Of a DNA stretch of 64,000 nt, positions 1 to 64,000 are shown in pieces. The DNA comes from Anaerocolumna sedimenticola (GTDB taxonomy: Bacteria; Bacillota; Clostridia; Lachnospirales; Lachnospiraceae): NCBI RefSeq assembly GCF_009931695.1, contig NZ_CP048000.1, positions 3,427,501 through 3,491,500 of the forward strand. The letters are read 5' to 3'. Position 1 is the first letter of the stretch, and each line of letters begins with the position of its first letter. The notes beneath the pieces are model-generated. The model ran no database searches. It had not been told where the DNA came from and was given only the letters and a program-made list of their open reading frames with translations. A program made the position numbers and the translations under genes.

Positions 1-587
1 AGAGTGATTTTATAGCATGTATTGGAGCAGTATTAAACCCAGTAAATATTAAGCCGGGGCATCTGTTAGATAAAGCGGCAAAAAGAAATTCCACCCTGGT
101 TTTTGCAGTTGTATGTACTTTGGCTGTTGTAATTTCTTCCATGGCGGCGGTTGGGTCCGACATTGTACTTAAAAGCGTAAAGGATAAATACAACCGTATC
201 ACGTCTCAGATAGAAGAAGCAAAAGATATTGAAGAAATCTATACAGAAAATAAGAACATCCAATATGCCTGGATTACGATGGAATCCATTGAAGAATATA
301 GTTATAGCAATAATGAGAATTTGGGAAAATTATTACTGGAATTACAGCAAAAACTCCCTGATAAAGTAATTGTTCGCTCGTTCCGCGCTACTAATTTGGA
401 TATCTTAATGGATCTTACTGTTGATTCGAAAGAAACCGCGGCTATGACTCTTAGTCAATTAAAAAAGGTAAGTTTATTAGCCAATGTAAAAACAGACGCA
501 GTTTCAGAACAGATGGATGAGTATGGTATTACGGAAGTTAACTTTTCCATTACTGCAAATTATGTGCCAATATCCAAAGAAGAATAG
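1..587 (+). CDS. Type IV pilus assembly protein, PilN-like (possible PilM-PilN fusion), 5' end outside window
   Basis: The open frame runs from the window edge (first full codon at 3) to the stop at 585-587. Visible order: a short stretch ending in ACIGAVLNPVNIKPG, a charged KAAKRN patch, one membrane segment (about FAVVCTLAVVISSMAAV), a coiled-coil-like part, then a C-terminal domain with the alternating pattern of PilN. PilN is the bitopic inner-membrane protein that pairs with PilO and links to cytoplasmic PilM. The ACIGA segment resembles the end of the PilM actin-like fold, and PVNIKPG the start of PilN (INLLP), so a PilM-PilN fusion is plausible but cannot be confirmed here. PilO follows 55 bp downstream. 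An internal ATG exists, but the frame upstream is clearly coding. Confidence 0.75.
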   Translation, partial: SDFIACIGAVLNPVNIKPGHLLDKAAKRNSTLVFAVVCTLAVVISSMAAVGSDIVLKSVKDKYNRITSQIEEAKDIEEIYTENKNIQYAWITMESIEEYSYSNNENLGKLLLELQQKLPDKVIVRSFRATNLDILMDLTVDSKETAAMTLSQLKKVSLLANVKTDAVSEQMDEYGITEVNFSITANYVPISKEE

Positions 588-642
588 TGTGCCATTTGCG
601 GCTGTCAAAGAAGCCTGTTGCAAATCAGGAAAGGATACACAT

Positions 643-1518
643 ATGAAAAATAAAATACAGTTAAAAGGATTAATAAAACCTGCCCTTGTGTTTTCTGCCT
701 TATTGATTATTCTCTTAAACTACCAATTGATTTATAAAAAAAATATTCAGGAAATAAAGAAAGTTAATGCAGACATAACAACACTCTCCGAAACCTTGTC
801 GGATTTACAGGCTAAACAGGTAAACAGGGATGCAATAACGAAAGAAAACGAATCCTTAACCCAGCAAATCAGCGATAAAATCATGTCATACGGAAGCGGT
901 ACAACGGAAGAAAAAAGTATATTATTCATAAACGAATTAGAAAAAAATACAGGTATAAAAATTGACACGGTCATATTCTCCGAACCGGTATATTTCCTTA
1001 ACGGAAACGAAAACAATCAGATTAATAATAACCAGGAAACAGGGGAGACAGACGAAACGGCAGATGCAGGAAGTACGGCGGGAGCGGATGATACAACCAG
1101 TACTGGTGATATAGATAATGATATGCCAAATACGGCAAATCAGCTATCGGAAATTGAAAAAATAGAGTCTGATGAAGAAGATATAACGAACACAGAACTG
1201 ATAGATGGTTTTGGAGCTACAAAAACCATTGATATGCAGCAAATAAAAGGATACGAGTCGACCTTAACCATTACTTTTAAAGTCAGTTATGAAGGATTAA
1301 AGAAATGTATTGATTATATTAACAATTATCCGGAAAAAAGAAATATTGATGAAATTACCCTTTCCTATGATTCTGAAACGGGTAATTTAAACGGTTCAAT
1401 GAAAATCAATATGTATAATTTGATTGGCACCGGTAAGGAATATTCCGAACCGACTATGGGAAATGTGGGTATCGGTCTTGAAAATATATTTGGAACGATT
1501 GATTTTAATCCTAATTAG
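643..1518 (+). CDS. Type IV pilus assembly protein PilO-like
   Basis: A 291-residue protein. The ATG at 643 is chosen because AGGAAAGG lies just upstream; longer in-frame starts run into the preceding pilN-like gene. One membrane segment near residues 10-30, then a Lys/Glu-rich coiled coil (about 35-85), an acidic Asn/Thr/Asp-rich linker and a C-terminal domain. The last 70 residues (GYESTLTITFKVSYEGLKKC and on) match the PilO ferredoxin-like fold, ending in a typical MKINMYNL strand. PilN and PilO heterodimerise in the inner membrane to align the pilus machine. The low-complexity linker is longer than usual for PilO. It lies in the pilus operon, 12 bp before the first prepilin gene. Confidence 0.8.
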   Translation: MKNKIQLKGLIKPALVFSALLIILLNYQLIYKKNIQEIKKVNADITTLSETLSDLQAKQVNRDAITKENESLTQQISDKIMSYGSGTTEEKSILFINELEKNTGIKIDTVIFSEPVYFLNGNENNQINNNQETGETDETADAGSTAGADDTTSTGDIDNDMPNTANQLSEIEKIESDEEDITNTELIDGFGATKTIDMQQIKGYESTLTITFKVSYEGLKKCIDYINNYPEKRNIDEITLSYDSETGNLNGSMKINMYNLIGTGKEYSEPTMGNVGIGLENIFGTIDFNPN

Positions 1519-1530
1519 TGGGAGTTTGTT

Positions 1531-2871
1531 ATGAAACAAAGGAATCAAAACAATGCCGGCTTTACTTTAATTGAAGCTCTTTTATGTATTGCCGTTCTCG
1601 GTTTATTAATTACCCCTCTGCTTGGCAGCTTTGTGACTACAGCCAAAGTAAATATTGTAGGGAAGAAGAATCAAAAAGCTACGGTACTTGCCGGAAATAT
1701 CATGGAATCGATCCAAGCCATGACATTGGAAGAAACGGCATTACAGTTTAATAATGCACAACTCTTTCAAATTATCAATAGTAATTTAAACGGATATAGT
1801 GATAGTAATTATCAGTTAAAAGACTATTCTGAGGATGGTTATGGTGAATATTATTCCTATGGTGATGGAATCTACCGAAAAATTACCGAATCAACGAATC
1901 CAAGATCAAGCGTAGCAACTGTCCCTGGAGATGGGACGAGTCAAAACTATGTATTTAATCCCCCGGGAAACCGTACGAGTTTTGTTTTTGGTGTACAGAA
2001 TTTGCTGGATGGAGAAACTGCATATGATACTCTTATCACTTTGGATACCTCAACTTACAGTGACAGGATAAAATATGAAGACACCATGAATAATTACAAA
2101 ATGCCAAGTTTGGCTGAGTTAAATGAGAATACCCTGGCAATTCTGGATTTGGAAGGGATTAATACCACATGGTCGGATGATTCTGAAAATGCGGAGCCCA
2201 CCTGGCATATTTCAACGGATGAACAGGCAATTTCGGACTTTTATAATATTTATTTATCACATCAGGCTTTAGAAGATACACAATCAGAAGATACCGATGA
2301 TACGCATAACATTGGTATTGATGAAATCAAAGATAAGATATCTAAAGATATAGAAATTTATTTAACTAAGGATGATACATTAAAACAGGTAACGGTGGAA
2401 TGCCGTATTACTTACCGTTGTGATCTGGACTTAAATGAAGACGGGAGAACGGAAAAATTACCGCAGTTAAATCTTATGTCCGGAGTTTACCCTTATATCA
2501 CAGGCAGTGAAAATCAATGTCAGGTTTACCTGTTTTATACTCCCTCCCAATTTACAGACAGAGACTCTATACTGATTCATAATGACAGCGTAGATGCCGC
2601 TATCTATATAGCCAATCAGAACGAAGAAGCAAATACCCGGGTAAAGATTCGAAAGGAAGAGATCAATCACCCAATTACGAAACTATATACCAATCTAAAA
2701 AATTATCAGATTGATGTGAATTTCCCAATTAATGATTATAATCTGGTTACAAAAAAAGTTGATTCCAATCGTGTTTATACCATAACGGTTTCTATTTACC
2801 CAGCCGGAGCTATACAATCCGGTCAATTGGCCAAAACTTATGCAGTCCTTACTTCTGCCAAGGAGGAATAA
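1531..2871 (+). CDS. Prepilin-like protein (PilV-type minor pilin), large
   Basis: 446 residues with a class III prepilin signal: a short basic leader, then G-FTLIEALLCIAVLGLL, with cleavage expected after the Gly and a conserved Glu at +5. The hydrophobic helix is followed by a large exported domain rich in Asp, Asn, Tyr and Ser. Minor pilins usually have 120-220 residues, so this one is oversized. Such proteins prime pilus assembly or sit at the tip. The gene is 12 bp after pilO-like and 3 bp before the next prepilin-like gene, so co-transcription is very likely. The exact minor-pilin class is inferred from order and the N-terminus only. Confidence 0.75.
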   Translation: MKQRNQNNAGFTLIEALLCIAVLGLLITPLLGSFVTTAKVNIVGKKNQKATVLAGNIMESIQAMTLEETALQFNNAQLFQIINSNLNGYSDSNYQLKDYSEDGYGEYYSYGDGIYRKITESTNPRSSVATVPGDGTSQNYVFNPPGNRTSFVFGVQNLLDGETAYDTLITLDTSTYSDRIKYEDTMNNYKMPSLAELNENTLAILDLEGINTTWSDDSENAEPTWHISTDEQAISDFYNIYLSHQALEDTQSEDTDDTHNIGIDEIKDKISKDIEIYLTKDDTLKQVTVECRITYRCDLDLNEDGRTEKLPQLNLMSGVYPYITGSENQCQVYLFYTPSQFTDRDSILIHNDSVDAAIYIANQNEEANTRVKIRKEEINHPITKLYTNLKNYQIDVNFPINDYNLVTKKVDSNRVYTITVSIYPAGAIQSGQLAKTYAVLTSAKEE

Positions 2872-2874
2872 GAT

Positions 2875-4998
2875 ATGAAAATAATCTCTCACCGGAATCT
2901 GGATAACCGAGGTGTTTCTTTTCTTCTTGTTGTAATAGCATTAGGTTTTATTGCAGTACTTGGTACGATTGTAACTACGGCGGCGGTAAGAAATATTACG
3001 ATGAAAACAGTGGATAAGAAATCCAAAGAGGACTTTTATTCTGCGGAAGCAGCATTAGAAGAGATGAAAGCCGGAATTACGGAAATAACAGCAAATGTAA
3101 TGGCAGATTCTTATGAAACCGTACTAAAAGAATACTCTTCCAATAATACGGCGAAACGTAATAAGATTTTTAAGAATACCTTTTTAAATGGTATTAAAAT
3201 AAAGTTACAGGTATCTGTATCCGATCATGTTATTCCGGCTACGGTTATTGCAGGCTTATTAAAAGAAACAAAAAAAGCTGAAAACTCTGTTAATGGAGCA
3301 GAAGTTAAAAGCTCTCCGATTTTTATAGATAACATTAAGAACGATAATTCTGTAACGATACAGAATATAAAAGTAATATATTCTCTGGATGGATATACAT
3401 CAACGATTACTACCGATTTAAAAATAACCGTTCCCGATATATCATTCCGTAAATCCGCTTCGGGATCCGCACACATGCCATACAAAAACTTCGCCTTAAT
3501 TGGAAACCAGGCCATAATAGCAGGTTTTAGTTCCCACAAGATCAATGGCAGTGTATACGCCGGAATAGATGGCCTGCAGGTGAGTAATGAGGGAAATTCC
3601 ATGGAAATAAACGGGTCAGAGATCATTTGTGCAGGTAATATATCAGCCATGGATAAATCTAAACTTCTTATTAAGGGAACCGGTACGGAGGTTTGGGCAA
3701 CGAATCTTTTAACCTCAGAGTCAGATAAAAAAGAAAATACGAACCTGGAAACATCCATTCAGATAGATGGGCACTCTTATATTAAAGATGATCTTATCTT
3801 GGATGCAAAAAAAAGCAATGTTAAATTAACCGGTGAATATTACGGCTATGGTAATGGCACAGACGCCCCAAATAACAGCGCAATCATGATAAATTCCATA
3901 AATTCCACGCTGCAGCTGGAGGGGTTAAGTAAACTATACCTGGCAGGCAGAGCATTTATTTCCATGGATAATACAAATGTTACCTTTGATCCGGATCAGG
4001 AACATGGAGTTTCTTGGGGGGCTAACAGTAATATATTAACTGGTGAATCTTTATCCGTTAAGGGAAGTCAGGGTGCTTATCTTTTACCTGAGAAATTCAT
4101 TTCCGCAGGTCATAATCCTATTACCTGGGATGAATACATTAATTATTATAATAATCCGGACAAGGAATTAATCAAACTGTCTGAGGATGCCATAGTTTTT
4201 TCGAACCCATCCATTTCAGAGGAAGAAAGTAAATTATATTATTATGTTGATGGGGTTAATCCGGTTAAAAAAGAATTTTATAAGTTTGGTTTAGATTCCA
4301 ATGCGGTTTATTTCTATCTGAATTTTAAATCAAAAGAAACAGCCACAACCTACTTAAAAAATTATGAAATGTGCTACCCGGGAAAAATTTATAATGGTTT
4401 TCCAATATCGGCAATTACGGTGAACAATTCCCCTGATGCTGTTGTTAGTGCCGGTAATCTATTAACCTATGAGGATGGTTTGAAAGTTACCCCGGGGAAT
4501 AACGGGTTGTTTACTAATAACTACGAAATCCAATATAATAATCTCTCTAAAACTCTGGAAAAGAATATTTCCGGGGAAGGCACTGTTTTTGATCATCTAA
4601 TACATGGAGACAGAATCAAGGAAGATGGTGAATCAAGGGGAGGACAAGCCTTACTTACCAATTCCGGTTATTATGTAAATATTATAGATAATAAGTCATA
4701 CGGAGTTCCCTTATTTTTTAATGAATATAATAAAGAGGGAATCATTATCGCTACAGGAGATATTGAAGTATGTTCGGATTTTAAGGGATTAATTATTTCC
4801 GGAGGCAAAATAACCTTATATAACGGAGCCGGTATCAATGCGGATCCAGACCTTATATCCTCCATCTTAAGTGAAAATGTAAATGTACGCCGGTATTTTA
4901 AAGAATTTGACTCTTATAAGGAAGGAGAAGCAGATGCTTCTTTTCAGGAATTAAATATTACTGATTTAATACAATATGAGAATTGGAAGAAGAAATGA
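2875..4998 (+). CDS. PilX-like minor pilin with very large C-terminal domain
   Basis: 707 residues. Strong AGGAGG ribosome binding site overlapping the previous stop. The N-terminus has a charged leader, then GVSFLLVVIALGFIAVLGTI and a downstream FYSAEAALEE segment, the hallmark of the PilX N-terminal family. The classic FTLIE core is absent, as is normal for PilX-type proteins. The rest (about residues 200-690) is full of short beta-strand-like repeats such as INGSVYAGIDG and LQLEGLSKLYLAGRAFISM, suggesting a beta-helical or beta-solenoid exported domain. The stop codon overlaps the ATG of the next gene (ATGA), indicating translational coupling. It is far longer than typical PilX (about 170-200 residues). 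Confidence 0.7.
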   Translation: MKIISHRNLDNRGVSFLLVVIALGFIAVLGTIVTTAAVRNITMKTVDKKSKEDFYSAEAALEEMKAGITEITANVMADSYETVLKEYSSNNTAKRNKIFKNTFLNGIKIKLQVSVSDHVIPATVIAGLLKETKKAENSVNGAEVKSSPIFIDNIKNDNSVTIQNIKVIYSLDGYTSTITTDLKITVPDISFRKSASGSAHMPYKNFALIGNQAIIAGFSSHKINGSVYAGIDGLQVSNEGNSMEINGSEIICAGNISAMDKSKLLIKGTGTEVWATNLLTSESDKKENTNLETSIQIDGHSYIKDDLILDAKKSNVKLTGEYYGYGNGTDAPNNSAIMINSINSTLQLEGLSKLYLAGRAFISMDNTNVTFDPDQEHGVSWGANSNILTGESLSVKGSQGAYLLPEKFISAGHNPITWDEYINYYNNPDKELIKLSEDAIVFSNPSISEEESKLYYYVDGVNPVKKEFYKFGLDSNAVYFYLNFKSKETATTYLKNYEMCYPGKIYNGFPISAITVNNSPDAVVSAGNLLTYEDGLKVTPGNNGLFTNNYEIQYNNLSKTLEKNISGEGTVFDHLIHGDRIKEDGESRGGQALLTNSGYYVNIIDNKSYGVPLFFNEYNKEGIIIATGDIEVCSDFKGLIISGGKITLYNGAGINADPDLISSILSENVNVRRYFKEFDSYKEGEADASFQELNITDLIQYENWKKK

Positions 4999-5540
4999 TA
5001 AATCTGAGGCAATCAATGAAAAATGATAAAGGATTTAGTCTGGTAGAACTACTGGTTGTAATTGCGATTGGGGCTATATTGATCGGGGGCGCAGCTATTG
5101 CAACAAACTTTTTTAAGTATGAAGATGTAACAAAATGTACAAGGAAAATTAATGATGCCATACGTAATCTGAAGGTTGAATCCTTAAGCAGAAGTGCAGA
5201 GTATTGTTATCTCATCATTTACTGGGATGCAACAGATGAATCGTATTATATGGTAACTGCTATAAGTGATGAAGAATTAAATGAAACTAATTGGGAAGAG
5301 AAAGCCCAGAAATTAAGTTATCGCCAAAAATTAGCAGCAAATAAGGTTAACATTTCTTATACAAGCCAGTCCGATGGCACCGGAATGACAGATTTAAGGG
5401 AGAATACTCCATTAATGATCAGTTTTAAAGCTGAATCCGGAGCATTTACAAGCGAATGGAAACAAATTACCATAACATCGAATGAGATAACTTCATCCAT
5501 TCATATGGTTACAAAAACAGGCAACCATTATATAGAGTAA
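4995..5540 (+). CDS. Prepilin-like protein, GspH/PilE-type
   Basis: 181 residues from the ATG at 4995, which overlaps the previous stop in an ATGA junction; a TTG at 4983 is in frame but has no advantage. Leader MINLRQSMKNDKG, then FSLVELLVVIAIGAILIG, a typical class III prepilin site with Glu at +5. The remainder is a small globular domain with beta-strand patterns like the GspH/FimT pseudopilin family. A probable minor pilin processed by a prepilin peptidase encoded elsewhere. Confidence 0.78.
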   Translation: MINLRQSMKNDKGFSLVELLVVIAIGAILIGGAAIATNFFKYEDVTKCTRKINDAIRNLKVESLSRSAEYCYLIIYWDATDESYYMVTAISDEELNETNWEEKAQKLSYRQKLAANKVNISYTSQSDGTGMTDLRENTPLMISFKAESGAFTSEWKQITITSNEITSSIHMVTKTGNHYIE

Positions 5541-5608
5541 TCCTAGTTTTAACAAATGTAAACTGAATATTGAGTGAAATACAAAATATCAGGTGAAGAA
5601 GGATAGTT

Positions 5609-6205
5609 ATGAAAAAAGTGATAGTTGCAAAAGAAATTTTTATGAAATCAGAAAAGGAATGCTTTGATAGGGAAAATAACATAGATAATAACGGTTTTAC
5701 ACTTGTAGAATTAATTGCAGCCATGGCAATTTTCGTAATTATATTATCCATAACGGTATCTTTTTTATCCTTCGGTGCAAAAAGTTATACCAAAACCAGG
5801 GATGAAGCAGATTTACAGATGGATTCACAAATTATCATGAATCAGATCGAAGATTTAGCAGTGGAAGCTTATTGGATAGATTTTGCGGAGGTTTCTACTA
5901 ATGTAAAAGCTTTATTACTATATAAATCAGACTATGTTGATATGATATTTTGGGACAGGAATTTAGAAAAATTATACCTGGTAGATGAGCAGGAAATAAC
6001 GGATACCGATTCATTGACTTCTATTTCTTATACGGATGAAAAAAATCTAATGGCAGAGAGAGTAACAAAATTTAATGTACCAACAAGCTCTGAGGCCCTA
6101 AAAAAGGAGAGTAAAATCCAGATTGAAATCAGTTTTGCATCAGGTAAGCAGGTATATCCTGCAGTTCTTAACATCCATTTACGTAATAAAGTTAAGGAAC
6201 CGTAG
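5609..6205 (+). CDS. Prepilin-like protein (PilW/GspJ-like minor pilin)
   Basis: 198 residues. The prepilin motif NGFTLVELIAAMAIFVIIL begins near residue 30, so the leader is long if the ATG at 5609 is used (AAGAAGG upstream). An ATG at 5642 would give a shorter leader. After the hydrophobic helix come LSFGAKSYTKTRDEADLQMD and a short exported domain, as in GspJ/PilW-like pseudopilins. Fourth prepilin-like gene in a row. There is a 68-bp gap from the previous gene and no obvious terminator. Confidence 0.75.
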   Translation: MKKVIVAKEIFMKSEKECFDRENNIDNNGFTLVELIAAMAIFVIILSITVSFLSFGAKSYTKTRDEADLQMDSQIIMNQIEDLAVEAYWIDFAEVSTNVKALLLYKSDYVDMIFWDRNLEKLYLVDEQEITDTDSLTSISYTDEKNLMAERVTKFNVPTSSEALKKESKIQIEISFASGKQVYPAVLNIHLRNKVKEP

Positions 6206-6241
6206 GGCATTAATTTAAAATTATAAGAGAGGAGAGCCGGA

Positions 6242-9200
6242 ATGAAAAAATATATACTTGGAAGTATCCTGTTATTAATGATAGCATTTATATTAACAAA
6301 AGGTATTTTAATCTATACACATAAAGAAGAAGGTACAAAAGCTTCCGCCGCTATTTACGGTACGGATGGTATCATTCCGGTTCCCAAAGAGGAAGGAATG
6401 CAGGGTACGGAAAATAATCCTTTTGTTATACTTGAGGTGGTTCCTTATGAGGGTTATGCGGAAATCGGTTACTTAATCGGGGGATGTGAACCGGTAAATT
6501 TAGAGGATTTGGCACAGGATGGTGTGTCGGCAGAAATCATTAAATCTACAAATACCCTGAATTACTCCTATGGATATGAATATAAGTTTGATTTGGAAGA
6601 GGGAGACACAGTTGGCGGTGGACCAAAAGATTGGGAATATGTCTATTACCAAACCCGGGCCCAATATGGGTATTATGAGAAAGTTGAAAACGGGAAAGGT
6701 AATTTCATTCAGACGGTTACTTCCCAGACAGTAACGGAAGCCCCGGCAGGAAATGGCGGATATAATAAAACGAATTTATACTCCAAAGATAATTATTACA
6801 CTTTATATGATACGAAAGTAAAATTCGTTCCGGTTACGGAGCAGACACCACCTGATGTTATACGTTATTCAACGGAAGAAATTGACCAGTACAGCAGTAA
6901 AAAGTTCTATAATTATGATAAAAAAGCAGATTTATATACATTCAATGACAGTGGACGGGGAAGTACCAATGTCTATTTTTACCGGGATGATGTGAATGGT
7001 AAATATACCGCGGAAGTAATACCCTCAAGCGGTTATATAAGCTGGGATGATATTATGATTACATATAAAAAATCAGATGTTTATGTACCGGCTGCTGATG
7101 AGTACGGCAAACCCAATGGAAAATACAATATAAATATAACGAAAGCCGATTATACGGATGTGGGCGAGAAAAATGGTAATTTCATATGGGTACCCAATGA
7201 AGATAGTAAAAATATAGAGACAAATCATAATGCCATAAAAATCGGAGACAAAGTTCATACATACCGTAACCGAACTTATTACCGGAGAATGAAATATACC
7301 TTAACAAATAAAAACTATTTCCTCACGGAGTGTTTAGATATTCCGGAAAATAAAATAAATAATTATTATACCGACGATGAGGGAAAAACACACCCATATA
7401 ATATTCAGGTAATTACGGTTACCCCCCAGGAACTTAACCGTGTTGAAAACCAACCTGTTATTGACCGGGCAGATTTGATTTATTTTACCTCCAGGGACCA
7501 TTTTAACGGGGATTTAGCAGAGGTTTGGGAGAAATATCATCCGGAAAAAAAATTAAATAATCCTCCCAAGGAGCTTGCAGACATTGATCTGACCTGGGAG
7601 ACAACGGTTAAGATATTAAAAAAAGCAGCTGTATCAGAGGATACGGCACCACTTATTTTCGATGTTACGGTTTATACGGAGATATCAAATGCTTATAAAA
7701 TGAACGATTCACCGGATAAGTATTACAGTGACGGAAAACCCGTAGATAAAAATATGTTAAAAGCGAATGGATACTGCAGTAATATAGCCAAATTATTTTT
7801 AATGACGGAGCAGATGGAGCCTGGCAAATTCTATAATGAATATATTAAAACCGGAAGGATTATATCGGTCCCTACTAAAAATGCCAGCAATAAAGAAGAG
7901 GATAAATACGGAACAAGGATGACAACAGGTTATTATACGGAACAATCCGTAGAAAAAAGTGCCATTTATTGGTCCAATCAGACCTTTCTTCCTTATGAAT
8001 TATTTAAAGATTATTCAGCATTAGATAATAACAAGGTATGGGAAACCATAGGAATTGATAACTACCGTATCATTGTCGATAGCGGAGCCTCTAATGTAAG
8101 TGTCAGGCATAATGCTTATACTTATGATGGAGATAACAGTATTACACAGCTTTTTATGAATTCCGGCATAAGCGAGAATATTTACCGCAAGGAAGCCTTT
8201 GACTTTTTTGAAGAGTTAAATGGTGTCAGACCAAATTATATCTCTCCTGCAGAAGCAGTTTATTATTTACTGCACCAGCATAAAACCGGTTATGATAAGG
8301 ATACGTTAAGAATACTTGAAATTGAACCCTGTAATGATTTCATATGGGATGGTAATTCTAGTACCTGGGAAACAGGAAGTGAGACCGGTAATGGTTCTCC
8401 TTACGCAAGACAGTATTTCACTAAATTTTTCCCGAACTTTCATGGCAAGGTTCTGATTAAAACGATAACTACCTCCGAATTGATCGGTTCGAAAACAGAT
8501 TTAAATGCAAATTATGATATGATATTTTTCGGTTTACAGGATGGGCTTTTTAACAAAGGAAATACCTCAATTAACGGAAACTGGTTGAATAACGTTCCTT
8601 TATATAATGATATTTTATTAAATGGTAAAGTATATCTTCATAACGGCGATAAAATATTGGGAATGAAGAAGCTTCGCGGGACTTTAGGCGGAGATTATGA
8701 CTATACGGATGTCTATACTTTTTCCGGAAATGATATTACCAAACTTAAGTTAGACGAACTAACGAATTTTATGGAGGGAGGCAAACCTGTTCTATTAGAT
8801 ACCGGATTTTATACGGATGAGTCCAGAAACAGAGTAAATGATATCAAGGTTGATTCCGATTCCTATGTCTATGACCTTGCAAAAAACTCCCGGGATGAAC
8901 TGTTTTATGCAGATGGTATTTCTACTGATAAACTGGAGGCATTATTATCCATACCAGTAACAAAACTGAATCTTGGGTGGAATAACAGTTCAAGTCCAAT
9001 GGAGGGTATTGATTACCCGGTTGTATATAAAGACAAGACAAAACCGGAAAATACAGCTTTAACCGATGATAAAATCTATATCAATGGCCTTGATATGAAT
9101 AACAGGACATTACAATATAGATTAAATATAGAAACAGCATCAGATACTGATTTTACGGTAAAATTGTATACGGATAATAACGGTGACGGTCAATTTACCG

Positions 9201-10906
9201 AAGAATCTGAGCGTGCGGTGAATATGACAATCTTATCTGAAAGCGGAAATTCAACAGCGTCAAATGAGTTAAAAGGTAATACAAATTATACTATAACTTA
9301 TCAACTGGATCCGGATTTTTCAGGTGTATTACCATGGAAGCTTTTGATTCTGTCTAACAATAAAACCGGTATCCGTGACTCTGTCATAAATTACTGTGCT
9401 GTTAAGGCTAATGGGAAGAAAGACCTGAATATCCTGCAGATAAAATCTAATGATGGGAATACAATTGATTTATCCAGTAATGCAAGATTTTTAACTGATA
9501 CAGAAAATTTAACTGATTATAATCTCCATATCACAACCTGGACCGTAGAGGAATTTATACAAAAATGTCCCCGTGGTGAGTATCAGTATATTCTCGAGGA
9601 TAATGAGGATAATAATTCTATGAACAGAGACTTAAGTAAAGCCGTTCCGTATATTGATGATGACGGTGACGGTTTCTATGAAGTAGATATGTTGATCCTG
9701 GGATTTGCCCATATGTATACTGATATTAATTCAAATAGTGCATTGCAGAATATTAAGGATTTTATAAAGACAGGAAAACCGGTTATATTTACACATGATA
9801 CAACTTCTTATGTTAATACAAGCCTGACACGGTATAAACAAAACGGCGGGTCAGAAAGTACGTATTGGGGATATAAGATAAATCAAAATTTCAGGAACCT
9901 GCTTGGAATGGACCGGTACGGAGTTACAGGACCTAATGGTAAGGATTGTGAAATTTTGGGACAGGGTTTCACCAATCTGCTGCTTAGCAGTAATGCCGAA
10001 TCTAATCCAATCGGCGATCTATTAAACCGGTACGGCTTTAATAAGTATGTCAATCCCAATAACCGACTTAATCTGGATACGAAATATGTAACTAATGTCA
10101 ATAACGGCCGTATAACATCCTATCCTTATAAGATTGATCAGAACTTTCAGGTTGGGACCACTCACAGCCAGTATTATCAACTGGATATGGAGAATAAAGA
10201 TTTAATCGTATGGTATTGCCTGTCAGATGAAAAAAGTAAGTTAATTAATTCAGTAACCGGTACGGATACAGGTTTATATAGTTCCGCACCAAATGATGTA
10301 CGGAATAATTATTATTTATACAGTAAAGGCAACCTTACTTATTCCGGTATGGGGAATACGGAGACGGTCAGTGATATGGAAATGAAATTATTTATCAATA
10401 CTATTATCGCCTCCTATACAGCTGCACCGAAAGTACCCCAGATAGTTATCAATAACAGTAATAAATCCACAGATGAAAACGGTAAGGATTATATCTATGT
10501 CGATTATGACATTTATGATACTTCCCGGGGTTACGGTTCCGATGTTATAGATGGGGATATACAAAAGCAAAAAGTGAAATTTGAAATTTTGGATTCCAAC
10601 CTGCTGCCGAATGAAAAATTCACTGTAAAATATTTTGAGATAACCGATCAGGAAGATGGTACCAGAACCGAATCGGAATTAACCGAATTGAAAACGAAAC
10701 AGTCAAGTACGGGTGAAGTTACGGAACAGATAAGAAGCGGGGAAGAGTATTATATTGAATTACCATTAACGGAATTAGCACTGTATCATAAAGGAAAAGA
10801 AATATCCATCAAAGTATTTCTGTCATACGGTAATACTTCAGAAAATACAATGACATCAGTTAAGGAATTTACTTTATTCCGAAGAGGGTTATTTGATTTA
10901 GATTAA
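6242..10906 (+). CDS. Giant exported protein of the pilus operon (DUF5057-like)
   Basis: 1554 residues with ribosome binding site GAGAGGAGAG. The N-terminus has a basic MKKY and one hydrophobic segment (about residues 5-23), followed by a possible signal peptidase site (KASA before AIYG). Next comes NPFVILEVVPYEGYAEIGYL, which I recognise from the DUF5057 family of clostridial proteins. The rest is a Tyr/Asn/Asp-rich extracellular-type sequence. Two Asp-rich loops, DNNGDGQF near residue 977 and DDDGDGFYEVD near 1138, resemble calcium-binding loops. There is no LPXTG-type sorting motif at the C-terminus. It sits directly after four prepilin genes and 11 bp before a GtrA-like gene. A role as a pilus-tip or surface adhesin is inference from context. 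Function of the family is not known to me. Confidence 0.65.
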   Translation: MKKYILGSILLLMIAFILTKGILIYTHKEEGTKASAAIYGTDGIIPVPKEEGMQGTENNPFVILEVVPYEGYAEIGYLIGGCEPVNLEDLAQDGVSAEIIKSTNTLNYSYGYEYKFDLEEGDTVGGGPKDWEYVYYQTRAQYGYYEKVENGKGNFIQTVTSQTVTEAPAGNGGYNKTNLYSKDNYYTLYDTKVKFVPVTEQTPPDVIRYSTEEIDQYSSKKFYNYDKKADLYTFNDSGRGSTNVYFYRDDVNGKYTAEVIPSSGYISWDDIMITYKKSDVYVPAADEYGKPNGKYNINITKADYTDVGEKNGNFIWVPNEDSKNIETNHNAIKIGDKVHTYRNRTYYRRMKYTLTNKNYFLTECLDIPENKINNYYTDDEGKTHPYNIQVITVTPQELNRVENQPVIDRADLIYFTSRDHFNGDLAEVWEKYHPEKKLNNPPKELADIDLTWETTVKILKKAAVSEDTAPLIFDVTVYTEISNAYKMNDSPDKYYSDGKPVDKNMLKANGYCSNIAKLFLMTEQMEPGKFYNEYIKTGRIISVPTKNASNKEEDKYGTRMTTGYYTEQSVEKSAIYWSNQTFLPYELFKDYSALDNNKVWETIGIDNYRIIVDSGASNVSVRHNAYTYDGDNSITQLFMNSGISENIYRKEAFDFFEELNGVRPNYISPAEAVYYLLHQHKTGYDKDTLRILEIEPCNDFIWDGNSSTWETGSETGNGSPYARQYFTKFFPNFHGKVLIKTITTSELIGSKTDLNANYDMIFFGLQDGLFNKGNTSINGNWLNNVPLYNDILLNGKVYLHNGDKILGMKKLRGTLGGDYDYTDVYTFSGNDITKLKLDELTNFMEGGKPVLLDTGFYTDESRNRVNDIKVDSDSYVYDLAKNSRDELFYADGISTDKLEALLSIPVTKLNLGWNNSSSPMEGIDYPVVYKDKTKPENTALTDDKIYINGLDMNNRTLQYRLNIETASDTDFTVKLYTDNNGDGQFTEESERAVNMTILSESGNSTASNELKGNTNYTITYQLDPDFSGVLPWKLLILSNNKTGIRDSVINYCAVKANGKKDLNILQIKSNDGNTIDLSSNARFLTDTENLTDYNLHITTWTVEEFIQKCPRGEYQYILEDNEDNNSMNRDLSKAVPYIDDDGDGFYEVDMLILGFAHMYTDINSNSALQNIKDFIKTGKPVIFTHDTTSYVNTSLTRYKQNGGSESTYWGYKINQNFRNLLGMDRYGVTGPNGKDCEILGQGFTNLLLSSNAESNPIGDLLNRYGFNKYVNPNNRLNLDTKYVTNVNNGRITSYPYKIDQNFQVGTTHSQYYQLDMENKDLIVWYCLSDEKSKLINSVTGTDTGLYSSAPNDVRNNYYLYSKGNLTYSGMGNTETVSDMEMKLFINTIIASYTAAPKVPQIVINNSNKSTDENGKDYIYVDYDIYDTSRGYGSDVIDGDIQKQKVKFEILDSNLLPNEKFTVKYFEITDQEDGTRTESELTELKTKQSSTGEVTEQIRSGEEYYIELPLTELALYHKGKEISIKVFLSYGNTSENTMTSVKEFTLFRRGLFDLD

Positions 10907-10917
10907 AGGAGAAATCA

Positions 10918-11364
10918 ATGTTTCAAAGATTACCGGGAATATATAAATCCATATGGAAAAGGGCTGTAAACAGGGAGACAATTACCTATGGAATCGCGGG
11001 TGCTCTGACAACGCTGGTTAATTATGCGGCTTATTATATATTCTGTAATAGAATCGGAATAGAGAATCTGATTGCCAACATAATAGCCTGGATAATAGCA
11101 GTAATTTTTGCGTATATTATTAATGATATATGGGTATTTAAAGCACAGATGTCAGGTATTCAATCTGAATTTATTAAGGTTATCAAATTTTTCGGAGCAA
11201 GATTATTTTCCCTTATTGTGGAAGAAGCCGGTTTATTTCTATTTGTAGATATATTATCCTGGAATAACCTGGTTGTTAAGGCTGCACTGGCAGTTATTGT
11301 AATAATTTTAAATTATTTTTTCAGTAAGCTTTATATTTTTAATAAAAGAAGTATTGAAATATAA
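10918..11364 (+). CDS. GtrA-like membrane protein
   Basis: 148 residues, AAAGGAG ribosome binding site. Four predicted membrane segments, with the family signature near the N-terminus (TYGIAGALTTLVNYAAYYIF) and the IAWIIAVIFAYIINDIWVF pattern. GtrA-family proteins are small integral membrane proteins linked to cell-surface polysaccharide synthesis, often as flippases of lipid-linked sugars. The gene is 11 bp after the giant pilus-operon protein and probably ends the operon. A weak inverted repeat follows the stop (ATGATTC...GAATCAT, 11364-11396) without a T run. Whether it serves pilus glycosylation is unknown. Confidence 0.8.
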   Translation: MFQRLPGIYKSIWKRAVNRETITYGIAGALTTLVNYAAYYIFCNRIGIENLIANIIAWIIAVIFAYIINDIWVFKAQMSGIQSEFIKVIKFFGARLFSLIVEEAGLFLFVDILSWNNLVVKAALAVIVIILNYFFSKLYIFNKRSIEI

Positions 11365-11398
11365 TGATTCGTATGGCTTTGGCCGGGTGAATCATATA

Positions 11399-11495
11399 AC
11401 CGGAAGAAACACGCTTTGCGAGTTTCTCCGGTTCGCGTGCGCATTCGGATATTGCAAGCAAAACTTGCTAATTCTCACTTTGCTTTCGCGGAAAT
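11399..11495 (-). repeat. Terminator-tail repeat, copy A
   Basis: Copy of the roughly 98-bp dispersed repeat. Read on the minus strand it starts at the CCGCGAAAGCAAAGTGAG end right after the intrinsic terminator of the ABC-F gene and ends with GTTTCTTCCGGTT. It contains an inverted repeat with arms CCGGAGAAAC and GTTTCTTCCGG and a palindromic centre near GCAAG...CTTGC. Close relatives lie at 22648, 22745, 28089 and 32123. Confidence 0.9.
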
Positions 11496-11496
11496 T

Positions 11497-11537
11497 AAGG
11501 GGTTATTGCATAATTTTCGGATAATGCAATAGCCCCT
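11497..11537 (-). terminator. Intrinsic terminator of the ABC-F gene
   Basis: On the minus strand, 18 bases after the ABC-F stop, the arms AGGGGCTATTGCAT and ATGCAATAACCCCT form a stem of about 13 bp followed by TTAATTT. The repeat (copy A) starts at once after it. The stem could also act for the plus-strand pilus operon. Confidence 0.75.
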
Positions 11538-11554
11538 GTTATATATCATTAATT

Positions 11555-13108
11555 TTAAATTCTTGTAGACCAATCGGTACAATCCCAGACTTTCGTAGCA
11601 AATTCTTCATAAAAATCTGGTTCATGACAAATTAAAAGAATACTACCTTTATATTCGGTAAGCGCTCTTTTTAATTCTGTTTTTGCATCCACATCTAAGT
11701 GATTGGTAGGTTCGTCCAATAATAATACATTAGTTTCCCGGTTGATTAACTTACATAAACGTACCTTTGCCTGCTCACCGCCACTTAACACTCTTACCAT
11801 ACTTTCAATATGCTTTGTAGTGAGACCGCATTTAGCCAGGGCGGAACGAACTTCATACTGGGTAAAGGATGGGAAATCCCGCCAGAGTTCTTCTATACAG
11901 GTATTATTTTTGGCTCCGCTCATTTCCTGCTCAAAATAACCCTGATATAAATAATCCCCAAGGGTGACTTTACCCTCAAGGGAAGGAATTAACCCGATAA
12001 TACTCTTTAAAAGTGTTGTTTTACCGATACCGTTTGCTCCCTTTAACACAATTTTATCCCCGCGTTCCATGGTTAAAGTTAAAGGTTTTGACAAAGGTTC
12101 ATCATAACCGATCACCAGATGTTCTGTCTGGAAGATATATCTTCCGGCTGCCCGGGCTTCTTTAAAATTAAATTCCGGCTTGGGTTTTTCTTTGGCAAGT
12201 TCAATCACATCCATTTTATCCAGCTTCTTTTGTCTGGACATAGCCATGTTCCGGGTGGAAACCCTGGCTTTATTTCTGGCAACAAAATCCTGTAACTCAC
12301 TGATTTCCTGCTGTTGTTTTTTATAAGCAGATTCCAGCTGGGCTTTTTTTACTTCGTATACTTCCAAAAATTTATCGTAATTTCCTACATAACGGTTTAA
12401 TTCCGCATTTTCCATATGATATATAATATTTATTACACTGTTAATAAAAGGTATGTCATGGGAGATTAATATAAATGCATTTTCATAGTCTAATAAGTAA
12501 CGTTTAAGCCATTCTATGTGTACCGTATCCAGATAATTGGTGGGCTCGTCCAATAATAAGATATCCGGCTTTTCTAATAATAATTTACCTAATAAAACCT
12601 TTGTTCTTTGACCGCCGCTTAATTCCGTAACATCCTGATCTAAGCCAATCGCATCCAGTCCAAGAGCCCGACCGATTTCTTCAACTTTAGAATCTATTAC
12701 ATAGAAATTATTGTTATCGAGAACATCCTGTATTGTACCGAATTCTTCCATAATAATCATAAGTGTGTCAGGATCTGCATCTGCCATTTGGTTACAGAGT
12801 GAATTCATTTTTGCCTCTAATTCATACAAATAAGAAAAAGCGGACTTTAAAACCTGGCGGATAGTCATCCCTTTTTCTAATACGGAATGCTGATCCAGAT
12901 AACCAACCCTGACGTTTTTAGCCCATTCAATATTACCCTCATCGGGCATTAACTTACCGGTTACAATATTTAAGAATGTGGATTTGCCTTCCCCATTGGC
13001 ACCAACCAGACCTATATGCTCCCCTTTTAAAAGACGAAAGGATACGTTATTAAAAATAGCCCTGTCGCCAAAACCATGAGTGAGATTCGTTACATTTAAG
13101 ATGCTCAT
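11555..13108 (-). CDS. ABC-F family ATP-binding protein (duplicated ATPase)
   Basis: 517 residues, no membrane segments, two ABC ATPase domains. Domain 1 has Walker A GANGEGKST (about residue 36), signature LSGGQRTKV and Walker B ILLLDEPTNYLD. Domain 2 has GANGIGKTT, LSGGEQAKVRL and VLLLDEPTNHLD. The charged inter-domain linker (about 240-320) fits the P-site tRNA interaction motif region of ABC-F proteins, which act on ribosomes as translation factors or antibiotic-protection proteins. Ribosome binding site AAGGAG lies before the ATG. The linker is of ordinary length; there is no specific evidence for drug resistance. The exact ABC-F subfamily was not resolved. Confidence 0.9.
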   Translation of the reverse strand: MSILNVTNLTHGFGDRAIFNNVSFRLLKGEHIGLVGANGEGKSTFLNIVTGKLMPDEGNIEWAKNVRVGYLDQHSVLEKGMTIRQVLKSAFSYLYELEAKMNSLCNQMADADPDTLMIIMEEFGTIQDVLDNNNFYVIDSKVEEIGRALGLDAIGLDQDVTELSGGQRTKVLLGKLLLEKPDILLLDEPTNYLDTVHIEWLKRYLLDYENAFILISHDIPFINSVINIIYHMENAELNRYVGNYDKFLEVYEVKKAQLESAYKKQQQEISELQDFVARNKARVSTRNMAMSRQKKLDKMDVIELAKEKPKPEFNFKEARAAGRYIFQTEHLVIGYDEPLSKPLTLTMERGDKIVLKGANGIGKTTLLKSIIGLIPSLEGKVTLGDYLYQGYFEQEMSGAKNNTCIEELWRDFPSFTQYEVRSALAKCGLTTKHIESMVRVLSGGEQAKVRLCKLINRETNVLLLDEPTNHLDVDAKTELKRALTEYKGSILLICHEPDFYEEFATKVWDCTDWSTRI

Positions 13109-13454
13109 ACATGCTCCTTGCTCGATTTATTATATAGTTAATTACGAAATTATTATAGTTATGCAATTAACGATTTGTAACTTAAGGGTTACCTTATAGA
13201 TTATACATAAATTTTATATAAATTCAAGTGCAAAATTTTATGTAATTATTACAATAAATGCTTTAGAAATAAAAATGATAAAAATGTTAAACCCTTATTA
13301 TAAGCGGTTTTTATCTGGTGAGAGAGTTATACTTCACAATAATTATCTGGTATAGATTACAGAAATGTTACATGTTATACAAGATTGCTCTCTATAAATT
13401 ATCTAAGAAATATAACTCCTTACCTGTTTAAGATTTTGGTAATAATAACAAATA
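13109..13454. other. AT-rich intergenic region without recognised gene
   Basis: 346 bp between two minus-strand genes. It must carry the promoter of the ABC-F gene. No convincing attenuator hairpin or leader peptide of the type that controls some resistance ABC-F genes was seen, and no coding potential. Confidence 0.4.
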
Positions 13455-14270
13455 TTATGTTTCAATAAATTTCCTTAATTCCAGATTGAATTTCCCCTGT
13501 TCTTCATAAAACAAGGCATGGCCGCTGTTAAGAAATGGAACCAGCGTGGAATTCCTGATTAATTCATTTTGTGCCTGCCCTAGGGGAAAATAACATACCG
13601 CATCATGCACACCATGAAGTATTAGGGTAGGGACATTAATTGCAGTTAAATCAAAAAAAAGACTTTCTTCATCAAGCCAGGTATTGGCTATTTTAGCAGT
13701 GGCCCAAGAGGCAGCCATAAGGCCCAAACGAAATAACCAATCTTTCATGGGTTCACCTACCTCCTGATAAAAAAAGATAGTTCCAAAGTCGCGGAGCATT
13801 TGCGGGCGGTTATGATAAGTACCTCTTATAATATCTATTACGGCTTCCCTCGTCTGGCCGTACGGAAAATAAGGTCTCCTAATCAGGCTAGGTGCTGCGG
13901 CAGCGCATAAAACCAGTTTGGAAATGCCATATTCCCGATGCCTTGCCATATAACGAACTGCAATAGCACCTCCGGTAGAATGACCTACTAAGGTTACATT
14001 ATTCAATCCTAAAGTATCAATTACAAAACGAACATCATCGGATAGGCGGTTGTAATCATAACCCTCAAAAGGTCTGTCTGATAACCCAAAACCTCTTTGG
14101 TCCAAACCGATACAGCGGTAACCCAGTTTCGGCAGCTGATTAAACTGATACTCAAACAAATTGTGGCTCCCTGGCCAGCCGTGTAAAAATACAATCGTTT
14201 TTTCGCCCTTAGGATTGATATCTTCACAATAAAGATTTACACCCGGTTCTACATTTATATAGTATCCCAA
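13455..14270 (-). CDS. Alpha/beta hydrolase
   Basis: 271 residues from a TTG start at 14268-14270, chosen because a strong GGAGGT lies 6 bases upstream; an ATG further upstream (14333) has no such signal and adds residues absent from the family. Core features: oxyanion-hole FLHGWPGS, LDQRGFGLSDRP, nucleophile elbow VGHSTGG (Ser), an acid in LHGVHD and a His in NSGHALFYEE. This is the epoxide-hydrolase/haloperoxidase-like branch of the fold. Substrate unknown. It stands alone between the ABC-F gene and a divergent HD gene. Confidence 0.85.
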   Translation of the reverse strand: MGYYINVEPGVNLYCEDINPKGEKTIVFLHGWPGSHNLFEYQFNQLPKLGYRCIGLDQRGFGLSDRPFEGYDYNRLSDDVRFVIDTLGLNNVTLVGHSTGGAIAVRYMARHREYGISKLVLCAAAAPSLIRRPYFPYGQTREAVIDIIRGTYHNRPQMLRDFGTIFFYQEVGEPMKDWLFRLGLMAASWATAKIANTWLDEESLFFDLTAINVPTLILHGVHDAVCYFPLGQAQNELIRNSTLVPFLNSGHALFYEEQGKFNLELRKFIET

Positions 14271-14412
14271 CAGAATACCTCCAAGATAATGCTTTTCTAT
14301 TAGTTTATTCCTGAAGCTCAAATGTGTTATCAAGTAGTAAAAATTATGATTTACCGGAATAAACTTTACCTTGTATTAACATTACTATTATACAAATGTG
14401 TAAAAGTGTTTC

Positions 14413-14441
14413 TTGTACTTCCCATTTAAGAAGTGTATAAT
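14413..14441 (+). promoter_or_regulatory. Sigma-70-type promoter for the HD/GNAT genes
   Basis: TTGTAC, a 17-bp spacer and TATAAT, 110 bp upstream of the HD-domain gene. Perfect -10 and good spacing. Confidence 0.65.
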
Positions 14442-14550
14442 ATCAAAAAGTGATTATATGGTTAAATTTTCAAACTTCAGGGAATTATTATATTAGTTTT
14501 TTACAGACTTTTTGAAAAAATAAATAGAACGAATCTTAAGGAGATTATTC

Positions 14551-15210
14551 ATGATTACTTATAGTGAAATTAAAAAGAATAGACAAATAAAAACTTATAT
14601 ACAAAAAGCAGATGAATCTTTAATTGCTTTAGGATATACGGAACATAGCTTTGCTCATGTGGGAATTGTTGCGGAAATGGCAAAATATATATTAACTACC
14701 ATGGGGTACCCGGATAGAACCATTGAATTGGCTCAAATAGCAGGATATATGCACGATATCGGAAATGTAATAAATCGTGTGGATCATGCCCAGAGCGGAG
14801 CAGTTATGGCATTTCGTATTTTAGATAAAATTGGTGTGGATGCGAACGAAATAGCAACGATTATATCCGCTATAGGAAATCATGATGAAAGCACTGCCGT
14901 ACCGGTCAATGAGGTGGCAGCAGCTTTAATATTAGCTGATAAAACCGATGTTCGATATACAAGAGTCAGAAACAGGGATCTTGCCAGCTTTGATATCCAT
15001 GACAGGGTAAATTATGCGGTAAAAGAGTCAAAAACGATTATAAATGAAGAAAAAACCAAAATATCGCTAAATCTTACCGTAGATACGGAATTTTCATCTG
15101 TAATGGATTATTTTGAAATATTTCTTGAACGAATGATCTTATGCAAAAAAGCCGCTGAGAAATTAAATCTTAGATTCCAGCTTGTTATTAATGGACAGAA
15201 ATTATTATAG
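14551..15210 (+). CDS. HD-domain phosphohydrolase
   Basis: 219 residues, AAGGAG ribosome binding site. Metal-ligand pattern of the HD superfamily: His36 (in FAHVG), His68-Asp69 (MHDIGN), His79, His111 (GNHDE) and Asp130 (LADKTD). It resembles short single-domain HD proteins acting on nucleotides or phosphate esters; it lacks the HD-GYP signature, so it is not an obvious c-di-GMP phosphodiesterase. Followed after 32 bp by a GNAT gene, likely the same transcript. Substrate unknown. Confidence 0.8.
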   Translation: MITYSEIKKNRQIKTYIQKADESLIALGYTEHSFAHVGIVAEMAKYILTTMGYPDRTIELAQIAGYMHDIGNVINRVDHAQSGAVMAFRILDKIGVDANEIATIISAIGNHDESTAVPVNEVAAALILADKTDVRYTRVRNRDLASFDIHDRVNYAVKESKTIINEEKTKISLNLTVDTEFSSVMDYFEIFLERMILCKKAAEKLNLRFQLVINGQKLL

Positions 15211-15242
15211 TTAATAACGATTTAAAACCGGAGGGGATAGTC

Positions 15243-16106
15243 ATGCAGGTTAAAATCTATCGTACAGTTGAAAAATTTCTACAGGAAAATGAAACAGTTC
15301 TTTTGGAAAAGGAATCTGTGAGTCAATTAATTTTATTTAATGCTATGGCAAACAGGGATTTGCAAACCAATCAGTCCATGATATTTGGCAGGGTGGCGGA
15401 TGAGTTTCATCATCCGTTCGTACTTTTTGCCAATGTACTTCCCTTTAACCTGCTGATCCATTGGATCTCCGGTACTGTAATAAAAGAAGCAATTTCGCCT
15501 ATAGTGGATTACATAATTGGAAATAATATCCAGATAACAGGAATCAATGGGAATAAAGCAATTTGTGATTTGTTTATTTCGGAGTATAAGAAAAAAAGAC
15601 CGGAGAGTGAATTTAAGATACGTCTCCCTATGGATATTATGGAACTAAGAACCTTAAAGGATATTGATTTAGTAAAAGGAATTGCCAGAAAAGCAAATAA
15701 TACGGAAGTTAATCAAATTGCAAAATGGATGGTGGAATTTGCAAAAGAGGCTTTAGGGGAAGAAATCTTATATGAAGATCAAATTCCTAAAGCCGCCAGG
15801 ATGATAGAAAACGGAAGGCTGTATACCTTTGAAAAACCGGATGGAGAAATTGTATCTATGGCTGCCGCTTCCAGACAATTAGTTAACGGAATCTGTGTGA
15901 ATTATGTCTATACCCCAAAGAACTACAGGAACAAGGGGTATGCGGCAACTACTATGTATTGCCTTAGTAAAGAAATGCTGAATAATGGAAATCAATTCTG
16001 CGCTTTATTTGTTGATAAAAGGAACCCTGTTTCTAACAGGGTATATAGTAAAATCGGATATGAGATTAAGGACAATCAGTATGATATGCGATTGATACGT
16101 AATTAG
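15243..16106 (+). CDS. GNAT family N-acetyltransferase
   Basis: 287 residues, strong GGAGGGG ribosome binding site. The N-terminal half is an extra domain of unknown fold; the C-terminal half (about 145-285) is a GNAT domain with the acetyl-CoA loop YRNKGYAATTMYCLSKEML (R-x-x-G-x-A type) and a terminal NRVYSKIGYEI strand. This architecture is common in Firmicutes GNAT proteins. Probably co-transcribed with the HD gene. Substrate cannot be assigned. Confidence 0.85.
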   Translation: MQVKIYRTVEKFLQENETVLLEKESVSQLILFNAMANRDLQTNQSMIFGRVADEFHHPFVLFANVLPFNLLIHWISGTVIKEAISPIVDYIIGNNIQITGINGNKAICDLFISEYKKKRPESEFKIRLPMDIMELRTLKDIDLVKGIARKANNTEVNQIAKWMVEFAKEALGEEILYEDQIPKAARMIENGRLYTFEKPDGEIVSMAAASRQLVNGICVNYVYTPKNYRNKGYAATTMYCLSKEMLNNGNQFCALFVDKRNPVSNRVYSKIGYEIKDNQYDMRLIRN

Positions 16107-16360
16107 TATAATTTTATTAATTCAGTATTATTGCTGTAGTGGCCTTTATGGCTAAAAAGTAGATTGTAATTATAATAGAAAGGAGCAAGGAGCTGTTGTA
16201 GAATTATAAATGTATTGAGCTTGGGTCTGGAATATAGTATCTATTTCCCACATTTTGTGCTAAATCCCGGAATAAGAGGGTTCTTTCTCTCCCAAGTAAG
16301 ATAGATTTTAAATTTTATGGCAGTCCTAATGGGACATTTACCGTTCCCAATGACAAAAGT

Positions 16361-16849
16361 ATGGAAATAGAACGTAAATTTAAAATATTAAATAAACCGG
16401 AGGGTTTAGACCGATATCCGAAAAAAGAAATCGAACAGGGTTACCTGTGTATCAATCCGATTGTTCGCATCCGTAAAAGTAATGAAGAATATTATTTAAC
16501 CTACAAATCCAGATTAAATATGAAAGATAATCCCAAGGATATCGCCTTAACCTGTGAAGAAGTAGAATTGCCGTTAGTCAAAGAAGCCTACGAACATTTA
16601 CGAAGTAAAGTGGATGATTACCTGATTACAAAAACCCGTTATCTGATACCTATCGGTAATAATTATACTGCGGAATTAGATGAATTCCATGGATATCTGG
16701 AGGGATTGATATTTGTTGAGGTAGAATTTCCGGATGAAGAAAAGGCCGAAGCCTTTCAACCTCCGGAATGGTTTGGAGAAGATGTATCTTTAGATAAGCG
16801 TTATAAAAATAATTATCTGGCAACTATTAATAATCTGGCAGTATTTTAA
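16361..16849 (+). CDS. CYTH domain protein (triphosphate tunnel metalloenzyme)
   Basis: 162 residues starting MEIERKFKI, which holds the ExExK signature of CYTH enzymes. Further tunnel residues appear as PIVRIRKS, YYLTYKS, LIPIGNNYTAELDEFHG and FVEVEFPDEEKA, complete for a bacterial CYTH protein (about 150-190 residues). The family hydrolyses inorganic triphosphate or nucleoside triphosphates. The start lacks a clear Shine-Dalgarno sequence, although the ExExK motif fixes the N-terminus. The upstream 250 bp hold complementary runs (CTTGGG and CCCAAG) but no recognisable riboswitch. Confidence 0.85.
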   Translation: MEIERKFKILNKPEGLDRYPKKEIEQGYLCINPIVRIRKSNEEYYLTYKSRLNMKDNPKDIALTCEEVELPLVKEAYEHLRSKVDDYLITKTRYLIPIGNNYTAELDEFHGYLEGLIFVEVEFPDEEKAEAFQPPEWFGEDVSLDKRYKNNYLATINNLAVF

Positions 16850-16945
16850 CATCAGGCAGAAGCAGTTCCCACGGCAGGATCCACATGACTCACTGCCGGA
16901 AGCTGCCACCGAGTCACAGCTTATCAGCACCAGAGTCTGACAAGT

Positions 16946-16997
16946 CAAACTCTTTCCTGTCTCATAGGAAAGTTTGCCCTATGGGACAAAAAGTCCC
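16946..16997 (-). other. Hairpins between convergent CYTH and kinase genes
   Basis: Two stems: arms CAAACTTTCCT and AGGAAAGAGTTTG (16946-16976), and GGGAC/GTCCC with a five-T loop directly after the histidine kinase stop (16983-16997). They may act in transcription end or mRNA 3' stability for the minus-strand genes. No long T run follows, so a terminator call is tentative. Confidence 0.4.
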
Positions 16998-19205
16998 TTA
17001 TGAGTGTGGACTATCGGGAGTTGATGTGGACATATCCGCTTTGTTCATATAGATTCTCTTAAACCTTAAGATCGCTTTAAATAAATCTCCGTCCAGTTCA
17101 ATATCAAAAACAGCATTCTGGAGTGCAGCCAGACTTTTTGCGATAGACAAACCTAAGCCGCTGCCTTCCGTATTACGGGATAAATCGCCGCGGACAAAAC
17201 GTTCCATTAATTCGTCCGAATTAATATTTAACTTATTAGCAGAAATGTTTTTTACGGAAACCGTTACATTATGTTCATCTGTTAAGATATCAACATAGAT
17301 TCTTGTACCGCTTAAAGCGTATTTATTTGCATTTGAAAAGATATTTTCTATGATCCGATAGGTGCTCCGGCCGTCTGCCATGATATAAATGGGTTCTTCT
17401 TTCATATTTAAAACCACTTCCAAATTATGGTCGACAAAGCGGTCTTCAAATTCACCGATGGACTGTCTTACAAGCTCAACCAGATTGAGACATTCCAGGT
17501 TTAAGGAAATAGCACCGGAAGATGCCTTGGAGGCTTCCATGAGATCTTCGATTAATGTTTTCAGCCGCCAGGTTTTGGATGATAAGATATCCAGGTAACC
17601 TTTGGCTGTATCGTTTTCCAAATTTTCTTTCTTTAATAAATCCACATAATTAATGATAGATGTTAAAGGCGTTTTAATGTCATGAGAAACATTAGCGATT
17701 AATTCTGTCTTAAGCCTTTCACTTTTTAACTTTTCATCAACAGCAGCGGAAAGACCATCACCTATATTATTAATATACTCAGCCAACGAAAGAGCAGGTT
17801 CATGCATTGGTGTTACGGGAATTTTATGTGTCAGGTTGCCATCAGCTATTTTCTTTATCTCTTTCGTAATGATATTGTAATCGATTGCGGCTTTTAAGAA
17901 AACGTAACCTAAATAGAGATAACCGGCTGCGGATATAATAAAAAATTCTTCTTTCCCATCAAAGAAAATAGGATAATTATATAAATAAAAAGCAACGAAC
18001 TGTATTGCTGCAAATAAAATTAAAATTGCAAATACACGGTAGGTTATATTCTGCTGAGCAAAAAAATCATGGATGAATAGGCGAAGATTTATTAAAAATC
18101 GGACCATAAGGGAATTCTCAAATAATATATTTGCTTTAATTCTCCGTATCAGACTTAATAATCCAAACATACAGAAAGGATATAACAACAAATAGGCCAG
18201 CAAAATTAAGTAAATCATATCTAATCTAAATTGCCGGTATAATAAAAAGCAGATATTATAAGCGATTAGAGCTAATATAATAATTCCCGATACGACAAAA
18301 CCAAATCCGAGTTCGGTATACCACCGGTCAAATCCATTTATAATAATAGCTTCCGAACCTTTTTTGTGACCGGAAAAAGTTATGGCGATTCCTAAAAATA
18401 ACAATAAAAACAGAAAAGAGACAGGAACCGGATATAAGGAATTTTGGTAATTATCATGCAGCTTCTGGAATTCCTGATACAAAGTTCCGAATTCATCATT
18501 ATGGTTTGGGAAGCCGTTTACTATGGAAGTACATATGATGTATTCTCCGCGGCTTAAATCCGGTTTTATATATTTGCTTACAAAATTACCATTAATATAA
18601 TCCATTACCCACCTTAAATTCTCATCATTAAGGTATTGATAATCCCGGTTTACATTTGTGGCATAACGTTCCGTTTTCGTGTTAATGATAAGATAAGCAG
18701 GATTCGTTCTAACACTTTCCAGATAAGCATCCATAGCATCGTCGCCATATTTTTTGTTTAAGGCAGACAGAGTTTTTTCAAGATCGGATGAATAATAAAC
18801 CTTACCTGTTTTTAAGTTCTTAACATAATATAAAAAATTACTGTTTGGCTGATTTAAAATCGCGTTATAATAATCAAAATCTGCCTGTTGCTCTTCCGTA
18901 TCGGAATATCTGGGTTTTTCTTTATCTGTCTTAAATAATTCGGATAAATCAAGGGAAGAAGAGTCATAACCTAAACTGCCGGTGTAACCTTTCTCACGAT
19001 AATCGGCGTATACGGCTACCCTTTCAACGTACTTTAAATATTTGCTTTGGAATTCAGAGGTTTCTTTAAAGTCATTCGTACTGGCAGAATAGGAATCCAG
19101 ATAATTTAAAATATGATAGGACCCAATCAGAAGATTAAGGCCGCACAGAAAAAGAGCTATATGTATCAAAACCTTCATAAGGAAGGAACCTTTCAATTTA
19201 TTCAT
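16998..19205 (-). CDS. Sensor histidine kinase
   Basis: 735 residues. An N-terminal membrane segment (about 10-30), a large extracytoplasmic sensor (about 31-265), then a block of seven or so membrane segments (about 270-460), a HAMP-like linker, a dimerisation domain with phospho-acceptor His508 in NVSHDIKTPLTS, and an HATPase domain with N box IIENIFSNANKYAL and G box GSGLGLSIAKSL. The ligand is unknown. The start is supported by GGAAG upstream of the ATG. The cognate regulator lies 14 bp upstream on the same strand, so the two are co-transcribed. The multi-membrane region between sensor and kinase core is unusual for an OmpR-type partner. Confidence 0.92.
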   Translation of the reverse strand: MNKLKGSFLMKVLIHIALFLCGLNLLIGSYHILNYLDSYSASTNDFKETSEFQSKYLKYVERVAVYADYREKGYTGSLGYDSSSLDLSELFKTDKEKPRYSDTEEQQADFDYYNAILNQPNSNFLYYVKNLKTGKVYYSSDLEKTLSALNKKYGDDAMDAYLESVRTNPAYLIINTKTERYATNVNRDYQYLNDENLRWVMDYINGNFVSKYIKPDLSRGEYIICTSIVNGFPNHNDEFGTLYQEFQKLHDNYQNSLYPVPVSFLFLLLFLGIAITFSGHKKGSEAIIINGFDRWYTELGFGFVVSGIIILALIAYNICFLLYRQFRLDMIYLILLAYLLLYPFCMFGLLSLIRRIKANILFENSLMVRFLINLRLFIHDFFAQQNITYRVFAILILFAAIQFVAFYLYNYPIFFDGKEEFFIISAAGYLYLGYVFLKAAIDYNIITKEIKKIADGNLTHKIPVTPMHEPALSLAEYINNIGDGLSAAVDEKLKSERLKTELIANVSHDIKTPLTSIINYVDLLKKENLENDTAKGYLDILSSKTWRLKTLIEDLMEASKASSGAISLNLECLNLVELVRQSIGEFEDRFVDHNLEVVLNMKEEPIYIMADGRSTYRIIENIFSNANKYALSGTRIYVDILTDEHNVTVSVKNISANKLNINSDELMERFVRGDLSRNTEGSGLGLSIAKSLAALQNAVFDIELDGDLFKAILRFKRIYMNKADMSTSTPDSPHS

Positions 19206-19219
19206 TGTACAACTTCCTT

Positions 19220-19915
19220 TCAGTATTTTTCTACTTTATATCCAATTCCCCATGCAACTTTTAAATATTTCGGTTCTTTTGGGTTGATTTCAATTTTTTC
19301 ACGAATATGACGAATATGAACTGCAACAATATTGTCAGCACCATACGAAGGCTCATTCCAGATCAATTCATAAATTTCATTGATAGAAAAAACCCTCCCT
19401 TTATTTTTTACCAATAATTTTAACAGGTTATATTCAATTGGAGTTAGTTTAATAAGTTCATCATCAACATACACTTCCTTACGGTCATCATTTACCACTA
19501 AACCGCCGGAAGAGTAAATATTCTGTTCTTCCGTAACAATACTTCCAAGCTTGGTATAACGTCTGAGTGCGGATTTTACCCTGGCGATTAATTCTAACGG
19601 GTTAAACGGTTTTGTTATATAATCATCCGCACCAACATTTAATCCCAGAACTTTATCACTGTCCTCTGATTTTGCAGTCAGTAATATAATGGGAAGAGTA
19701 CTGTTATTTTCCCTTAATTTCATAGTAACCCGGATACCATCCATCTGTGGCATCATTATATCCAATAAAGCCAGGTGGATTTCATTGGAATTAATAATTT
19801 CGATTGCTTCTTTTCCGTTGTAAGCTTTAATTACTTTATATCCCTCTGCACTTAAATAGATTTGAATTGCTTCTACAATATCTTTATCATCATCACATAC
19901 TAATATGTTATACAT
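19220..19915 (-). CDS. OmpR/PhoB-family response regulator
   Basis: 231 residues. Receiver domain with acidic pocket CDDD (8-10), phospho-acceptor Asp52 in LLDIMMPQMDG, Thr79 region LLTAKS and Lys101 in TKPFNP. The C-terminal winged helix (about 130-230) has the expected LTPIEYNLLKLLVKNKGRVF and VAVHIRHIREKIE motifs. First gene of the regulator-kinase operon. Target genes cannot be told from this window. Confidence 0.93.
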   Translation of the reverse strand: MYNILVCDDDKDIVEAIQIYLSAEGYKVIKAYNGKEAIEIINSNEIHLALLDIMMPQMDGIRVTMKLRENNSTLPIILLTAKSEDSDKVLGLNVGADDYITKPFNPLELIARVKSALRRYTKLGSIVTEEQNIYSSGGLVVNDDRKEVYVDDELIKLTPIEYNLLKLLVKNKGRVFSINEIYELIWNEPSYGADNIVAVHIRHIREKIEINPKEPKYLKVAWGIGYKVEKY

Positions 19916-20262
19916 TAACCGATCCTCCCTGTTCCCTTATGTAATATCTTACATTATTATATATTATTTTGGAGAAAACTTCTATATTTATATAGTCTTG
20001 TAATTATTTAACTAATTCAGTCTTATTCCTATAAAATCTTTTAATATAACCGACTATAGCTTATCATGTAAAAATAAATTTGACAGATATAAAATCTTAA
20101 GAATTTATGAATTAAGTTATAGTTAATTATTATGGAAATTCGGAATATTATTCATCTTTCCTAAATAAAAATACTGGATTTTTTAATGATTATATTTTAT
20201 AATGTAGAAAGTTGTTAAATGCTTAAGTTTTTAGCAGGTTTACGGAAATGGAGGAAAACAAC
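19916..20262. other. Divergent intergenic region (regulator / nfnA)
   Basis: 347 bp of very AT-rich DNA between the minus-strand response regulator and the plus-strand nfnA. It must hold two divergent promoters. No operator repeat or riboswitch was recognised. Confidence 0.4.
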
Positions 20263-21149
20263 ATGTATGAGATATTGAAAAAAGAGTTATTGGCACCAAA
20301 TATTTATCTTATGGATATACATGCACCCAGGGTAGCGAAATCTTGTTATCCGGGTCAGTTTGTAATAGTGAAGATGGACGAGAAGGGAGAAAGAATTCCC
20401 TTAACTATATGTGACTATAACAGTGAAGACGGTACGGTTACCATTGTATTTCAGGCTTTAGGAAATTCCACGAAACGAATGGCAGAGTATGAAGCAGGGG
20501 ATGGTTTCCGTGATTTTACCGGTCCTTTGGGATGTAAATCCGAATTAGTGGATGAACCCATTGAAGAACTAAAAAAGAAAAATATCCTTTTTGTTGCCGG
20601 CGGCGTAGGTACGGCACCTGTTTATCCCCAGGTCAAATACATGAAAAATCTTGGGATTGATGTAGATTGTGTCATAGGTGCAAGAAATAAAGAACTGATT
20701 ATTTTAGAAGAAGAGATGAAACAGGTTGCAAAAAATGTATATGTTACAACCGATGACGGTTCCTATGGTTTTAAAGGTAATGTAAATGACTGCATTAAAG
20801 ACCTGGTTAATAATCAGGGGAAACATTATGATCTGGTTATAGCCATTGGTCCGATCATTATGATGAAGTTTGTATGTATCCTTACGAAAGAATTAGGAAT
20901 CCATACAATTGTAAGTATGAATCCTATCATGGTAGACGGAACCGGTATGTGTGGAGCTTGCCGTTTAACCGTTGGGGCCAGGTGAAGTTTGCCTGTGTGG
21001 ACGGTCCTGAATTTAATGGCCATCTTGTAGACTTTGATGAATCCATGAAAAGACAGCAGATGTATAAGACGGTTGAGGGAAGAGCCATCTTAAAGGAAAG
21101 GGAAGGTGCCACTCATAAAGGAGGCGGCTGCGGCTGCAGTGATAATTAA
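20263..21149 (+). CDS. nfnA: NfnA-like FAD/[2Fe-2S] subunit (sulfide/dihydroorotate dehydrogenase-like), frameshifted
   Basis: The start is ATG 20263 with GGAGG 8 bases upstream. The first frame gives an FAD/NAD-binding reductase of the PyrK/SudB type (PLTICDY, GGVGTAPVYPQVKY, then MCGACRLTVGAR) and stops at 20985. The family's C-terminus, VKFACVDGPEFNGHLVDFDE through GGGCGCSDN, continues in the next frame to 21149. Adding one G to the G4 run at 20974-20977 restores GGQVKFACVDGPEF exactly. The break falls between the cluster-binding cysteines (MCGAC and FAC). With NfnB downstream it would form the bifurcating NADH-dependent ferredoxin:NADP oxidoreductase. Either a sequencing error or a recent mutation; a slippery site is not evident. 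Confidence 0.85.
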
Positions 21150-21205
21150 TTACAACTAAGGTTTTGCCTTTAGGGCATTTAATACAACAGATAGGAGTTA
21201 AAGGG

Positions 21206-22591
21206 ATGGATGTATTAAAAAGAATACCTGTCAGAGAGCAGGATCCAGAAGTAAGATCACATAATTTCAGTGAAGTATGTTTAGGATATAATATGGAAGA
21301 AGCTATGGAGGAGGCCAGCCGTTGTTTAAAATGCAAGAATGCCAAATGTATAACGGGTTGTCCTGTATCCATTGATATACCGGAATTTATTAAGGAAGTA
21401 GAAGCTGGTAATATTGAATCTGCCAGTAAAGTTATCGGTCAGTATTCAGCACTTCCTGCTGTTTGCGGCAGGGTATGTCCTCAGGAATCCCAATGTGAAG
21501 AAAGATGTATCCGGGGAATTAAAGGAGAGCCGGTATCCATCGGCAAGTTGGAACGTTTTGTTGCCGACTGGTCCAGAGAGAATCATATAAAACCGGAAAT
21601 TCCTTCCGTAAAAAATGGTAAAAAAGTAGCTGTTATCGGTTCCGGTCCTGCCGGTTTAACCTGCGCCGGTGATTTAGCCAAGATGGGCTACGAGGTAACC
21701 ATATTTGAAGCATTACATGAGCCGGGCGGTGTATTGGTATATGGTATACCGGAATTCCGTCTGCCAAAAGATACTGTTGTAAAAACGGAAATTGAGAATG
21801 TAAAAGCATTGGGTGTCAAGATTGAAACTAATGTAGTTATTGGAAAATCCACAACAATTGATGAATTAATGGAAGAGGAAGGTTTTGATGCCGTATTTGT
21901 AGGTTCCGGAGCAGGGCTTCCTAAATTCATGGGTATTCCTGGCGAAAATGCCAATGGTGTTTTTTCAGCAAATGAATATCTTACAAGAAGTAATCTGATG
22001 AAAGCATTTGATGAAAGTTATGATACCCCTATTGCCGCAGGCAAAAAAGTTGCGGTGGTCGGCGGCGGTAACGTAGCCATGGATGCTGCCAGAACTGCAT
22101 TAAGACTTGGAGCAGAGGTATATATTGTATACAGAAGAAGTGAAGAAGAGCTTCCTGCCAGAGTAGAAGAAGTGCATCACGCAAAAGAAGAGGGAATTAT
22201 CTTTAAATTATTAACTAATCCTAAGGAAATATTGGTAGATGAAAACGGATGGGTTAAGGGGATGATCTGCGTAGAGATGGAACTCGGTGAACCCGATGCA
22301 TCAGGAAGAAGAAGACCTGTAGAGAAGTCAGATTCTGAATTTGAACTGGAAGTGGATACGGTTATTATGTCTTTAGGAACAAGTCCGAATCCTCTTATTT
22401 CCTCAACCACCAGGGGACTTGATATCAATAAATACAGATGTATCATTGCAAATGAAGAAAACGGTCAAACCACAAAAGAAGGTGTCTTTGCCGGCGGAGA
22501 TGCCGTAACCGGTGCGGCAACCGTAATTCTTGCCATGGGTGCCGGAAAAGCCGCAGCAAAAGGTATTGATGAATATCTAAAAAATAAATAA
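21206..22591 (+). CDS. nfnB: NfnB / glutamate synthase small-subunit-like FAD/NADPH oxidoreductase
   Basis: 461 residues from ATG 21206 with AGGAG upstream; it begins MDVLKRIPVREQDPEVR as usual. An N-terminal 4Fe-4S module with cysteine clusters (CLKCKNAKCITGCP and CGRVCPQESQCEERCIRG), then a first Rossmann motif VIGSGPAGLTCAGDLAKMG for FAD, a second VVGGGNVAMDAARTALRLG for NADPH, and a C-terminal FAGGDAVTGAATVILAMGAG. Family members act as NfnB or as homotetrameric GltA; the partner 57 bp upstream favours NfnAB, which couples NADH, ferredoxin and NADP in the cytoplasm. Confidence 0.9.
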   Translation: MDVLKRIPVREQDPEVRSHNFSEVCLGYNMEEAMEEASRCLKCKNAKCITGCPVSIDIPEFIKEVEAGNIESASKVIGQYSALPAVCGRVCPQESQCEERCIRGIKGEPVSIGKLERFVADWSRENHIKPEIPSVKNGKKVAVIGSGPAGLTCAGDLAKMGYEVTIFEALHEPGGVLVYGIPEFRLPKDTVVKTEIENVKALGVKIETNVVIGKSTTIDELMEEEGFDAVFVGSGAGLPKFMGIPGENANGVFSANEYLTRSNLMKAFDESYDTPIAAGKKVAVVGGGNVAMDAARTALRLGAEVYIVYRRSEEELPARVEEVHHAKEEGIIFKLLTNPKEILVDENGWVKGMICVEMELGEPDASGRRRPVEKSDSEFELEVDTVIMSLGTSPNPLISSTTRGLDINKYRCIIANEENGQTTKEGVFAGGDAVTGAATVILAMGAGKAAAKGIDEYLKNK

Positions 22592-22608
22592 GTAACGATA
22601 TAGTACTG

Positions 22609-22645
22609 CCGCCTCGGATACTGCTATCATTCCGGGGCGGATTTT
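22609..22645 (+). terminator. Intrinsic terminator after nfnB
   Basis: Arms CCGCCTCGG and CCGGGGCGG followed by ATTTTAATTT, 17 bp after the nfnB stop. A terminator-tail repeat begins directly behind it. Confidence 0.8.
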
Positions 22646-22647
22646 AA

Positions 22648-22744
22648 TTTCCGCGAAAGCAAAGTGAGAATTAGCAAGCTTGCTTGCAATAATTCGAACG
22701 CACACGCAAAACGAAGAAACTCGCGAAATATGTTTCTTCCGGTT
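22648..22744 (+). repeat. Terminator-tail repeat, copy B1
   Basis: Same element as copies A, C and D, oriented with the upstream gene: it starts CCGCGAAAGCAAAGTGAG after the nfnB terminator and ends GTTTCTTCCGGTT. It holds the inverted repeat GAATTAGCAAGC/GCTTGCAATAATTC and a second pair, CGAAGAAAC/GTTTCTTCCG. Confidence 0.92.
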
Positions 22745-22842
22745 TTCGTAAAAGCATAGTGAAAACATGCAAACTTTCCTGTATTAATTCCGGCACGCTC
22801 GAACAACAGAGAAACTCACACATTAGGTTTCTTCCGTTTCGA
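22745..22842 (+). repeat. Terminator-tail repeat, copy B2 (diverged tandem copy)
   Basis: It follows B1 head to tail and is recognisable along its whole length (AAAAGCATAGTGA near the start, GAGAAACTCACACATTAGG and TTTCTTCCG near the end), but with many substitutions. The inner AAGCTTGC palindrome is largely lost. An older tandem duplicate is the simplest reading. Confidence 0.75.
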
Positions 22843-22906
22843 TAAATATCCATAAACTTACTTGTTCGTATATACGAATCATATTGTATAATATGGGAAA
22901 AAAAGA

Positions 22907-22935
22907 TTGCCTAATGCATTGATTATTGGTATAAT
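22907..22935 (+). promoter_or_regulatory. Sigma-70-type promoter for the GGDEF-EAL gene
   Basis: TTGCCT, a 17-bp spacer and a perfect TATAAT, 66 bp upstream of the start codon. Confidence 0.7.
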
Positions 22936-23001
22936 AGATAACAAACAGAGCTTTTTTAGTGCTGGTAAAGCGGAAGGACTAAATTATTTGGGGTGCAATG
23001 A

Positions 23002-24591
23002 ATGCAATATAATAAGATAGAACTGCAAACACTAACAGATGGCGGGAAAGCTTATATAGTTGATTGGGGTATTGGTAATATAATTATTTTAGCTGCACTT
23101 GTTTTAATAATCCTTTTGATCATCCTTTTGGTTATTTGTTATGGTAAAACAAAAAGTGAAAAGGCTGCATTATTAGAGAAGCAGAATTTAAGTAACAATT
23201 ATACGGAATTAGAAACTGCTTACGAAGAAATTTCCACAGCAAAAAATGAACTTAGCATAAAATATGATGAACTAAAGCGAAGCAAGGATAAGATGCAGAA
23301 GTTAGCTTATTCAGATTATCTGACAGAACTTCCGAACCGGTTAGCCTTTACGGAAGTATTGGATGGAGTTATGCTGACTCTCAGGAATGAAGAAGTTATT
23401 GCCATAATGAATGTTGATATCGATAATTTTAAAGCAATTAATGATACGTTAGGACATTCTTACGGAGATGAATTATTAATTGACGTCACACATCGTCTGA
23501 AACAGGCTATGGATGATAATGATTACCTTGCAAGATCCGGCGGAGATGAATTTGTTGTACTTACTCAAAATCTTACGGATATCGGTGAGTATGAGGCAAA
23601 GATTAAGAAAATCCGGAAAATATTTGACTATCCTTTCGTTTTATCTATGAAAGAATACTTTATTACAGTCAGTATCGGAATCGCCCTTGCTCCCAAAGAT
23701 GGAAAAACAACTCAGGTATTAATTAAGAATGCGGATTCTGCTATGTATGCGGCAAAGGCCAATGGTAAAAACACATTTGTTTATTTTAATGATGCTATCA
23801 ATGAGAAACTGATGGATAAGATACAAATCCAATCCGAACTTAGAAAAGCCATTGAAAATAATGAGTTTATTGTTTATTATCAGCCGCAGATTGACTTAAG
23901 TACAGAAAAAATTGTTGGATTTGAAGCTTTAATCCGATGGAATCATCCGGAAAAAGGAATATTATCCCCAGGTGAATTCATAGCATTTACAGAAGAAACC
24001 GGATTGATAGTTCCGATTGGTTATTGGGTATTAAAAAGTGCCTGCTGTCAGCTGAAGAAATGGGAGGAGGAAGGGTTCCATAATCTTACCATAGCTGTTA
24101 ATATTTCTGCACGTCAGTTTAAGGACCAGGATTTTGCTAATATGGTTAGAGAAACAATCAATGAAACCGGAATCAATCCGGGTAATCTAGAATTAGAAAT
24201 AACAGAGTCTATTGCATTACTGGATTTAGAATACTCGGTTGCAATGATACAGAAGCTTAAGGATTTAGGGGTTAAATTCTCTCTTGATAATTTTGGGACG
24301 GATTATTCCTCCATGAATTATCTGAAGCGTTTACCGGTTAATAATCTTAAAATTGATAAGAGTTTCTTAGATAGTGTAACGGATAATCGAAGTGAACAAA
24401 ACATTGTTCAAACAATTATCTCTTTAGCACAGAATCTGGATATTGCCGTAATTGCTGAAGGTGTGGAGAAAAATGAACAGGCACAATTTCTTAAGAGTGT
24501 GAAATGTAATAAAGCGCAAGGATTCTTATTCAGTGAACCCGTATCCGGTGATATGGCAGATCAGGTTTTAAAAAAGATAGGAACCTTATAA
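23002..24591 (+). CDS. GGDEF-EAL cyclic-di-GMP turnover protein
   Basis: 529 residues: one N-terminal membrane helix (about 24-48), a coiled coil (about 50-95), a GGDEF domain with intact SGGDEF near residue 180, and an EAL domain with EALIRW near 309, NISARQF, ELEITES, IDKSFL and AEGVEKNEQ. The diguanylate cyclase site looks intact. In the EAL loop 6 motif the usual DDFGTGYSS reads DNFGTDYSS (near residue 429), so one catalytic-region Asp is Asn and phosphodiesterase activity may be weak. No RxxD inhibitory site is obvious ahead of GGDEF. Cyclic-di-GMP commonly controls type IV pili in clostridia, so a link to the pilus operon is possible but unproven. Confidence 0.9.
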   Translation: MQYNKIELQTLTDGGKAYIVDWGIGNIIILAALVLIILLIILLVICYGKTKSEKAALLEKQNLSNNYTELETAYEEISTAKNELSIKYDELKRSKDKMQKLAYSDYLTELPNRLAFTEVLDGVMLTLRNEEVIAIMNVDIDNFKAINDTLGHSYGDELLIDVTHRLKQAMDDNDYLARSGGDEFVVLTQNLTDIGEYEAKIKKIRKIFDYPFVLSMKEYFITVSIGIALAPKDGKTTQVLIKNADSAMYAAKANGKNTFVYFNDAINEKLMDKIQIQSELRKAIENNEFIVYYQPQIDLSTEKIVGFEALIRWNHPEKGILSPGEFIAFTEETGLIVPIGYWVLKSACCQLKKWEEEGFHNLTIAVNISARQFKDQDFANMVRETINETGINPGNLELEITESIALLDLEYSVAMIQKLKDLGVKFSLDNFGTDYSSMNYLKRLPVNNLKIDKSFLDSVTDNRSEQNIVQTIISLAQNLDIAVIAEGVEKNEQAQFLKSVKCNKAQGFLFSEPVSGDMADQVLKKIGTL

Positions 24592-24612
24592 TCAATTGTT
24601 TTCACAAATACT

Positions 24613-24660
24613 AAGACCGCTGATAATTACAGTGAATGTAATTAAATCAGTGGTCTTTCT
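24613..24660 (+). terminator. Intrinsic terminator after GGDEF-EAL gene
   Basis: AAGACCGCTGAT and ATCAGTGGTCTT form a 12-bp stem (with G-T pairs) around a loop of about 22 bases, followed by TCT. Its position argues against using the ATG at 24663 for the next gene. Confidence 0.7.
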
Positions 24661-24701
24661 AAATGGATTATTACAACGAATGTAAACTGAGGGAAAAAGG
24701 T

Positions 24702-25556
24702 ATGGTAATTGCAAATAAAAAGTTTAATAATAAAAAGTTTAATAATAAAAAGTTTAATAATAAAAGGATTTGTAATAAAGGGAAAAGTAATAAGGAGATT
24801 CGTAATAATAGAACTAGTAATAAAAAGAGTTTTATTATTGTATATATATTAATTCAGATATTAGTATATATTAGTTTTATGACCATCGATATTACACAAA
24901 GCAGTTTATATAGTGCTTCTAGTTTCTTGAAATTCTCCGGTATCATACTGTGCTTTTTATTTACCATTTTATATGATAGCCGTAACTGTGATCGGAAAGA
25001 TATCCATATCCTTAGATTAGCTTTGCTTTTTACTGTTATATCAGATTTATTTATTTTAATATTGGACTATTATTTAATCGGTTTGGTAACTTTTTGTATA
25101 GTACAAAGTCTGTATTTAATCCGCCTGGGTAAATGGCGTAATGATTTAAAGATTGGAGATACTGCCGCCATTATTCTAAAGAATTTTATTAGAAATTTAA
25201 TTATAACTTCTATTGTTCTGATCATTTTAATCGTGATTAAGATTAAAATGGAATGGCTGATTATAATATCTTGTTATTATTTTATCAGTATACTTTTTAA
25301 CGTTATAGATGCTATTCTGCTTGCAGCTAAATCTAAACATAAAAATAAAGTTATATTCGCGGGGAGTATGATATTATTTATATTATGTGATATTAATGTG
25401 GGTTTTTTTAACCTATCTGATTTTATCTTCATCAGCAGCAAGTGGTTTACATTACTTTATAGCTTTTCAACAATAGCCATGTGGATGTTTTATTTGCCTG
25501 CGCAGCTTGGTATTTCGCTGAGCGGACAAATGAATGAGTATGGGAACAACATGTAA
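24702..25556 (+). CDS. Multi-pass membrane protein with repeated basic N-terminus (YhhN/TMEM86-like?)
   Basis: 284 residues from ATG 24702, chosen over ATG 24663 because GAGGGAAAAAGG precedes it and 24663 abuts a terminator. The first 40 residues are Lys/Asn-rich and include three exact NKKFN repeats from a 15-bp tandem DNA repeat. About eight membrane segments follow. Short motifs (LRLALLFTVISDLFILILDY, YYFISILFNVIDAILLAAKS, WMFYLPAQLG) faintly resemble the YhhN/TMEM86 lysoplasmalogenase family, but I cannot assign it with certainty. Confidence 0.6.
   Translation: MVIANKKFNNKKFNNKKFNNKRICNKGKSNKEIRNNRTSNKKSFIIVYILIQILVYISFMTIDITQSSLYSASSFLKFSGIILCFLFTILYDSRNCDRKDIHILRLALLFTVISDLFILILDYYLIGLVTFCIVQSLYLIRLGKWRNDLKIGDTAAIILKNFIRNLIITSIVLIILIVIKIKMEWLIIISCYYFISILFNVIDAILLAAKSKHKNKVIFAGSMILFILCDINVGFFNLSDFIFISSKWFTLLYSFSTIAMWMFYLPAQLGISLSGQMNEYGNNM
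24714..24760 (+). repeat. 15-bp in-frame tandem repeat
   Basis: Three consecutive units of AATAAAAAGTTTAAT plus a partial fourth, encoding repeated NKKFN. The unit is a multiple of three, so copy changes keep the frame. Confidence 0.9.
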
Positions 25557-26181
25557 TCTAATTATAATTATGTAAAAGTATACAAAATGAATTAGAAAAA
25601 ATCTCCATAATTTCAAAAAAAATTACTTGCTTATTGAACACTATTTTGATAAGATAATTTTATAGAAACATATGTTCCGTTAATTTTTAGTATTCATAGT
25701 TTTATTTATATTTTATATTTTATATTTTATATTTTATATTTTATATTTTACATTTTACATTTTACATTTTACATTTTATATTTCTTATTTCATATTTCAT
25801 ATTTTCAAATTTCATATATTGTGATTCGAGAAACACTTATCATGATTCGAGAATTTATATCATTTTATTCCATAAGTAAGACTAATTAATATGCTATAAT
25901 CCGTATTGCCTAAATCATTTTCTGATTTTATCTATTATTAATAAAGTATTGCTTTTTAAATATCTATTAATCTTTTCAACTGTCTAAAATCGAAACGGTT
26001 TAATCATTAATCCCAGTATTAAAGAGAATAGAATTATCTTACGAATGCTTGAAAATGTTTGTATGAATGTCTGTAAAATGCCTGAAATAGTATTATAAGA
26101 AAATATTTGAGAATATGGTTATTTCGAAAGAAAAATTAACGGAATATAATAAAGAAAAAATTTTATAAAAGGAGAAAACCT
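25557..26181. other. Long non-coding AT-rich region
   Basis: 625 bp with no supported gene. It contains the heptamer array and, after it, two exact copies of TGATTCGAGAA (25822-25832 and 25843-25853) spaced 21 bp apart, which could be a paired operator. The promoter of the DUF5688 gene should lie in its last part. Confidence 0.55.
25701..25818. repeat. AT-rich heptamer tandem array
   Basis: More than ten near-identical units of ATTTTAT/ATTTTAC (period 7) decaying into ATTTCAT variants. Low-complexity DNA, not CRISPR-like: no spacers. Confidence 0.85.
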
Positions 26182-27144
26182 ATGGTAAATAAGGAGACAT
26201 TTGAATTAATTGGATTTCAAGAATTTCTTGGTTTAATGAAAACAACAATAAAAAAGGAGGTTGGGGAGGAGTATCACGTAGAAATCAATCATGTAATTAA
26301 AAATAATTCCATTGAGCTGGATGGGTTGATTGTTAAAAAGAAAGATGAGTATATAACACCATATATTTATATAAATTCCTATTACGAACGTTACATAAAT
26401 GGAGAACCGATTAAATCGCTGGTGAAAGAAATTATTTGTATTTACAGAAATTCAATGGATAAAGAAGATAAAGAGGTTGTAAAAATATGTTATGAGTTTA
26501 ATGAGATGAAATCCTGTATAATTTACAGGTTAATAAATTATGATAAAAATAAGAAAATATTGCAGGAAATCCCTCATATTCGATTTCTGGATCTGGCAAT
26601 ATCTTTCCATTGCCTGGTTAAGAATAATGAACATGGGATCGGAACGATACGAATTACAAATGAACATCTAAAAAACTGGAACATTACATTGGAAGATTTA
26701 AAAAATGTTGCCCGGATTAACACACCAATTTTATTTCCTACTGTAATTAAATCAATGAATGATGTTATTACAGAGATTATTAAAACCGAGTTACAGGAGC
26801 AATCCCAGGACGACGGGATTGAAAGCAGATATTTTCCTAAAGAATGCGAGATGCCAGGTTCGAACAATATGTTTGTAGTATCTAATGTAAAAGGTATCAA
26901 TGGAGCAAGCTGTTTAATTTATCCTGATGTAATAAAAAATCTCGCGGAAGAATTAGATTCCGATTTGTATATACTACCAAGCAGTATACATGAAATCATA
27001 GTAGTGAAAAACAATCAAAAGATGGATAAAAATACGTTTCGTGAGATGGTAACGGATATAAACCGTACACAGGTGCCGGAAGAAGATATATTATCGGATA
27101 ATGTATATTTTTATTCCCGTAAGCGTAATGCCATAACAATGTAA
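26182..27144 (+). CDS. DUF5688 family protein
   Basis: 320 residues, AAAGGAG ribosome binding site. No signal peptide or membrane helix. The N-terminal pattern (VKKEVGEE-like start, NNSIELDGLIVKK, TPYIYINSYYERYINGEPI) and the C-terminal LYILPSSIHEIIVV and NRTQVPEEDILSDNVYFYSR match the DUF5688 family, which is common in Lachnospiraceae and of unknown function. It is not embedded in an operon; the next gene starts 154 bp downstream. Confidence 0.75.
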   Translation: MVNKETFELIGFQEFLGLMKTTIKKEVGEEYHVEINHVIKNNSIELDGLIVKKKDEYITPYIYINSYYERYINGEPIKSLVKEIICIYRNSMDKEDKEVVKICYEFNEMKSCIIYRLINYDKNKKILQEIPHIRFLDLAISFHCLVKNNEHGIGTIRITNEHLKNWNITLEDLKNVARINTPILFPTVIKSMNDVITEIIKTELQEQSQDDGIESRYFPKECEMPGSNNMFVVSNVKGINGASCLIYPDVIKNLAEELDSDLYILPSSIHEIIVVKNNQKMDKNTFREMVTDINRTQVPEEDILSDNVYFYSRKRNAITM

Positions 27145-27298
27145 TGAGGTATTCATTAAATTTGTGGTTTTTATAAATTCCTCGTTGAAATATCCTGTTG
27201 TAATTTGTTTATTTAAAAAAAGAGTTATAATATTTTTTCAGCTTTAGCATATCCTATCTTTCAAAAGAAATTATTTTAAAAATTAGGAGGAATTCTTT

Positions 27299-28009
27299 AT
27301 GGAGGTGTTAAAGATAATTATAGTATCCCTGGGTTCGCTTGTGATACTTTTTATATTTACAAAATTAATGGGTAAACGGGAATTATCACAATTAAGTATG
27401 TATGATTACATCAACAGTATAACAATAGGTTCCATAGCGGCTGAAATGGCGACTTCTCTGGAGGGGGATTTTATTAAACCTCTTACGGCGATGATTGTTT
27501 ATGGCGTTATATCCTTTTCGATATCCTATTTGACTTGTAAATCAGTCGTACTACGGAGATTTTTTGAAGGGCATTCCTTGTTATTATACCAAAACGGTCA
27601 GGTATATGAAAAAAATTTATTAAAAGCAAAAATTGATATAAATGAATTTTTGGCAATGTGCCGCTCCAGCGGATATTTTGATCTGGAAGAAATTCATACA
27701 GCACTACTTGAGACAAATGGACAGCTTAGTATTATCCCTTCTGCAAAACACCGTCCGGTTACTACATCTGATTTGAATTTAAATCCGCAGCAAAACGAAA
27801 TATTAGCTGATGTAATAATTGACGGAAAAATATTAAGTAATAACCTGAAATCAACCGGTAAAAACGAAAAATGGCTGGATAGACAGTTAAGTGCACATGG
27901 AGTATCGGATATTAAAGAAGTTATATTAGCAACTTTTGATTCTGGCAGCGATAAATTAAATATCTATGTCAAATTACATGTGAAAACGAAAGGAGATTTA
28001 TTTGAATAG
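27299..28009 (+). CDS. DUF421 (YetF-like) membrane protein
   Basis: 236 residues, TAGGAGG upstream. Three membrane segments in the first 90 residues with the family motif GKRELSQLSMYDYINSITIGSIAAEMA, followed by a cytoplasmic DUF421/YetF domain (LLYQNGQVYEKNLLKAKIDINEF, ALLETNGQLSIIPSAKHRPVT). In Bacillus, relatives such as YetF and YdfR are inner-membrane proteins of unclear function. Ends with its own terminator and a terminator-tail repeat. Confidence 0.88.
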   Translation: MEVLKIIIVSLGSLVILFIFTKLMGKRELSQLSMYDYINSITIGSIAAEMATSLEGDFIKPLTAMIVYGVISFSISYLTCKSVVLRRFFEGHSLLLYQNGQVYEKNLLKAKIDINEFLAMCRSSGYFDLEEIHTALLETNGQLSIIPSAKHRPVTTSDLNLNPQQNEILADVIIDGKILSNNLKSTGKNEKWLDRQLSAHGVSDIKEVILATFDSGSDKLNIYVKLHVKTKGDLFE

Positions 28010-28045
28010 GAATTCTGTTAAATTTAGATTTTTTAATAGGGAAGC

Positions 28046-28087
28046 AGCAGCCGTATTCCGACTTTAGGATGGAGTACGGCTGCTTTT
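28046..28087 (+). terminator. Intrinsic terminator after the DUF421 gene
   Basis: AGCAGCCGTA and TACGGCTGCT pair perfectly, followed by TTTCATTT; 36 bp after the stop. Repeat copy C follows at once. Confidence 0.85.
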
Positions 28088-28088
28088 C

Positions 28089-28185
28089 ATTTCCGCGAAA
28101 GCAAAGTGAGAATTAACAAGCTTCCTTCCAATAATTCCAACGCGCACGCGAACCGAAGAAACTCGCAAAGTGTGTTTTTCCGGTT
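28089..28185 (+). repeat. Terminator-tail repeat, copy C
   Basis: Same orientation relative to its upstream gene as the other copies. The outer parts are conserved (CCGCGAAAGCAAAGTGAG; GAAACTCGC; TCCGGTT). The central palindrome has substitutions (AACAAGCTTCCTTCC). Confidence 0.9.
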
Positions 28186-28211
28186 AATAAAAGAATATTT
28201 ATCCAGAGTAT

Positions 28212-29360
28212 TTACCATTCAGCTATGGATCCATCTCCGTGACGCCATACTGGATTCTTCCAATTATGGGGTGTTTTATTTTCTTCCAGAACCAGTGCTT
28301 TATTTACTTCAACACCTAACCCTGGTTTAACAGGCATAGGCAGATTACCATCAATAAATTTAAAATCTTCTTTATTCATGACATAATCCAATACACTGCG
28401 ATTTTCATTATAGTGGATACCCATACTTTGCTCCTGTATGATTGCATTGTGGCAGGTTGCATCGACCTGTATGCAAGCCGATAATGCGATAGGGCCAAGA
28501 GGGCAGTGGGGAGCAAGAGCTACATCATAGGCTTCTGCCATTGATGCAATTTTCTTCACTTCGGTAATCCCACCGGCGTGGGATAAATCTGGTTGAATAA
28601 TATCGATACAGCCTAATGATAACAATCTCTTAAAGTCCCACCTGGAGAAAAGCCTTTCACCGGTAGCAATGGGGATATTAGTATAACGGGCTACTTCTAA
28701 AAAGCCTTCCATATTATCACAAAGAACAGGTTCTTCTATAAACATAGGATTAAATTCTTCTAATTTTTTTGCCAAAACTTTAGCCATTGGTTTATGTACT
28801 CTGCCATGAAAATCAATGGCTATTCCAAAATATTTCCCCACGGCATCCCGTATGGAAGATACCCGCGCTAAAACCTGATCTACTTTCTCATAAGTATCAA
28901 TATATTGTAATTCTTCCGTTGCATTCATTTTAATTGCTGTAAAACCTTCTGCTTTTTTTTCTTTTGCCGCATGTGCAACTTCGGAAGGGCGGTCCCCACC
29001 AATCCAGGAATAAACTCTTATATTATTTCTACAGCTTCCGCCAATTAAGTCATAAACGGGTGCATTGTAATATTTGCCTTTTATATCCCATAGGGCTTGA
29101 TCTATACCGGAGATAGCGCTCATTAGTATAGGACCTCCGCGATAAAAACCGCCGCGATAGAGGGTATTCCATATGTCCTCAATGTTTTTGGGATCAACAC
29201 CCAATAAATAATCTTTCATTTCTTCTACACATGCTTTAACCGTCGCCGCTTTTCCTTCAATTACCGCTTCGCCCCAACCGGTTATATCTGCATCTGTTTC
29301 AATTTCAACAAAACACCAGCGAGGTCTTACTAAATAAGTATTAATTTTTGTAATTTTCAT
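28212..29360 (-). CDS. dgoD: D-galactonate dehydratase (enolase superfamily)
   Basis: 382 residues starting MKITKINTYLV at 29360; GGATGAGG lies just upstream, so the ATG three codons earlier is less likely. Enolase-superfamily ligands are visible: IAIDFHGR (Asp and general-base His), FIEEPV, ATGERL and the His of APHCPLGPIAL. The length and WRHGDGSIAEW C-terminus fit DgoD, which converts D-galactonate to 2-dehydro-3-deoxygalactonate. The start overlaps the end of the aldolase gene by 20 bp. Last gene of the operon. Other sugar-acid dehydratase activities cannot be excluded. Confidence 0.88.
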   Translation of the reverse strand: MKITKINTYLVRPRWCFVEIETDADITGWGEAVIEGKAATVKACVEEMKDYLLGVDPKNIEDIWNTLYRGGFYRGGPILMSAISGIDQALWDIKGKYYNAPVYDLIGGSCRNNIRVYSWIGGDRPSEVAHAAKEKKAEGFTAIKMNATEELQYIDTYEKVDQVLARVSSIRDAVGKYFGIAIDFHGRVHKPMAKVLAKKLEEFNPMFIEEPVLCDNMEGFLEVARYTNIPIATGERLFSRWDFKRLLSLGCIDIIQPDLSHAGGITEVKKIASMAEAYDVALAPHCPLGPIALSACIQVDATCHNAIIQEQSMGIHYNENRSVLDYVMNKEDFKFIDGNLPMPVKPGLGVEVNKALVLEENKTPHNWKNPVWRHGDGSIAEW

Positions 29361-29988
29361 AAACCTCATCCTTTCTGAGTAAATGTATTGATTCTTTTAT
29401 CTCCAGGGTTATCTGTGCCCATTGCCTGTTATGCAAGTGTTCTTTTGATACTAAATTACTCCCGATACCCACACCAAGAAACCCACGATTTAAAAATTCG
29501 GTAAAGTTTTTCGTATTAACACCTCCGACAGCTACATAATCCGTTTTATCAAAAGGCCCTTTCAGACTATTAATGTAGTTCAGGGGAAGATCAGAAGCAG
29601 GAAATAGTTTCAGGACATCAAAGCCGTAACGGATACAGTTACTAACATCAGTAGGTGTCATAACTCCCGGGAGCAGCTTGACTTTATTAATGGCGCAGTA
29701 TTCCAAAACTTCCGTATTAATGGAAGGTGAGAGGAGAAATTGCGCTCCGGCATCCAAAGATTTTTTAACATCTTCTACGGATAATACGGTTCCTGCACCT
29801 ATCAAAAGATCTTTATTACTAATCTGCCGGGCTTGTTTTATCTGATTGACAGCATCCTGTGAATTCAGTGCAATTTCAAAACAATTAATTCCACCTCTTG
29901 CAATACTTTCTATATATTCAGTAGTAATTGAAAGGGGTATATTTCTCATTATGGCAACGATGGGGTTTTCTTTTATAATATTTCGCAT
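29341..29988 (-). CDS. dgoA: 2-dehydro-3-deoxy-6-phosphogalactonate (KDPG/KDPGal) aldolase
   Basis: 215 residues, a class I aldolase of the Eda/DgoA family. The catalytic Glu38 is in GGINCFEIAL and the Schiff-base Lys127 in GFDVLKLFPAS; the phosphate-binding VGGVNTKNFTEF and GVGIGSNLV are present. It cleaves the phosphorylated keto-deoxy acid to pyruvate and glyceraldehyde 3-phosphate. The order kinase-aldolase-dehydratase supports the galactonate assignment over Entner-Doudoroff KDPG aldolase. GGAGG-like site before the ATG. Confidence 0.87.
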   Translation of the reverse strand: MRNIIKENPIVAIMRNIPLSITTEYIESIARGGINCFEIALNSQDAVNQIKQARQISNKDLLIGAGTVLSVEDVKKSLDAGAQFLLSPSINTEVLEYCAINKVKLLPGVMTPTDVSNCIRYGFDVLKLFPASDLPLNYINSLKGPFDKTDYVAVGGVNTKNFTEFLNRGFLGVGIGSNLVSKEHLHNRQWAQITLEIKESIHLLRKDEVYENYKN

Positions 29989-30119
29989 GGTATCCTCCGA
30001 TTCCGTATATATAGTTTATTGAATTTCATTAACTGATTAAAGGGTATATTTTTCTATTCAACATTATATTTACTTTATATACTAACGCTTTTATGTTTGA
30101 ATCTTAATAAGATATCGGA

Positions 30120-31067
30120 TTATCTTGTTACAATGGTCTTATTATTTAGAATATCCAACATTTCTTCTTTTGATAATAAACCCTCAATATCCCCGAAAGT
30201 AGTTGTAGCATAAGCACCTGCAATTCCTCCTAACCGGCCGCAGGTAATAAGGTCCTGATTATCTAAAAGACCGGATAAAAATCCTGCATTAAAAGCATCA
30301 CCTGCCCCTACGGAATCGATGGACTTACATTTTACTGCGGGTGTAAAATGATTTTGCTCTTTATTTGCCACCCAGGCTCCGTTGCTTCCATCTTTTATAG
30401 CTACATATTGCAGATTGTATGAGGAAAACATTCTATCGAAAATAACATCTATTTTATTGCTATGAAATAAAAAATCAGCCTCTTCACGTCCTATTAACAG
30501 TATATCTGACATAGAAATAAATTCTTTTATCATATTGCTGTTGTCTTGATCTTTCCATAATTTAAATCGAATATTGGGATCAAAACTGATTAATGTTTGA
30601 TTTGATTTCGCTGTTTTAATTGCATATCTTAATGTTTCATAACAGCTATTACTTAATATTGGTGTAATTCCGGTTATATGTAGAATTTTTGCATCTGCAA
30701 TATATGACTCGCTGATAAGGGAGGGTTCTAAATACGTCGCAGCTGATGAATCCCGGTAATAGATTACCCGTGTTTCATTTGAGGGAGAAATAGATTTAAA
30801 CATTAATCCGGTTTTATGTTCTTTATCTACCGTAACTTGTGAGGTATCAATACCTTCCGCTCGAATCATACGTAATATAAATTGTCCAAATTCATCATTT
30901 CCTATACGGCTTATCCATCCGGCTGTATGGCCAAGTTTCCGGACTCCTATTGCCGTATTACTTTCCGCGCCTGCAATATGCATAGTAAAGTCTGCCCCAT
31001 ACTGGAGGGAATTATAGTTCTTTGGAACAAATGAAACCATGGTTTCCCCAATTGTAACTAAATCCAT
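30120..31067 (-). CDS. PfkB-family sugar kinase (2-dehydro-3-deoxygalactonokinase or KDG kinase)
   Basis: 315 residues with the PfkB fold. N-terminal GETMVSFVP and the GG/AGAESNTAIGVRKLG region; C-terminal anion-hole and catalytic motif SIDSVGAGDAFNAGFLSG. It most resembles KdgK-type kinases that phosphorylate 2-dehydro-3-deoxy sugar acids. Position between an IclR gene and the aldolase makes it the likely phosphorylating step of this galactonate pathway (classical DgoK belongs to another family). A 131-bp gap separates it from the aldolase gene. Confidence 0.85.
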   Translation of the reverse strand: MDLVTIGETMVSFVPKNYNSLQYGADFTMHIAGAESNTAIGVRKLGHTAGWISRIGNDEFGQFILRMIRAEGIDTSQVTVDKEHKTGLMFKSISPSNETRVIYYRDSSAATYLEPSLISESYIADAKILHITGITPILSNSCYETLRYAIKTAKSNQTLISFDPNIRFKLWKDQDNSNMIKEFISMSDILLIGREEADFLFHSNKIDVIFDRMFSSYNLQYVAIKDGSNGAWVANKEQNHFTPAVKCKSIDSVGAGDAFNAGFLSGLLDNQDLITCGRLGGIAGAYATTTFGDIEGLLSKEEMLDILNNKTIVTR

Positions 31068-31094
31068 GAATAAATTCCTTCTTTCGCCTTATTT

Positions 31095-31877
31095 TTATAT
31101 TAGATGTTTGAAATCCGCATCAAGATTTTTTAAAATACTTTCTAATTTATTTTGTGCATCTGATAATAACATTTTGATAAGTGTACTTTTTTCTTCAGTG
31201 TAACGAAAAGTTGGAACGGCAACACTAATTGCTGCAACAATGGCACCCTTATGGTGTATAGGTACAGCAATACAACGGATGAATTCATTGGATTCCTCAA
31301 TCTCATAGGCATAACCGTCCATTCTGGCTTTTATTAACTGTTCCTGTAACTGATCAAAATCTGCAATGGTGTTTTTGGTTAAAGGAACTAATCCCTTGGG
31401 ATAAAGTTTCTTTAATTCATTCAAATTGTAATCCATTAGCAGGGCTTTACCCAGAGCGGTTCCATATGCAGGTATTCTTTTGCCTACGCTGGAGAACATA
31501 CGGATTGATTCCGGCGAATCTATCTTTTTCAGATATAGTACGTCCCCTTCGCTTAATATGGCGAAATGACAGGTCTCAGCACAGCGATTCACAATATTTA
31601 CCAGTATGTTCTGGGCTTCCTCTAAGAAGTTGAGATGTTCCAGATAGCTGTTACCTACCTGAAAAGCGGCACGGTCAATTTTATATCTGGATTTAGCATC
31701 AATAAATAAATAGTGGCGATCTACTAACGTATGTAGTATGGGAAACATACTGCTTTTCGGTGCGTCTATTTTTTCACATATCTCAGTATAAGTATATCCT
31801 TTCTGATTGGAAGCGATGAGTTCAAGAACATCAAGCACACGGTTGGTCGAACGGTGATTGTTTTTATCTTCCGTCAT
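31095..31877 (-). CDS. IclR family transcriptional regulator
   Basis: 260 residues. N-terminal winged helix (about 10-70: STNRVLDVLELIAS, YTYTEICEKIDAPKSSMFPIL) and a C-terminal effector-binding domain (about 85-250: VGKRIPAYGTALGKALL, CIAVPIHHKGAIVAAISVAVP). GGAGG precedes the ATG. First gene of the minus-strand operon, 27 bp before the kinase, so it probably controls it in response to galactonate or its keto-deoxy product. No operator was identified with certainty. Confidence 0.9.
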   Translation of the reverse strand: MTEDKNNHRSTNRVLDVLELIASNQKGYTYTEICEKIDAPKSSMFPILHTLVDRHYLFIDAKSRYKIDRAAFQVGNSYLEHLNFLEEAQNILVNIVNRCAETCHFAILSEGDVLYLKKIDSPESIRMFSSVGKRIPAYGTALGKALLMDYNLNELKKLYPKGLVPLTKNTIADFDQLQEQLIKARMDGYAYEIEESNEFIRCIAVPIHHKGAIVAAISVAVPTFRYTEEKSTLIKMLLSDAQNKLESILKNLDADFKHLI

Positions 31878-32122
31878 TTAAAAACCTCCTTATATTTTAT
31901 AAATAATATACGGATATAGAAATGATATTCGTATATAAGAACTGATAATATTATAGCATTTTAATGCAAAGATGTCAATTTAAGGGAAATTATTGATGTG
32001 AGTTAGTGGAAGGCTGCCACGACCTTATGTACCGCTATGTGCGGCAATCGAGTGAGAACGTGTCTTTTGTTGGATAATAATCACACGCTATTTTGATACC
32101 CTAAAATGTGATAAACATCTCT

Positions 32123-32220
32123 AACCGGAAGAAACACGCTTTGCGAGTTTCTTCGGTTCGCGTGCGCGTTCGAATTATTGCAAGCAAGCTTGCTAATTCT
32201 CACTTTGCTTTCGCGGAAAT
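32123..32220 (-). repeat. Terminator-tail repeat, copy D
   Basis: On the minus strand it begins directly after the terminator of the GNAT gene and ends with GTTTCTTCCGGTT. Nearly identical to copy A. Inner palindrome AGCAAGCTTGCT is intact, and arms CCGAAGAAAC/GTTTCTTCCGG enclose TCGCAAAGCGT. Confidence 0.93.
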
Positions 32221-32221
32221 G

Positions 32222-32255
32222 AAAAAGGGCGCCGCATTTAGTGCGACAGCCCCTT
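32222..32255 (-). terminator. Intrinsic terminator of the GNAT gene
   Basis: Minus strand: GGGGCTGTCGCA, loop CTAAA, TGCGGCGCCC, then TTTTTC. A GC-rich stem with a T run, 35 bases after the stop codon. Confidence 0.8.
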
Positions 32256-32289
32256 CATTTATAACCTATGAACATAACTAATTAGTTAT

Positions 32290-32793
32290 TTAATAATATT
32301 TTTCTAAATCCAACCGATAAGCAGAACCTCGTTCTGTTTTTTTATATGCATTAAATCCATTCCTTAAGAATAAAGCTCTTGAAACCTCATTATAGTCATA
32401 GATTTCATTCACATAAATAGTTTTGAACCCAATACTTATTGCTCGTTTTATTAAGGTTCTAATTACAAGAGTTCCTATTCCACAATTTCGATATCTTTTA
32501 TCACCAATCACTATGGGTATATCTTCCTGCCAGAATGTAACATCACCAATAGGAATATACTCATTCAATTTAAGTATTTCTATAAAGTACAACTCGCCAT
32601 GATTATTTAGGTAATCATACATTCTATGAAGTTTCTCCATGTCGTATACTGTTGCATATTCTCCATCAACAAGTCTGACAGTTTCTTCATCTTGATACCA
32701 TTGAAAAGCAAAATCAAAATAACCGTCAAATTTTTTTAGTCTTAAACTTGAATTTATTTGAATGATATCTGGCTGTTCAATTCCTTGTATCAT
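32290..32793 (-). CDS. GNAT family N-acetyltransferase
   Basis: 167 residues from ATG 32793, chosen because GGAGG lies 8 bases upstream. GNAT fold: the acetyl-CoA loop reads YRNCGIGTLVIRTLIKRAI (R-N-C-G-I-G), and the C-terminal strand is ALFLRNGFNAYKK. It resembles RimJ/RimL- or streptothricin/aminoglycoside acetyltransferase-like GNATs, but the substrate cannot be assigned. Just outside the left boundary of the genomic island. Confidence 0.85.
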   Translation of the reverse strand: MIQGIEQPDIIQINSSLRLKKFDGYFDFAFQWYQDEETVRLVDGEYATVYDMEKLHRMYDYLNNHGELYFIEILKLNEYIPIGDVTFWQEDIPIVIGDKRYRNCGIGTLVIRTLIKRAISIGFKTIYVNEIYDYNEVSRALFLRNGFNAYKKTERGSAYRLDLEKYY

Positions 32794-33181
32794 AATAATT
32801 TCCTCCAATGGATCTAAATTATGACCATATCAATTATAAGTACGATATGTATTTACTAAGTAATTATGTTTCCGACTCAATTATATGAGTAATTTAAGGC
32901 ATAGGCTAACGAAAAAGATTAGTAGAGTACAGTGAATACAAATAAGATTTTTTATACAGTGATAGAATAAAAGATAATGGTTGTTGTGTTATTTCAGTTT
33001 ATGTAATTCTTTCTATTTCTTGTAGTAAAATTATAGAAAGTCTGATTTAATATCATTATATTAAAATAAAAATCTGCCTCATTATGTTAAATAGAGGAAA
33101 AGATTTCATACTCACGAAAATGTAATATATTTACATGTCCGGTAAAATCAAAGGTTTCAGATATACTTCCTGATTTTGGGC
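32794..33181. other. Gene-free left flank of the island
   Basis: About 390 bp of AT-rich DNA with no coding signal. Its last 50 bp (from about 33138) resemble the 50 bp on the same side of the right att site (from about 53270): shared GTAAAATCAA and TTTCAG blocks in the same order. Confidence 0.5.
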
Positions 33182-33213
33182 AACAAAAAATGCACCTAAA
33201 GGGACTCGAACCC
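33182..33213. other. Left attachment site (tRNA-Arg 3' fragment)
   Basis: 32 bp identical to 53320-53351. It includes the T-loop to discriminator part of the tRNA gene (GGGTTCGAGTCCC on the minus strand) and the following T run. Beyond base 33213 the sequence no longer matches a tRNA. Confidence 0.85.
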
Positions 33214-33274
33214 TTAAAAAAAATCACTGAAAAGACTGATTTTACTATATAAATTAAATTTGAAAAACATTGAT

Positions 33275-33294
33275 GATTACAATATGATTACAAA
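33275..33294. promoter_or_regulatory. Candidate integrase arm-type sites, left end
   Basis: Two copies of GATTACAA starting at 33275 and 33286 (11-bp period), 62 bp inside the left att repeat. Matched by a similar pair at the right end (53172, 53183) in the same orientation. Confidence 0.5.
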
Positions 33295-33493
33295 CCGGAC
33301 TGCATATATGATTTTAGGTTGAAATAGTTCACGTTGTAGGAAATACTCTGGTTTATTGCTGTTTTTTAGTCAATTAATTAAGAATGGTTAAATATCGTTT
33401 TATTACTGGGAAAATTGTGTTAAAATATAATTGCAGGATATAATTAATATAAGCTGCTTGGTATAAAAACTATTTGAAAAGAGGTGTCCTTTA

Positions 33494-33713
33494 GTGAATG
33501 ATAATATGATACAGGAACTACTTTACGGTTTAAATACTATATATGGAACTGTTTTATTGCAAGTTATCTTATATGGATCCGTAGCTAGAAATACGAATAC
33601 TTCCGAATCAGACATTGATATAGCAGTAATACTTAATACAAATAACACAAAGGATTACGAAGAAGCATTATTGGATTTTATAGTTGATATGAATTTAAAG
33701 TATGATCGAGTGT
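33494..33713 (+). pseudogene. Nucleotidyltransferase-domain protein, 3'-truncated
   Basis: About 73 residues of a MNT-type nucleotidyltransferase (GTG start at 33494 with GAGGTG upstream, or ATG 33506). The motif LYGSVARNTNTSESDIDIAV (G-S-x-A-R ... S-D-I-D) is intact. After about base 33713 the sequence becomes the reverse complement of the MocR-type gene, so the open frame to 33967 is a chimera. Such domains usually pair with a HEPN partner, which is missing here. A deletion joined two genes tail to tail. Confidence 0.7.
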
Positions 33714-34252
33714 TTTGCGCCCGTTGTAACTATAATCTGTTCCGGCTCACATTGAATCCCCCTGGCTTTCTTCAGATAATCAACAAGTGTTCTCCGAAGC
33801 TCCAATCTACCTTCCGGATAATCATATCCCAGAGCAGATATGGGAGCTTCATTAAAGGCCTGTGTGACAGCTCTATTCCATTTTCCTCTTGGAAACAGAT
33901 CAATTGCCGGTATTCCACTATCAAAATCAATGACGTCCTGAGTTATTACATCGTTGGAGAGCGATGAAACACGGCTGTCTATAATTTTGTCCGAATACTT
34001 AATTGCATGAAATCCTTTATTTACATAGACACCGGAGCCGGCAATGCTATGCACATATCCTTCGGATATTAACATTTCGTAAGCAGACAGGACAGTATTT
34101 CTGGATACATTCAACTCACCGGACAATTCTCTGGTAGAAGGAAGACGCAAACCGGATTTGAGCTCACCGGTTAATATTTTTTCCCGTAACTGATTGTATA
34201 TCTGTAATTTCACAAGACGCTTCTTGCTCTTATCTAATTCAACATATAACAT
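33714..34252 (-). pseudogene. MocR-type GntR regulator, truncated after the DNA-binding domain
   Basis: Start at ATG 34252 is likely (MLYVELDKSKKRLVKLQIYN). Winged helix of the GntR family: LRLPSTRELSGELNVSRNTV, YEMLISEGYVHSIAGSGVYV. Then the beginning of the aminotransferase-like domain to IIVTTGAKHS, where it is cut by the junction with the nucleotidyltransferase fragment. About 300 residues of the PLP-binding domain are lost. It is divergent from the EamA-type transporter gene that it probably once controlled. Confidence 0.75.
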
Positions 34253-34343
34253 ATCCTTCTCACTTTCTAACCGGCCCAATATAATATCATTCGAATTGGA
34301 CCTTTTGTAAACCAATTCATTATGATATGATTTTAGCAAACCA

Positions 34344-34359
34344 GTTTACATTTGTAAAC
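34344..34359. promoter_or_regulatory. Palindromic operator between mocR-like and transporter genes
   Basis: GTTTACATTTGTAAAC, a perfect 6-bp inverted repeat with a 4-bp spacer. A half-site TTTGTAAACC lies near 34305. Probable binding site for the MocR-type regulator in the divergent promoter region. Confidence 0.6.
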
Positions 34360-34387
34360 AATACTAAGGAAAGGAGAAGGAAGACTT

Positions 34388-35287
34388 ATGAAAATAAATG
34401 ACAGTCCGCATCCGTATGCAGCAGTCACCATTATTTTTTGGTCCTTGGCATATGTTCTTACCCGTGTTGTACTGCAATACTTTTCCGCCTATTCGGTTGG
34501 CTTTTTAAGGTATTTTGTAGCTTCCTGCACGCTGGTCATCCTGGCACTTATTATGAAAATGAAAATACCAAGGATAGCCGATTTAAAGTGGTTTCTTATG
34601 TCGGGTGCTGTAGGTTTTTTCCTCTACATAATTGCTTTTAATAAAGGCAGCGAAAGGGTTACGGCATCTATGAGTAGTGTGGTCATAGCGACGGTACCTA
34701 TAATGACAGCATTATTCTCATATTTTATTTATCATGAAAAATTAAAAGGGTTTCAATGGGCTGCAATTGTAATAGAATTCTTAGGTGTTATTATACTAAC
34801 GCTGATGGATGGGATATTTACGGTCAATACCGGACTTATTTGGCTGCTTTTTGCAGCGATAGCATTAAGTGCTTATAACCTGTTACTTCGTAAATTATTG
34901 AAGGATTATTCTGCTTTACAGGTATCAACCTTTAGTATTTTTGCAGGTACACTTATACTTACGATTTTCCTGCCGACATCGGTAAGAGAAATAAGGAATG
35001 CTATGCCAATCCACCTGCTCTATATCCTGATACTTGGGATTTTTTCCAGTGCTATTGCATATCTGGCTTGGTCTAAGGCATTTTCAAAGGCAAAACATGC
35101 ATCCACCGTAAGTAACTATATGTTCATTACCCCTTTATTGACAACTCTTCTGGGTTTCCTTATAACAAAGGAGATACCGGATTGGTCGACAATCTTTGGA
35201 GGCACGATTATTCTACTTGGATTATTTATATTTAATTTTGGTGAAAGGTTATATAATAGAATTTCTATGAATCGAAGTTCTTCCTAA
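34388..35287 (+). CDS. EamA/DMT family transporter
   Basis: 299 residues, AAAGGAG upstream. About ten membrane segments arranged as two EamA repeats (residues 10-140 and 150-285), with the usual GVIILTLMDG and ILGIFSSAIAYLAWSKAFSKAKHA motifs. The family exports or imports small metabolites, often amino acids or related compounds; the substrate is unknown. Divergent from a broken MocR-type gene, an arrangement common for vitamin- or amine-linked exporters. Confidence 0.88.
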   Translation: MKINDSPHPYAAVTIIFWSLAYVLTRVVLQYFSAYSVGFLRYFVASCTLVILALIMKMKIPRIADLKWFLMSGAVGFFLYIIAFNKGSERVTASMSSVVIATVPIMTALFSYFIYHEKLKGFQWAAIVIEFLGVIILTLMDGIFTVNTGLIWLLFAAIALSAYNLLLRKLLKDYSALQVSTFSIFAGTLILTIFLPTSVREIRNAMPIHLLYILILGIFSSAIAYLAWSKAFSKAKHASTVSNYMFITPLLTTLLGFLITKEIPDWSTIFGGTIILLGLFIFNFGERLYNRISMNRSSS

Positions 35288-35374
35288 GAAAATTGCAATA
35301 TATATGCAATATATATATTTTGGACTGATAGGATCAAAGGAGAGCTAAATAAATTAATTGAGATTGGAGTTACC

Positions 35375-36112
35375 ATGCAATATTCAGAAGTAAAAGAAAA
35401 GCTGCTTTCACTTTTTGACAGGAAAAAATTAATGGTTATGCCGAAGGAATGGGAATTTTTCAATGAACATGACAGGAGTATCAAACGGATAGGTTATGTA
35501 GTAAACCTGACACCTGAGATTATTGAGAAGGCCCATCAACTTAGGGTGGATTTTTTGATTACACATCATCCCTCAATATCGGAGTTGAAGGATGAATGCT
35601 ATAAAATGCTTGAAGTATATGATATAATACATACTTTTTTTCATGCACCTCTGGATGATGCTGATTTTGGTAATAGCCGTTCCATAGCAGTTGCCCTGGG
35701 GCTGATCAATTGTAAGAAAATCATCCCATATCAATATGATTATTATTGGGGAATCACTGGAGAACTGGTGGAGAAGACTACTTATGAAAAGCTATTGAAT
35801 AAACTTTCCATGATATTGAATGAAACGGTGAAAGGGTATAAAAACAATGACACGCTAATACATAAAGTCTGTATCAACGCAGGTGGTGGAGATGATATCA
35901 ATAAATTAAAGGAAGCGCTTGATCATCAATGTGATGTCTATATAACAGGAGGCTATAATTTGGATTTCCAGCTATACGCGAAATATAGAGGCATAAACCT
36001 GATGATTGGAAGCCACACCAATACAGAGCTTATGGGTATTCAGAACTTTGCTAATTTGCTGACCTCACATACAGGTGTAGAGGCCACGAAAATTGATGAG
36101 AGTAATTATTAA
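35375..36112 (+). CDS. Nif3-like dinuclear metal centre protein
   Basis: 245 residues. Nif3/NIF3L1 family (GTP cyclohydrolase I type 2-like fold): metal-ligand motif LITHHPS near residue 65, later ITGGYNLDFQLYA and LMIGSHTNTELMGIQN. Family members bind two metal ions in a toroidal hexamer. The biochemical role is unsettled. No strong Shine-Dalgarno at the ATG (GGAG is about 9 bases upstream). Monocistronic, followed by an 18-bp perfect hairpin. Confidence 0.8.
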   Translation: MQYSEVKEKLLSLFDRKKLMVMPKEWEFFNEHDRSIKRIGYVVNLTPEIIEKAHQLRVDFLITHHPSISELKDECYKMLEVYDIIHTFFHAPLDDADFGNSRSIAVALGLINCKKIIPYQYDYYWGITGELVEKTTYEKLLNKLSMILNETVKGYKNNDTLIHKVCINAGGGDDINKLKEALDHQCDVYITGGYNLDFQLYAKYRGINLMIGSHTNTELMGIQNFANLLTSHTGVEATKIDESNY

Positions 36113-36153
36113 TATGCTTCAGTTTTCATATAGATGAGGTTTTATATGAGGAT

Positions 36154-36192
36154 TAAAGTGTCAAAAGCACCGTAGGTGCTTTTGACACTTTA
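36154..36192. terminator. Perfect 18-bp inverted repeat (possible terminator)
   Basis: TAAAGTGTCAAAAGCACC, loop GTA, then its exact complement. 42 bp after the Nif3-like stop. It lacks a clean T run, so a bidirectional terminator or a remnant of a mobile-element end are both possible. Confidence 0.55.
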
Positions 36193-36235
36193 GTCATATG
36201 AGACAAATAAGAAGAAGTCACTTTATGTAAAGCTG

Positions 36236-36505
36236 TTACTGCTTTTTCACCCAGGCTGCAATATCCTTAATCACTTGAGCTTTTACATGGTTTGGTTCAT
36301 TATATACCGTAATGTCTGGAACATCGTTTGCAGATTTCTGGTTTGTCATAAACAGATGGCTAAGGCCCGGATGGAGCTAGAAAGCAACATTTTTATGTCC
36401 CTTTAGCGTAGTCCTCCATAGCTCATAATCTTTGTCAGCATAAACCTGGAAGCCGTCGCCACCCTGAAGGATCAGCACGGGAACTGAAGAACCACTGGTA
36501 GATGA
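36236..36505 (-). pseudogene. Alpha/beta hydrolase C-terminal fragment
   Basis: On the minus strand an uninterrupted coding trace reads SSVPVLILQGGDGFQVYADK, then LWRTTLKGHKNVAF, an in-frame TAG, and LHPGLSHLFMTNQKSANDVP to the end KDIAAWVKKQ and a TAA. The LILQGGDGFQV and GLSHLF positions match the acid and His regions of dienelactone-hydrolase-like enzymes. The N-terminal half is missing. Confidence 0.65.
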
Positions 36506-36966
36506 AACACATGAGTAATTGATATGTTTCCTTGAACGGCGATTTTTCAGAAATCATCGAAAAACCCATTGACATGTTCCTACGAAGAGATACCATAAAA
36601 AATAGTACTCAGACATCAATTCCATCAACTCAAACCATGTGGAGACGGTAGTTTTGATGTCACGCAAAGATAAATAAATAGGCTTAAATAGCTTGTATCA
36701 AAGGTTTCCAGGCTTTCGGTTATTATAGACGATTGATGGAAACCTTGTTTTTTATTCTCCGAGTTAATTTCGGAACCTGAAATATAGGTTAGGGTTGAGA
36801 CCACAGAACTGCTTTTTGCCTTACGAGACAATGAAACTACTGTTTTTTGGATAGGTTGAGACTAGAGAACTGATGTTAAATGAACGAAGTAAAAGGTAGT
36901 AGCCCTATTACAGAACTACTGCCTTTTGCTATGTCATTTTGTCGACTTCCTTTATTATAGAATGCT
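36506..36966. other. Gene-free region with degenerate repeats and a hairpin
   Basis: About 460 bp. It contains TTGATATGTTTCC-like and TTGACATGTTCC motifs (36518-36585), phrases such as GAGACCACAGAACTGC repeated with changes at 36850 and 40440, and a strong hairpin (AAAAGGTAGTAG/CTACTGCCTTTT, about 36890-36927) that can end the minus-strand NmrA-like gene's transcript. Probably remnants of an insertion sequence. Confidence 0.45.
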
Positions 36967-37821
36967 TTATATCATATTTATCATATACTTTTTAAAATCT
37001 GTATAGAAACGAATTGGATTGGTGGTTTCATTTTTTGTCTTTCCATCAATTACCGCTTTTGTCATAAGCATAAGATTTTTTGCCCCGTCTTTTGAGAAAC
37101 CTGCTTGTATCAATGTACTTTCCCATTCTTCAGGTAACACTTGCTGAACTTTAACATTTCTATTTAATACATCTCCAAATATTTTTGCTATGTCTAAAGA
37201 ACTATAAAGATTTGGTCCAGTTAACTCATATATTCGTTCTTGCCTGGTTTTACAAATCATTATGTCTGACAAAAATTCAGCAACATCTGGCGGAGCAATC
37301 ATGGCCACCTTCATTTCAGGTGGGAAAAAGGTTGGTAGAACTCCATAGTTCTTAACTAAGTCCAAATACCCAAGCCAATTACTGAAATAATAGGCAGGGC
37401 GAACATATATTTGTTCAATGTTAATATCAGAGAATGTATGTTCCAGCATATAGGAAGCCTCTAGATTGCCTGTTCCTGATTCGTTCTGAGCCCCACCAGA
37501 TGATAGTCCAACAATTTTTGTGGCCCCAGATGGTAAAATAGCCTCTCTGAAATTATTTAAAAGTATTTGAGTTTCTATTAAAAAATTATTACAATTAGGA
37601 TTTTCAGGCGTGAGTAGAAAAATTGACCTTCCTCCATAAAAGGACTTTTTTAAGGCTTCCATATCTGAATAATCAGCAATAACAACCTCAACACCTTTAT
37701 TTTTTAGTTCCAGCGCTTTTATACTATTCCGGATAATAGCTCTCACTGGTTGACCCTTCTTTAAAAGATTATCGACAAGCATTGAGCCTATCTGTCCCGA
37801 TGCCCCCAATACTATATTCAT
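36967..37821 (-). CDS. NmrA-like NAD(P)-binding protein
   Basis: 284 residues from ATG 37821 (AAAGGAGAT upstream); upstream in-frame codons belong to the promoter region. N-terminal Rossmann motif VLGASGQIGSMLVDNL, then VRAIIRNS and a GVEVVIADYSD segment, as in NmrA/QOR2-type atypical short-chain dehydrogenases that sense or reduce with NAD(P)H. Divergent from a WYL regulator with a shared palindromic promoter, so very likely under its control. Confidence 0.82.
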   Translation of the reverse strand: MNIVLGASGQIGSMLVDNLLKKGQPVRAIIRNSIKALELKNKGVEVVIADYSDMEALKKSFYGGRSIFLLTPENPNCNNFLIETQILLNNFREAILPSGATKIVGLSSGGAQNESGTGNLEASYMLEHTFSDINIEQIYVRPAYYFSNWLGYLDLVKNYGVLPTFFPPEMKVAMIAPPDVAEFLSDIMICKTRQERIYELTGPNLYSSLDIAKIFGDVLNRNVKVQQVLPEEWESTLIQAGFSKDGAKNLMLMTKAVIDGKTKNETTNPIRFYTDFKKYMINMI

Positions 37822-37894
37822 ATTATCTTCATCTCCTTTATAAGTTATTTTTAAAATCAATATTAAAGTTTTCTTTTTGACACTGTTGTATTCT

Positions 37895-37934
37895 ATCATA
37901 TAACCTTGACAGCAGTATGTCATAGTTATATGAT
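37895..37934. promoter_or_regulatory. Face-to-face promoters inside a 10-bp inverted repeat
   Basis: ATCATATAAC (37895-37904) and its exact complement GTTATATGAT (37925-37934) enclose 20 bp. Plus strand: TTGACA (37906-37911), 17-bp spacer, TATGAT (37929-37934). Minus strand: ATGACA (37918-37923), 17-bp spacer, TATGAT (37895-37900). Both -10 boxes lie in the palindrome arms, so a dimeric regulator binding there would block both promoters. Confidence 0.75.
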
Positions 37935-37956
37935 AATATAAATTTATTAAGGACTG

Positions 37957-38895
37957 ATGAAATTGAAGATTGATAGGCTGATATCCATTATTATGATATT
38001 GCTTCAACGTAAAAAAATTAGCGCAACTAAGCTTGCTGAGATGTTTGAAGTAAGTACCAGGACTATATATAGAGATATAGAAACAATAAACTCAGCAGGT
38101 ATACCTATAATTACTTATCCTGGGATTAACGGTGGTATTGGAATTATGGAAGAATATAAGATTGACAAAAAACTATTTACGACTTCAGATATTACAGCGC
38201 TTTTAATGAGCCTTGGAAGCATTTCACGGGCACTGACAGATGACGATATTATGAATACTCTTGCAAAGATAAAAAGCTTAGTTCCAGATGAACAAATTAG
38301 GGATATTGAATTAAAGTCAAACCAAATCACTGTCGATCTTACACCGTGGATTGGATATGGGAAGCTGCATCCCAATCTTGAGAAAATTAAGAAAGCACTA
38401 GATGAGAAAAAATTTCTATCGTTTGAATACTCAAATAGTGATGGTAAAAAAAGCAACAGGAAAATTGAGCCTTACCGATTAGTTTTGAAGAAATCAAATT
38501 GGTATTTACAAGGCTACTGCACTTTTAGGCAGGAATTCCGTACTTTTAAGCTATCTCGTATTTCATCGATAGAAGTTCTATATGAGACTTTTATTCCACG
38601 GGAATTTGATACCAAACCATTAGGTGCCTGGGACAACTTAGGGAAAAACATTATTATAATAAAACTATTGGTGCATGAATCCCTAAGAGATAAAATTTCA
38701 GAATACTGCGGAGAAGAAAGTATTCAGCCTTATGGGGAAAACAAGTTAATCGTAAACTTTCCATTTGAGCAAAATGAATTTGGATATAATCTGCTGCTCA
38801 GTTTTGGCGATAAATGTGAATGTCTGAAGCCTGTACAAGTAAGGGAGGAAATAATTCGTAGGATTAATAACTTATTGAGAGTTTATAATAATTGA
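37957..38895 (+). CDS. YafY-type transcriptional regulator (HTH + WYL domain)
   Basis: 312 residues. The N-terminal HTH_11 domain (1-60: ISIIMILLQRKKISATKLAE, STRTIYRDIETINSAGIPI), a middle WYL domain (about 140-225: LDEKKFLSFEYSN, IEPYRLVLKKSNWYLQGYC) and a WCX C-terminal part. WYL domains sense ligands, often nucleic-acid or small-molecule signals. Start ATG 37957, 23 bp after the -10 box. Likely autoregulated through the palindrome that overlaps its promoter. Confidence 0.88.
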   Translation: MKLKIDRLISIIMILLQRKKISATKLAEMFEVSTRTIYRDIETINSAGIPIITYPGINGGIGIMEEYKIDKKLFTTSDITALLMSLGSISRALTDDDIMNTLAKIKSLVPDEQIRDIELKSNQITVDLTPWIGYGKLHPNLEKIKKALDEKKFLSFEYSNSDGKKSNRKIEPYRLVLKKSNWYLQGYCTFRQEFRTFKLSRISSIEVLYETFIPREFDTKPLGAWDNLGKNIIIIKLLVHESLRDKISEYCGEESIQPYGENKLIVNFPFEQNEFGYNLLLSFGDKCECLKPVQVREEIIRRINNLLRVYNN

Positions 38896-39254
38896 CAATT
38901 GGAAGGCTACGGGGTAATATTATGTCGAAGTAGGTAATAGTTTTCCTCTTAACGGAGAAGTAAACAAAAATAGCGACCACAGAATATGAACATATACCGG
39001 GAGAAATTCTGGATTTGCTGCTATATGGAATTCTAAAGCAGGACAACATATAGCTATCCAAATAATCATATTTATAGAGTTGCTCTAATAAAGTAATTTT
39101 TCATTCGTTTATCACATTGAGTATGTAACAAAGAACTACCGAAATGAAACTTCATTAATAAGATGCCTGACCGAGGCATTATAACTTCTGGGATTGTTAT
39201 TTTAGTTAAGTTAAAATACATTGATCTGAGAAGATCGAGAAAGGTGGATATGAT
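38896..39254. other. Intergenic region, nothing recognised
   Basis: 359 bp with scattered stops in all frames. It should hold the promoter of the SGNH hydrolase gene. No repeat, operator or terminator stands out. Confidence 0.35.
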
Positions 39255-40201
39255 ATGATACTATCAAATGAACAGTTAAAGAAGATTTATTACGGAGCAC
39301 TTAGCATTTGTGAAACTGAGGATGGATATTTACAATCTTTTCAGTATACACAGCAGCAGATGCAGTATTTTAAGGAAAGTTCTGAATTCTGGTATGACAG
39401 GTGTAAGGCTTCCAGTTCCAAAACACTTGAGTTTAGTACAAGAGCGACGCAATTTTCTTTTGAGTACAAAATCATTTGGCTGGGGTCAGAGGACACCATT
39501 GAGATTGCTGTTGATGGACTAATCACAAAAATATATTACATGAAAGATTTGCAGAAAGAGGGAAAAATATCCTTCGAAATGCCTGATGGGGAAAAGAAAG
39601 TCATTGTTTATTTGCCTGCTGATGCGACCATTCTGATTCGTAATTGTGAGATTAATGCGGACGTGTTTCCCGTGAAGAAAAAGGAGAAGGTTTTGTGGAT
39701 GGGTGATTCCATAACACAGGGGTTTGGTCCATTACGTTCTGCACATACCTATGTTAGTGTGGCAAATCGCCTACTTAACTACGATATTATCAATCAGGGA
39801 ATTGGCGGATACATATATGATAAAAACGTACTTGTTAGTATGGAAGGCTATTCTCCTGATAAAATAATTATCTCTTTGGGTACCAATCAATATGGAACGG
39901 AAAGTATGAAGGATATTGAGGAATATTACGAAAGATTATCAGAAGTATATGGAGATAGGCCGGTACTTTGTATCACACCAATTTGGAGGGGGATTCACCT
40001 GATGGGGTAGAGGTACTTGCAAAGTTCTGTCATAAGGTGAAGGATATTTGTACAAAGTATTCTAATATAACTGTAGTTGAGGGCTTTAGGCTCGTGCCCC
40101 ATTTATCAGAATATTTTCTGGACAATCTTCATCCCAATGCTCTTGGCTCGGAAATATATGCAAGAAACCTTGTGTTAGCAATACAGGAAGTAGGCTTCTA
40201 A
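39255..40201 (+). pseudogene. SGNH/GDSL-type hydrolase, frameshifted
   Basis: The first frame (39255-40010) holds an N-terminal beta-rich domain and the SGNH blocks: WMGDSITQG (nucleophile Ser), NQGIGG (Gly) and SLGTNQYG (Asn). The final block, FLDNLHPNALGSEIYA (Asp and His), is in the next frame and ends at 40201. One extra G in the G5 run at 39988-39992 would rejoin them as TPIWRGDSPDGVEVL. Esterase or acyl-hydrolase role, substrate unknown. Real mutation or homopolymer error. Confidence 0.75.
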
Positions 40202-40551
40202 AATCTATACAGCTAATACATGTTAATATGTTACCGATAGCAGCCATATGTTGATATGTTACCAAAACCAAAAGCCGTTGATATGTTTCCTCAACGACAT
40301 ATTTAGCCCTTTGATATGTGTTTGTGGAAACATATCAAAGGGCGTTTTAATGTAGTGATAAAATCAAAAATTACTGATTGGCTGAAAGCCTTATTTTTAT
40401 TCTTGGAGTAAAACTTGAAATATAAAATATATCTAGGGTAGAGACTATAGTACTGATTTTTGCCTTGATTACTCATTGATTTATTCAAAAGAATAAACCC
40501 TTAATTTTATCATTTATATTTGACATATCTTTTCTATAGTTTAAAACAAAA
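40202..40551. other. Gene-free region with hairpin and degenerate repeats
   Basis: 350 bp between convergent genes. Strong hairpin: GCCCTTTGATATGT (40306-40319) pairs perfectly with ACATATCAAAGGGC (40330-40343), followed by GTTTTAAT, a likely terminator. Several GTTGATATGTTWCC motifs precede it and a block related to 36747-36830 follows at 40388-40465. Confidence 0.55.
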
Positions 40552-41538
40552 TTAATCCATACTCCTTAAAATTTTGTCTATTTTCATCATCTGATCTTGT
40601 GAAAGTGGACCCCAATCCATGGCTTTAGCGTTTTCTTTTATCTGTTTTACGGTTTTGAAACCCGGAATCGGGATGGTAACACCACTTTTTGCCCAAATCC
40701 AGGCGAGTGACCCTTGAACCAGAGTCCTTCCTCCAATAGTTAAAATATCACGGATAGCCTCCAGTTTATCATAAGCAGCGGGATTTGGTTTACCATCCTT
40801 GTATATTGCTTCAGTCCATGCATGACCAGCTCCGCGGATATCGTTCTTGGATATCATGGTGTCCCTTTTATGTTTACCGCTTAAAAAGCCCATTGCTAAA
40901 GGACTCCGATTAATACTGGCAAGTCTTTTTTCTTCACATAACTGAAGAATTTCCTCGTTACCACCAAGAATATTCAATTGTTGCTGGATGGCACTACAGT
41001 TTTGTTGCTCTGCGAATATTTTGGTACCGCTTGTTAAATCTGTACTCCAGCCATAAGTCCTGATTTTCCCTTTGGAGACGAGTTTATCCAAGGTTTCGAT
41101 TACAGAATCAATCTCTGAGAGTCCAATTTCCCATACATGAAGCTGATAGAGGTCAATATAGTCTGTCTGGAGACGTTTCAGTGAAGCCTCGCAGGCCCTT
41201 TCAATGTAATCCGGAGTTACGTTGTAACCATGAAGAGTTTTTGTCGCTTCACTACCTATGTAACCAAACTTTGTGGCGAGGACAATCTGAGATCTACGGC
41301 CTTTAATAGCTTCTCCGATTAACCTTTCACTATGTCCAATACCATAGGCATCCGAGGTGTCTATAAAATTAATACCTAAATCCAGTGCAGTCTGGATAGC
41401 TGCAATTGACATATTATCGTCGGTCTCACCATAACCATCAATTTTACTGTCCATATAAAATTGACCTCCGATTGCCCAACAACCTATGCCCATAGGGCTT
41501 ACCTTAATACCTGATTTTCCTAAAACTCTTTGTTCCAT
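40552..41538 (-). CDS. Aldo/keto reductase
   Basis: 328 residues, AGGAGG-like site before the ATG. AKR fold with the catalytic tetrad visible: Asp and Tyr in FIDTSDAYGIGHSE, Lys in LATKFGY, His in LYQLHVWE. C-terminal NADPH site in GVTIPIPGFKTVKQIKENAK. The closest general type is the YhdN/Tas-like reductases. The promoter region contains an ACCAACTAGTTGGT operator shared with the TetR gene upstream, so it is probably induced through that repressor. Confidence 0.9.
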   Translation of the reverse strand: MEQRVLGKSGIKVSPMGIGCWAIGGQFYMDSKIDGYGETDDNMSIAAIQTALDLGINFIDTSDAYGIGHSERLIGEAIKGRRSQIVLATKFGYIGSEATKTLHGYNVTPDYIERACEASLKRLQTDYIDLYQLHVWEIGLSEIDSVIETLDKLVSKGKIRTYGWSTDLTSGTKIFAEQQNCSAIQQQLNILGGNEEILQLCEEKRLASINRSPLAMGFLSGKHKRDTMISKNDIRGAGHAWTEAIYKDGKPNPAAYDKLEAIRDILTIGGRTLVQGSLAWIWAKSGVTIPIPGFKTVKQIKENAKAMDWGPLSQDQMMKIDKILRSMD

Positions 41539-41619
41539 ATGAATATCCTCCTCTATATAATAATTTCTCAGAATCTCTGCCCCTTGTTTTGTAAGAGTTT
41601 CAGATTCTAATTATAATAA

Positions 41620-41633
41620 CCAACTAGTTGGTT
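41620..41633. promoter_or_regulatory. TetR-type operator before the aldo/keto reductase
   Basis: ACCAACTAGTTGGT, a perfect 14-bp palindrome adjoining a minus-strand TATAAT (41611-41616). Same half-sites and spacing as 42283-42296. Confidence 0.7.
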
Positions 41634-41660
41634 GAATAGTAGTAATAAAATAAAAGATAC

Positions 41661-42254
41661 TTACATACCTTTTATTCCATTCCATAAAACTTCAAAACAG
41701 TTATCCATTTCTAGGAGAGCCTGTTCTTTACTCATCAATCCTGATGATAAATCGATGCAGGTTAATATATTGTAAAATGTATACGCCATATGACTTGGAT
41801 TCATTTGCTGAAGCTCCTTTTGTTTTATACCTTCCTCCATGATACAGGCCAGATTTGCAACAAATTCTTTCTTGCTTTCTGAAGTAATCGATATGATTTC
41901 TTCTCTTAGATTGGTAGGGGGTAAGTAGTATATCCGATTCCAAAAATCCATTTCAGCATTATCCAAATTGTATTCCAGATATTCACGATATATTGTTTTT
42001 AATCGCTCCTTGCATGGCATATCCTTGCATCCTGTAACGATTGCATTCATCTTATCTCGGTATTTCAGTACAATATCCTGAAAAAGTTCTCGTAAGATAT
42101 CTTCCTTACTTTTAAAATGAAAGTAAAGAGTAGCTTTATTAATATCGACTTCGGCAGCTATCTTATCCATACGTGCACCTTCATATCCATGCAAAGCAAA
42201 GGCCTTCAGTGCTGCCTGAAAGATTCTTTCCTTTGTTAAAGCTCCCTGCCCCAT
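41661..42254 (-). CDS. TetR family transcriptional regulator
   Basis: 197 residues from ATG 42254, with GGAGG 8 bases upstream; a longer frame reaches 42353 but crosses the promoter and operator. N-terminal HTH (about 8-55: TKERIFQAALKAFALHGYEG, MDKIAAEVDINKATLYFHFK) and a C-terminal ligand-binding domain without a recognisable ligand signature. It probably represses itself and the aldo/keto reductase through matching ACCAANNNNTTGGT sites. Confidence 0.9.
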   Translation of the reverse strand: MGQGALTKERIFQAALKAFALHGYEGARMDKIAAEVDINKATLYFHFKSKEDILRELFQDIVLKYRDKMNAIVTGCKDMPCKERLKTIYREYLEYNLDNAEMDFWNRIYYLPPTNLREEIISITSESKKEFVANLACIMEEGIKQKELQQMNPSHMAYTFYNILTCIDLSSGLMSKEQALLEMDNCFEVLWNGIKGM

Positions 42255-42282
42255 AAAGTAGACCTCCAAATTAAAATTAACA

Positions 42283-42296
42283 ACCAAATGGTTGGT
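42283..42296. promoter_or_regulatory. TetR-type operator before the tetR gene
   Basis: ACCAAATGGTTGGT: same half-sites as the site at 41620 with a different 4-bp centre. It lies just downstream of the tetR -10 box. Confidence 0.7.
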
Positions 42297-42302
42297 GAGT
42301 AG

Positions 42303-42331
42303 ATAATAACAAAATATAACTATAATGTCAA
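42303..42331 (-). promoter_or_regulatory. Promoter of the tetR gene
   Basis: Minus strand: TTGACA (42326-42331), 17-bp spacer, TATTAT (42303-42308). The operator begins 6 bp downstream of the -10 box. Confidence 0.7.
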
Positions 42332-42524
42332 GCACATGTTGTAATTTTTTCATTGATGATAACGATGATGTTATGATTACATATTTTTATGCTCCGCTTT
42401 ATCAGTTAATAAGCATTTCAGACGCAACTTCTGGCAGAGAAGAAAATATCAGGTTTTTAACTGCGCATATTGACCAGTTTACAAAGCAAAATTTGGTTGA
42501 GGGTCCATCAAAGGAGAGTTGATA

Positions 42525-43070
42525 ATGAGTAGGATTCATATGACTGCCCCTTGTTTTTCCGATCGTTTCGCTGCTTTGACCGCAGGCTTTCCCGGACTTA
42601 CCGTCGACAGGATATTGTCACAGGAAAAAGGGCTTTATCGCGTGATGTGTGAACGCGGAGGGTATCTTGCAGAAATCTCCGGCAAATTCCGATATGAGGC
42701 TCAAAACGTTTCGGATTTTCCTGCCGTTGGTAATTTTGTAATGCATGACCGCCGGGAAAACAGCGGTCATGCTATCATTCATCATGTCTTAACGAGAAAA
42801 AGCATGTTCATTCGTAAAGCGGCGGGAACCTTATATAAAGAACAGGTCTTAGCAACGAATATAGACACGTAGTGGTGCTGACAAAAGCAGATGATGTGAA
42901 AATATAGCGGAAAAAATAGCAGCGGTAAAACCGTTGCCGTTGGGGTAGATAGTTTGGTGAATTCCGTAATAGAACAAGATGGTGCAGTCAGATTTTACCC
43001 TATATCCAAAGGGTCAGACCGTTGCATTGATTGTTTCGTCTGGTGTAGGGAAACCCCGCAGAGCCTGTCC
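42525..43070 (+). pseudogene. RsgA-like ribosome-assembly GTPase, multiply broken
   Basis: ATG 42525 with AAGGAG upstream. The N-terminal OB fold is readable (GLYRVMCERGGYLAEISGKF, DFPAVGNFVM, IRKAAG, EQVLATNIDT), then VVVLTKADD in the next frame, with about 30 family residues between missing. Further on come VAVGVDSLVNSV, then QTVALIVSSGVGK (the P-loop region of RsgA) in yet another frame, where homology ends. Known RsgA is about 290 residues and acts in 30S maturation. This copy cannot be functional; a complete gene would be expected elsewhere. The adjacent frame 42325-42522 may be a leftover of another gene. Confidence 0.75.
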
Positions 43071-43242
43071 TCTCCAAACAGAGGGTGGGCCTCTGTTCTC
43101 CGTCTAGTGGGAATCCAGAAAAGGTTTTCTTTAGTGAATGGCTTCTCGTTTCAAAATAGCAAGAATAATCAAAATTGGGTTGCTTGATTTTGGTATACTA
43201 TGATATATCCGCATAGCATCAATCGAAAGGAGGCAAAACGAA

Positions 43243-44109
43243 ATGATAAATAACAGCATTAAAAATGTGGCATTAGCCATTGATTATATTGAAGCCCATT
43301 TAACTGAAAAAATTGATTTGGATATTATAGCAAACGCGATTCATTATTCAAAATATCATCTCCACCGAATGTTCACAAACACTATTGGACTTACCATTCA
43401 TGAGTATGTTCAGCGCAGGAAACTAACCGAGGCCGCGAAGCTATTGGTTTTTTCAAATAAGCCAATTCTTGATATTGCTCTGATTGCGGGATACGAAAGC
43501 CAACAGGCGTTTACAAATATTTTTACTGCCATGTATAAGCAGCCTCCCAGCAAGTATCGGGATAATGAAAAATTCTATCCGCTACAAGCAAAATTTGAAT
43601 TTGAGGGAGGGTACGATATGCTTGATAATGAAGAAAATATTCAATGGGATATTGATTATGCATCAGAAGAGGACATATCCTGTTGGATGGTTCTGGTTCG
43701 GCTTGTCATTGATGGCTTCCCACATTTGCATGAAGATGAATATATACAGGTATTAAAACAGCGAATCAAAACCAAACAGGCGTTGATATTAAAAGATAAT
43801 GAGATTGCAATTGGAGCCATGCTTTTTTCTTATAAAACTGGAAGCATTGACTTTTTGGGGACACACCCACTCTACCGTAAAAAGGGAATTCCCCAAGCCT
43901 TTCTTGATAAGGTAATGAGAGAATTGTTAAAAGGAATGAAGATTAGTATTACCACATATAGAGAGGGCGATAAAGCGGATACCGGACATCGTAAAGCGAT
44001 TATGGATTTAGGATTTGCGGAGGCCGAGTTGCTGGTCGAGTTCGATTATCCTACACAACGATTTGTTTTGCCAAAGGAGAAAGTAAATGAGTACACGACA
44101 GAAACTTAA
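43243..44109 (+). CDS. AraC-type HTH regulator fused to a GNAT domain
   Basis: 288 residues, AAAGGAGG upstream. Residues 5-105 are a double-HTH AraC domain placed at the N-terminus (IDYIEAHLTEKIDLDIIANA, KYHLHRMFTNTIGLTIHEYV, DIALIAGYESQQAFTNIFTA, KQPPSKYR). Residues about 130-275 form an acetyltransferase-like domain with HPLYRKKGIPQAFLDKVMREL. An AraC HTH joined to a C-terminal sensor or enzyme domain is typical of Rob/SoxS-like drug-response regulators with GyrI domains; here a GNAT-like domain takes that place. The 3' end overlaps the helD-like start by 23 bp, so the two are translationally coupled. Confidence 0.82.
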   Translation: MINNSIKNVALAIDYIEAHLTEKIDLDIIANAIHYSKYHLHRMFTNTIGLTIHEYVQRRKLTEAAKLLVFSNKPILDIALIAGYESQQAFTNIFTAMYKQPPSKYRDNEKFYPLQAKFEFEGGYDMLDNEENIQWDIDYASEEDISCWMVLVRLVIDGFPHLHEDEYIQVLKQRIKTKQALILKDNEIAIGAMLFSYKTGSIDFLGTHPLYRKKGIPQAFLDKVMRELLKGMKISITTYREGDKADTGHRKAIMDLGFAEAELLVEFDYPTQRFVLPKEKVNEYTTET

Positions 44110-46162
44110 CCGGAGCAGTCAAGATATAAATAGCAGCATCCCTTTTCCAGATGAAATACTCCATCTTGAAGAAATAAATCATAAACTGGATGATGCTTTG
44201 AGAAAAGCTGATGCCGATGTTGATCGACTTGATGAAGAATACATGGAGTTTAAGCGCTACATGGTGGAAAATCGCGGTGAAATAGACCCGCATGAAATGT
44301 TCCAAAATGAGTTGGCATTAAACCGGATTGATAATTCCGGGGCATTTGCGGTAGGCATACGGGATAAAATTGCTAAGCTGAAAGAGTCGCCTTATTTTTC
44401 CCGCATAGACTTTCGGGAGGCCAACGCCGCAGAATCAACAGCTTACTACATTGGTCGATTTTCATTCAGTCATGGAAATGAATTGCTGATATTCGATTGG
44501 CGCGCTCCTATTGCCAGTATGTTTTATGATTATGAGATTGGCCCGGCAGGCTTTGACGCTCCCCAAGGGAGAATAGAAGGAGCTTTAACCCGTAAACGGC
44601 AATTCAAGATTAAAGATGGAAAATTGGAATATGCTCTTGAAAGCTCTGTCAACATCCAAGATGATATTCTACAACAGGAATTGAGCCATACTTCTGATGA
44701 AAAGATGAAATCCATTATTGCCACCATTCAGAAAGAGCAAAACCAAATCATTAGAAATGAAAAAGCAGGTACACTTATCATTCAGGGAGTTGCTGGTTCC
44801 GGGAAAACCTCTATTGCCCTTCATCGAATTGCCTTTTTGCTGTATCGCTTCAAAGACAGTTTATCCGCAAAAAACGTAACGATATTGTCACCAAACAAGG
44901 TTTTTGGGGATTATATTTCAAATGTTCTGCCGGAGCTTGGTGAAGAGCCTATTTATGAACTGAGTTTTGCGGATATTGCCAAAGTGCAATTGGAGGGTGT
45001 CGTTGATTTTGAAGCAGACAAAGACCCCATAGAAACAAATGACGGAGCATGGGCAGAACGTGTACGCTTTAAGTCTACATTGGATTTTGTTAAGCAAATG
45101 GATAGCTTTATTGCCCAAATGCCCGGCATAGTTTTTGAACCTGTTGATTATACTTATGGACGCTTCACCGTAAAGGCAGATACGATAAGCGCGCGTTTTG
45201 ATGCTTATAGCAAATATCCTGTCAAACGACGTTTGCAGATGGTAGCAAATGATATTTTTGACCGTTTTGATACTGATAATTACATGGAAGAGGATATACC
45301 GAAAAGCAGAACCATTCAGAAGGCGTTAAGCAAAATGTTGAAGGTGAAAGATACGCTATCTCTTTATAAGGAATTCTATAATCATATTGAGAGGCCGGAG
45401 ATGCTTGTCATGCCTGCAAAGAAAACCTTGGAGTGGGTTGATGTTTTTCCTTTTATTTATCTTCACACCGCATACGAGGGATTAAAGGAGAGTAGCATAA
45501 TTCGACATTTGGTTATTGATGAAATGCAGGATTATACCCCTATCCAATACGCGGTAATCAATCTGCTGTTCAAATGCAAAAAAACCATTTTGGGGGATTT
45601 CGATCAATTTATCAACCCCAATCATTTACACACATTAGATGATATACAGCTACTATATGATGATGTTGAATTCGTTGAATTATCAAAAAGCTATCGCTCC
45701 ACCTATGAGATTATCTCTTTTGCCAAGCAGATCAAGTGTACAGGAACGATAGAAGCTATAGAACGTCATGGAGAAACCCCTGCACTAATCAAATGTCAGA
45801 ATAAGCGTGACGAGCTTATGCGTATAAAGAGTGGAATTGAGACCTTTTCCCAAACAGCATATTCCTCTCTTGGGATCATTACAAAGACCAACCATGACGC
45901 GAAATTGCTTTACTTTGAGCTATCGCATAATTATGATGTGCATTTGATTTCGCCGGAAAGCACCCACTTTGTAAATGGTATATGTATTACATCCATACAG
46001 ATGTCAAAGGGATTGGAATTTGATGAGGCCATAGTCCCTTATGTGGACAAGAATACTTATTTTACGGAATATGACAGAAGCTTACTTTATATCGCCTGCA
46101 CACGAGCTATGCATAAGCTGACACTTTTATATACAAAGGAAATTTCTCCTTTATTGGGATAG
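44087..46162 (+). CDS. helD: HelD-like superfamily 1 helicase (RNA polymerase recycling)
   Basis: 691 residues. A long N-terminal coiled-coil arm (about 20-75), the 1A domain with YYIGRFSFSHGNELLIFDWR and APIASMFYDYE, Walker A GVAGSGKTSIALHR near residue 235, Walker B VIDEMQDY near 480, SKSYRST, and a C-terminal GLEFDEAIVP and YIACTRAMHKLTLLY. This is the HelD family, which removes stalled RNA polymerase from DNA; some members confer rifampicin tolerance. Slightly shorter than Bacillus HelD (about 774). Ribosome binding site GGAG before ATG 44087, coupled to an AraC-GNAT gene, an unusual partner suggesting inducible expression. Confidence 0.9.
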   Translation: MSTRQKLNRSSQDINSSIPFPDEILHLEEINHKLDDALRKADADVDRLDEEYMEFKRYMVENRGEIDPHEMFQNELALNRIDNSGAFAVGIRDKIAKLKESPYFSRIDFREANAAESTAYYIGRFSFSHGNELLIFDWRAPIASMFYDYEIGPAGFDAPQGRIEGALTRKRQFKIKDGKLEYALESSVNIQDDILQQELSHTSDEKMKSIIATIQKEQNQIIRNEKAGTLIIQGVAGSGKTSIALHRIAFLLYRFKDSLSAKNVTILSPNKVFGDYISNVLPELGEEPIYELSFADIAKVQLEGVVDFEADKDPIETNDGAWAERVRFKSTLDFVKQMDSFIAQMPGIVFEPVDYTYGRFTVKADTISARFDAYSKYPVKRRLQMVANDIFDRFDTDNYMEEDIPKSRTIQKALSKMLKVKDTLSLYKEFYNHIERPEMLVMPAKKTLEWVDVFPFIYLHTAYEGLKESSIIRHLVIDEMQDYTPIQYAVINLLFKCKKTILGDFDQFINPNHLHTLDDIQLLYDDVEFVELSKSYRSTYEIISFAKQIKCTGTIEAIERHGETPALIKCQNKRDELMRIKSGIETFSQTAYSSLGIITKTNHDAKLLYFELSHNYDVHLISPESTHFVNGICITSIQMSKGLEFDEAIVPYVDKNTYFTEYDRSLLYIACTRAMHKLTLLYTKEISPLLG

Positions 46163-46344
46163 ATACGATTTGGGGATTAAAAACATTATTTGACAATGTA
46201 CAACAAACCGCGTAATGTAGTGAAATGATAAATCGGTCAAATTTTCCATTCAATCTGAATTACTTCCGTTTGTGGCCCTGATGGTAAGAGATAAGGCCAT
46301 ATACTATCGTTTAAAATAAGCAAATTTGTAAAGGAGATGCAGCC

Positions 46345-46811
46345 ATGTTTAATGAACTAAAAAAATATACGACTAAACCCAGTTAAATGCTCCAAGCACC
46401 AATAAATTTTGGGATGATGAACATATCTCTAAAGGTATGTTGGAAGCTCACCTAAATCCAAATTGGGATGCGGCAACCCGCAAACCTGAATTTCTCGATA
46501 AATCAGTAAATTGGATTACAAAAATTGCACCATCATCTCAATATAAGTTTTTACTTGACTTAGGGTGCGGTCCCGGATTATATGCAGAGCGGTTTAATAG
46601 TGCTGGATATTCTGTCACAGGCGTGGATTTTTCTAAACGATCCATTGCTTATGCAAAGGAACAAACGTTATTTAATAAAAGCAATATCGAGTACCATTAC
46701 CAAAACTACTTGACAATTGATTATGTAGAACAGTTCGATGTAATAACATTGATATATTGTGATTATGCTGTGTTATCAATCACGGATAGGCTTATTTTAC
46801 TGAAAATATAA
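46345..46811 (+). pseudogene. Class I SAM-dependent methyltransferase, frameshifted and truncated
   Basis: The start ATG 46345 (AAAGGAGATG upstream) gives MFNELKKYTTKPS and a stop. The continuing frame reads LNAPSTNKFWDDEHISKGML, WDAATRKPEFLDKSVNWI, then LLDLGCGPGLYAERF (SAM motif I), VTGVDFSKRSI and FDVITLIYCDYAVLS. One C added to the CCC at 46378-46380 joins the two frames. The 3' end breaks at LILLKI, about 120 residues short of the usual 240. Substrate unknown. Confidence 0.75.
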
Positions 46812-46870
46812 TACACCTGAATTATAGGCGAAAATCATGGGCCCGAATCCCATCAAACAGGGAGAAGATT

Positions 46871-47173
46871 ATGCTTGATCACAAAATCTCTGACGGTGAG
46901 GTTATCTGCGATTTTGGAAGCGTTCAGGGATTAACCAGTGTGTTTCTGGCGAAGGAATACGGTTTTACCGTGTATACTACTGATCTTTGGAGTGATCCGG
47001 TGAGCTGTGACGCGGAGGTCACTTCTGTTCATGAGATGGAAAGCAATGATGAAGTTTGGGCTGACTGGCTGAAGCAGGATAATGAATTATGCCATTGGCG
47101 ACCGCAGGGTATTGGAAGCCGGTGGCGGAAAATATCTAAACTTTATTGCGATTATGCTCAGAAAAAGGAGTGA
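46871..47173 (+). pseudogene. SAM-dependent methyltransferase remnant with internal deletion
   Basis: AGGGAGAAG upstream. Residues 1-40 carry VICDFGSVQGLTSVFLAKEY and VYTTDLWSDP (SAM-binding). It then jumps to a family C-terminus, EVTSVHEMESNDEVWADWLK, so the middle of the domain is gone. One extra T near 47090 shifts the frame; removing it restores NEYAIGDRRVLEAGGGKYLN and a normal end at the same TGA. Non-functional. Confidence 0.7.
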
Positions 47174-47181
47174 GAATAAAA

Positions 47182-47841
47182 TTGCTTGATAAACCAATGA
47201 TAGATTTTTTGAATAAAATTCGAAGGCCTATAAACATATCGCTATCAAGAAAACTTGTATATTCAACTTTAATATTTGTTATAGGAGTTATTTTAGGCGT
47301 AATTTCCAAAATATTTGATGAAACCGCTAGTAATTTATTACCGTATTTCCTTGAAGTGTTGGATTTAAGAAATTTCCTTTCTCGTATGGGAGTTTGGATT
47401 TTCCTGGCGGTGCTAATATCTGTGAATAGTAAATCGCCAGTTAGATCTGGCATAAATATATTTTTGTTTTTTGTAGGCTTGATAGGCAGTTATTATTTAT
47501 ATACCGTTATGATAGCTGGTTTTTTCCACAAATCGTATACGATGATTTGGATTATTATGACTGTTATTTCACCATTAATGGCTTTTATATGTTGGTATGC
47601 AAAGGGGAAAGGAATAATTGCTATTTCTATTTCATCCATAATAATTATGTTTATTTCAAGACAGGCTTTTGCATTTGGATTATGGTATGTTTCTATTAGA
47701 AGTATTTTAGAATTATTACTCTGGATAGCTACGGTTTTTGTTTTATATCAGTCTCCAAAACAAATAATGAAGGTGATTACCATGGGATTACTTCTTTACT
47801 TAGTTACTGCTCAAATTAATTTATTCTGGGGAATATTGTAG
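47182..47841 (+). CDS. Multi-pass membrane protein of unknown function
   Basis: 219 residues from a TTG start at 47182 (AAAAGGAG about 12 bases upstream); ATG 47197 is an alternative. Seven predicted membrane segments (from KLVYSTLIFVIGVILGVISK to LYLVTAQINLFW) with short basic loops and no catalytic motif. It begins 8 bp after the methyltransferase remnant. Probably intact. Function unknown. Confidence 0.65.
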   Translation: MLDKPMIDFLNKIRRPINISLSRKLVYSTLIFVIGVILGVISKIFDETASNLLPYFLEVLDLRNFLSRMGVWIFLAVLISVNSKSPVRSGINIFLFFVGLIGSYYLYTVMIAGFFHKSYTMIWIIMTVISPLMAFICWYAKGKGIIAISISSIIIMFISRQAFAFGLWYVSIRSILELLLWIATVFVLYQSPKQIMKVITMGLLLYLVTAQINLFWGIL

Positions 47842-48330
47842 TTTCTACTGATCTTTACTATTTTAATATTAAATGAAGTCGTTATGTTCCCTTGAACTTC
47901 AGTTTTCGGATGCCCTGCCGCCAAGGGGATACCAGAGGGGTATGACATTTTTTGACCACCCAAGGCATGTAGAGGCCGTATTCCTGTTGCAGAACTTAAA
48001 ACGTTGAAATTTCAAGAAGTATGGCTATTGGTGAAATAAGTTAAAGTTTTGACGGGAGAGGATACTTTCCATTGGACAAATGAATTTTTTATCGTCCATA
48101 ATGTATCCCTACTTTCCTTAAAGGTAGTACTTTACATAAAAGTGCGTACTTTCCATTAACTTATATAATTCTATAATAATAGTATAAGATACTAAGGCGC
48201 AAATGTAAATCATTTGATACAAGGGGGGACAGGGCTAAATCAATAAGTATTTGAAACATTTTATTTAAGCTTATGCATTTGTGGTTAGGGTTATATTTTG
48301 AACTAATTAATTGAGAAGGAAGGATTTAGT
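47842..48330. other. Gene-free stretch with an orphan control region
   Basis: About 490 bp. 47875-47900 carries another GTTATGTTCCCTTGAAC motif like the degenerate repeats at 36518. Around 48127-48160 two GTACTTT-CAT blocks 20 bp apart precede an AT-rich promoter-like stretch, reminiscent of an HxlR-type operator whose gene has been lost. No coding signal. Confidence 0.4.
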
Positions 48331-48504
48331 ATGAGTTTTTACGGATTGTCAATTTTTGATTTAAGTGGTACGATTATTTCGATTTTTTCTGTATATTGTA
48401 TGCTTAAAAAAAGCATATGGTATTGGTATTCTGGAATTATATGTAATACGCTATGGTTAGTTATGTTTTTGAGTAAGTCATTACTCAATTCAAGCTGTAG
48501 ATAA
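48331..48504 (+). CDS. Small membrane protein, PnuC-like N-terminal fragment?
   Basis: 57 residues with AAGGAAGG before the ATG. Two hydrophobic segments; the pattern LSGTIISIFSVYCMLKKSIW plus WYSGIICNTLWLVMF resembles the start of PnuC-type nicotinamide riboside transporters, which are about 200 residues long. Either a truncated pnuC-like gene or an independent small membrane protein. Confidence 0.4.
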   Translation: MSFYGLSIFDLSGTIISIFSVYCMLKKSIWYWYSGIICNTLWLVMFLSKSLLNSSCR

Positions 48505-48758
48505 TATTTTGTAATCATTATTTTTGTACTGTGTAGAAATTTCGAGATGGTACATTCTCTTTTAATCTTGGCTCATTCTTCTTTCTCAAAGAATTTTGAG
48601 GTATCTGATTGCATCTACTATGTGGTATAATTTTCCTACCAAAAATATGGGAAGTGATACCTGTGGTAAAATAGGTTACTTAAAAGGATTGAATAGTAAA
48701 TAATAAATAAATTAATTAGCATCAATTAGAGATAAAGGTGTGGAGATTGGAGAATAAT

Positions 48759-48896
48759 ATGGAAATAAAAAGCATACCTTGCTTGAATTGCATGAAACCT
48801 TATGCAGCTTTAAGTCACATCGGCAATGCAAACTGTTATATGATATATCGCGAAAAGCCGCGGTCATCCGAGCCGCAGATTAAAATGGGAGGATAA
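48759..48896 (+). CDS. Small cysteine-containing ORF
   Basis: 45 residues, GGAG upstream of the ATG. Begins MEIKSIPCLNCMKPY with one CxxC pair and a third Cys in NANCYM. The stop is 5 bp before the next gene, whose GGGAGG lies inside this ORF's end. Could be a leader peptide or a fragment of a zinc-ribbon protein. Confidence 0.4.
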   Translation: MEIKSIPCLNCMKPYAALSHIGNANCYMIYREKPRSSEPQIKMGG

Positions 48897-48901
48897 TATC
48901 G

Positions 48902-49762
48902 ATGGGATTAAAAGATATAAAACTTTGGGAAAAAAATGTTCCTGATGCCGACTTAACTTCTACTATTGGGGACTTGAATAACGAAGGGTTACCTACCCTG
49001 ACTCCTTATTTATTAAAAGGGGGGAAACCCCGCCCTGCAATTATTGTTTGCCCGGGTGGATCATTTCAATTTAGAGCGTCTAATGAAGGAAAACCAATTG
49101 CAAAATGGCTAAATCAAATAGGAATAAATGCTTTTGTTTTAAATTATCGGGTTGCTCCTTTTACTCCATTTACATCAACCAAAGATGCAGTACGAGCGGT
49201 TAGGTATATTCGGTATCATGCCCTAGAATTTAATATTGATCCGGAACGGATCGGCATGATAGGATTTTCAGCTGGCGGTTATCTCACCGCTTTTATAGGA
49301 ACTCGTTTTGATAATGGAATTATAGAACCGGATAGTCGAAATGCGCAAATTATGTCGATGCTTTTGGGAGAACCAGATTTTTACGATCCGATTGATCAAA
49401 CGAGTTCTAAACTTAATGCGATTATTTTATGTTATGCTGAGACATCCCCCTTTTCTAAGGAAAAATTGCCCCCAGATTCTCTATTAACAAAAGATATTAC
49501 AGTGGATGAATTTATAGACTTTACTTCAAATCATAAACATGTTACAGCGAAAACACCACCGACTTTTCTATGGATTACAGCGACCGATCACTGGAATTTT
49601 CAGCGCCAAAACTTACTTTTTGCTCAAGCTCTAAATGAGCTAAATCTACCATTTGATTTACATATATTCTCCAAAGGTCCCCATGGTTTAGGATTAGGTG
49701 AGGATGAACCTACGGTAGCAATCTGGCCAAAACTTTGTGAAAATTGGCTTCAAGGATTATAA
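48902..49762 (+). CDS. Alpha/beta hydrolase (BD-FAE-like esterase)
   Basis: 286 residues, strong GGGAGG site. Features: IIVCPGGSFQFRASNEGKPI (oxyanion region), nucleophile elbow IGFSAGGYLTA (Ser), the acid region FLWITATDHW and His in FSKGPHGLGLG. It matches bacterial xylan-esterase/arylesterase-like BD-FAE hydrolases (about 250-300 residues). No signal peptide, so cytoplasmic. Confidence 0.85.
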   Translation: MGLKDIKLWEKNVPDADLTSTIGDLNNEGLPTLTPYLLKGGKPRPAIIVCPGGSFQFRASNEGKPIAKWLNQIGINAFVLNYRVAPFTPFTSTKDAVRAVRYIRYHALEFNIDPERIGMIGFSAGGYLTAFIGTRFDNGIIEPDSRNAQIMSMLLGEPDFYDPIDQTSSKLNAIILCYAETSPFSKEKLPPDSLLTKDITVDEFIDFTSNHKHVTAKTPPTFLWITATDHWNFQRQNLLFAQALNELNLPFDLHIFSKGPHGLGLGEDEPTVAIWPKLCENWLQGL

Positions 49763-49777
49763 TATTCCGTTGATTAA

Positions 49778-50014
49778 TCCACTCTTGTAATCTCAGCATG
49801 GGAAAATGAACGCTTGATTGGGGCTGTGAGGGTTTTGAGCGATAAAATGTTCAGATCTATAATTTATGTTTTACCGAAATTTCAAAACAAGGGAATAGGC
49901 AAAGAATTACTAAAATGCTGCATTGAGCATTTCCCAAACTCGGAATGGTTAGTTCAAACAACAGAAATAGTATCAAGTTATTACGAGAAAAATGGATTTA
50001 AACACTATTTTTGA
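49778..50014 (+). pseudogene. GNAT acetyltransferase, 5'-truncated
   Basis: The frame opens after a stop at 49775 without a start codon: ISAWENERLIGAVRVLSDKM, then FQNKGIGKELLKCCIEHF (acetyl-CoA loop), and ends SSYYEKNGFKHYF. It is the C-terminal 70 or so residues of a typical 130-150-residue GNAT protein. The first strands are missing. Confidence 0.7.
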
Positions 50015-50080
50015 TAGGCTATCTCGGCACACCTTTTTCATTCCTATTTGTGCCGGCGGCAGCCGGAATGGAGAATTTTT

Positions 50081-50590
50081 ATGAAAAAGAAGGAAATCGT
50101 GACCAAGGAAAACCTAATAGAAGTTTTGGATTTATTAGATAGTATGGAAATGAGATATTGGATAGATGGTGGATGGGGAATAGATATTTTACTTGGGAAA
50201 CAAAACAGAGAACATCGAGATATTGACGTTGACTTTGACGGAGAGTTTACGGAAACTCTATTAAATAAACTGAAAGAAAAAGGTTATGAGATTGTAGTTG
50301 ATTGGAGTCCTTCTCGCATCGAGTTATATCATCCTGAATTGAGCTATATAGATATACACCCATTAATAATAAATAAAGATGGAAGCGCTCGGCAGGCTGA
50401 TCCACAAGGTGGTTGGTATGAGTTTGAATCAAAATGGTTTTCGACTGCAGTGTTTGAAGGTCGGGTTATTCCATGTATTTCTGCTGAAGCTCAAAAATTA
50501 TTTCATAGTGGATATGAACTTCGGGAAGTTGATAAAATCGATTTGAAAAATCTTGATAGCTTACAGTACAAATATTTTAATGTGACATAA
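50081..50590 (+). CDS. Lnu(A)-like lincosamide nucleotidyltransferase
   Basis: 169 residues from ATG 50081 (GGAGA upstream). Very similar in motif order to Lnu(A): YWIDGGWGIDILLGKQNREH, RDIDVDFDGEFTETL, SRIELYHPE, YIDIHPLIINKDGSARQADP, GGWYEF and the C-terminal IPCISAEAQKLFHSGYEL. Lnu(A) is about 161 residues. These enzymes adenylylate lincomycin and clindamycin. The catalytic Asp pair (GID, RDIDVD) is present, so it is probably active. Embedded among gene remnants in the island, as expected for acquired resistance-type cargo. Confidence 0.82.
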   Translation: MKKKEIVTKENLIEVLDLLDSMEMRYWIDGGWGIDILLGKQNREHRDIDVDFDGEFTETLLNKLKEKGYEIVVDWSPSRIELYHPELSYIDIHPLIINKDGSARQADPQGGWYEFESKWFSTAVFEGRVIPCISAEAQKLFHSGYELREVDKIDLKNLDSLQYKYFNVT

Positions 50591-50639
50591 GAAAGATGCC
50601 AAACAACTCAATAAATAGCAATTTGAAAAGGAGATTAAA

Positions 50640-51161
50640 ATGGTTTTATTGGTAGTTGATACACAAAAGTTGATAACAAATGAAGGATTATATGAATATG
50701 ATATGTTTGTATCTAATGTTAAAGAAATAATACTTGAGGCCAGGGCAAATAATATTGAAGTAATTTATGTACGTCATGATGATGGAATAGGAAATGAATT
50801 AACAAAAGGAAATGACGGCTTTGAAATATATGAAGATTTTCAACCTATAAATGATGAAAAAATATTTGATAAAAAGGTTAATAGTGCTTTTAAAGGGACT
50901 GGATTATTGGAGTATTTAATAGATAATGGCGAAAAAGATATAATTATTGTAGGGCTTCAAACAGATTATTGTATTGATGCTACTATAAAATGTGGATTTG
51001 AACATGGATTTAATATGATAGTTCCAGCATATGCAAATACAACAGTTAATAATAAATTTATGTCATCAGAACAAAGCTATCAATATTACAATGAATTTAT
51101 GTGGAATGGAAGATATGCAGAATGTATTTCATTAGATGAAACAATTAGTAGAATGAAATAG
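50640..51161 (+). CDS. Isochorismatase-family cysteine hydrolase
   Basis: 173 residues, AAAAGGAG upstream. Catalytic triad of the family is visible: Asp in LLVVDTQK, Lys in IFDKKVNSAF and Cys in GLQTDYCIDAT with the preceding cis-peptide region VGL. Related enzymes are nicotinamidases, pyrazinamidases and other amidases; the substrate cannot be set. It follows the Lnu-like gene by 49 bp and may share its transcript. Confidence 0.85.
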   Translation: MVLLVVDTQKLITNEGLYEYDMFVSNVKEIILEARANNIEVIYVRHDDGIGNELTKGNDGFEIYEDFQPINDEKIFDKKVNSAFKGTGLLEYLIDNGEKDIIIVGLQTDYCIDATIKCGFEHGFNMIVPAYANTTVNNKFMSSEQSYQYYNEFMWNGRYAECISLDETISRMK

Positions 51162-51223
51162 CTAAATTCCAATTTTCCGGTGAGAGATGAGTTATAATTC
51201 GAGAATTATGGGGGGCTTGCTTT

Positions 51224-51641
51224 ATGAGAATGCCAGAAAAGTTAGAGGCGAGAATGATTGCGCCATGCGGAGTAAACTGTCTTGCATGTATCGTACACAT
51301 TTGGACATCAAAAAGCCATGTCCCGGCTGCCGAGCGCCGATTGAAAAAATCACTTGAAAAAGTTGCCGGAATTGTGTCAAAAACAATGTGCCTTTAAGCG
51401 AGGCTTCCAATGGTGCTTTGAATGTAGCAGCTTTCCTTGTGCTCGAATAAGAAGTCTTGACCAACGGTATTGGCAAAATTATGATGTAGATTTCATACAA
51501 AATGGCTCGGATGCAAAGCGAGACAATGTATGCTTTTTTACAGGAGCAAAGATAGTGTTTTGCTGTCAATCATGCAGCGGTATCATAGACCAGCATCATC
51601 AGAGATGTAACGAGTGTGGCAAGAACGTAGATAGTAAATGA
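51224..51641 (+). pseudogene. DUF3795-like cysteine-rich protein, frameshifted
   Basis: Begins MRMPEKLEARMIAPCGVNCL in one frame, continues in a second (KKPCPGCRAPIEKI, in-frame stop, CRNCVKNN) and a third (CAFKRGFQWCFECSSFPCAR, LDQRYWQNYDVDFIQNG, CCQSCSGIIDQHHQRCNECG). The Cys pattern fits DUF3795, thought to bind metal. At least two shifts and one stop, so inactive. Confidence 0.65.
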
Positions 51642-51646
51642 AAGCT

Positions 51647-51856
51647 CTATCCTGTGAGGGGAGTGTTCAGAGGCTTGGTAAGCTCTCGGTCAAGGGCTTC
51701 CTGCTTCACCAGACGGTCGATTTCCTTGCCGAGGGCGACCACGTCAGCTTCCATTTTCTCGTAAGTTGTGGTGTCTTCGGCAGAAACCAGACCGTCGATA
51801 CCGCGCTTGGCGTCGAGGAAAGCCTTTGTGGCTTCCCATGCTTTTACGCGTTTTTC
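51647..51856 (-). pseudogene. HK97-type phage major capsid protein, N-terminal fragment
   Basis: Minus-strand frame of 69 codons reading EKRVKAWEATKAFLDAKRGI, then DGLVSAEDTTTYEKMEADVV, ALGKEIDRLVKQEALDREL and a stop. This is the delta-domain region of HK97-fold capsids from Firmicutes phages. Base composition is clearly more GC-rich than its surroundings, with C/G-ending codons (GAC, GTC, CTC, GCC). It has no start and no partner phage genes. It is a scrap of foreign phage DNA. Confidence 0.7.
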
Positions 51857-51867
51857 GGAAATATGTG

Positions 51868-51975
51868 TCTACTTTATTTGATGCAAATGAAAAGGCCAAA
51901 AGATTGGAAGAAATATTTCCACTTGACTGTAAAAAGGCTTTTGAAATGGGAGCAAGGATTGCCAAGCATAAATAA
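51868..51975 (+). pseudogene. C-terminal protein fragment, family unclear
   Basis: 35 codons in frame to a TAA: FDANEKAKRLEEIFPLDCKK, then AFEMGARIAKHK. It has the look of an amphipathic C-terminal helix of a flavodoxin- or oxidoreductase-like protein, but I cannot name it. Lies between the capsid scrap and the integrase remnant. Confidence 0.4.
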
Positions 51976-51999
51976 GAATGAGTAGATAGGAGAAAAAAC

Positions 52000-53167
52000 G
52001 TGGACATGGTGAAGGCTGTATAACGAAGCAAAAAGATGGTCGTTGGGTAGCACGTATACAGATAGGTAAAACGCTTGACGGAAAGCCTAAAATAAAAGCA
52101 TTATGCGGAAAAACCGAACCAGAATGTAAACGTAAGTTAAAAGAGTATAAGAAAGAAATAGCAAAGGGTATTAATGAGGTATCAAAACTAACTGTTGCAG
52201 AATATATAGAGAGGTGGTTAAAAGCTTATAAATTCTATTCATTGAAACCGGCATCCTATGATAGGCTTGAAAGTGTATTCAACAATTATGTAAAAGACAC
52301 TATAGGATACTATCAAATGGGTAATATTACGTCAAATGATATACAGAAACTTATTAATAAAATGAGTAAATCTTTATCATATTCTAGTGTTAAGAAAATA
52401 ATTGAATTATTAAGACCATGCTTTAAACATGCTGTTTTGGTTGGTGTTATTCATAAAAATCCATGTGACGCAGTAATATTGCCCAGACAGAATTCAATGG
52501 CTGTAAAGACTAAAAAAATAGATATATTAACAGATAAAGAAGTTAGTGTTATTAAAGATATCACTAATGATGTAATATGTAAAAAGTCAAGAAAACATAA
52601 ACATGCTCCGGTTTTTGTTTTAATATTAAATACAGGATTAAGGTGTGAAGAAGTTCTTGCCCTAGAATTTAGTGATATTGACTTTGATAAAAAAGTACTT
52701 CATGTTAGTAAGAGCGTTAGTATTATTAAAAACAGGGATGAAAATGATGTAAAAATAAAACTAAAGTAATCATCACAGATACTAAAACAGTTAACGGTGA
52801 TAGATATATTCCGCTGAACAATACGGCTATTAATGCGTTAAAACAAATTCAGGATTATAATCAATATTATAATATACAGACTAATCTTGTAGTATCGAAT
52901 GACAAAGGCGCCATGGTAAATGAGAGAAATTTACAAAGAACACTTGATAGGGTATTAAAAAAGGGAATGGGTGATGATTATAAACATCACGGTATACATA
53001 GTTTAAGACATACCATGGGATCTATGGCTTTATCAACAGGTAAAATAGATATTAAGGTGGTATCCGAAATTCTTGGTCATAGTGATATAAATTTAACTTA
53101 TAATAAGTATATTCATATCATTAAAGAGCAGAAGACACAGGCTTTAGAGTTATTAGATGTTATATAA
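52000..53167 (+). pseudogene. Tyrosine recombinase/integrase of the island, frameshifted
   Basis: Start GTG 52000 (TAGGAG upstream) reads VDM, then GEGCITKQKDGRWVARIQIG in another frame, which continues through the SAM-like core-binding domain to NTGLRCEEVLALEFSDIDFD (catalytic Arg) and stops at 52769. The rest, VIITDTKTVNGDRYIPLN, HGIHSLRHTMGS (His-x-x-Arg) and ILGHSDINLTYNKYIHI (His and Tyr nucleophile), is in the next frame. One G added at 52008 and one A in the A5 run at 52751 would restore a full Tn916/ICE-type integrase of about 388 residues. It lies 150 bp from the tRNA att site. Confidence 0.85.
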
Positions 53168-53171
53168 ATCT

Positions 53172-53191
53172 GATTATAATAAGATTACAAA
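53172..53191. promoter_or_regulatory. Candidate integrase arm-type sites, right end
   Basis: GATTATAA at 53172 and GATTACAAA at 53183, 11 bp apart, directly after the integrase gene. Mirrors the pair at 33275/33286 in sequence, spacing and orientation. Confidence 0.5.
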
Positions 53192-53319
53192 ACAAACGAT
53201 TTTAAACGAACCAAAATGAACCGTAACGGTAAAAATGGATTCCATAGGAGCAGTTGTTCATGCTGTATAAAACCAGTAAAATCAATACTTTCAGGCATTT
53301 TCACATCCGGTTTTTTGAT

Positions 53320-53351
53320 AACAAAAAATGCACCTAAAGGGACTCGAACCC
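53320..53351. other. Right attachment site (within tRNA-Arg 3' end)
   Basis: 32 bp identical to 33182-33213, covering the last 23 bases of the tRNA gene and 9 bases beyond. Confidence 0.85.
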
Positions 53352-53401
53352 CCGACACGAAGCTTCGGAAGCTTCTGCTCTATCCACTGAGCTATAGATG
53401 C
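53329..53401 (-). tRNA. tRNA-Arg (anticodon CCG)
   Basis: Minus-strand cloverleaf: acceptor stem GCATCTA/TAGGTGC, D arm GCTC...GAGC, anticodon arm GAAGC-TTCCGAA-GCTTC with anticodon CCG (reads CGG, Arg), T arm with TTCGAGT, discriminator A. CCA is not encoded; a T6 run follows directly. Serves as integration target for the island at 33182-53351. Confidence 0.92.
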
Positions 53402-53615
53402 ATAGACATATTGTACATGAAAAGTTGAAAATGGGCAAGATGTTTTTTAAAGTTTTTTATATTTATTTTTGTGACAAAAACTCCCACAAATTGTTACGTA
53501 ATTATTAAATATATTACAAAAAGAAAAAACATAGTATTGCTTTTTTTTCAAAAATTTGTTATTATAGGAAATAGATATTTGAAATGGCTCTGTTTACTAA
53601 ATAAAGGAGATTACA

Positions 53616-54383
53616 ATGAAACTTAAATATAAAAAATTGGTAGTAATGATCACCATGTGTACAATGGGAATCGGATTAGTTACATTTTCAATTACCAGAC
53701 CATCTGATAAAAGCACTACAGTAGTAGAAAATTCAAGCGATGATGCGGTTAAAGTTGAAGCAAGTTTAGATACAGATATAAGCAATGCTTCCGTAAAATC
53801 TGCTTCATTATTACCATCAGCTACACCGACTCCGACGGAAGTACCGGAAACCAAGGACGATGTGGCGGTGGATCAAGCGGATCCATTGGAAAAGAATGCA
53901 CATAAAGAAATTAATACATTGATTAAAAACTATCTTAACGCTAAGCTAAGCAAAAAAATTGATAAATTTAAACCATTGGTAAATGATATAAGTTATATTG
54001 ATTTGAAAGATATTGCAAGAAAAACCAAGTATATAGAAGCATATAAGAATGTAACCTGTTATACCAAGAAAGGACCGGAGGAAGGCTCTTATATAGTTTA
54101 TGCGTACCATGAAGTTAAATTTAGCAGCATAAAAGCATTGGCACCAGCAATGAATGAATTCTATGTAAAGATGAATGAGAAAGGTAAGCTTTATATTTAT
54201 TTAGGTGAAATCGATAATACAACGAAACAGTATCTGGATGAAGTGCGTGATTCGGATGAAGTTATGGATTTAATATATGATGTTAATGAAAAATTGCAGA
54301 AAGTCGTAGCAGATGATAAAGAGCTGCATGAATTTTACTCAAAGCTTGAAGAGTCTGCTAAAAATGTTACAATGAACAATTAA
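53616..54383 (+). CDS. Exported or membrane-anchored hypothetical protein
   Basis: 255 residues, AAAGGAG upstream. A basic N-terminus and one hydrophobic segment (about 8-28), then a Ser/Thr/Asp-rich linker with SATPTPTEVPE (the Thr-Pro linker common in Lachnospiraceae cell-surface proteins), and a charged alpha/beta domain (about 95-250) with no motif I can name. No lipobox Cys after the hydrophobic segment. Likely attached to the outer face of the membrane. Ends with its own terminator. Confidence 0.7.
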   Translation: MKLKYKKLVVMITMCTMGIGLVTFSITRPSDKSTTVVENSSDDAVKVEASLDTDISNASVKSASLLPSATPTPTEVPETKDDVAVDQADPLEKNAHKEINTLIKNYLNAKLSKKIDKFKPLVNDISYIDLKDIARKTKYIEAYKNVTCYTKKGPEEGSYIVYAYHEVKFSSIKALAPAMNEFYVKMNEKGKLYIYLGEIDNTTKQYLDEVRDSDEVMDLIYDVNEKLQKVVADDKELHEFYSKLEESAKNVTMNN

Positions 54384-54471
54384 TCTTACCTGTTAGTTTT
54401 AATTTAACATGAGAAGTTAAATTCATTTAATTATGTATTGAAAATATTCAATCAGAATTTAAGTATATTCG

Positions 54472-54505
54472 TCTATCCCAATTTAAATTGGGATAGATTT
54501 TTTTT
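54472..54505 (+). terminator. Intrinsic terminator after the exported protein gene
   Basis: CTATCCCAATTT and AAATTGGGATAG form a perfect 12-bp stem followed by ATTTTTTTT. Confidence 0.9.
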
Positions 54506-54677
54506 CGTAAAAGGGATATGCCGCAAAGATAAATTCTATACGAACATATATTTGATATTTTCTCTTAAACGCAAGCTTTAGCTTGTACTTTTTAATTGGG
54601 ACTGTTATAATACTTAAGAAGTGTGCAAACTATTTTATATAATTTGTACAGGCGTAAAACGCAGAGAAGGAACGGAT

Positions 54678-55877
54678 ATGGCCAAAAGAACGAAAAAATT
54701 AATTGAAAATACTTCAAACGATACGGATATCAGAGTAAATAAGTACTTAAGTGACGCAGGTGTGTGTTCCCGAAGAGAGGCAGATAAATATATCTCGGAA
54801 GGCAGGGTTACAATAGACGGGGTAACAGCTGTTATGGGGTCTAAAATACAAAAAGGCCAAGTTATTTTATTGGATGGAAAAGCGGTAGATAAAGATGAAT
54901 CGTTGGTTCTCATTGCATTTCATAAACCTAGGGGTATTGTTTGTACTACGGATAAAAGAGAGAAAGACAATATAATAGATTTTATTCAATATCCCAAGAG
55001 AATTTATCCGATTGGAAGACTGGATAAAGACTCTGAGGGATTAATTCTTCTAACAAATGATGGCGATATCGTAAATAAGATATTACGTGCCGGCAATAAC
55101 CATGAAAAGGAATATATAGTAACACTTAATAAAGCGATTACATCTGAATTTTTAAAAGGTATGGCGGCCGGGGTGCCTATTTTGGATACGATTACCCGTC
55201 CCTGTCCAATAAAAGCTTTAGATAAATTTACTTTTCAGATCATACTGACCCAAGGATTAAACCGGCAGATAAGAAGAATGTGCGAGTATTTTGATTATAA
55301 AGTATTATCACTGAAAAGAATCAGAATTATGAATATCAATTTAGGATATTTGCAGGTTGGTGGGTATCGTAATGTTACAGAGAAAGAAATTGCCGGATTA
55401 AACGAATTAATCAGCAAATCCGTTAATACTCCGGATGATATATGGAACTCATTAGAAGATGCATCGGATGATGCCTTAGACAAAAGTATAAAGGTAAAAC
55501 ATTTTAAAGCACCTGGTAATTCATATAAAAAGAATGTGACCACTTCCGCATCAAACCGGGAAAAAATCCAAAAAGATATATCAAAGAAAAGCACCAATAA
55601 GAAAGGTACTGAGGTTACTAAATTAAATAAAGAAACAACCGGGAAAGAAAGTAACAAGAAGAAAAACTTGCAAAAAAATAAAATAAAAATTAATACAAAA
55701 GGTAAACCAAAAGAAAATCCAAGAGAAAATCCAAAGGGTAATATAAAAGGTTATTCAAAAGTTAATAAAGAGAATAAAATAAATCACTTAAACGGTGGTT
55801 CAAGCAATAATTTGTACAAATCAAGAGCAAAGGTTTTAAATAAATCAAATAAAAGTACTTCGCGTGGAAGTAAATAA
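54678..55877 (+). CDS. 23S rRNA pseudouridine synthase, RluF-type, with long basic tail
   Basis: 399 residues from ATG 54678 (GAGAAGGAACG upstream); a GTG start at 54621 is less likely. An S4 RNA-binding domain (about 18-65: VNKYLSDAGVCSRREADKYI) and an RsuA/RluB/E/F-type catalytic domain with AFHKPRGIVCTT, PIGRLDKDSEGLILLTNDGD (catalytic Asp) and LNRQIRRMCEYF. That fits RluF/YjbC-like enzymes acting on 23S rRNA helix 74. From residue 255 on there is a Lys/Asn-rich low-complexity tail of about 145 residues (TKGKPKENPRENPKGNIKG) absent from typical family members, probably for RNA contact. Confidence 0.87.
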   Translation: MAKRTKKLIENTSNDTDIRVNKYLSDAGVCSRREADKYISEGRVTIDGVTAVMGSKIQKGQVILLDGKAVDKDESLVLIAFHKPRGIVCTTDKREKDNIIDFIQYPKRIYPIGRLDKDSEGLILLTNDGDIVNKILRAGNNHEKEYIVTLNKAITSEFLKGMAAGVPILDTITRPCPIKALDKFTFQIILTQGLNRQIRRMCEYFDYKVLSLKRIRIMNINLGYLQVGGYRNVTEKEIAGLNELISKSVNTPDDIWNSLEDASDDALDKSIKVKHFKAPGNSYKKNVTTSASNREKIQKDISKKSTNKKGTEVTKLNKETTGKESNKKKNLQKNKIKINTKGKPKENPRENPKGNIKGYSKVNKENKINHLNGGSSNNLYKSRAKVLNKSNKSTSRGSK

Positions 55878-56133
55878 TGATAAATTACGATTTTACTACG
55901 GATAGATCTTCCCCTATTGTATGAGATACCCCTTATACGAATTTATGAAGGGAAGCGTGAAAAAGAAACTGCTTAACAGTTTTTGGGGAAGAGTGAAAGA
56001 AAATATAATTAGGAAAGGATGCCGTGTTAAGACTCTTTCACTTTAGTTTGTTCAATAGGTTTATTTTGGCAATGCCGCAATAGGCTATCAATATATGATT
56101 GCCTGAGGTATTTGTAATGGCAACGGGAATAAA

Positions 56134-58101
56134 ATGGAAGATAAAATGGAGCAAATGAAAGAACTGGTCAATCGTTTAAATGAAGCCGGTAAGGCTTATT
56201 ATCAGGAAAACAGGGAAATAATGAGTAATTTTGAGTATGATGCCCTGTATGACCAACTATTGGAATTAGAAAAAGAGACCGGAATTGTTTTATCAAACAG
56301 TCCGTCCATACATGTTGGTTATGAGATTTTAAGCGAATTGCCAAAGGTTAGACATGAAAAGCCTATGTTATCTCTGGATAAAACAAAAGAGGTTCCAACG
56401 TTAAAGGACTGGCTCGATAGTCAAGACGGCCTGTTATCGTGGAAACTGGACGGACTTACCATCGTCCTGACATATAAAGAGGGTAAGTTGTTCAGTGCCG
56501 TTACCAGAGGAAACGGTGAATACGGTGAAGTTATTACGAATAACGCCAGGGTATTTAAAAATATACCTCTTAATATAACTTATAAGGGAGATATGGTACT
56601 TCGTGGAGAAGCAGTAATCAAATACTCCGATTTTGAAAAAATCAATGCGGAAATTGAAGATGTGGAAGCAAAATATAAGAATCCCAGAAATCTCTGCAGC
56701 GGAAGTGTAAGACAGTTAAATAATGAAATTACGGCAAACAGAAAGGTACATTTTTTCGCCTTTGGTTTAGTTAGCACGGCAGGAGATGTGGAATTTCATA
56801 ATTCCAGAAAGAATCAGCTGCTGTGGCTTAAAAGCTTAGGATTTGATATTGTTGAAAATAAAAGCGTTACGGAAGATAATCTGGAAGAGACGGTCAAATG
56901 GTTTGCTGAGCATGTGGCTGGTAATGATTTCCCTTCCGACGGTCTGGTATTAACCTATGATAACATAAGTTATGGAATTTCCCTTGGAACTACTGCGAAA
57001 TTCCCAAGGGATTCCATCGCTTTTAAATGGGTGGATGAAATTCGGGAAACTACCTTAAAGGAAATAGAGTGGAGCGCATCCAGAACCGGCCTTATTAATC
57101 CCATAGCTGTATTTGATCCGGTGGAGTTGGAGGGAACCACGGTAAGCCGTGCAAGTATTCATAATATCAGTATTATGGAAGCTTTAGAACTTGGGATAGG
57201 AGATACCATTCAGGTTTATAAAGCCAATATGATTATTCCGCAGATTGCGGATAATTTAACCAGAAGCGGGTTTATTGACATACCTAAGGTCTGTCCCGTC
57301 TGTTTGCATCCTGCGCAGGTAAAACAGGTAAATGATGTGAAAGCTTTATTTTGCACCAACTCAGAATGCCTGGCTAAGAAAATCAAATCATTTACCCATT
57401 TTGTAAGCCGGGATGCAATGAACATGGAAGGGTTATCGGAAGCAACCATTGAAAAATTCATTGCAAAAGGGATGATACACGAATTAGCGGATTTATTTCA
57501 CCTCAAGAAATATAAGGATGAAATTGTCACAATGGAGGGCTTTGGTGAAAAGTCCTATAAGAATCTTATTTCTTCCATTGAAAAAGCAAGGTCAACGACC
57601 ACTGCCAAATTCTTATACAGTTTAGGAATTCAGAATATCGGTTTATCCAATGCAAAGTTAATCTGCAGAGAATATAAAAATCAGTTTAATGAAATAAGGA
57701 ATGCAGAGAAAGAAAGATTGCTAACGATACCCGGTATCGGTGATGTAATAGCAGATGCTTTTATCTGGTTTTTCAGAAACGAAAATAATCAGATTATCAT
57801 CGATGATTTATTAAAGGAAATACAATTTGAACCGTCTGAAGTAGCTGAAGATGACAGCGTTAATCTGTTAGAAGGTAAGACATTTGTAATTACCGGTTCG
57901 GTAGAACATTATGCCAACCGGAATGAATTAAAGGAAGTGATTGAACAAAAAGGCGGAAAAGTAACAGGCTCTGTCACTGCGAAAACCGACTATTTAATTA
58001 ATAACGATAATTTATCAAATTCCACGAAAAATAAGAAAGCAAAGGAACTTGGAATTCCGGTTATAACAGAAGAAGAATTTATACAAATGATACAAGGCTA
58101 A
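56134..58101 (+). CDS. ligA: NAD-dependent DNA ligase
   Basis: 655 residues. Domain Ia (1-60), adenylation domain with the AMP-accepting Lys104 in WKLDG, TRGNGEYGEVITNN, NPRNLCSGSVRQLN and SDGLVLTYD, then an OB fold, a Cys4 zinc finger (CPVCLHPAQ and CTNSECLAK), a helix-hairpin-helix region (ALGIGDTIQV-like and TIPGIGDVIADAF) and a C-terminal BRCT domain (EGKTFVITGSV onward). All domains of LigA are present. Slightly shorter and more divergent than the usual clostridial LigA (about 660-670), so it could be a second paralogue. It seals nicks in replication and repair. Confidence 0.92.
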   Translation: MEDKMEQMKELVNRLNEAGKAYYQENREIMSNFEYDALYDQLLELEKETGIVLSNSPSIHVGYEILSELPKVRHEKPMLSLDKTKEVPTLKDWLDSQDGLLSWKLDGLTIVLTYKEGKLFSAVTRGNGEYGEVITNNARVFKNIPLNITYKGDMVLRGEAVIKYSDFEKINAEIEDVEAKYKNPRNLCSGSVRQLNNEITANRKVHFFAFGLVSTAGDVEFHNSRKNQLLWLKSLGFDIVENKSVTEDNLEETVKWFAEHVAGNDFPSDGLVLTYDNISYGISLGTTAKFPRDSIAFKWVDEIRETTLKEIEWSASRTGLINPIAVFDPVELEGTTVSRASIHNISIMEALELGIGDTIQVYKANMIIPQIADNLTRSGFIDIPKVCPVCLHPAQVKQVNDVKALFCTNSECLAKKIKSFTHFVSRDAMNMEGLSEATIEKFIAKGMIHELADLFHLKKYKDEIVTMEGFGEKSYKNLISSIEKARSTTTAKFLYSLGIQNIGLSNAKLICREYKNQFNEIRNAEKERLLTIPGIGDVIADAFIWFFRNENNQIIIDDLLKEIQFEPSEVAEDDSVNLLEGKTFVITGSVEHYANRNELKEVIEQKGGKVTGSVTAKTDYLINNDNLSNSTKNKKAKELGIPVITEEEFIQMIQG

Positions 58102-58340
58102 GTTCTATAGAAATAACGCAGATAATAAATGTAAAAATATTATGGATGATAAATATGATAAAAATGTTATTGATAAACGCTTGTAAAAACTTATATACTA
58201 TTTGAACTAATATGAAAAAATATTTTAAAAGTATTTTCAAAGATGATATATGTAGGAAAGCATAGTGGTAAATGTTATGAAAAACCTTTGTTTATATGAG
58301 AATTATCTGAATTACGTTTATAAGATAATTATCTGAATGA

Positions 58341-58369
58341 TTGACTTTTCAATAAAAGTATTATACTAT
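58341..58369 (+). promoter_or_regulatory. Promoter of the T-box/metA transcript
   Basis: TTGACT, 17-bp spacer, TACTAT, just upstream of the T-box leader. Confidence 0.65.
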
Positions 58370-58384
58370 ATTATTATGAAATAA

Positions 58385-58672
58385 TAAAAGGCTATGAAAA
58401 GAAAAGTAAGCAATGGGGTATGTAACAGAGAGCTTTATAGGTGAGAAGAAGCACAGAATACATTGCCGAAAATGGTCTTGGAGCTGCGTACCGACTACAA
58501 TTATTGTATAGGCTGCGATGGGAGTGCCCATTATAGCATCAGAGTATCGAAGTGAATTCCGTACTTGCAGAGGTCTGTATTGTGAAATACAGATAAATTA
58601 AGGTGGTATCACGAAGCATTTATGCTATCGTCCTTGAAATATAAGTAAAGGAGGATAGCTTTTTTATCTAAT
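58385..58672 (+). promoter_or_regulatory. T-box riboswitch (probably tRNA-Met specific)
   Basis: A leader of about 290 bases before metA. The conserved T-box bulge segment reads AAGGTGGTATCACG (58600-58613). It is followed by a terminator stem GCTATCGTCCTT/AAGGAGGATAGC with T6 (58630-58672); the 5' half of that stem (CGTCCTT) can instead pair with AAGGTGG to form the antiterminator. Stem I shows an AGAGAG-type bulge and a candidate specifier ATG at 58472-58474 in GAAAATGG. Uncharged tRNA-Met would allow read-through into metA. Confidence 0.85.
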
Positions 58673-58733
58673 AAAAAGTAATACTGCTGAATGGATTGTG
58701 CAGATAAAAAATAATAGAAATGATGGTGATAAT

Positions 58734-59639
58734 ATGCCTATTAAGGTACAAAGTGATTTACCTGCAAAAAAAATTTTAGAAGATGAAAATATATTTATCA
58801 TGGATGAAACCAGAGCCATGCATCAGGATATTCGTCCGCTTCGTATTGCTATTTTAAATCTGATGCCTCTTAAGGAGGATACGGAAGTACAGCTGCTGCG
58901 AAGTTTATCCAACACGCCGTTACAGGTTGACGTCACCTTTTTAACGACCGGTTCCTATGTGGGAAAAAATACGGCAGCCAGCCATCTGGATCAATTTTAC
59001 CTGACGTATGAAGACGTAAAGAATCAGAAATTCGACGGGCTTATTATTACCGGAGCCCCGGTAGAGCAGATGGAATTTGAAGAGGTGGACTACTGGGATG
59101 AATTAGCAGAAATCATGAAATGGTCTAAGAGCAATGTTACTTCCACCCTTCATATCTGCTGGGGAGCCCAGGCCGGCCTTTATTACCATTATGGAATTCA
59201 TAAAATACCTTTGGAACAGAAGATGTTCGGGGTATTTCTCCATCGTGTATTAAACCGTAAAGTACCGTTTGTCCGTGGATTTGACGACATTTTCTATGCA
59301 CCCCACTCAAGACATACAACGGTTTCGAGAGAGGATATTATTAACAATCCTGAGCTAACCATATTAGCGGAGTCTGATGAAGCCGGAGTATTTATTGTAA
59401 CAGCCCAAGAGGGCAAGCAGATATTTGTCATGGGTCATCCGGAATATGACAGGATAACTTTGGATAAAGAATACAAGCGGGACAAGGGAAAGGGATTAGA
59501 AATACAATTACCTAAGAATTATTATCCTGATAATAATGATGATTCGAGACCAAATCTAATCTGGCGCGCCCATGCAAATGCTATGTATACGAATTGGCTG
59601 AATTATTATGTATATCAGGTAACTCCTTACGAACTTTAG
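58734..59639 (+). CDS. metA: Homoserine O-acetyltransferase (MetA family)
   Basis: 301 residues from ATG 58734 (standard [20 protein letters not shown] start). The catalytic Cys142 is in [10 protein letters not shown], the His/Glu pair in MGHPEYDR, and the family's [20 protein letters not shown] is present. Residue 111 is Glu ([10 protein letters not shown]). In characterised MetA proteins Glu at this place selects acetyl-CoA and Gly succinyl-CoA, so acetylation is expected. First committed step of methionine synthesis, controlled by the T-box upstream. Confidence 0.92.
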
Positions 59640-60162
59640 AGAATGCCTTGAAAACCTAGATTATAAGCGGTTTACAGCGATTATTGAAAATATGCAAAGT
59701 GTTATAACTTATTATAAATTATTATAGAATTTTACTTGATTGGGGTACGATTGGGGGTACGAATCGTATACTAATTGGGGTACGATAACAGAGAAAAACC
59801 ACTTCATAATCAATAACTAAAGATTAAAACAAGAGTCTTACAAGTTCCACTTATGTGGAGTGTAAGGCTTTTTTTTAATACTTAACAAATAATTACATTA
59901 TATAATTGCAAAAATTTTTCATAAAAGATAAAATTAATAAGTAAACTTTTATTTAATTTCATTTGGAGGTACTTGACGACCCCGCTGATTTATTTTAAAT
60001 AGTATATGAAGAAGTAAAGTAATAACACTTAAAAATTAATTTTGCCTGTTGTTCCTATCGATTATTTAAGTAAAAGAATCATTTGGCTTGGTAAATTGAA
60101 TTAATAATAGGAAGTCGCGGCATAAAATTAGCGCCATCAGGTAATTTGAGGAGGATATGAAC
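59640..60162. other. Intergenic region with short repeats and a terminator
   Basis: About 520 bp, no gene seen. Three near-identical ATTGGGGTACGA motifs lie at 59739, 59750 and 59774, of unknown meaning. A terminator follows at 59834. The remainder is AT-rich. Confidence 0.5.
59834..59876 (+). terminator. Intrinsic terminator downstream of metA
   Basis: Arms AGTCTTACAAGTTCCAC and GTGGAGTGTAAGGCT around TTAT, followed by T7. About 200 bp after the metA stop. Confidence 0.8.
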
Positions 60163-60360
60163 ATGGAGAAATTTGAATACAAAACACTTTTTACTGATGC
60201 TAAAGGAGTATTTGGGGGTAAGGTTGACCAATACTCGTTCCAAAATGAATTAAATGAATTGGGTTCACAGGGATGGGAGTTAGTAAACACTGTTGCTGCT
60301 GCTCAAAGTTACGGTAGCACAAGGTGGATTATCTCAATATTCAAACGTAAGATACAATAA
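60163..60360 (+). CDS. DUF4177 family small protein
   Basis: 65 residues starting at ATG 60163, where GGAGG is 8 bases upstream; ATG 60157 is too close to the site. FEYKTLF at the start, ELNELGSQGWELVNTVAAAQ, and a terminal IISIFKRK strand match the DUF4177 pattern (beta-alpha-beta, about 60 residues). Function unknown. Complete and free-standing. Confidence 0.8.
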   Translation: MEKFEYKTLFTDAKGVFGGKVDQYSFQNELNELGSQGWELVNTVAAAQSYGSTRWIISIFKRKIQ

Positions 60361-60512
60361 CGTCATAGTATGAGTAAACCGAGAAGTTGTTATAGGACAA
60401 AAAGAAATAAATTTATTGAAGAATATCTCTGATGGGTTTTGTAACTTTAAAAATATTGACTTAAAATATTGGATTACTATTGAATGAAAAATTTGTTAGT
60501 AGTGAGGACATT

Positions 60513-61343
60513 ATGAAAAACTTAGTTGAATTGAAGGACTTAACGAGAGAAGAAATATTACAAGTATTTGAGCTGGCCGATAGAATCAAACAGGGTGAAT
60601 ATAGCCATTTCCTATCAGGTAAAACAGTGGTGTTGTTTTTTCCAAGTTCAAGTGTCAGAACCAGGGTTACATACGAAAAGGGAATCAATTTATTAGGCGG
60701 TCATACAATTCTGTTTGATAGTGATGTGTTAGAAAAGAAGGAAAAGATAGAAGATGTTATTGGATATTTAAATAATTGGGCAGATGCTATTGTTGTAAGG
60801 CATGGTGATATAGAACTTGTGAAAGACATGGCAAAATGCGCGAAAGTCCCTGTAATCAATGCCATGACAAAAATTAATCATCCCTGTGAAATACTTACTG
60901 ATTTGTATGCACTTTCAAAAATCCGAAAGGATTATCTGGAGGGAGAGTATTTATATGTTGGTGCATCCGGCAATATTGGTCGAACTTGGATAGACGCCTC
61001 TGATTTACTTGGTTTTTCAATTACGCAATGCTGCCCGAGCGGATATGAAATGGAAAGTACAAACATTGCTTATGATATAGCTGATGCGATAATGGATAAG
61101 GACATTGTGTTAACTGATTCTCTAAGTAAGGAACAATTACAAGATTTTAATGATTACCAGATTACATGTGAGTTGATGGATAAAGCGAATGATAATGCCT
61201 TGTTAAATCCATGTCCTCCATTTTTCAGAGGCGAAGAAGTGGCAGATGATGTTATAAGCAGTAAATATTTTGTAGGGTACGATTTCAAAAAATCATTACT
61301 TGAAGTACAGCAGGCCATAATAGTTTTTACGATGACAAATTAG
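60513..61343 (+). CDS. Aspartate/ornithine carbamoyltransferase-family protein with altered active site
   Basis: 276 residues from ATG 60513 (GAGG upstream; ATG 60480 has none). Transcarbamylase fold: the carbamoyl-phosphate motif reads SSSVRTRVTYEKG (usual STRTR), the domain linker motif HPCEILTDLYAL (OTC has HPCQ), and the second-substrate loop NPCPPFFRGEEV (OTC has HCLP). Core length fits (OTC about 310, slightly short). The Gln-to-Glu and HCLP-to-NPCP changes argue against a normal ornithine or aspartate transcarbamylase. No arginine or pyrimidine genes flank it. Confidence 0.78.
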   Translation: MKNLVELKDLTREEILQVFELADRIKQGEYSHFLSGKTVVLFFPSSSVRTRVTYEKGINLLGGHTILFDSDVLEKKEKIEDVIGYLNNWADAIVVRHGDIELVKDMAKCAKVPVINAMTKINHPCEILTDLYALSKIRKDYLEGEYLYVGASGNIGRTWIDASDLLGFSITQCCPSGYEMESTNIAYDIADAIMDKDIVLTDSLSKEQLQDFNDYQITCELMDKANDNALLNPCPPFFRGEEVADDVISSKYFVGYDFKKSLLEVQQAIIVFTMTN

Positions 61344-61486
61344 GGAGTCAGTTATTAATTAATGAAACTAAGGCTGAGGGGTAGAATATTACATATGTGG
61401 CAATATATTTTGTTCGGCATGCTGGGCCGGATTACACGAACCATAATAATTATCACATCTAGAATCAGTTAAAGAAGGTGAGAAAG

Positions 61487-61861
61487 ATGTATTTCAGATA
61501 TCATGTTAATTATGACAGTCCTAAGACTGGACAGCCTGTAGGTTTGTTTGTAGCTGTATGGCATTTGGTAGGTAAATGCTTGACAGAGGAGGAAACTCAG
61601 GAATATTGGAAGAACCGCAAATATTTTGAAGAAGCATTACCTATTCCCCCATTTTATTCTGATGGAAATACGATTGGTGCAGTAACTTGGTTTAAAAATA
61701 ATGATAAAACATCAAAATTAGTGAATAAATTAGAATTCTATTTTAGAATGCTGAAGAAATACAATGTGAGCGTTGAAGTGACTGAAACGGATAGCCCGGG
61801 AAAAATCATATATGAAGATGATTATCAGGTTGGAGTAGTAGCATCTGATATTGAAAAATAG
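61487..61861 (+). CDS. Hypothetical protein
   Basis: 124 residues from ATG 61487 (AAGGTGAGAAAG upstream; a GTG at 61478 is in frame). No signal peptide or membrane segment. The sequence MYFRYHVNYDSPKTGQPVGL and FVAVWHLVGKCLTEEETQEY suggests a small alpha/beta protein. I do not recognise the family. Codon use is normal and there is no frame break, so it appears intact. Confidence 0.55.
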   Translation: MYFRYHVNYDSPKTGQPVGLFVAVWHLVGKCLTEEETQEYWKNRKYFEEALPIPPFYSDGNTIGAVTWFKNNDKTSKLVNKLEFYFRMLKKYNVSVEVTETDSPGKIIYEDDYQVGVVASDIEK

Positions 61862-61873
61862 CATTTTAATAGA

Positions 61874-62393
61874 ATTATGAGATTATTGGTGATAGAGATT
61901 ATATACAGAACAAAGATGGAATGTCTAATGCACAAGTAATTTGCTTTAATGATTTCGTTCTAAAGAAAGAAAAACCAACCGAAGAATCACAGAATGAGTA
62001 TAAAATGATGGCATGGTTGGCAGAGAAGCTTCCGGTACCCCAAGTTGTCTGTTATGAGAAAGACAGTGATATGAGTTATTTACTAATGAGTAGAATTGCC
62101 GGTGAAAAAATAAACCTGTCGAAGAATTTGCTTTTTCACATGGGGATTATTGCCAAATATTTTTATTAAGGAATAACAAAATTAATGGTTTCATTGACTT
62201 GGGAAGAAGCGGAGTTGCAGATAAGTACCAAGATATCGCTCTCTGCTATTGAAGTCTGAAACATAATTATGATGGTTCACACGGTGGAAAAGTCTATGAA
62301 AGCTTTAATGCAGAGAGTCTTTTTATCGAATTGGGTATTGTGCCTGATTGGGAAAAAATTAAATATTATATCTTGATGGATGAGCTGTTTTAG
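61874..62393 (+). pseudogene. Aminoglycoside phosphotransferase (APH(3')-like), degraded
   Basis: The readable start is YIQNKDGMSNAQVICFNDFV, then KLPVPQVVCYEKDSDMSYLL and MSRIAGEK, as in the N-lobe of APH(3')-type kinases. The middle is deleted, and the catalytic loop region (HGD...PN) is scrambled near 62135-62160. The C-terminal part resumes as KINGFIDLGRSGVADKYQDI (DFG-like metal site), then a stop at ALCY, SLKHNYDGSHGGKVYESF and a final stop. Intact APH(3') is about 260 residues. Non-functional. Confidence 0.75.
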
Positions 62394-62529
62394 CGTATAG
62401 AAGAGTTCAGTAATCATTGCCCAAGGATGAGAATTACCCTCCTTTTGACAAAAAACAAAAAGAAATATATAACCAGGTACTTAAGAGGCAATAGCTGAAA
62501 ATGGTTTAAGAATACAGGAGAAAATGTAG

Positions 62530-62725
62530 ATGATAAATATTATTAAAGCGACCGCTGCTGACTTAGACAAAGTAATAAGCAGTAGAATTGATGAAGATGC
62601 TGATTGAAGAAGCAGAACAAAAGGGAGTCACGGAAATAAGTCTTGGTGCAACAGAATCAGGCAGGCCGTTATATGAAAAATGTGGATTTGTAAAAACAGA
62701 AGAAGGAATGGTTCTTAATCTGTAA
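62530..62725 (+). pseudogene. GNAT acetyltransferase remnant with internal deletion
   Basis: MINIIKATAADLDKVI at the start, then a break, then MLIEEAEQKGVTEISLGATE and RPLYEKCGFVKTEEGMVLNL to the stop. The N- and C-terminal parts of a GNAT protein joined after loss of the central strands. Confidence 0.7.
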
Positions 62726-62837
62726 TAACAGAGTTTAGCAGTATATCATCGGGAATGAATATACGTGATTGAGCCTGGGAAGTGATAAATAGGAACTTGT
62801 AGTTTGGATTATTTATATAATAGGGGAGGTAATTGCT

Positions 62838-63761
62838 TTGAAAAAAATATCGCTTGATGAGTTTTTGAGATTAAGAAAACTGATTCACCGTAACGCAAGA
62901 CCGCTTGACTTTACAAAATGGAAATATTTATTTGAAAATGGGAGCTGCGAGGATTTCCTTTCGGTTCTGTCCAGTTACCAAAATGAGGATGGCGGTTTTG
63001 GATACAACATCGAGTGCAATAATTGGAACCCTAATTCTTCACCTTATACAATATGTATAGCGTTGGATTATCTGGACACGGCAGATGATTCTGTTAGCAG
63101 TATAAAAGACACAATTATTTTGGGTATCATCAAATACCTTGATTCCTGTACACATTTGTTGGAAAACGGCTGGGTGGGGATGCAAGGAATCCCCAGCAAC
63201 AATGATTTCGCACATTTGCCATGGTTTCATTTCGACCCAAAGAAAGCCACGGAAGCTGATATTGGAGTAACAAAGCGACTTTCAGACTTTATACTCAAAT
63301 ATGCAGACGAAAACAGTGATATCTACCACAAGGCATTGGCTTTAAAAGACAAGTATAAGCTGTGTGGTCAAATCCTACTCAATGGCGTCCCCGATTATGA
63401 CCCGGTATCGTTGGAAATGAAATCATTTGACCCTGCAACATGGCCGTTTTGGTTACCATTACCAGTGTACTTTATTGGTTCGCCAAAAAGCAAGCATTAT
63501 CCAGAACTTAAACATGTTGTGGATATAAATCTGGATACGATTATTGACACACTGCGCAATACAAATGAGATTCAAATAGCACCTGAGGAAGAATTAAACG
63601 CATTTGAACAGAATAACCCACATCCGGATGGCAAACGATGGTGTGTCGCTGAACAAGCAATCGGAAATTATTATTGGGGTACTCATAATATTACCTCCAA
63701 TTTGGATATATTGAGGAAATTTGATAGATTGGATTTTCATCTACCTATTCAAGCAAAATGA
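62838..63761 (+). CDS. Hypothetical protein with alpha/alpha-toroid-like (prenyltransferase/squalene-cyclase-type) features
   Basis: 307 residues. TTG start at 62838, supported by GGGAGG 8 bases upstream. Near residue 46 the segment SSYQNEDGGFGYNIECNNW has the QxxDGGFG signature of squalene-cyclase/prenyltransferase repeats. Later LENGWVGMQGIPSNND and HPDGKRWCVAEQAIGNYYWG look like further toroid helices. No DCTAE or DXDD catalytic motif was seen, so an enzyme activity cannot be named. Intact. Confidence 0.6.
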   Translation: MKKISLDEFLRLRKLIHRNARPLDFTKWKYLFENGSCEDFLSVLSSYQNEDGGFGYNIECNNWNPNSSPYTICIALDYLDTADDSVSSIKDTIILGIIKYLDSCTHLLENGWVGMQGIPSNNDFAHLPWFHFDPKKATEADIGVTKRLSDFILKYADENSDIYHKALALKDKYKLCGQILLNGVPDYDPVSLEMKSFDPATWPFWLPLPVYFIGSPKSKHYPELKHVVDINLDTIIDTLRNTNEIQIAPEEELNAFEQNNPHPDGKRWCVAEQAIGNYYWGTHNITSNLDILRKFDRLDFHLPIQAK

Positions 63762-63963
63762 GCATAATGTGATGTTCAACAAATTGTAAGCTATAAGAGA
63801 AGTTTTTGAGTTCTTATTAGAGTATGATTATATTTATAAAGCTATAACAGTGGAAGGCTGTTGTAGGTTGTATTATCATGGGTGATTGTAAAGCAGGGCA
63901 TATCCTGCGGACGGACTTTCAAATACATAACTTAGATTTATAATAAAAACAAAAGGACGGAAA

Positions 63964-64000
63964 ATGGATATGGATAAGTCAAATAAGAGATTTTGGGAAA
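63964..64000 (+). CDS. Start of a protein cut by the window edge (methyltransferase-like?)
   Basis: ATG 63964 with AAAAGGACG upstream; the visible residues are MDMDKSNKRFWE. Such a start is common in class I SAM-dependent methyltransferases of Firmicutes, but 12 residues do not allow a firm call. Confidence 0.35.
   Translation, partial: MDMDKSNKRFWE

What the first reader, a model, noticed from the sequence alone, without database searches (positions are those of the whole stretch)
1..11364. Pilus operon with four prepilins and a 1554-residue exported protein as possible tip adhesin
The giant protein is encoded immediately after the minor pilins, has an export signal, no sortase motif, and two Asp-rich loops resembling calcium sites (as found in PilY1, the tip protein of proteobacterial pili). 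No PilY1 homologue is known to me for this cluster type, so it could be an analogue. Two of the minor pilins are also oversized (446 and 707 residues).
Basis: partly seen in the sequence, partly recalled or inferred. Interest (0 to 1): 0.55.

Follow-up and report, generated by a model that had tools for sequence, protein, structure and literature searches.

The report
Giant tip protein of clostridial pili
A very large exported protein found in many gut and soil clostridia is nearly always encoded beside the genes for the tip pieces of their type IV pili, and it ends in a strongly conserved short tail that probably plugs it onto the pilus tip, much as an unrelated protein does in other bacteria.

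Summary
The window cuts into a type IVa pilus locus (PilB, PilT, PilC, PilA, PilD, PilM-PilN fusion, PilO, four minor prepilins) that ends with a 1554-residue exported-looking protein and a GtrA-like gene. The giant is a Pfam DUF5057 protein, single-copy here and present in 80 of 397 sampled genomes of its family. Of 87 neighbourhoods not cut by a contig edge, 84 carry pilus genes (77 with a minor pilin directly upstream); two of the three exceptions are distant, partial matches. It is not a PilY1 homologue by sequence: no PilY1 profile match, and the predicted fold is amidotransferase/ThuA-like domains alternating with Ig-like domains. It looks built like PilY1, though: length-variable N-terminal half, nearly fixed C-terminal half, and a stop-anchored C-terminal peptide, typically L-F-x-L-D, conserved far above the residues before it. 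In published Myxococcus models the last residues of PilY1 form a strand added to minor pilin PilX. I infer a non-pilin tip effector, probably an adhesin, docked by its tail on the Glu5-less 707-residue pilin. Export, tip location, docking and adhesion are not shown. One of the two proposed calcium loops is family-wide, the other is not. A tip enzyme remains a rival.

The parts
3..587 (+). 3' part of a PilM-PilN fusion (546 aa, begins upstream of the window)
   Evidence: PF11104 PilM_2 E 2.4e-17 on the whole protein; PilN weak, E 0.0017, below cut-off
643..1518 (+). PilO-like protein, assigned by position and topology (longest frame starts at 517)
   Evidence: no significant Pfam match
1531..2871 (+). 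minor prepilin V, 446 aa, with Glu5 (GFTLIEALL)
   Evidence: PF07963 E 6e-6
2875..4998 (+). minor prepilin X, 707 aa, no Glu5 (GVSFLLVVIALG): GspK/PilX-like, the proposed cap and docking platform
   Evidence: no Pfam match itself, PilX_N sub-threshold in 2 of 8 relatives scanned; [NDSE]W near the C-terminus in 70 of 76 X proteins
4995..5540 (+). minor prepilin H, 181 aa (185 from a TTG at 4983)
   Evidence: PF07963 E 4.2e-10
5609..6205 (+). minor prepilin J, 198 aa
   Evidence: PF07963 E 1e-6; ComGF-like N-terminus E 4.7e-7 but below cut-off
6242..10906 (+). giant exported-looking protein, 1554 aa, DUF5057 family
   Evidence: PF16480 E 1.5e-50, residues 830-1186
6242..6352 (+). export signal region (residues 1-37): hydrophobic helix, possible signal peptidase site ASA at 35-37
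   Evidence: sequence; helix 2-25 in the model; cleavage not tested
6413..7876 (+). domain D1 (residues about 58-545), Rossmann-like, with a variable insert (about residues 90-330)
   Evidence: model mean pLDDT 74.9, insert below 50 in places; best VIA match a ThuA-like protein, Z 5.8 only; D1 versus D2 profile probability 90%
8309..8968 (+). domain D2 (residues about 690-909), related to D1
8729..9799 (+). Pfam DUF5057 match (residues 830-1186)
8957..9415 (+). Ig-like beta-sandwich 1 (residues about 906-1058)
9173..9211 (+). conserved EF-hand-like loop D978-x-N-x-D982-G ... E990, probable Ca2+ site
   Evidence: D978 and D982 61 of 61, E990 60 of 61
9416..10435 (+). domain D3 (residues about 1059-1398), ThuA/class I amidotransferase-like fold
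   Evidence: 4jqs_A Z 16.8, 223 aligned, rmsd 3.9, model 331-709 = residues 1020-1398
9794..9799 (+). invariant H1185-D1186; with N1287, T1307, H1308, Q1310, N1364, E1380 a possible ligand or active site
   Evidence: 61 of 61 sequences each
10427..10891 (+). Ig-like beta-sandwich 2 (residues about 1396-1550)
   Evidence: Ig-type chains, mostly PD-1, Z 7.3-8.1, a level the tool calls common
10886..10903 (+). C-terminal tail GLFDLD (residues 1549-1554), proposed docking peptide
   Evidence: last strand runs to residue 1550
10918..11364 (+). GtrA-like membrane protein, 11 bases downstream of the giant
   Evidence: PF04138 E 1.1e-22

Best explanation
The 1554-residue protein is a secreted, non-pilin tip effector of a monoderm type IVa pilus. 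SHOWN: it is encoded in one dense run with the pilus machinery, and its family is nearly always found beside pilus genes; the C-terminal half varies little in length and has a confident predicted fold; the last five residues are conserved far above the 19 before them, in register with the stop codon. INFERRED: it is exported by Sec and released; the last beta-strand and tail (FTLFRRGLFDLD) dock on the minor-pilin tip complex, most likely the Glu5-less 707-residue X pilin, by strand addition as modelled for PilY1 and PilX; pilus assembly then carries it out on the tip; the variable N-terminal half presents a binding surface (adhesin), so that the pilus, which has a PilT, can hold a substrate or cell and pull.
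For: Linkage: of 94 neighbourhoods, 77 have a minor pilin ending within 1.5 kb upstream, 7 have pilus genes elsewhere in the fetched stretch, 7 are cut by contig edges, 3 have none. Tail: of 138 non-redundant giants, L at -2 in 131, F at -4 in 112, L at -5 in 104; the tail pattern, written after seeing the tails, ends 106 of 138 giants against 1 of 793 other frames and 0 of 254 pilins of the same loci. Of five complete 'mini-giants' in PF16480-negative pilus clusters, four have L at -2 with D or N last (three fit the pattern) although D3 is not detected at E <= 0.01. Two-part design: N-terminal part 321-1293 residues (CV 0.31), C-terminal part 775-1241 (CV 0.09), n = 67 of 80 loci; single members carry PA14, SHIRT or Flg_new N-terminal to DUF5057 and one an adhesive module not located. 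X pilins are longer where a giant or mini-giant exists (82 against 11 clusters, Mann-Whitney p 1.5e-7, not corrected for relatedness). Fold of residues 690-1554: pLDDT 83.5, pTM 0.86; ThuA-like Z 16.8, Ig-like. Precedent: PilY1 C-terminal strands added to PilX in AlphaFold models (PMC11046646, passages); tip complex capped by a subunit lacking Glu5 (PMC10191384, passages).
Against: No complex was modelled, so docking is by analogy. The window protein carries no recognised adhesion module. Three uncut loci lack pilus genes: L073 (full giant; the genome's PilM-like match is on another contig) and L262 and L264 (exported-looking 1209- and 1074-aa proteins matching only the end of DUF5057, without the tail), so distant relatives away from pilus genes exist. 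L081 holds a truncated giant behind PilC. The three giants of the other family end in ..DRY or ..NRY instead of the tail. L138 has an accessory module C-terminal to DUF5057. D3 has an enzyme-like fold and an invariant polar set. If the N-terminal helix is not cleaved, the protein would stay in the membrane. Many pilus clusters lack it: at least 11 of 20 PF16480-negative clusters examined have neither giant nor mini-giant.
Confidence: 0.66

Rival explanations
1. Tip enzyme: the giant is carried by the pilus but its ThuA/amidotransferase-like domain D3 processes a substrate such as a cell-wall or plant glycan, and binding is secondary.
For: D3 matches a ThuA-like protein at Z 16.8. H1185, D1186, N1287, T1307, H1308, Q1310, N1364 and E1380 are invariant in 61 of 61. 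The KGN-x-TYSG-x-GH stretch lines up with a GKG-x-x-FY-x-x-x-GH stretch of ThuA in the profile alignment. Relatives away from pilus genes keep part of DUF5057.
Against: Profile comparison with 13 ThuA sequences gives only 5% probability. The final H of that stretch is N in the window protein (59 of 61 have H). The invariant columns listed for D1 and D2 show no comparable set. Chains that I take to be OST48/Wbp1, a non-catalytic subunit (recalled), also match (Z 10-12).
Confidence: 0.17
2. Assembly factor or plug: the giant primes pilus assembly or gates passage through the wall and contributes no binding specificity.
For: C-terminal half of nearly fixed length and fixed operon position; a reference title seen describes M. 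xanthus PilY1 as part of a priming complex.
Against: Variable N-terminal half with accessory modules in single members; at least 11 related clusters do without it.
Confidence: 0.2
3. Membrane- or wall-anchored surface protein that is only co-transcribed with the pilins.
For: N-terminal hydrophobic helix that might not be cleaved; export of the window protein rests on sequence inspection; pilus-unlinked distant relatives exist.
Against: 119 of 122 relatives with a hydrophobic region also have a small-x-Ala site (home-made rule). Linkage to the same minor pilins over the family and a stop-anchored tail are hard to explain for a bystander. No wall-sorting motif in 167 C-termini.
Confidence: 0.1

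Closest known systems
PilY1/PilC tip protein of diderm type IVa pili (PF05567/IPR008707)
   Same: large non-pilin exported protein encoded with minor pilins; variable N-terminal and conserved C-terminal part; calcium (for PilY1 known here only from titles in a reference list); last residues modelled as a beta-strand on PilX (PMC11046646, passages)
   Different: no PF05567 match at E <= 1; ThuA-like and Ig-like domains predicted where PilY1 has its propeller; monoderm host
Modular minor pilins of Streptococcus sanguinis (PilB, PilC)
   Same: monoderm type IVa pili with adhesive modules proposed at the tip (PMC8179133, passages)
   Different: there the module is fused to a pilin; here it is a separate non-pilin protein. 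Enlarged J pilins (up to 1396 aa) in giant-less clusters look like that solution
GspK and Thermus ComZ
   Same: large tip pilins; ComZ carries a beta-solenoid in a GspK-like pilin fold (PMC6561018, passages); comparable in being oversized with the X pilin here
   Different: the fold of X was not predicted here; no separate giant is described in the passages read
Clostridioides difficile type IV pilus cluster
   Same: tip complex proposed from PilU, PilV and PilK (PMC9556784, passages); a PilM-PilN fusion there is recalled, not checked
   Different: no giant protein appears in the passages read; no genome of that species was examined
ThuA-like proteins / OST48-type chains
   Same: fold of D3 (Z 16.8) and of D3 plus Ig2 (Z 10-12, rmsd about 11); the OST48 identity of those chains is recalled
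   Different: no significant sequence relation to ThuA (5%); secreted, multi-domain

Membership tests
PilY1/PilC (PF05567, IPR008707) | match to the PilY1 beta-propeller profile | tested here: not met
   window giant: only DUF5057 at E <= 1; none of the 15 families listed for 25 giants at E <= 0.01 is PF05567
PilY1/PilC (PF05567, IPR008707) | beta-propeller fold of the C-terminal half | tested here: inconclusive
   the model of residues 690-1554 is alpha/beta plus Ig-like; absence from a hit list is no proof
PilY1/PilC (PF05567, IPR008707) | encoded with the minor pilins of a type IVa pilus | tested here: met
   window operon; 84 of 87 uncut neighbourhoods carry pilus genes
PilY1/PilC (PF05567, IPR008707) | extreme C-terminal strand docks on PilX | not testable with these tools
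   only single chains could be folded; a conserved stop-anchored tail is present
DUF5057 (PF16480) | profile match over the gathering score | tested here: met
   173.1 bits against 27.9
Type IVa pilus of monoderms | PilB, PilC, PilD, PilM/N, PilO, major and minor pilins, PilT | tested here: met
   Pfam matches for PilB, PilT, PilC, PilA, PilD and PilM; PilN weak (E 0.0017) and PilO by position only
ThuA (PF06283) | sequence profile match | tested here: not met
   no Pfam match; hhalign probability 5% against 13 ThuA sequences
ThuA / class I amidotransferase-like fold | fold of the domain | tested here: met
   D3: 4jqs_A Z 16.8, rmsd 3.9, 223 aligned; D1 only weakly, Z 5.8
Modular pilin | prepilin leader on the giant itself | tested here: not met
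   no N_methyl match on the giant
Sortase-anchored surface protein | C-terminal sorting motif and membrane segment | tested here: not met
   no LPxT[GASN] in the last 80 residues and no C-terminal membrane segment with basic tail in 167 complete relatives; the window giant ends RRGLFDLD

The most novel reading that the evidence does not exclude
DUF5057 giants are the missing non-pilin tip effectors of monoderm type IVa pili: a second, non-homologous invention of the PilY1 principle, with a ThuA/Ig scaffold as carrier, exchangeable N-terminal modules, and a C-terminal L-F-x-L-D plug that fits a socket on the Glu5-less cap pilin. Shorter 'mini-giants' with a similar end suggest that the plug-and-socket joint, not the scaffold, is what is conserved, and enlarged J pilins would be the fused alternative.
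Probability: 0.5. Interest if true: 0.75.

Novelty: new variant of a known kind. Interest (0 to 1): 0.6.

Why it matters
How monoderm type IV pili stick to things is largely open; the answer in the papers whose passages I read is adhesive modules fused to pilins (PMC6916266; PMC8179133), while a separate non-pilin tip protein is described for diderms (PMC10191384). A widespread giant with a conserved C-terminal plug would give gut and soil Lachnospiraceae, including named Roseburia, Blautia, Lachnoclostridium and Anaerocolumna strains, a defined candidate for substrate or host adhesion, and would make the plug-and-socket idea testable by removing five residues.

Tried and rejected
PilY1 homology: rejected by profile. 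A genome search with the PilY1 profile in 299 phylum genomes and 61 relatives found nothing, but nothing rang in the control genomes either, so it says nothing. Beta-propeller or integrin-like fold: not among the matches listed; told here only. No solved relative by sequence. ThuA membership by sequence: 5%. D2 versus D3 (95% but 23 columns), D1 versus D3 (45%, 18 columns) and Ig1 versus Ig2 (16%) as repeats: weak.

PilM profile (PF11104) as a census of pilus clusters: rejected, since 311 of 397 genomes match, many over part of the profile only, and the list of places is capped. I picked PilMN-type frames without a PF16480 match by eye, left out two (G695 at a contig end, G033) and fetched 20. 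Of these, 6 hold a mini-giant, 11 neither, and 3 (L148 without a recognisable X, L156 of another kind, L161 cut) were left out of the length tests. Counted as 'neither' by the family criterion, but with other exported-looking proteins near: L149 (679-aa lipoprotein-like, next to J) and L154 (1699-aa protein with a C-terminal membrane segment). The 76 X lengths include one possibly partial (566 aa).

L104 and L106 overlap (tandem giants), and several genomes give more than one neighbourhood. L130 matched DUF5057 (35.6 bits) but not.

Structured RNA: no Rfam match in 28 kb. Promoter and terminator scans were at or below shuffle level. The tail pattern was written after seeing the tails; the form used fits 57 of 88, that fits 106 of 138 after dropping 26 redundant and 3 other-family sequences from 167. 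Literature, listings only: DUF5057 in 0 papers of the held library; Lachnospiraceae + type IV pili + minor pilin, Roseburia + type IV pili + adhesin, and PilY1 or tip adhesin with Gram-positive or monoderm terms listed no such protein; ThuA-like + glycoside + glutamine amidotransferase 0 papers. That covers open-licence papers only.
Full report
WHAT IS THERE. The window is part of a 5.5 Mb genome held as one contig; among named records the closest giant is that of Anaerocolumna sp. MB42-C2 (85% identity), so the host is probably an Anaerocolumna-like member of the Lachnospiraceae. The pilus locus begins upstream of the window: sigma factor, PilB (with an MshEN domain), PilT, PilC, PilA, PilD and a PilM-PilN fusion. 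It continues in the window with PilO, minor prepilins V (446 aa), X (707 aa, no Glu5), H (181 aa) and J (198 aa), the giant (1554 aa) and a GtrA-like protein, with gaps of -4 to 68 bases. The genome has four N_methyl matches, all in this locus, and one DUF5057 match.

HOW TIGHTLY THE GIANT GOES WITH PILI. DUF5057 occurs in 9 of 61 genomes of the relatives draw, 7 of 398 of the phylum and 80 of 397 of the family, the own genome included in each, and in 0 of 14 control genomes. I fetched 94 neighbourhoods, one for each matching frame of these searches outside the own genome. 77 have a minor pilin ending within 1.5 kb upstream, 7 have pilus genes elsewhere in the stretch, 7 are cut by a contig edge and 3 have none. 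So 84 of 87 uncut neighbourhoods are pilus-linked. The exceptions are L073, a full giant whose genome has its PilM-like match on another contig, and L262 and L264, 1209- and 1074-aa exported-looking proteins that match only the last 40-odd profile positions and lack the tail. In the rows shown the usual order is PilMN, PilO, V, X, H, J, giant (the output was cut). L106/L104 hold two giants in tandem. I also examined 20 PilMN clusters without a PF16480 match, chosen by eye: six carry a shorter exported-looking protein in the same slot (802 to 1151 aa, one of them cut at 1012), 11 have none by my criterion, and 3 could not be used.

THE TAIL. An alignment of the window giant with 10 relatives (24-85% identity to it) showed a shared end. 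Of 167 complete C-termini, 141 were non-redundant, and 138 remained without the three of the other family. Right-aligned to the stop codon, -2 is L in 131, -4 is F in 112, -5 is L in 104 and -1 is D in 84 of 138; relative entropy at -5, -4 and -2 is 2.8, 3.6 and 3.6 bits, against 0.2 to 1.6 for positions -24 to -6. The pattern ends 106 of 138 giants, 1 of 793 other frames and 0 of 254 pilins of the same loci, and occurs at 0.17% of internal positions. It was written after seeing the data. Of five mini-giants with a complete end, four have L at -2 and D or N last (SIKDLD, FFMLD, MFELN, LFDLD; three of them fit the pattern) and one does not (GFSLM). Four of the six match D1 at an independent E of 2.2e-5 or better, and none matches D3 at E <= 0.01.

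STRUCTURE. AlphaFold2 with 61 sequences gave residues 690-1554 at mean pLDDT 83.5, pTM 0.86; residues 1-700 with 50 sequences gave 74.9 and 0.68, with a poorly predicted insert at about 165-285. D3 matches a ThuA-like protein (4jqs_A, Z 16.8, 223 aligned, rmsd 3.9); D3 with Ig2 matches chains that I take to be OST48/Wbp1 (Z 10-12, rmsd about 11). Ig2 matches Ig-type chains at Z 7.3-8.1, a level the tool calls common. D1 has only weak matches, the best ThuA-like (Z 5.8). Profile comparison relates D1 to D2 (90%) and D2 to D3 (95%, but over 23 columns). The protein is best described as Rossmann domains of amidotransferase type alternating with Ig-like domains. The last strand runs to residue 1550, leaving F-D-L-D beyond it.

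TWO-PART DESIGN. Split at residue 690, the N-terminal part varies from 321 to 1293 residues (CV 0.31) and the C-terminal part from 775 to 1241 (CV 0.09), for 67 of the 80 loci that passed the completeness filter; one search kept the best 80 of 197. Among 25 giants scanned, 24 match DUF5057; two match Flg_new and single members match pAdhesive_15, PA14, SHIRT, Big_2 and CarboxypepD_reg, with GLEYA, CBM26 and ricin-type lectin below their cut-offs. Where I located them, SHIRT, Flg_new, PA14, CBM26 and ricin-type stretches lie N-terminal to DUF5057; in L138 a CarboxypepD_reg stretch lies C-terminal. The window protein has none of these.

MECHANISM. [quoted passage not shown] A review describes PilC/PilY1 as the non-pilin tip effector of diderm pili and the tip complex as capped by a subunit lacking Glu5 (PMC10191384, passages). 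The window has such a Glu5-less pilin, X, directly before H and J. X pilins are longer in clusters with a giant or mini-giant (n = 82) than without (n = 11; p 1.5e-7, not corrected for relatedness), and J pilins exceed 300 aa in 9 of 11 clusters without and 23 of 72 with a giant (Fisher p 0.0024, same caveat). I therefore propose that the tail docks on X, that the giant rides out on the pilus tip, and that its N-terminal half binds something; where no giant exists the J pilin may carry the module. Export, docking, tip location and adhesion are inferred.

WHAT SPEAKS AGAINST. D3 carries residues invariant in 61 of 61 sequences (H1185, D1186, N1287, T1307, H1308, Q1310, N1364, E1380) on an enzyme-like fold, so a tip enzyme is possible. 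Members of the other family lack the tail. Distant relatives away from pilus genes exist, one full giant is unlinked and one is truncated. Related sequences inflate counts; I removed close relatives only by shared 5-mers.

CALCIUM LOOPS. D978-x-N-x-D982-G ... E990 is conserved (61, 61 and 60 of 61) and fits an EF-hand-like loop; the DDDGD loop at 1139-1143 is not conserved.

VERDICT. Observation confirmed; interpretation partly supported. It is a new, non-homologous variant of the PilY1 principle with moderate support, awaiting a complex model or a pull-down.

Noticed in passing
L005:3620-5335 (upstream of the window): PilB carries an MshEN domain (PF05157 E 3.4e-15), a domain known to bind c-di-GMP (recalled), so pilus extension may respond to this messenger; no riboswitch was found in the locus.
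   Followed up: partly
L005:2622-3260: A 212-aa sigma-70 family factor lies directly upstream of pilB and may drive the operon.
   Followed up: no
window 10918-11364: A GtrA-like membrane protein follows the giant by 11 bases; it also follows it in at least four relatives (L126, L134, L135, L136), hinting at glycosylation linked to the pilus.
   Followed up: partly
L106 / L104 (one genome, G683): Two full-length DUF5057 giants in tandem behind one minor-pilin set.
   Followed up: no
L148:8223-15650, L155:8570-12760: Prepilins of 2475 and 1396 residues in clusters without a giant: possibly fused tip modules.
   Followed up: partly
L081 (G458): A truncated giant (652 aa, DUF5057 end and tail kept) overlaps the end of pilC, with no minor pilins recognised in the stretch: looks like a deletion.
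   Followed up: no
X pilins of 76 loci: 70 of 76 X pilins carry an [NDSE]W pair within their last 40 residues (typically Y-x-N-W-x-K), a second conserved terminus; by eye several giant-less clusters have it too.
   Followed up: partly
L262, L263, L264: Exported-looking proteins of 1049-1209 aa that match only the end of DUF5057; no pilus genes in the 20 kb around L262 and L264 (L263 is a 4.5-kb contig): perhaps a second, pilus-independent branch; two of them (L263, L264) end alike (I-x-LQM-x-x-C).
   Followed up: partly
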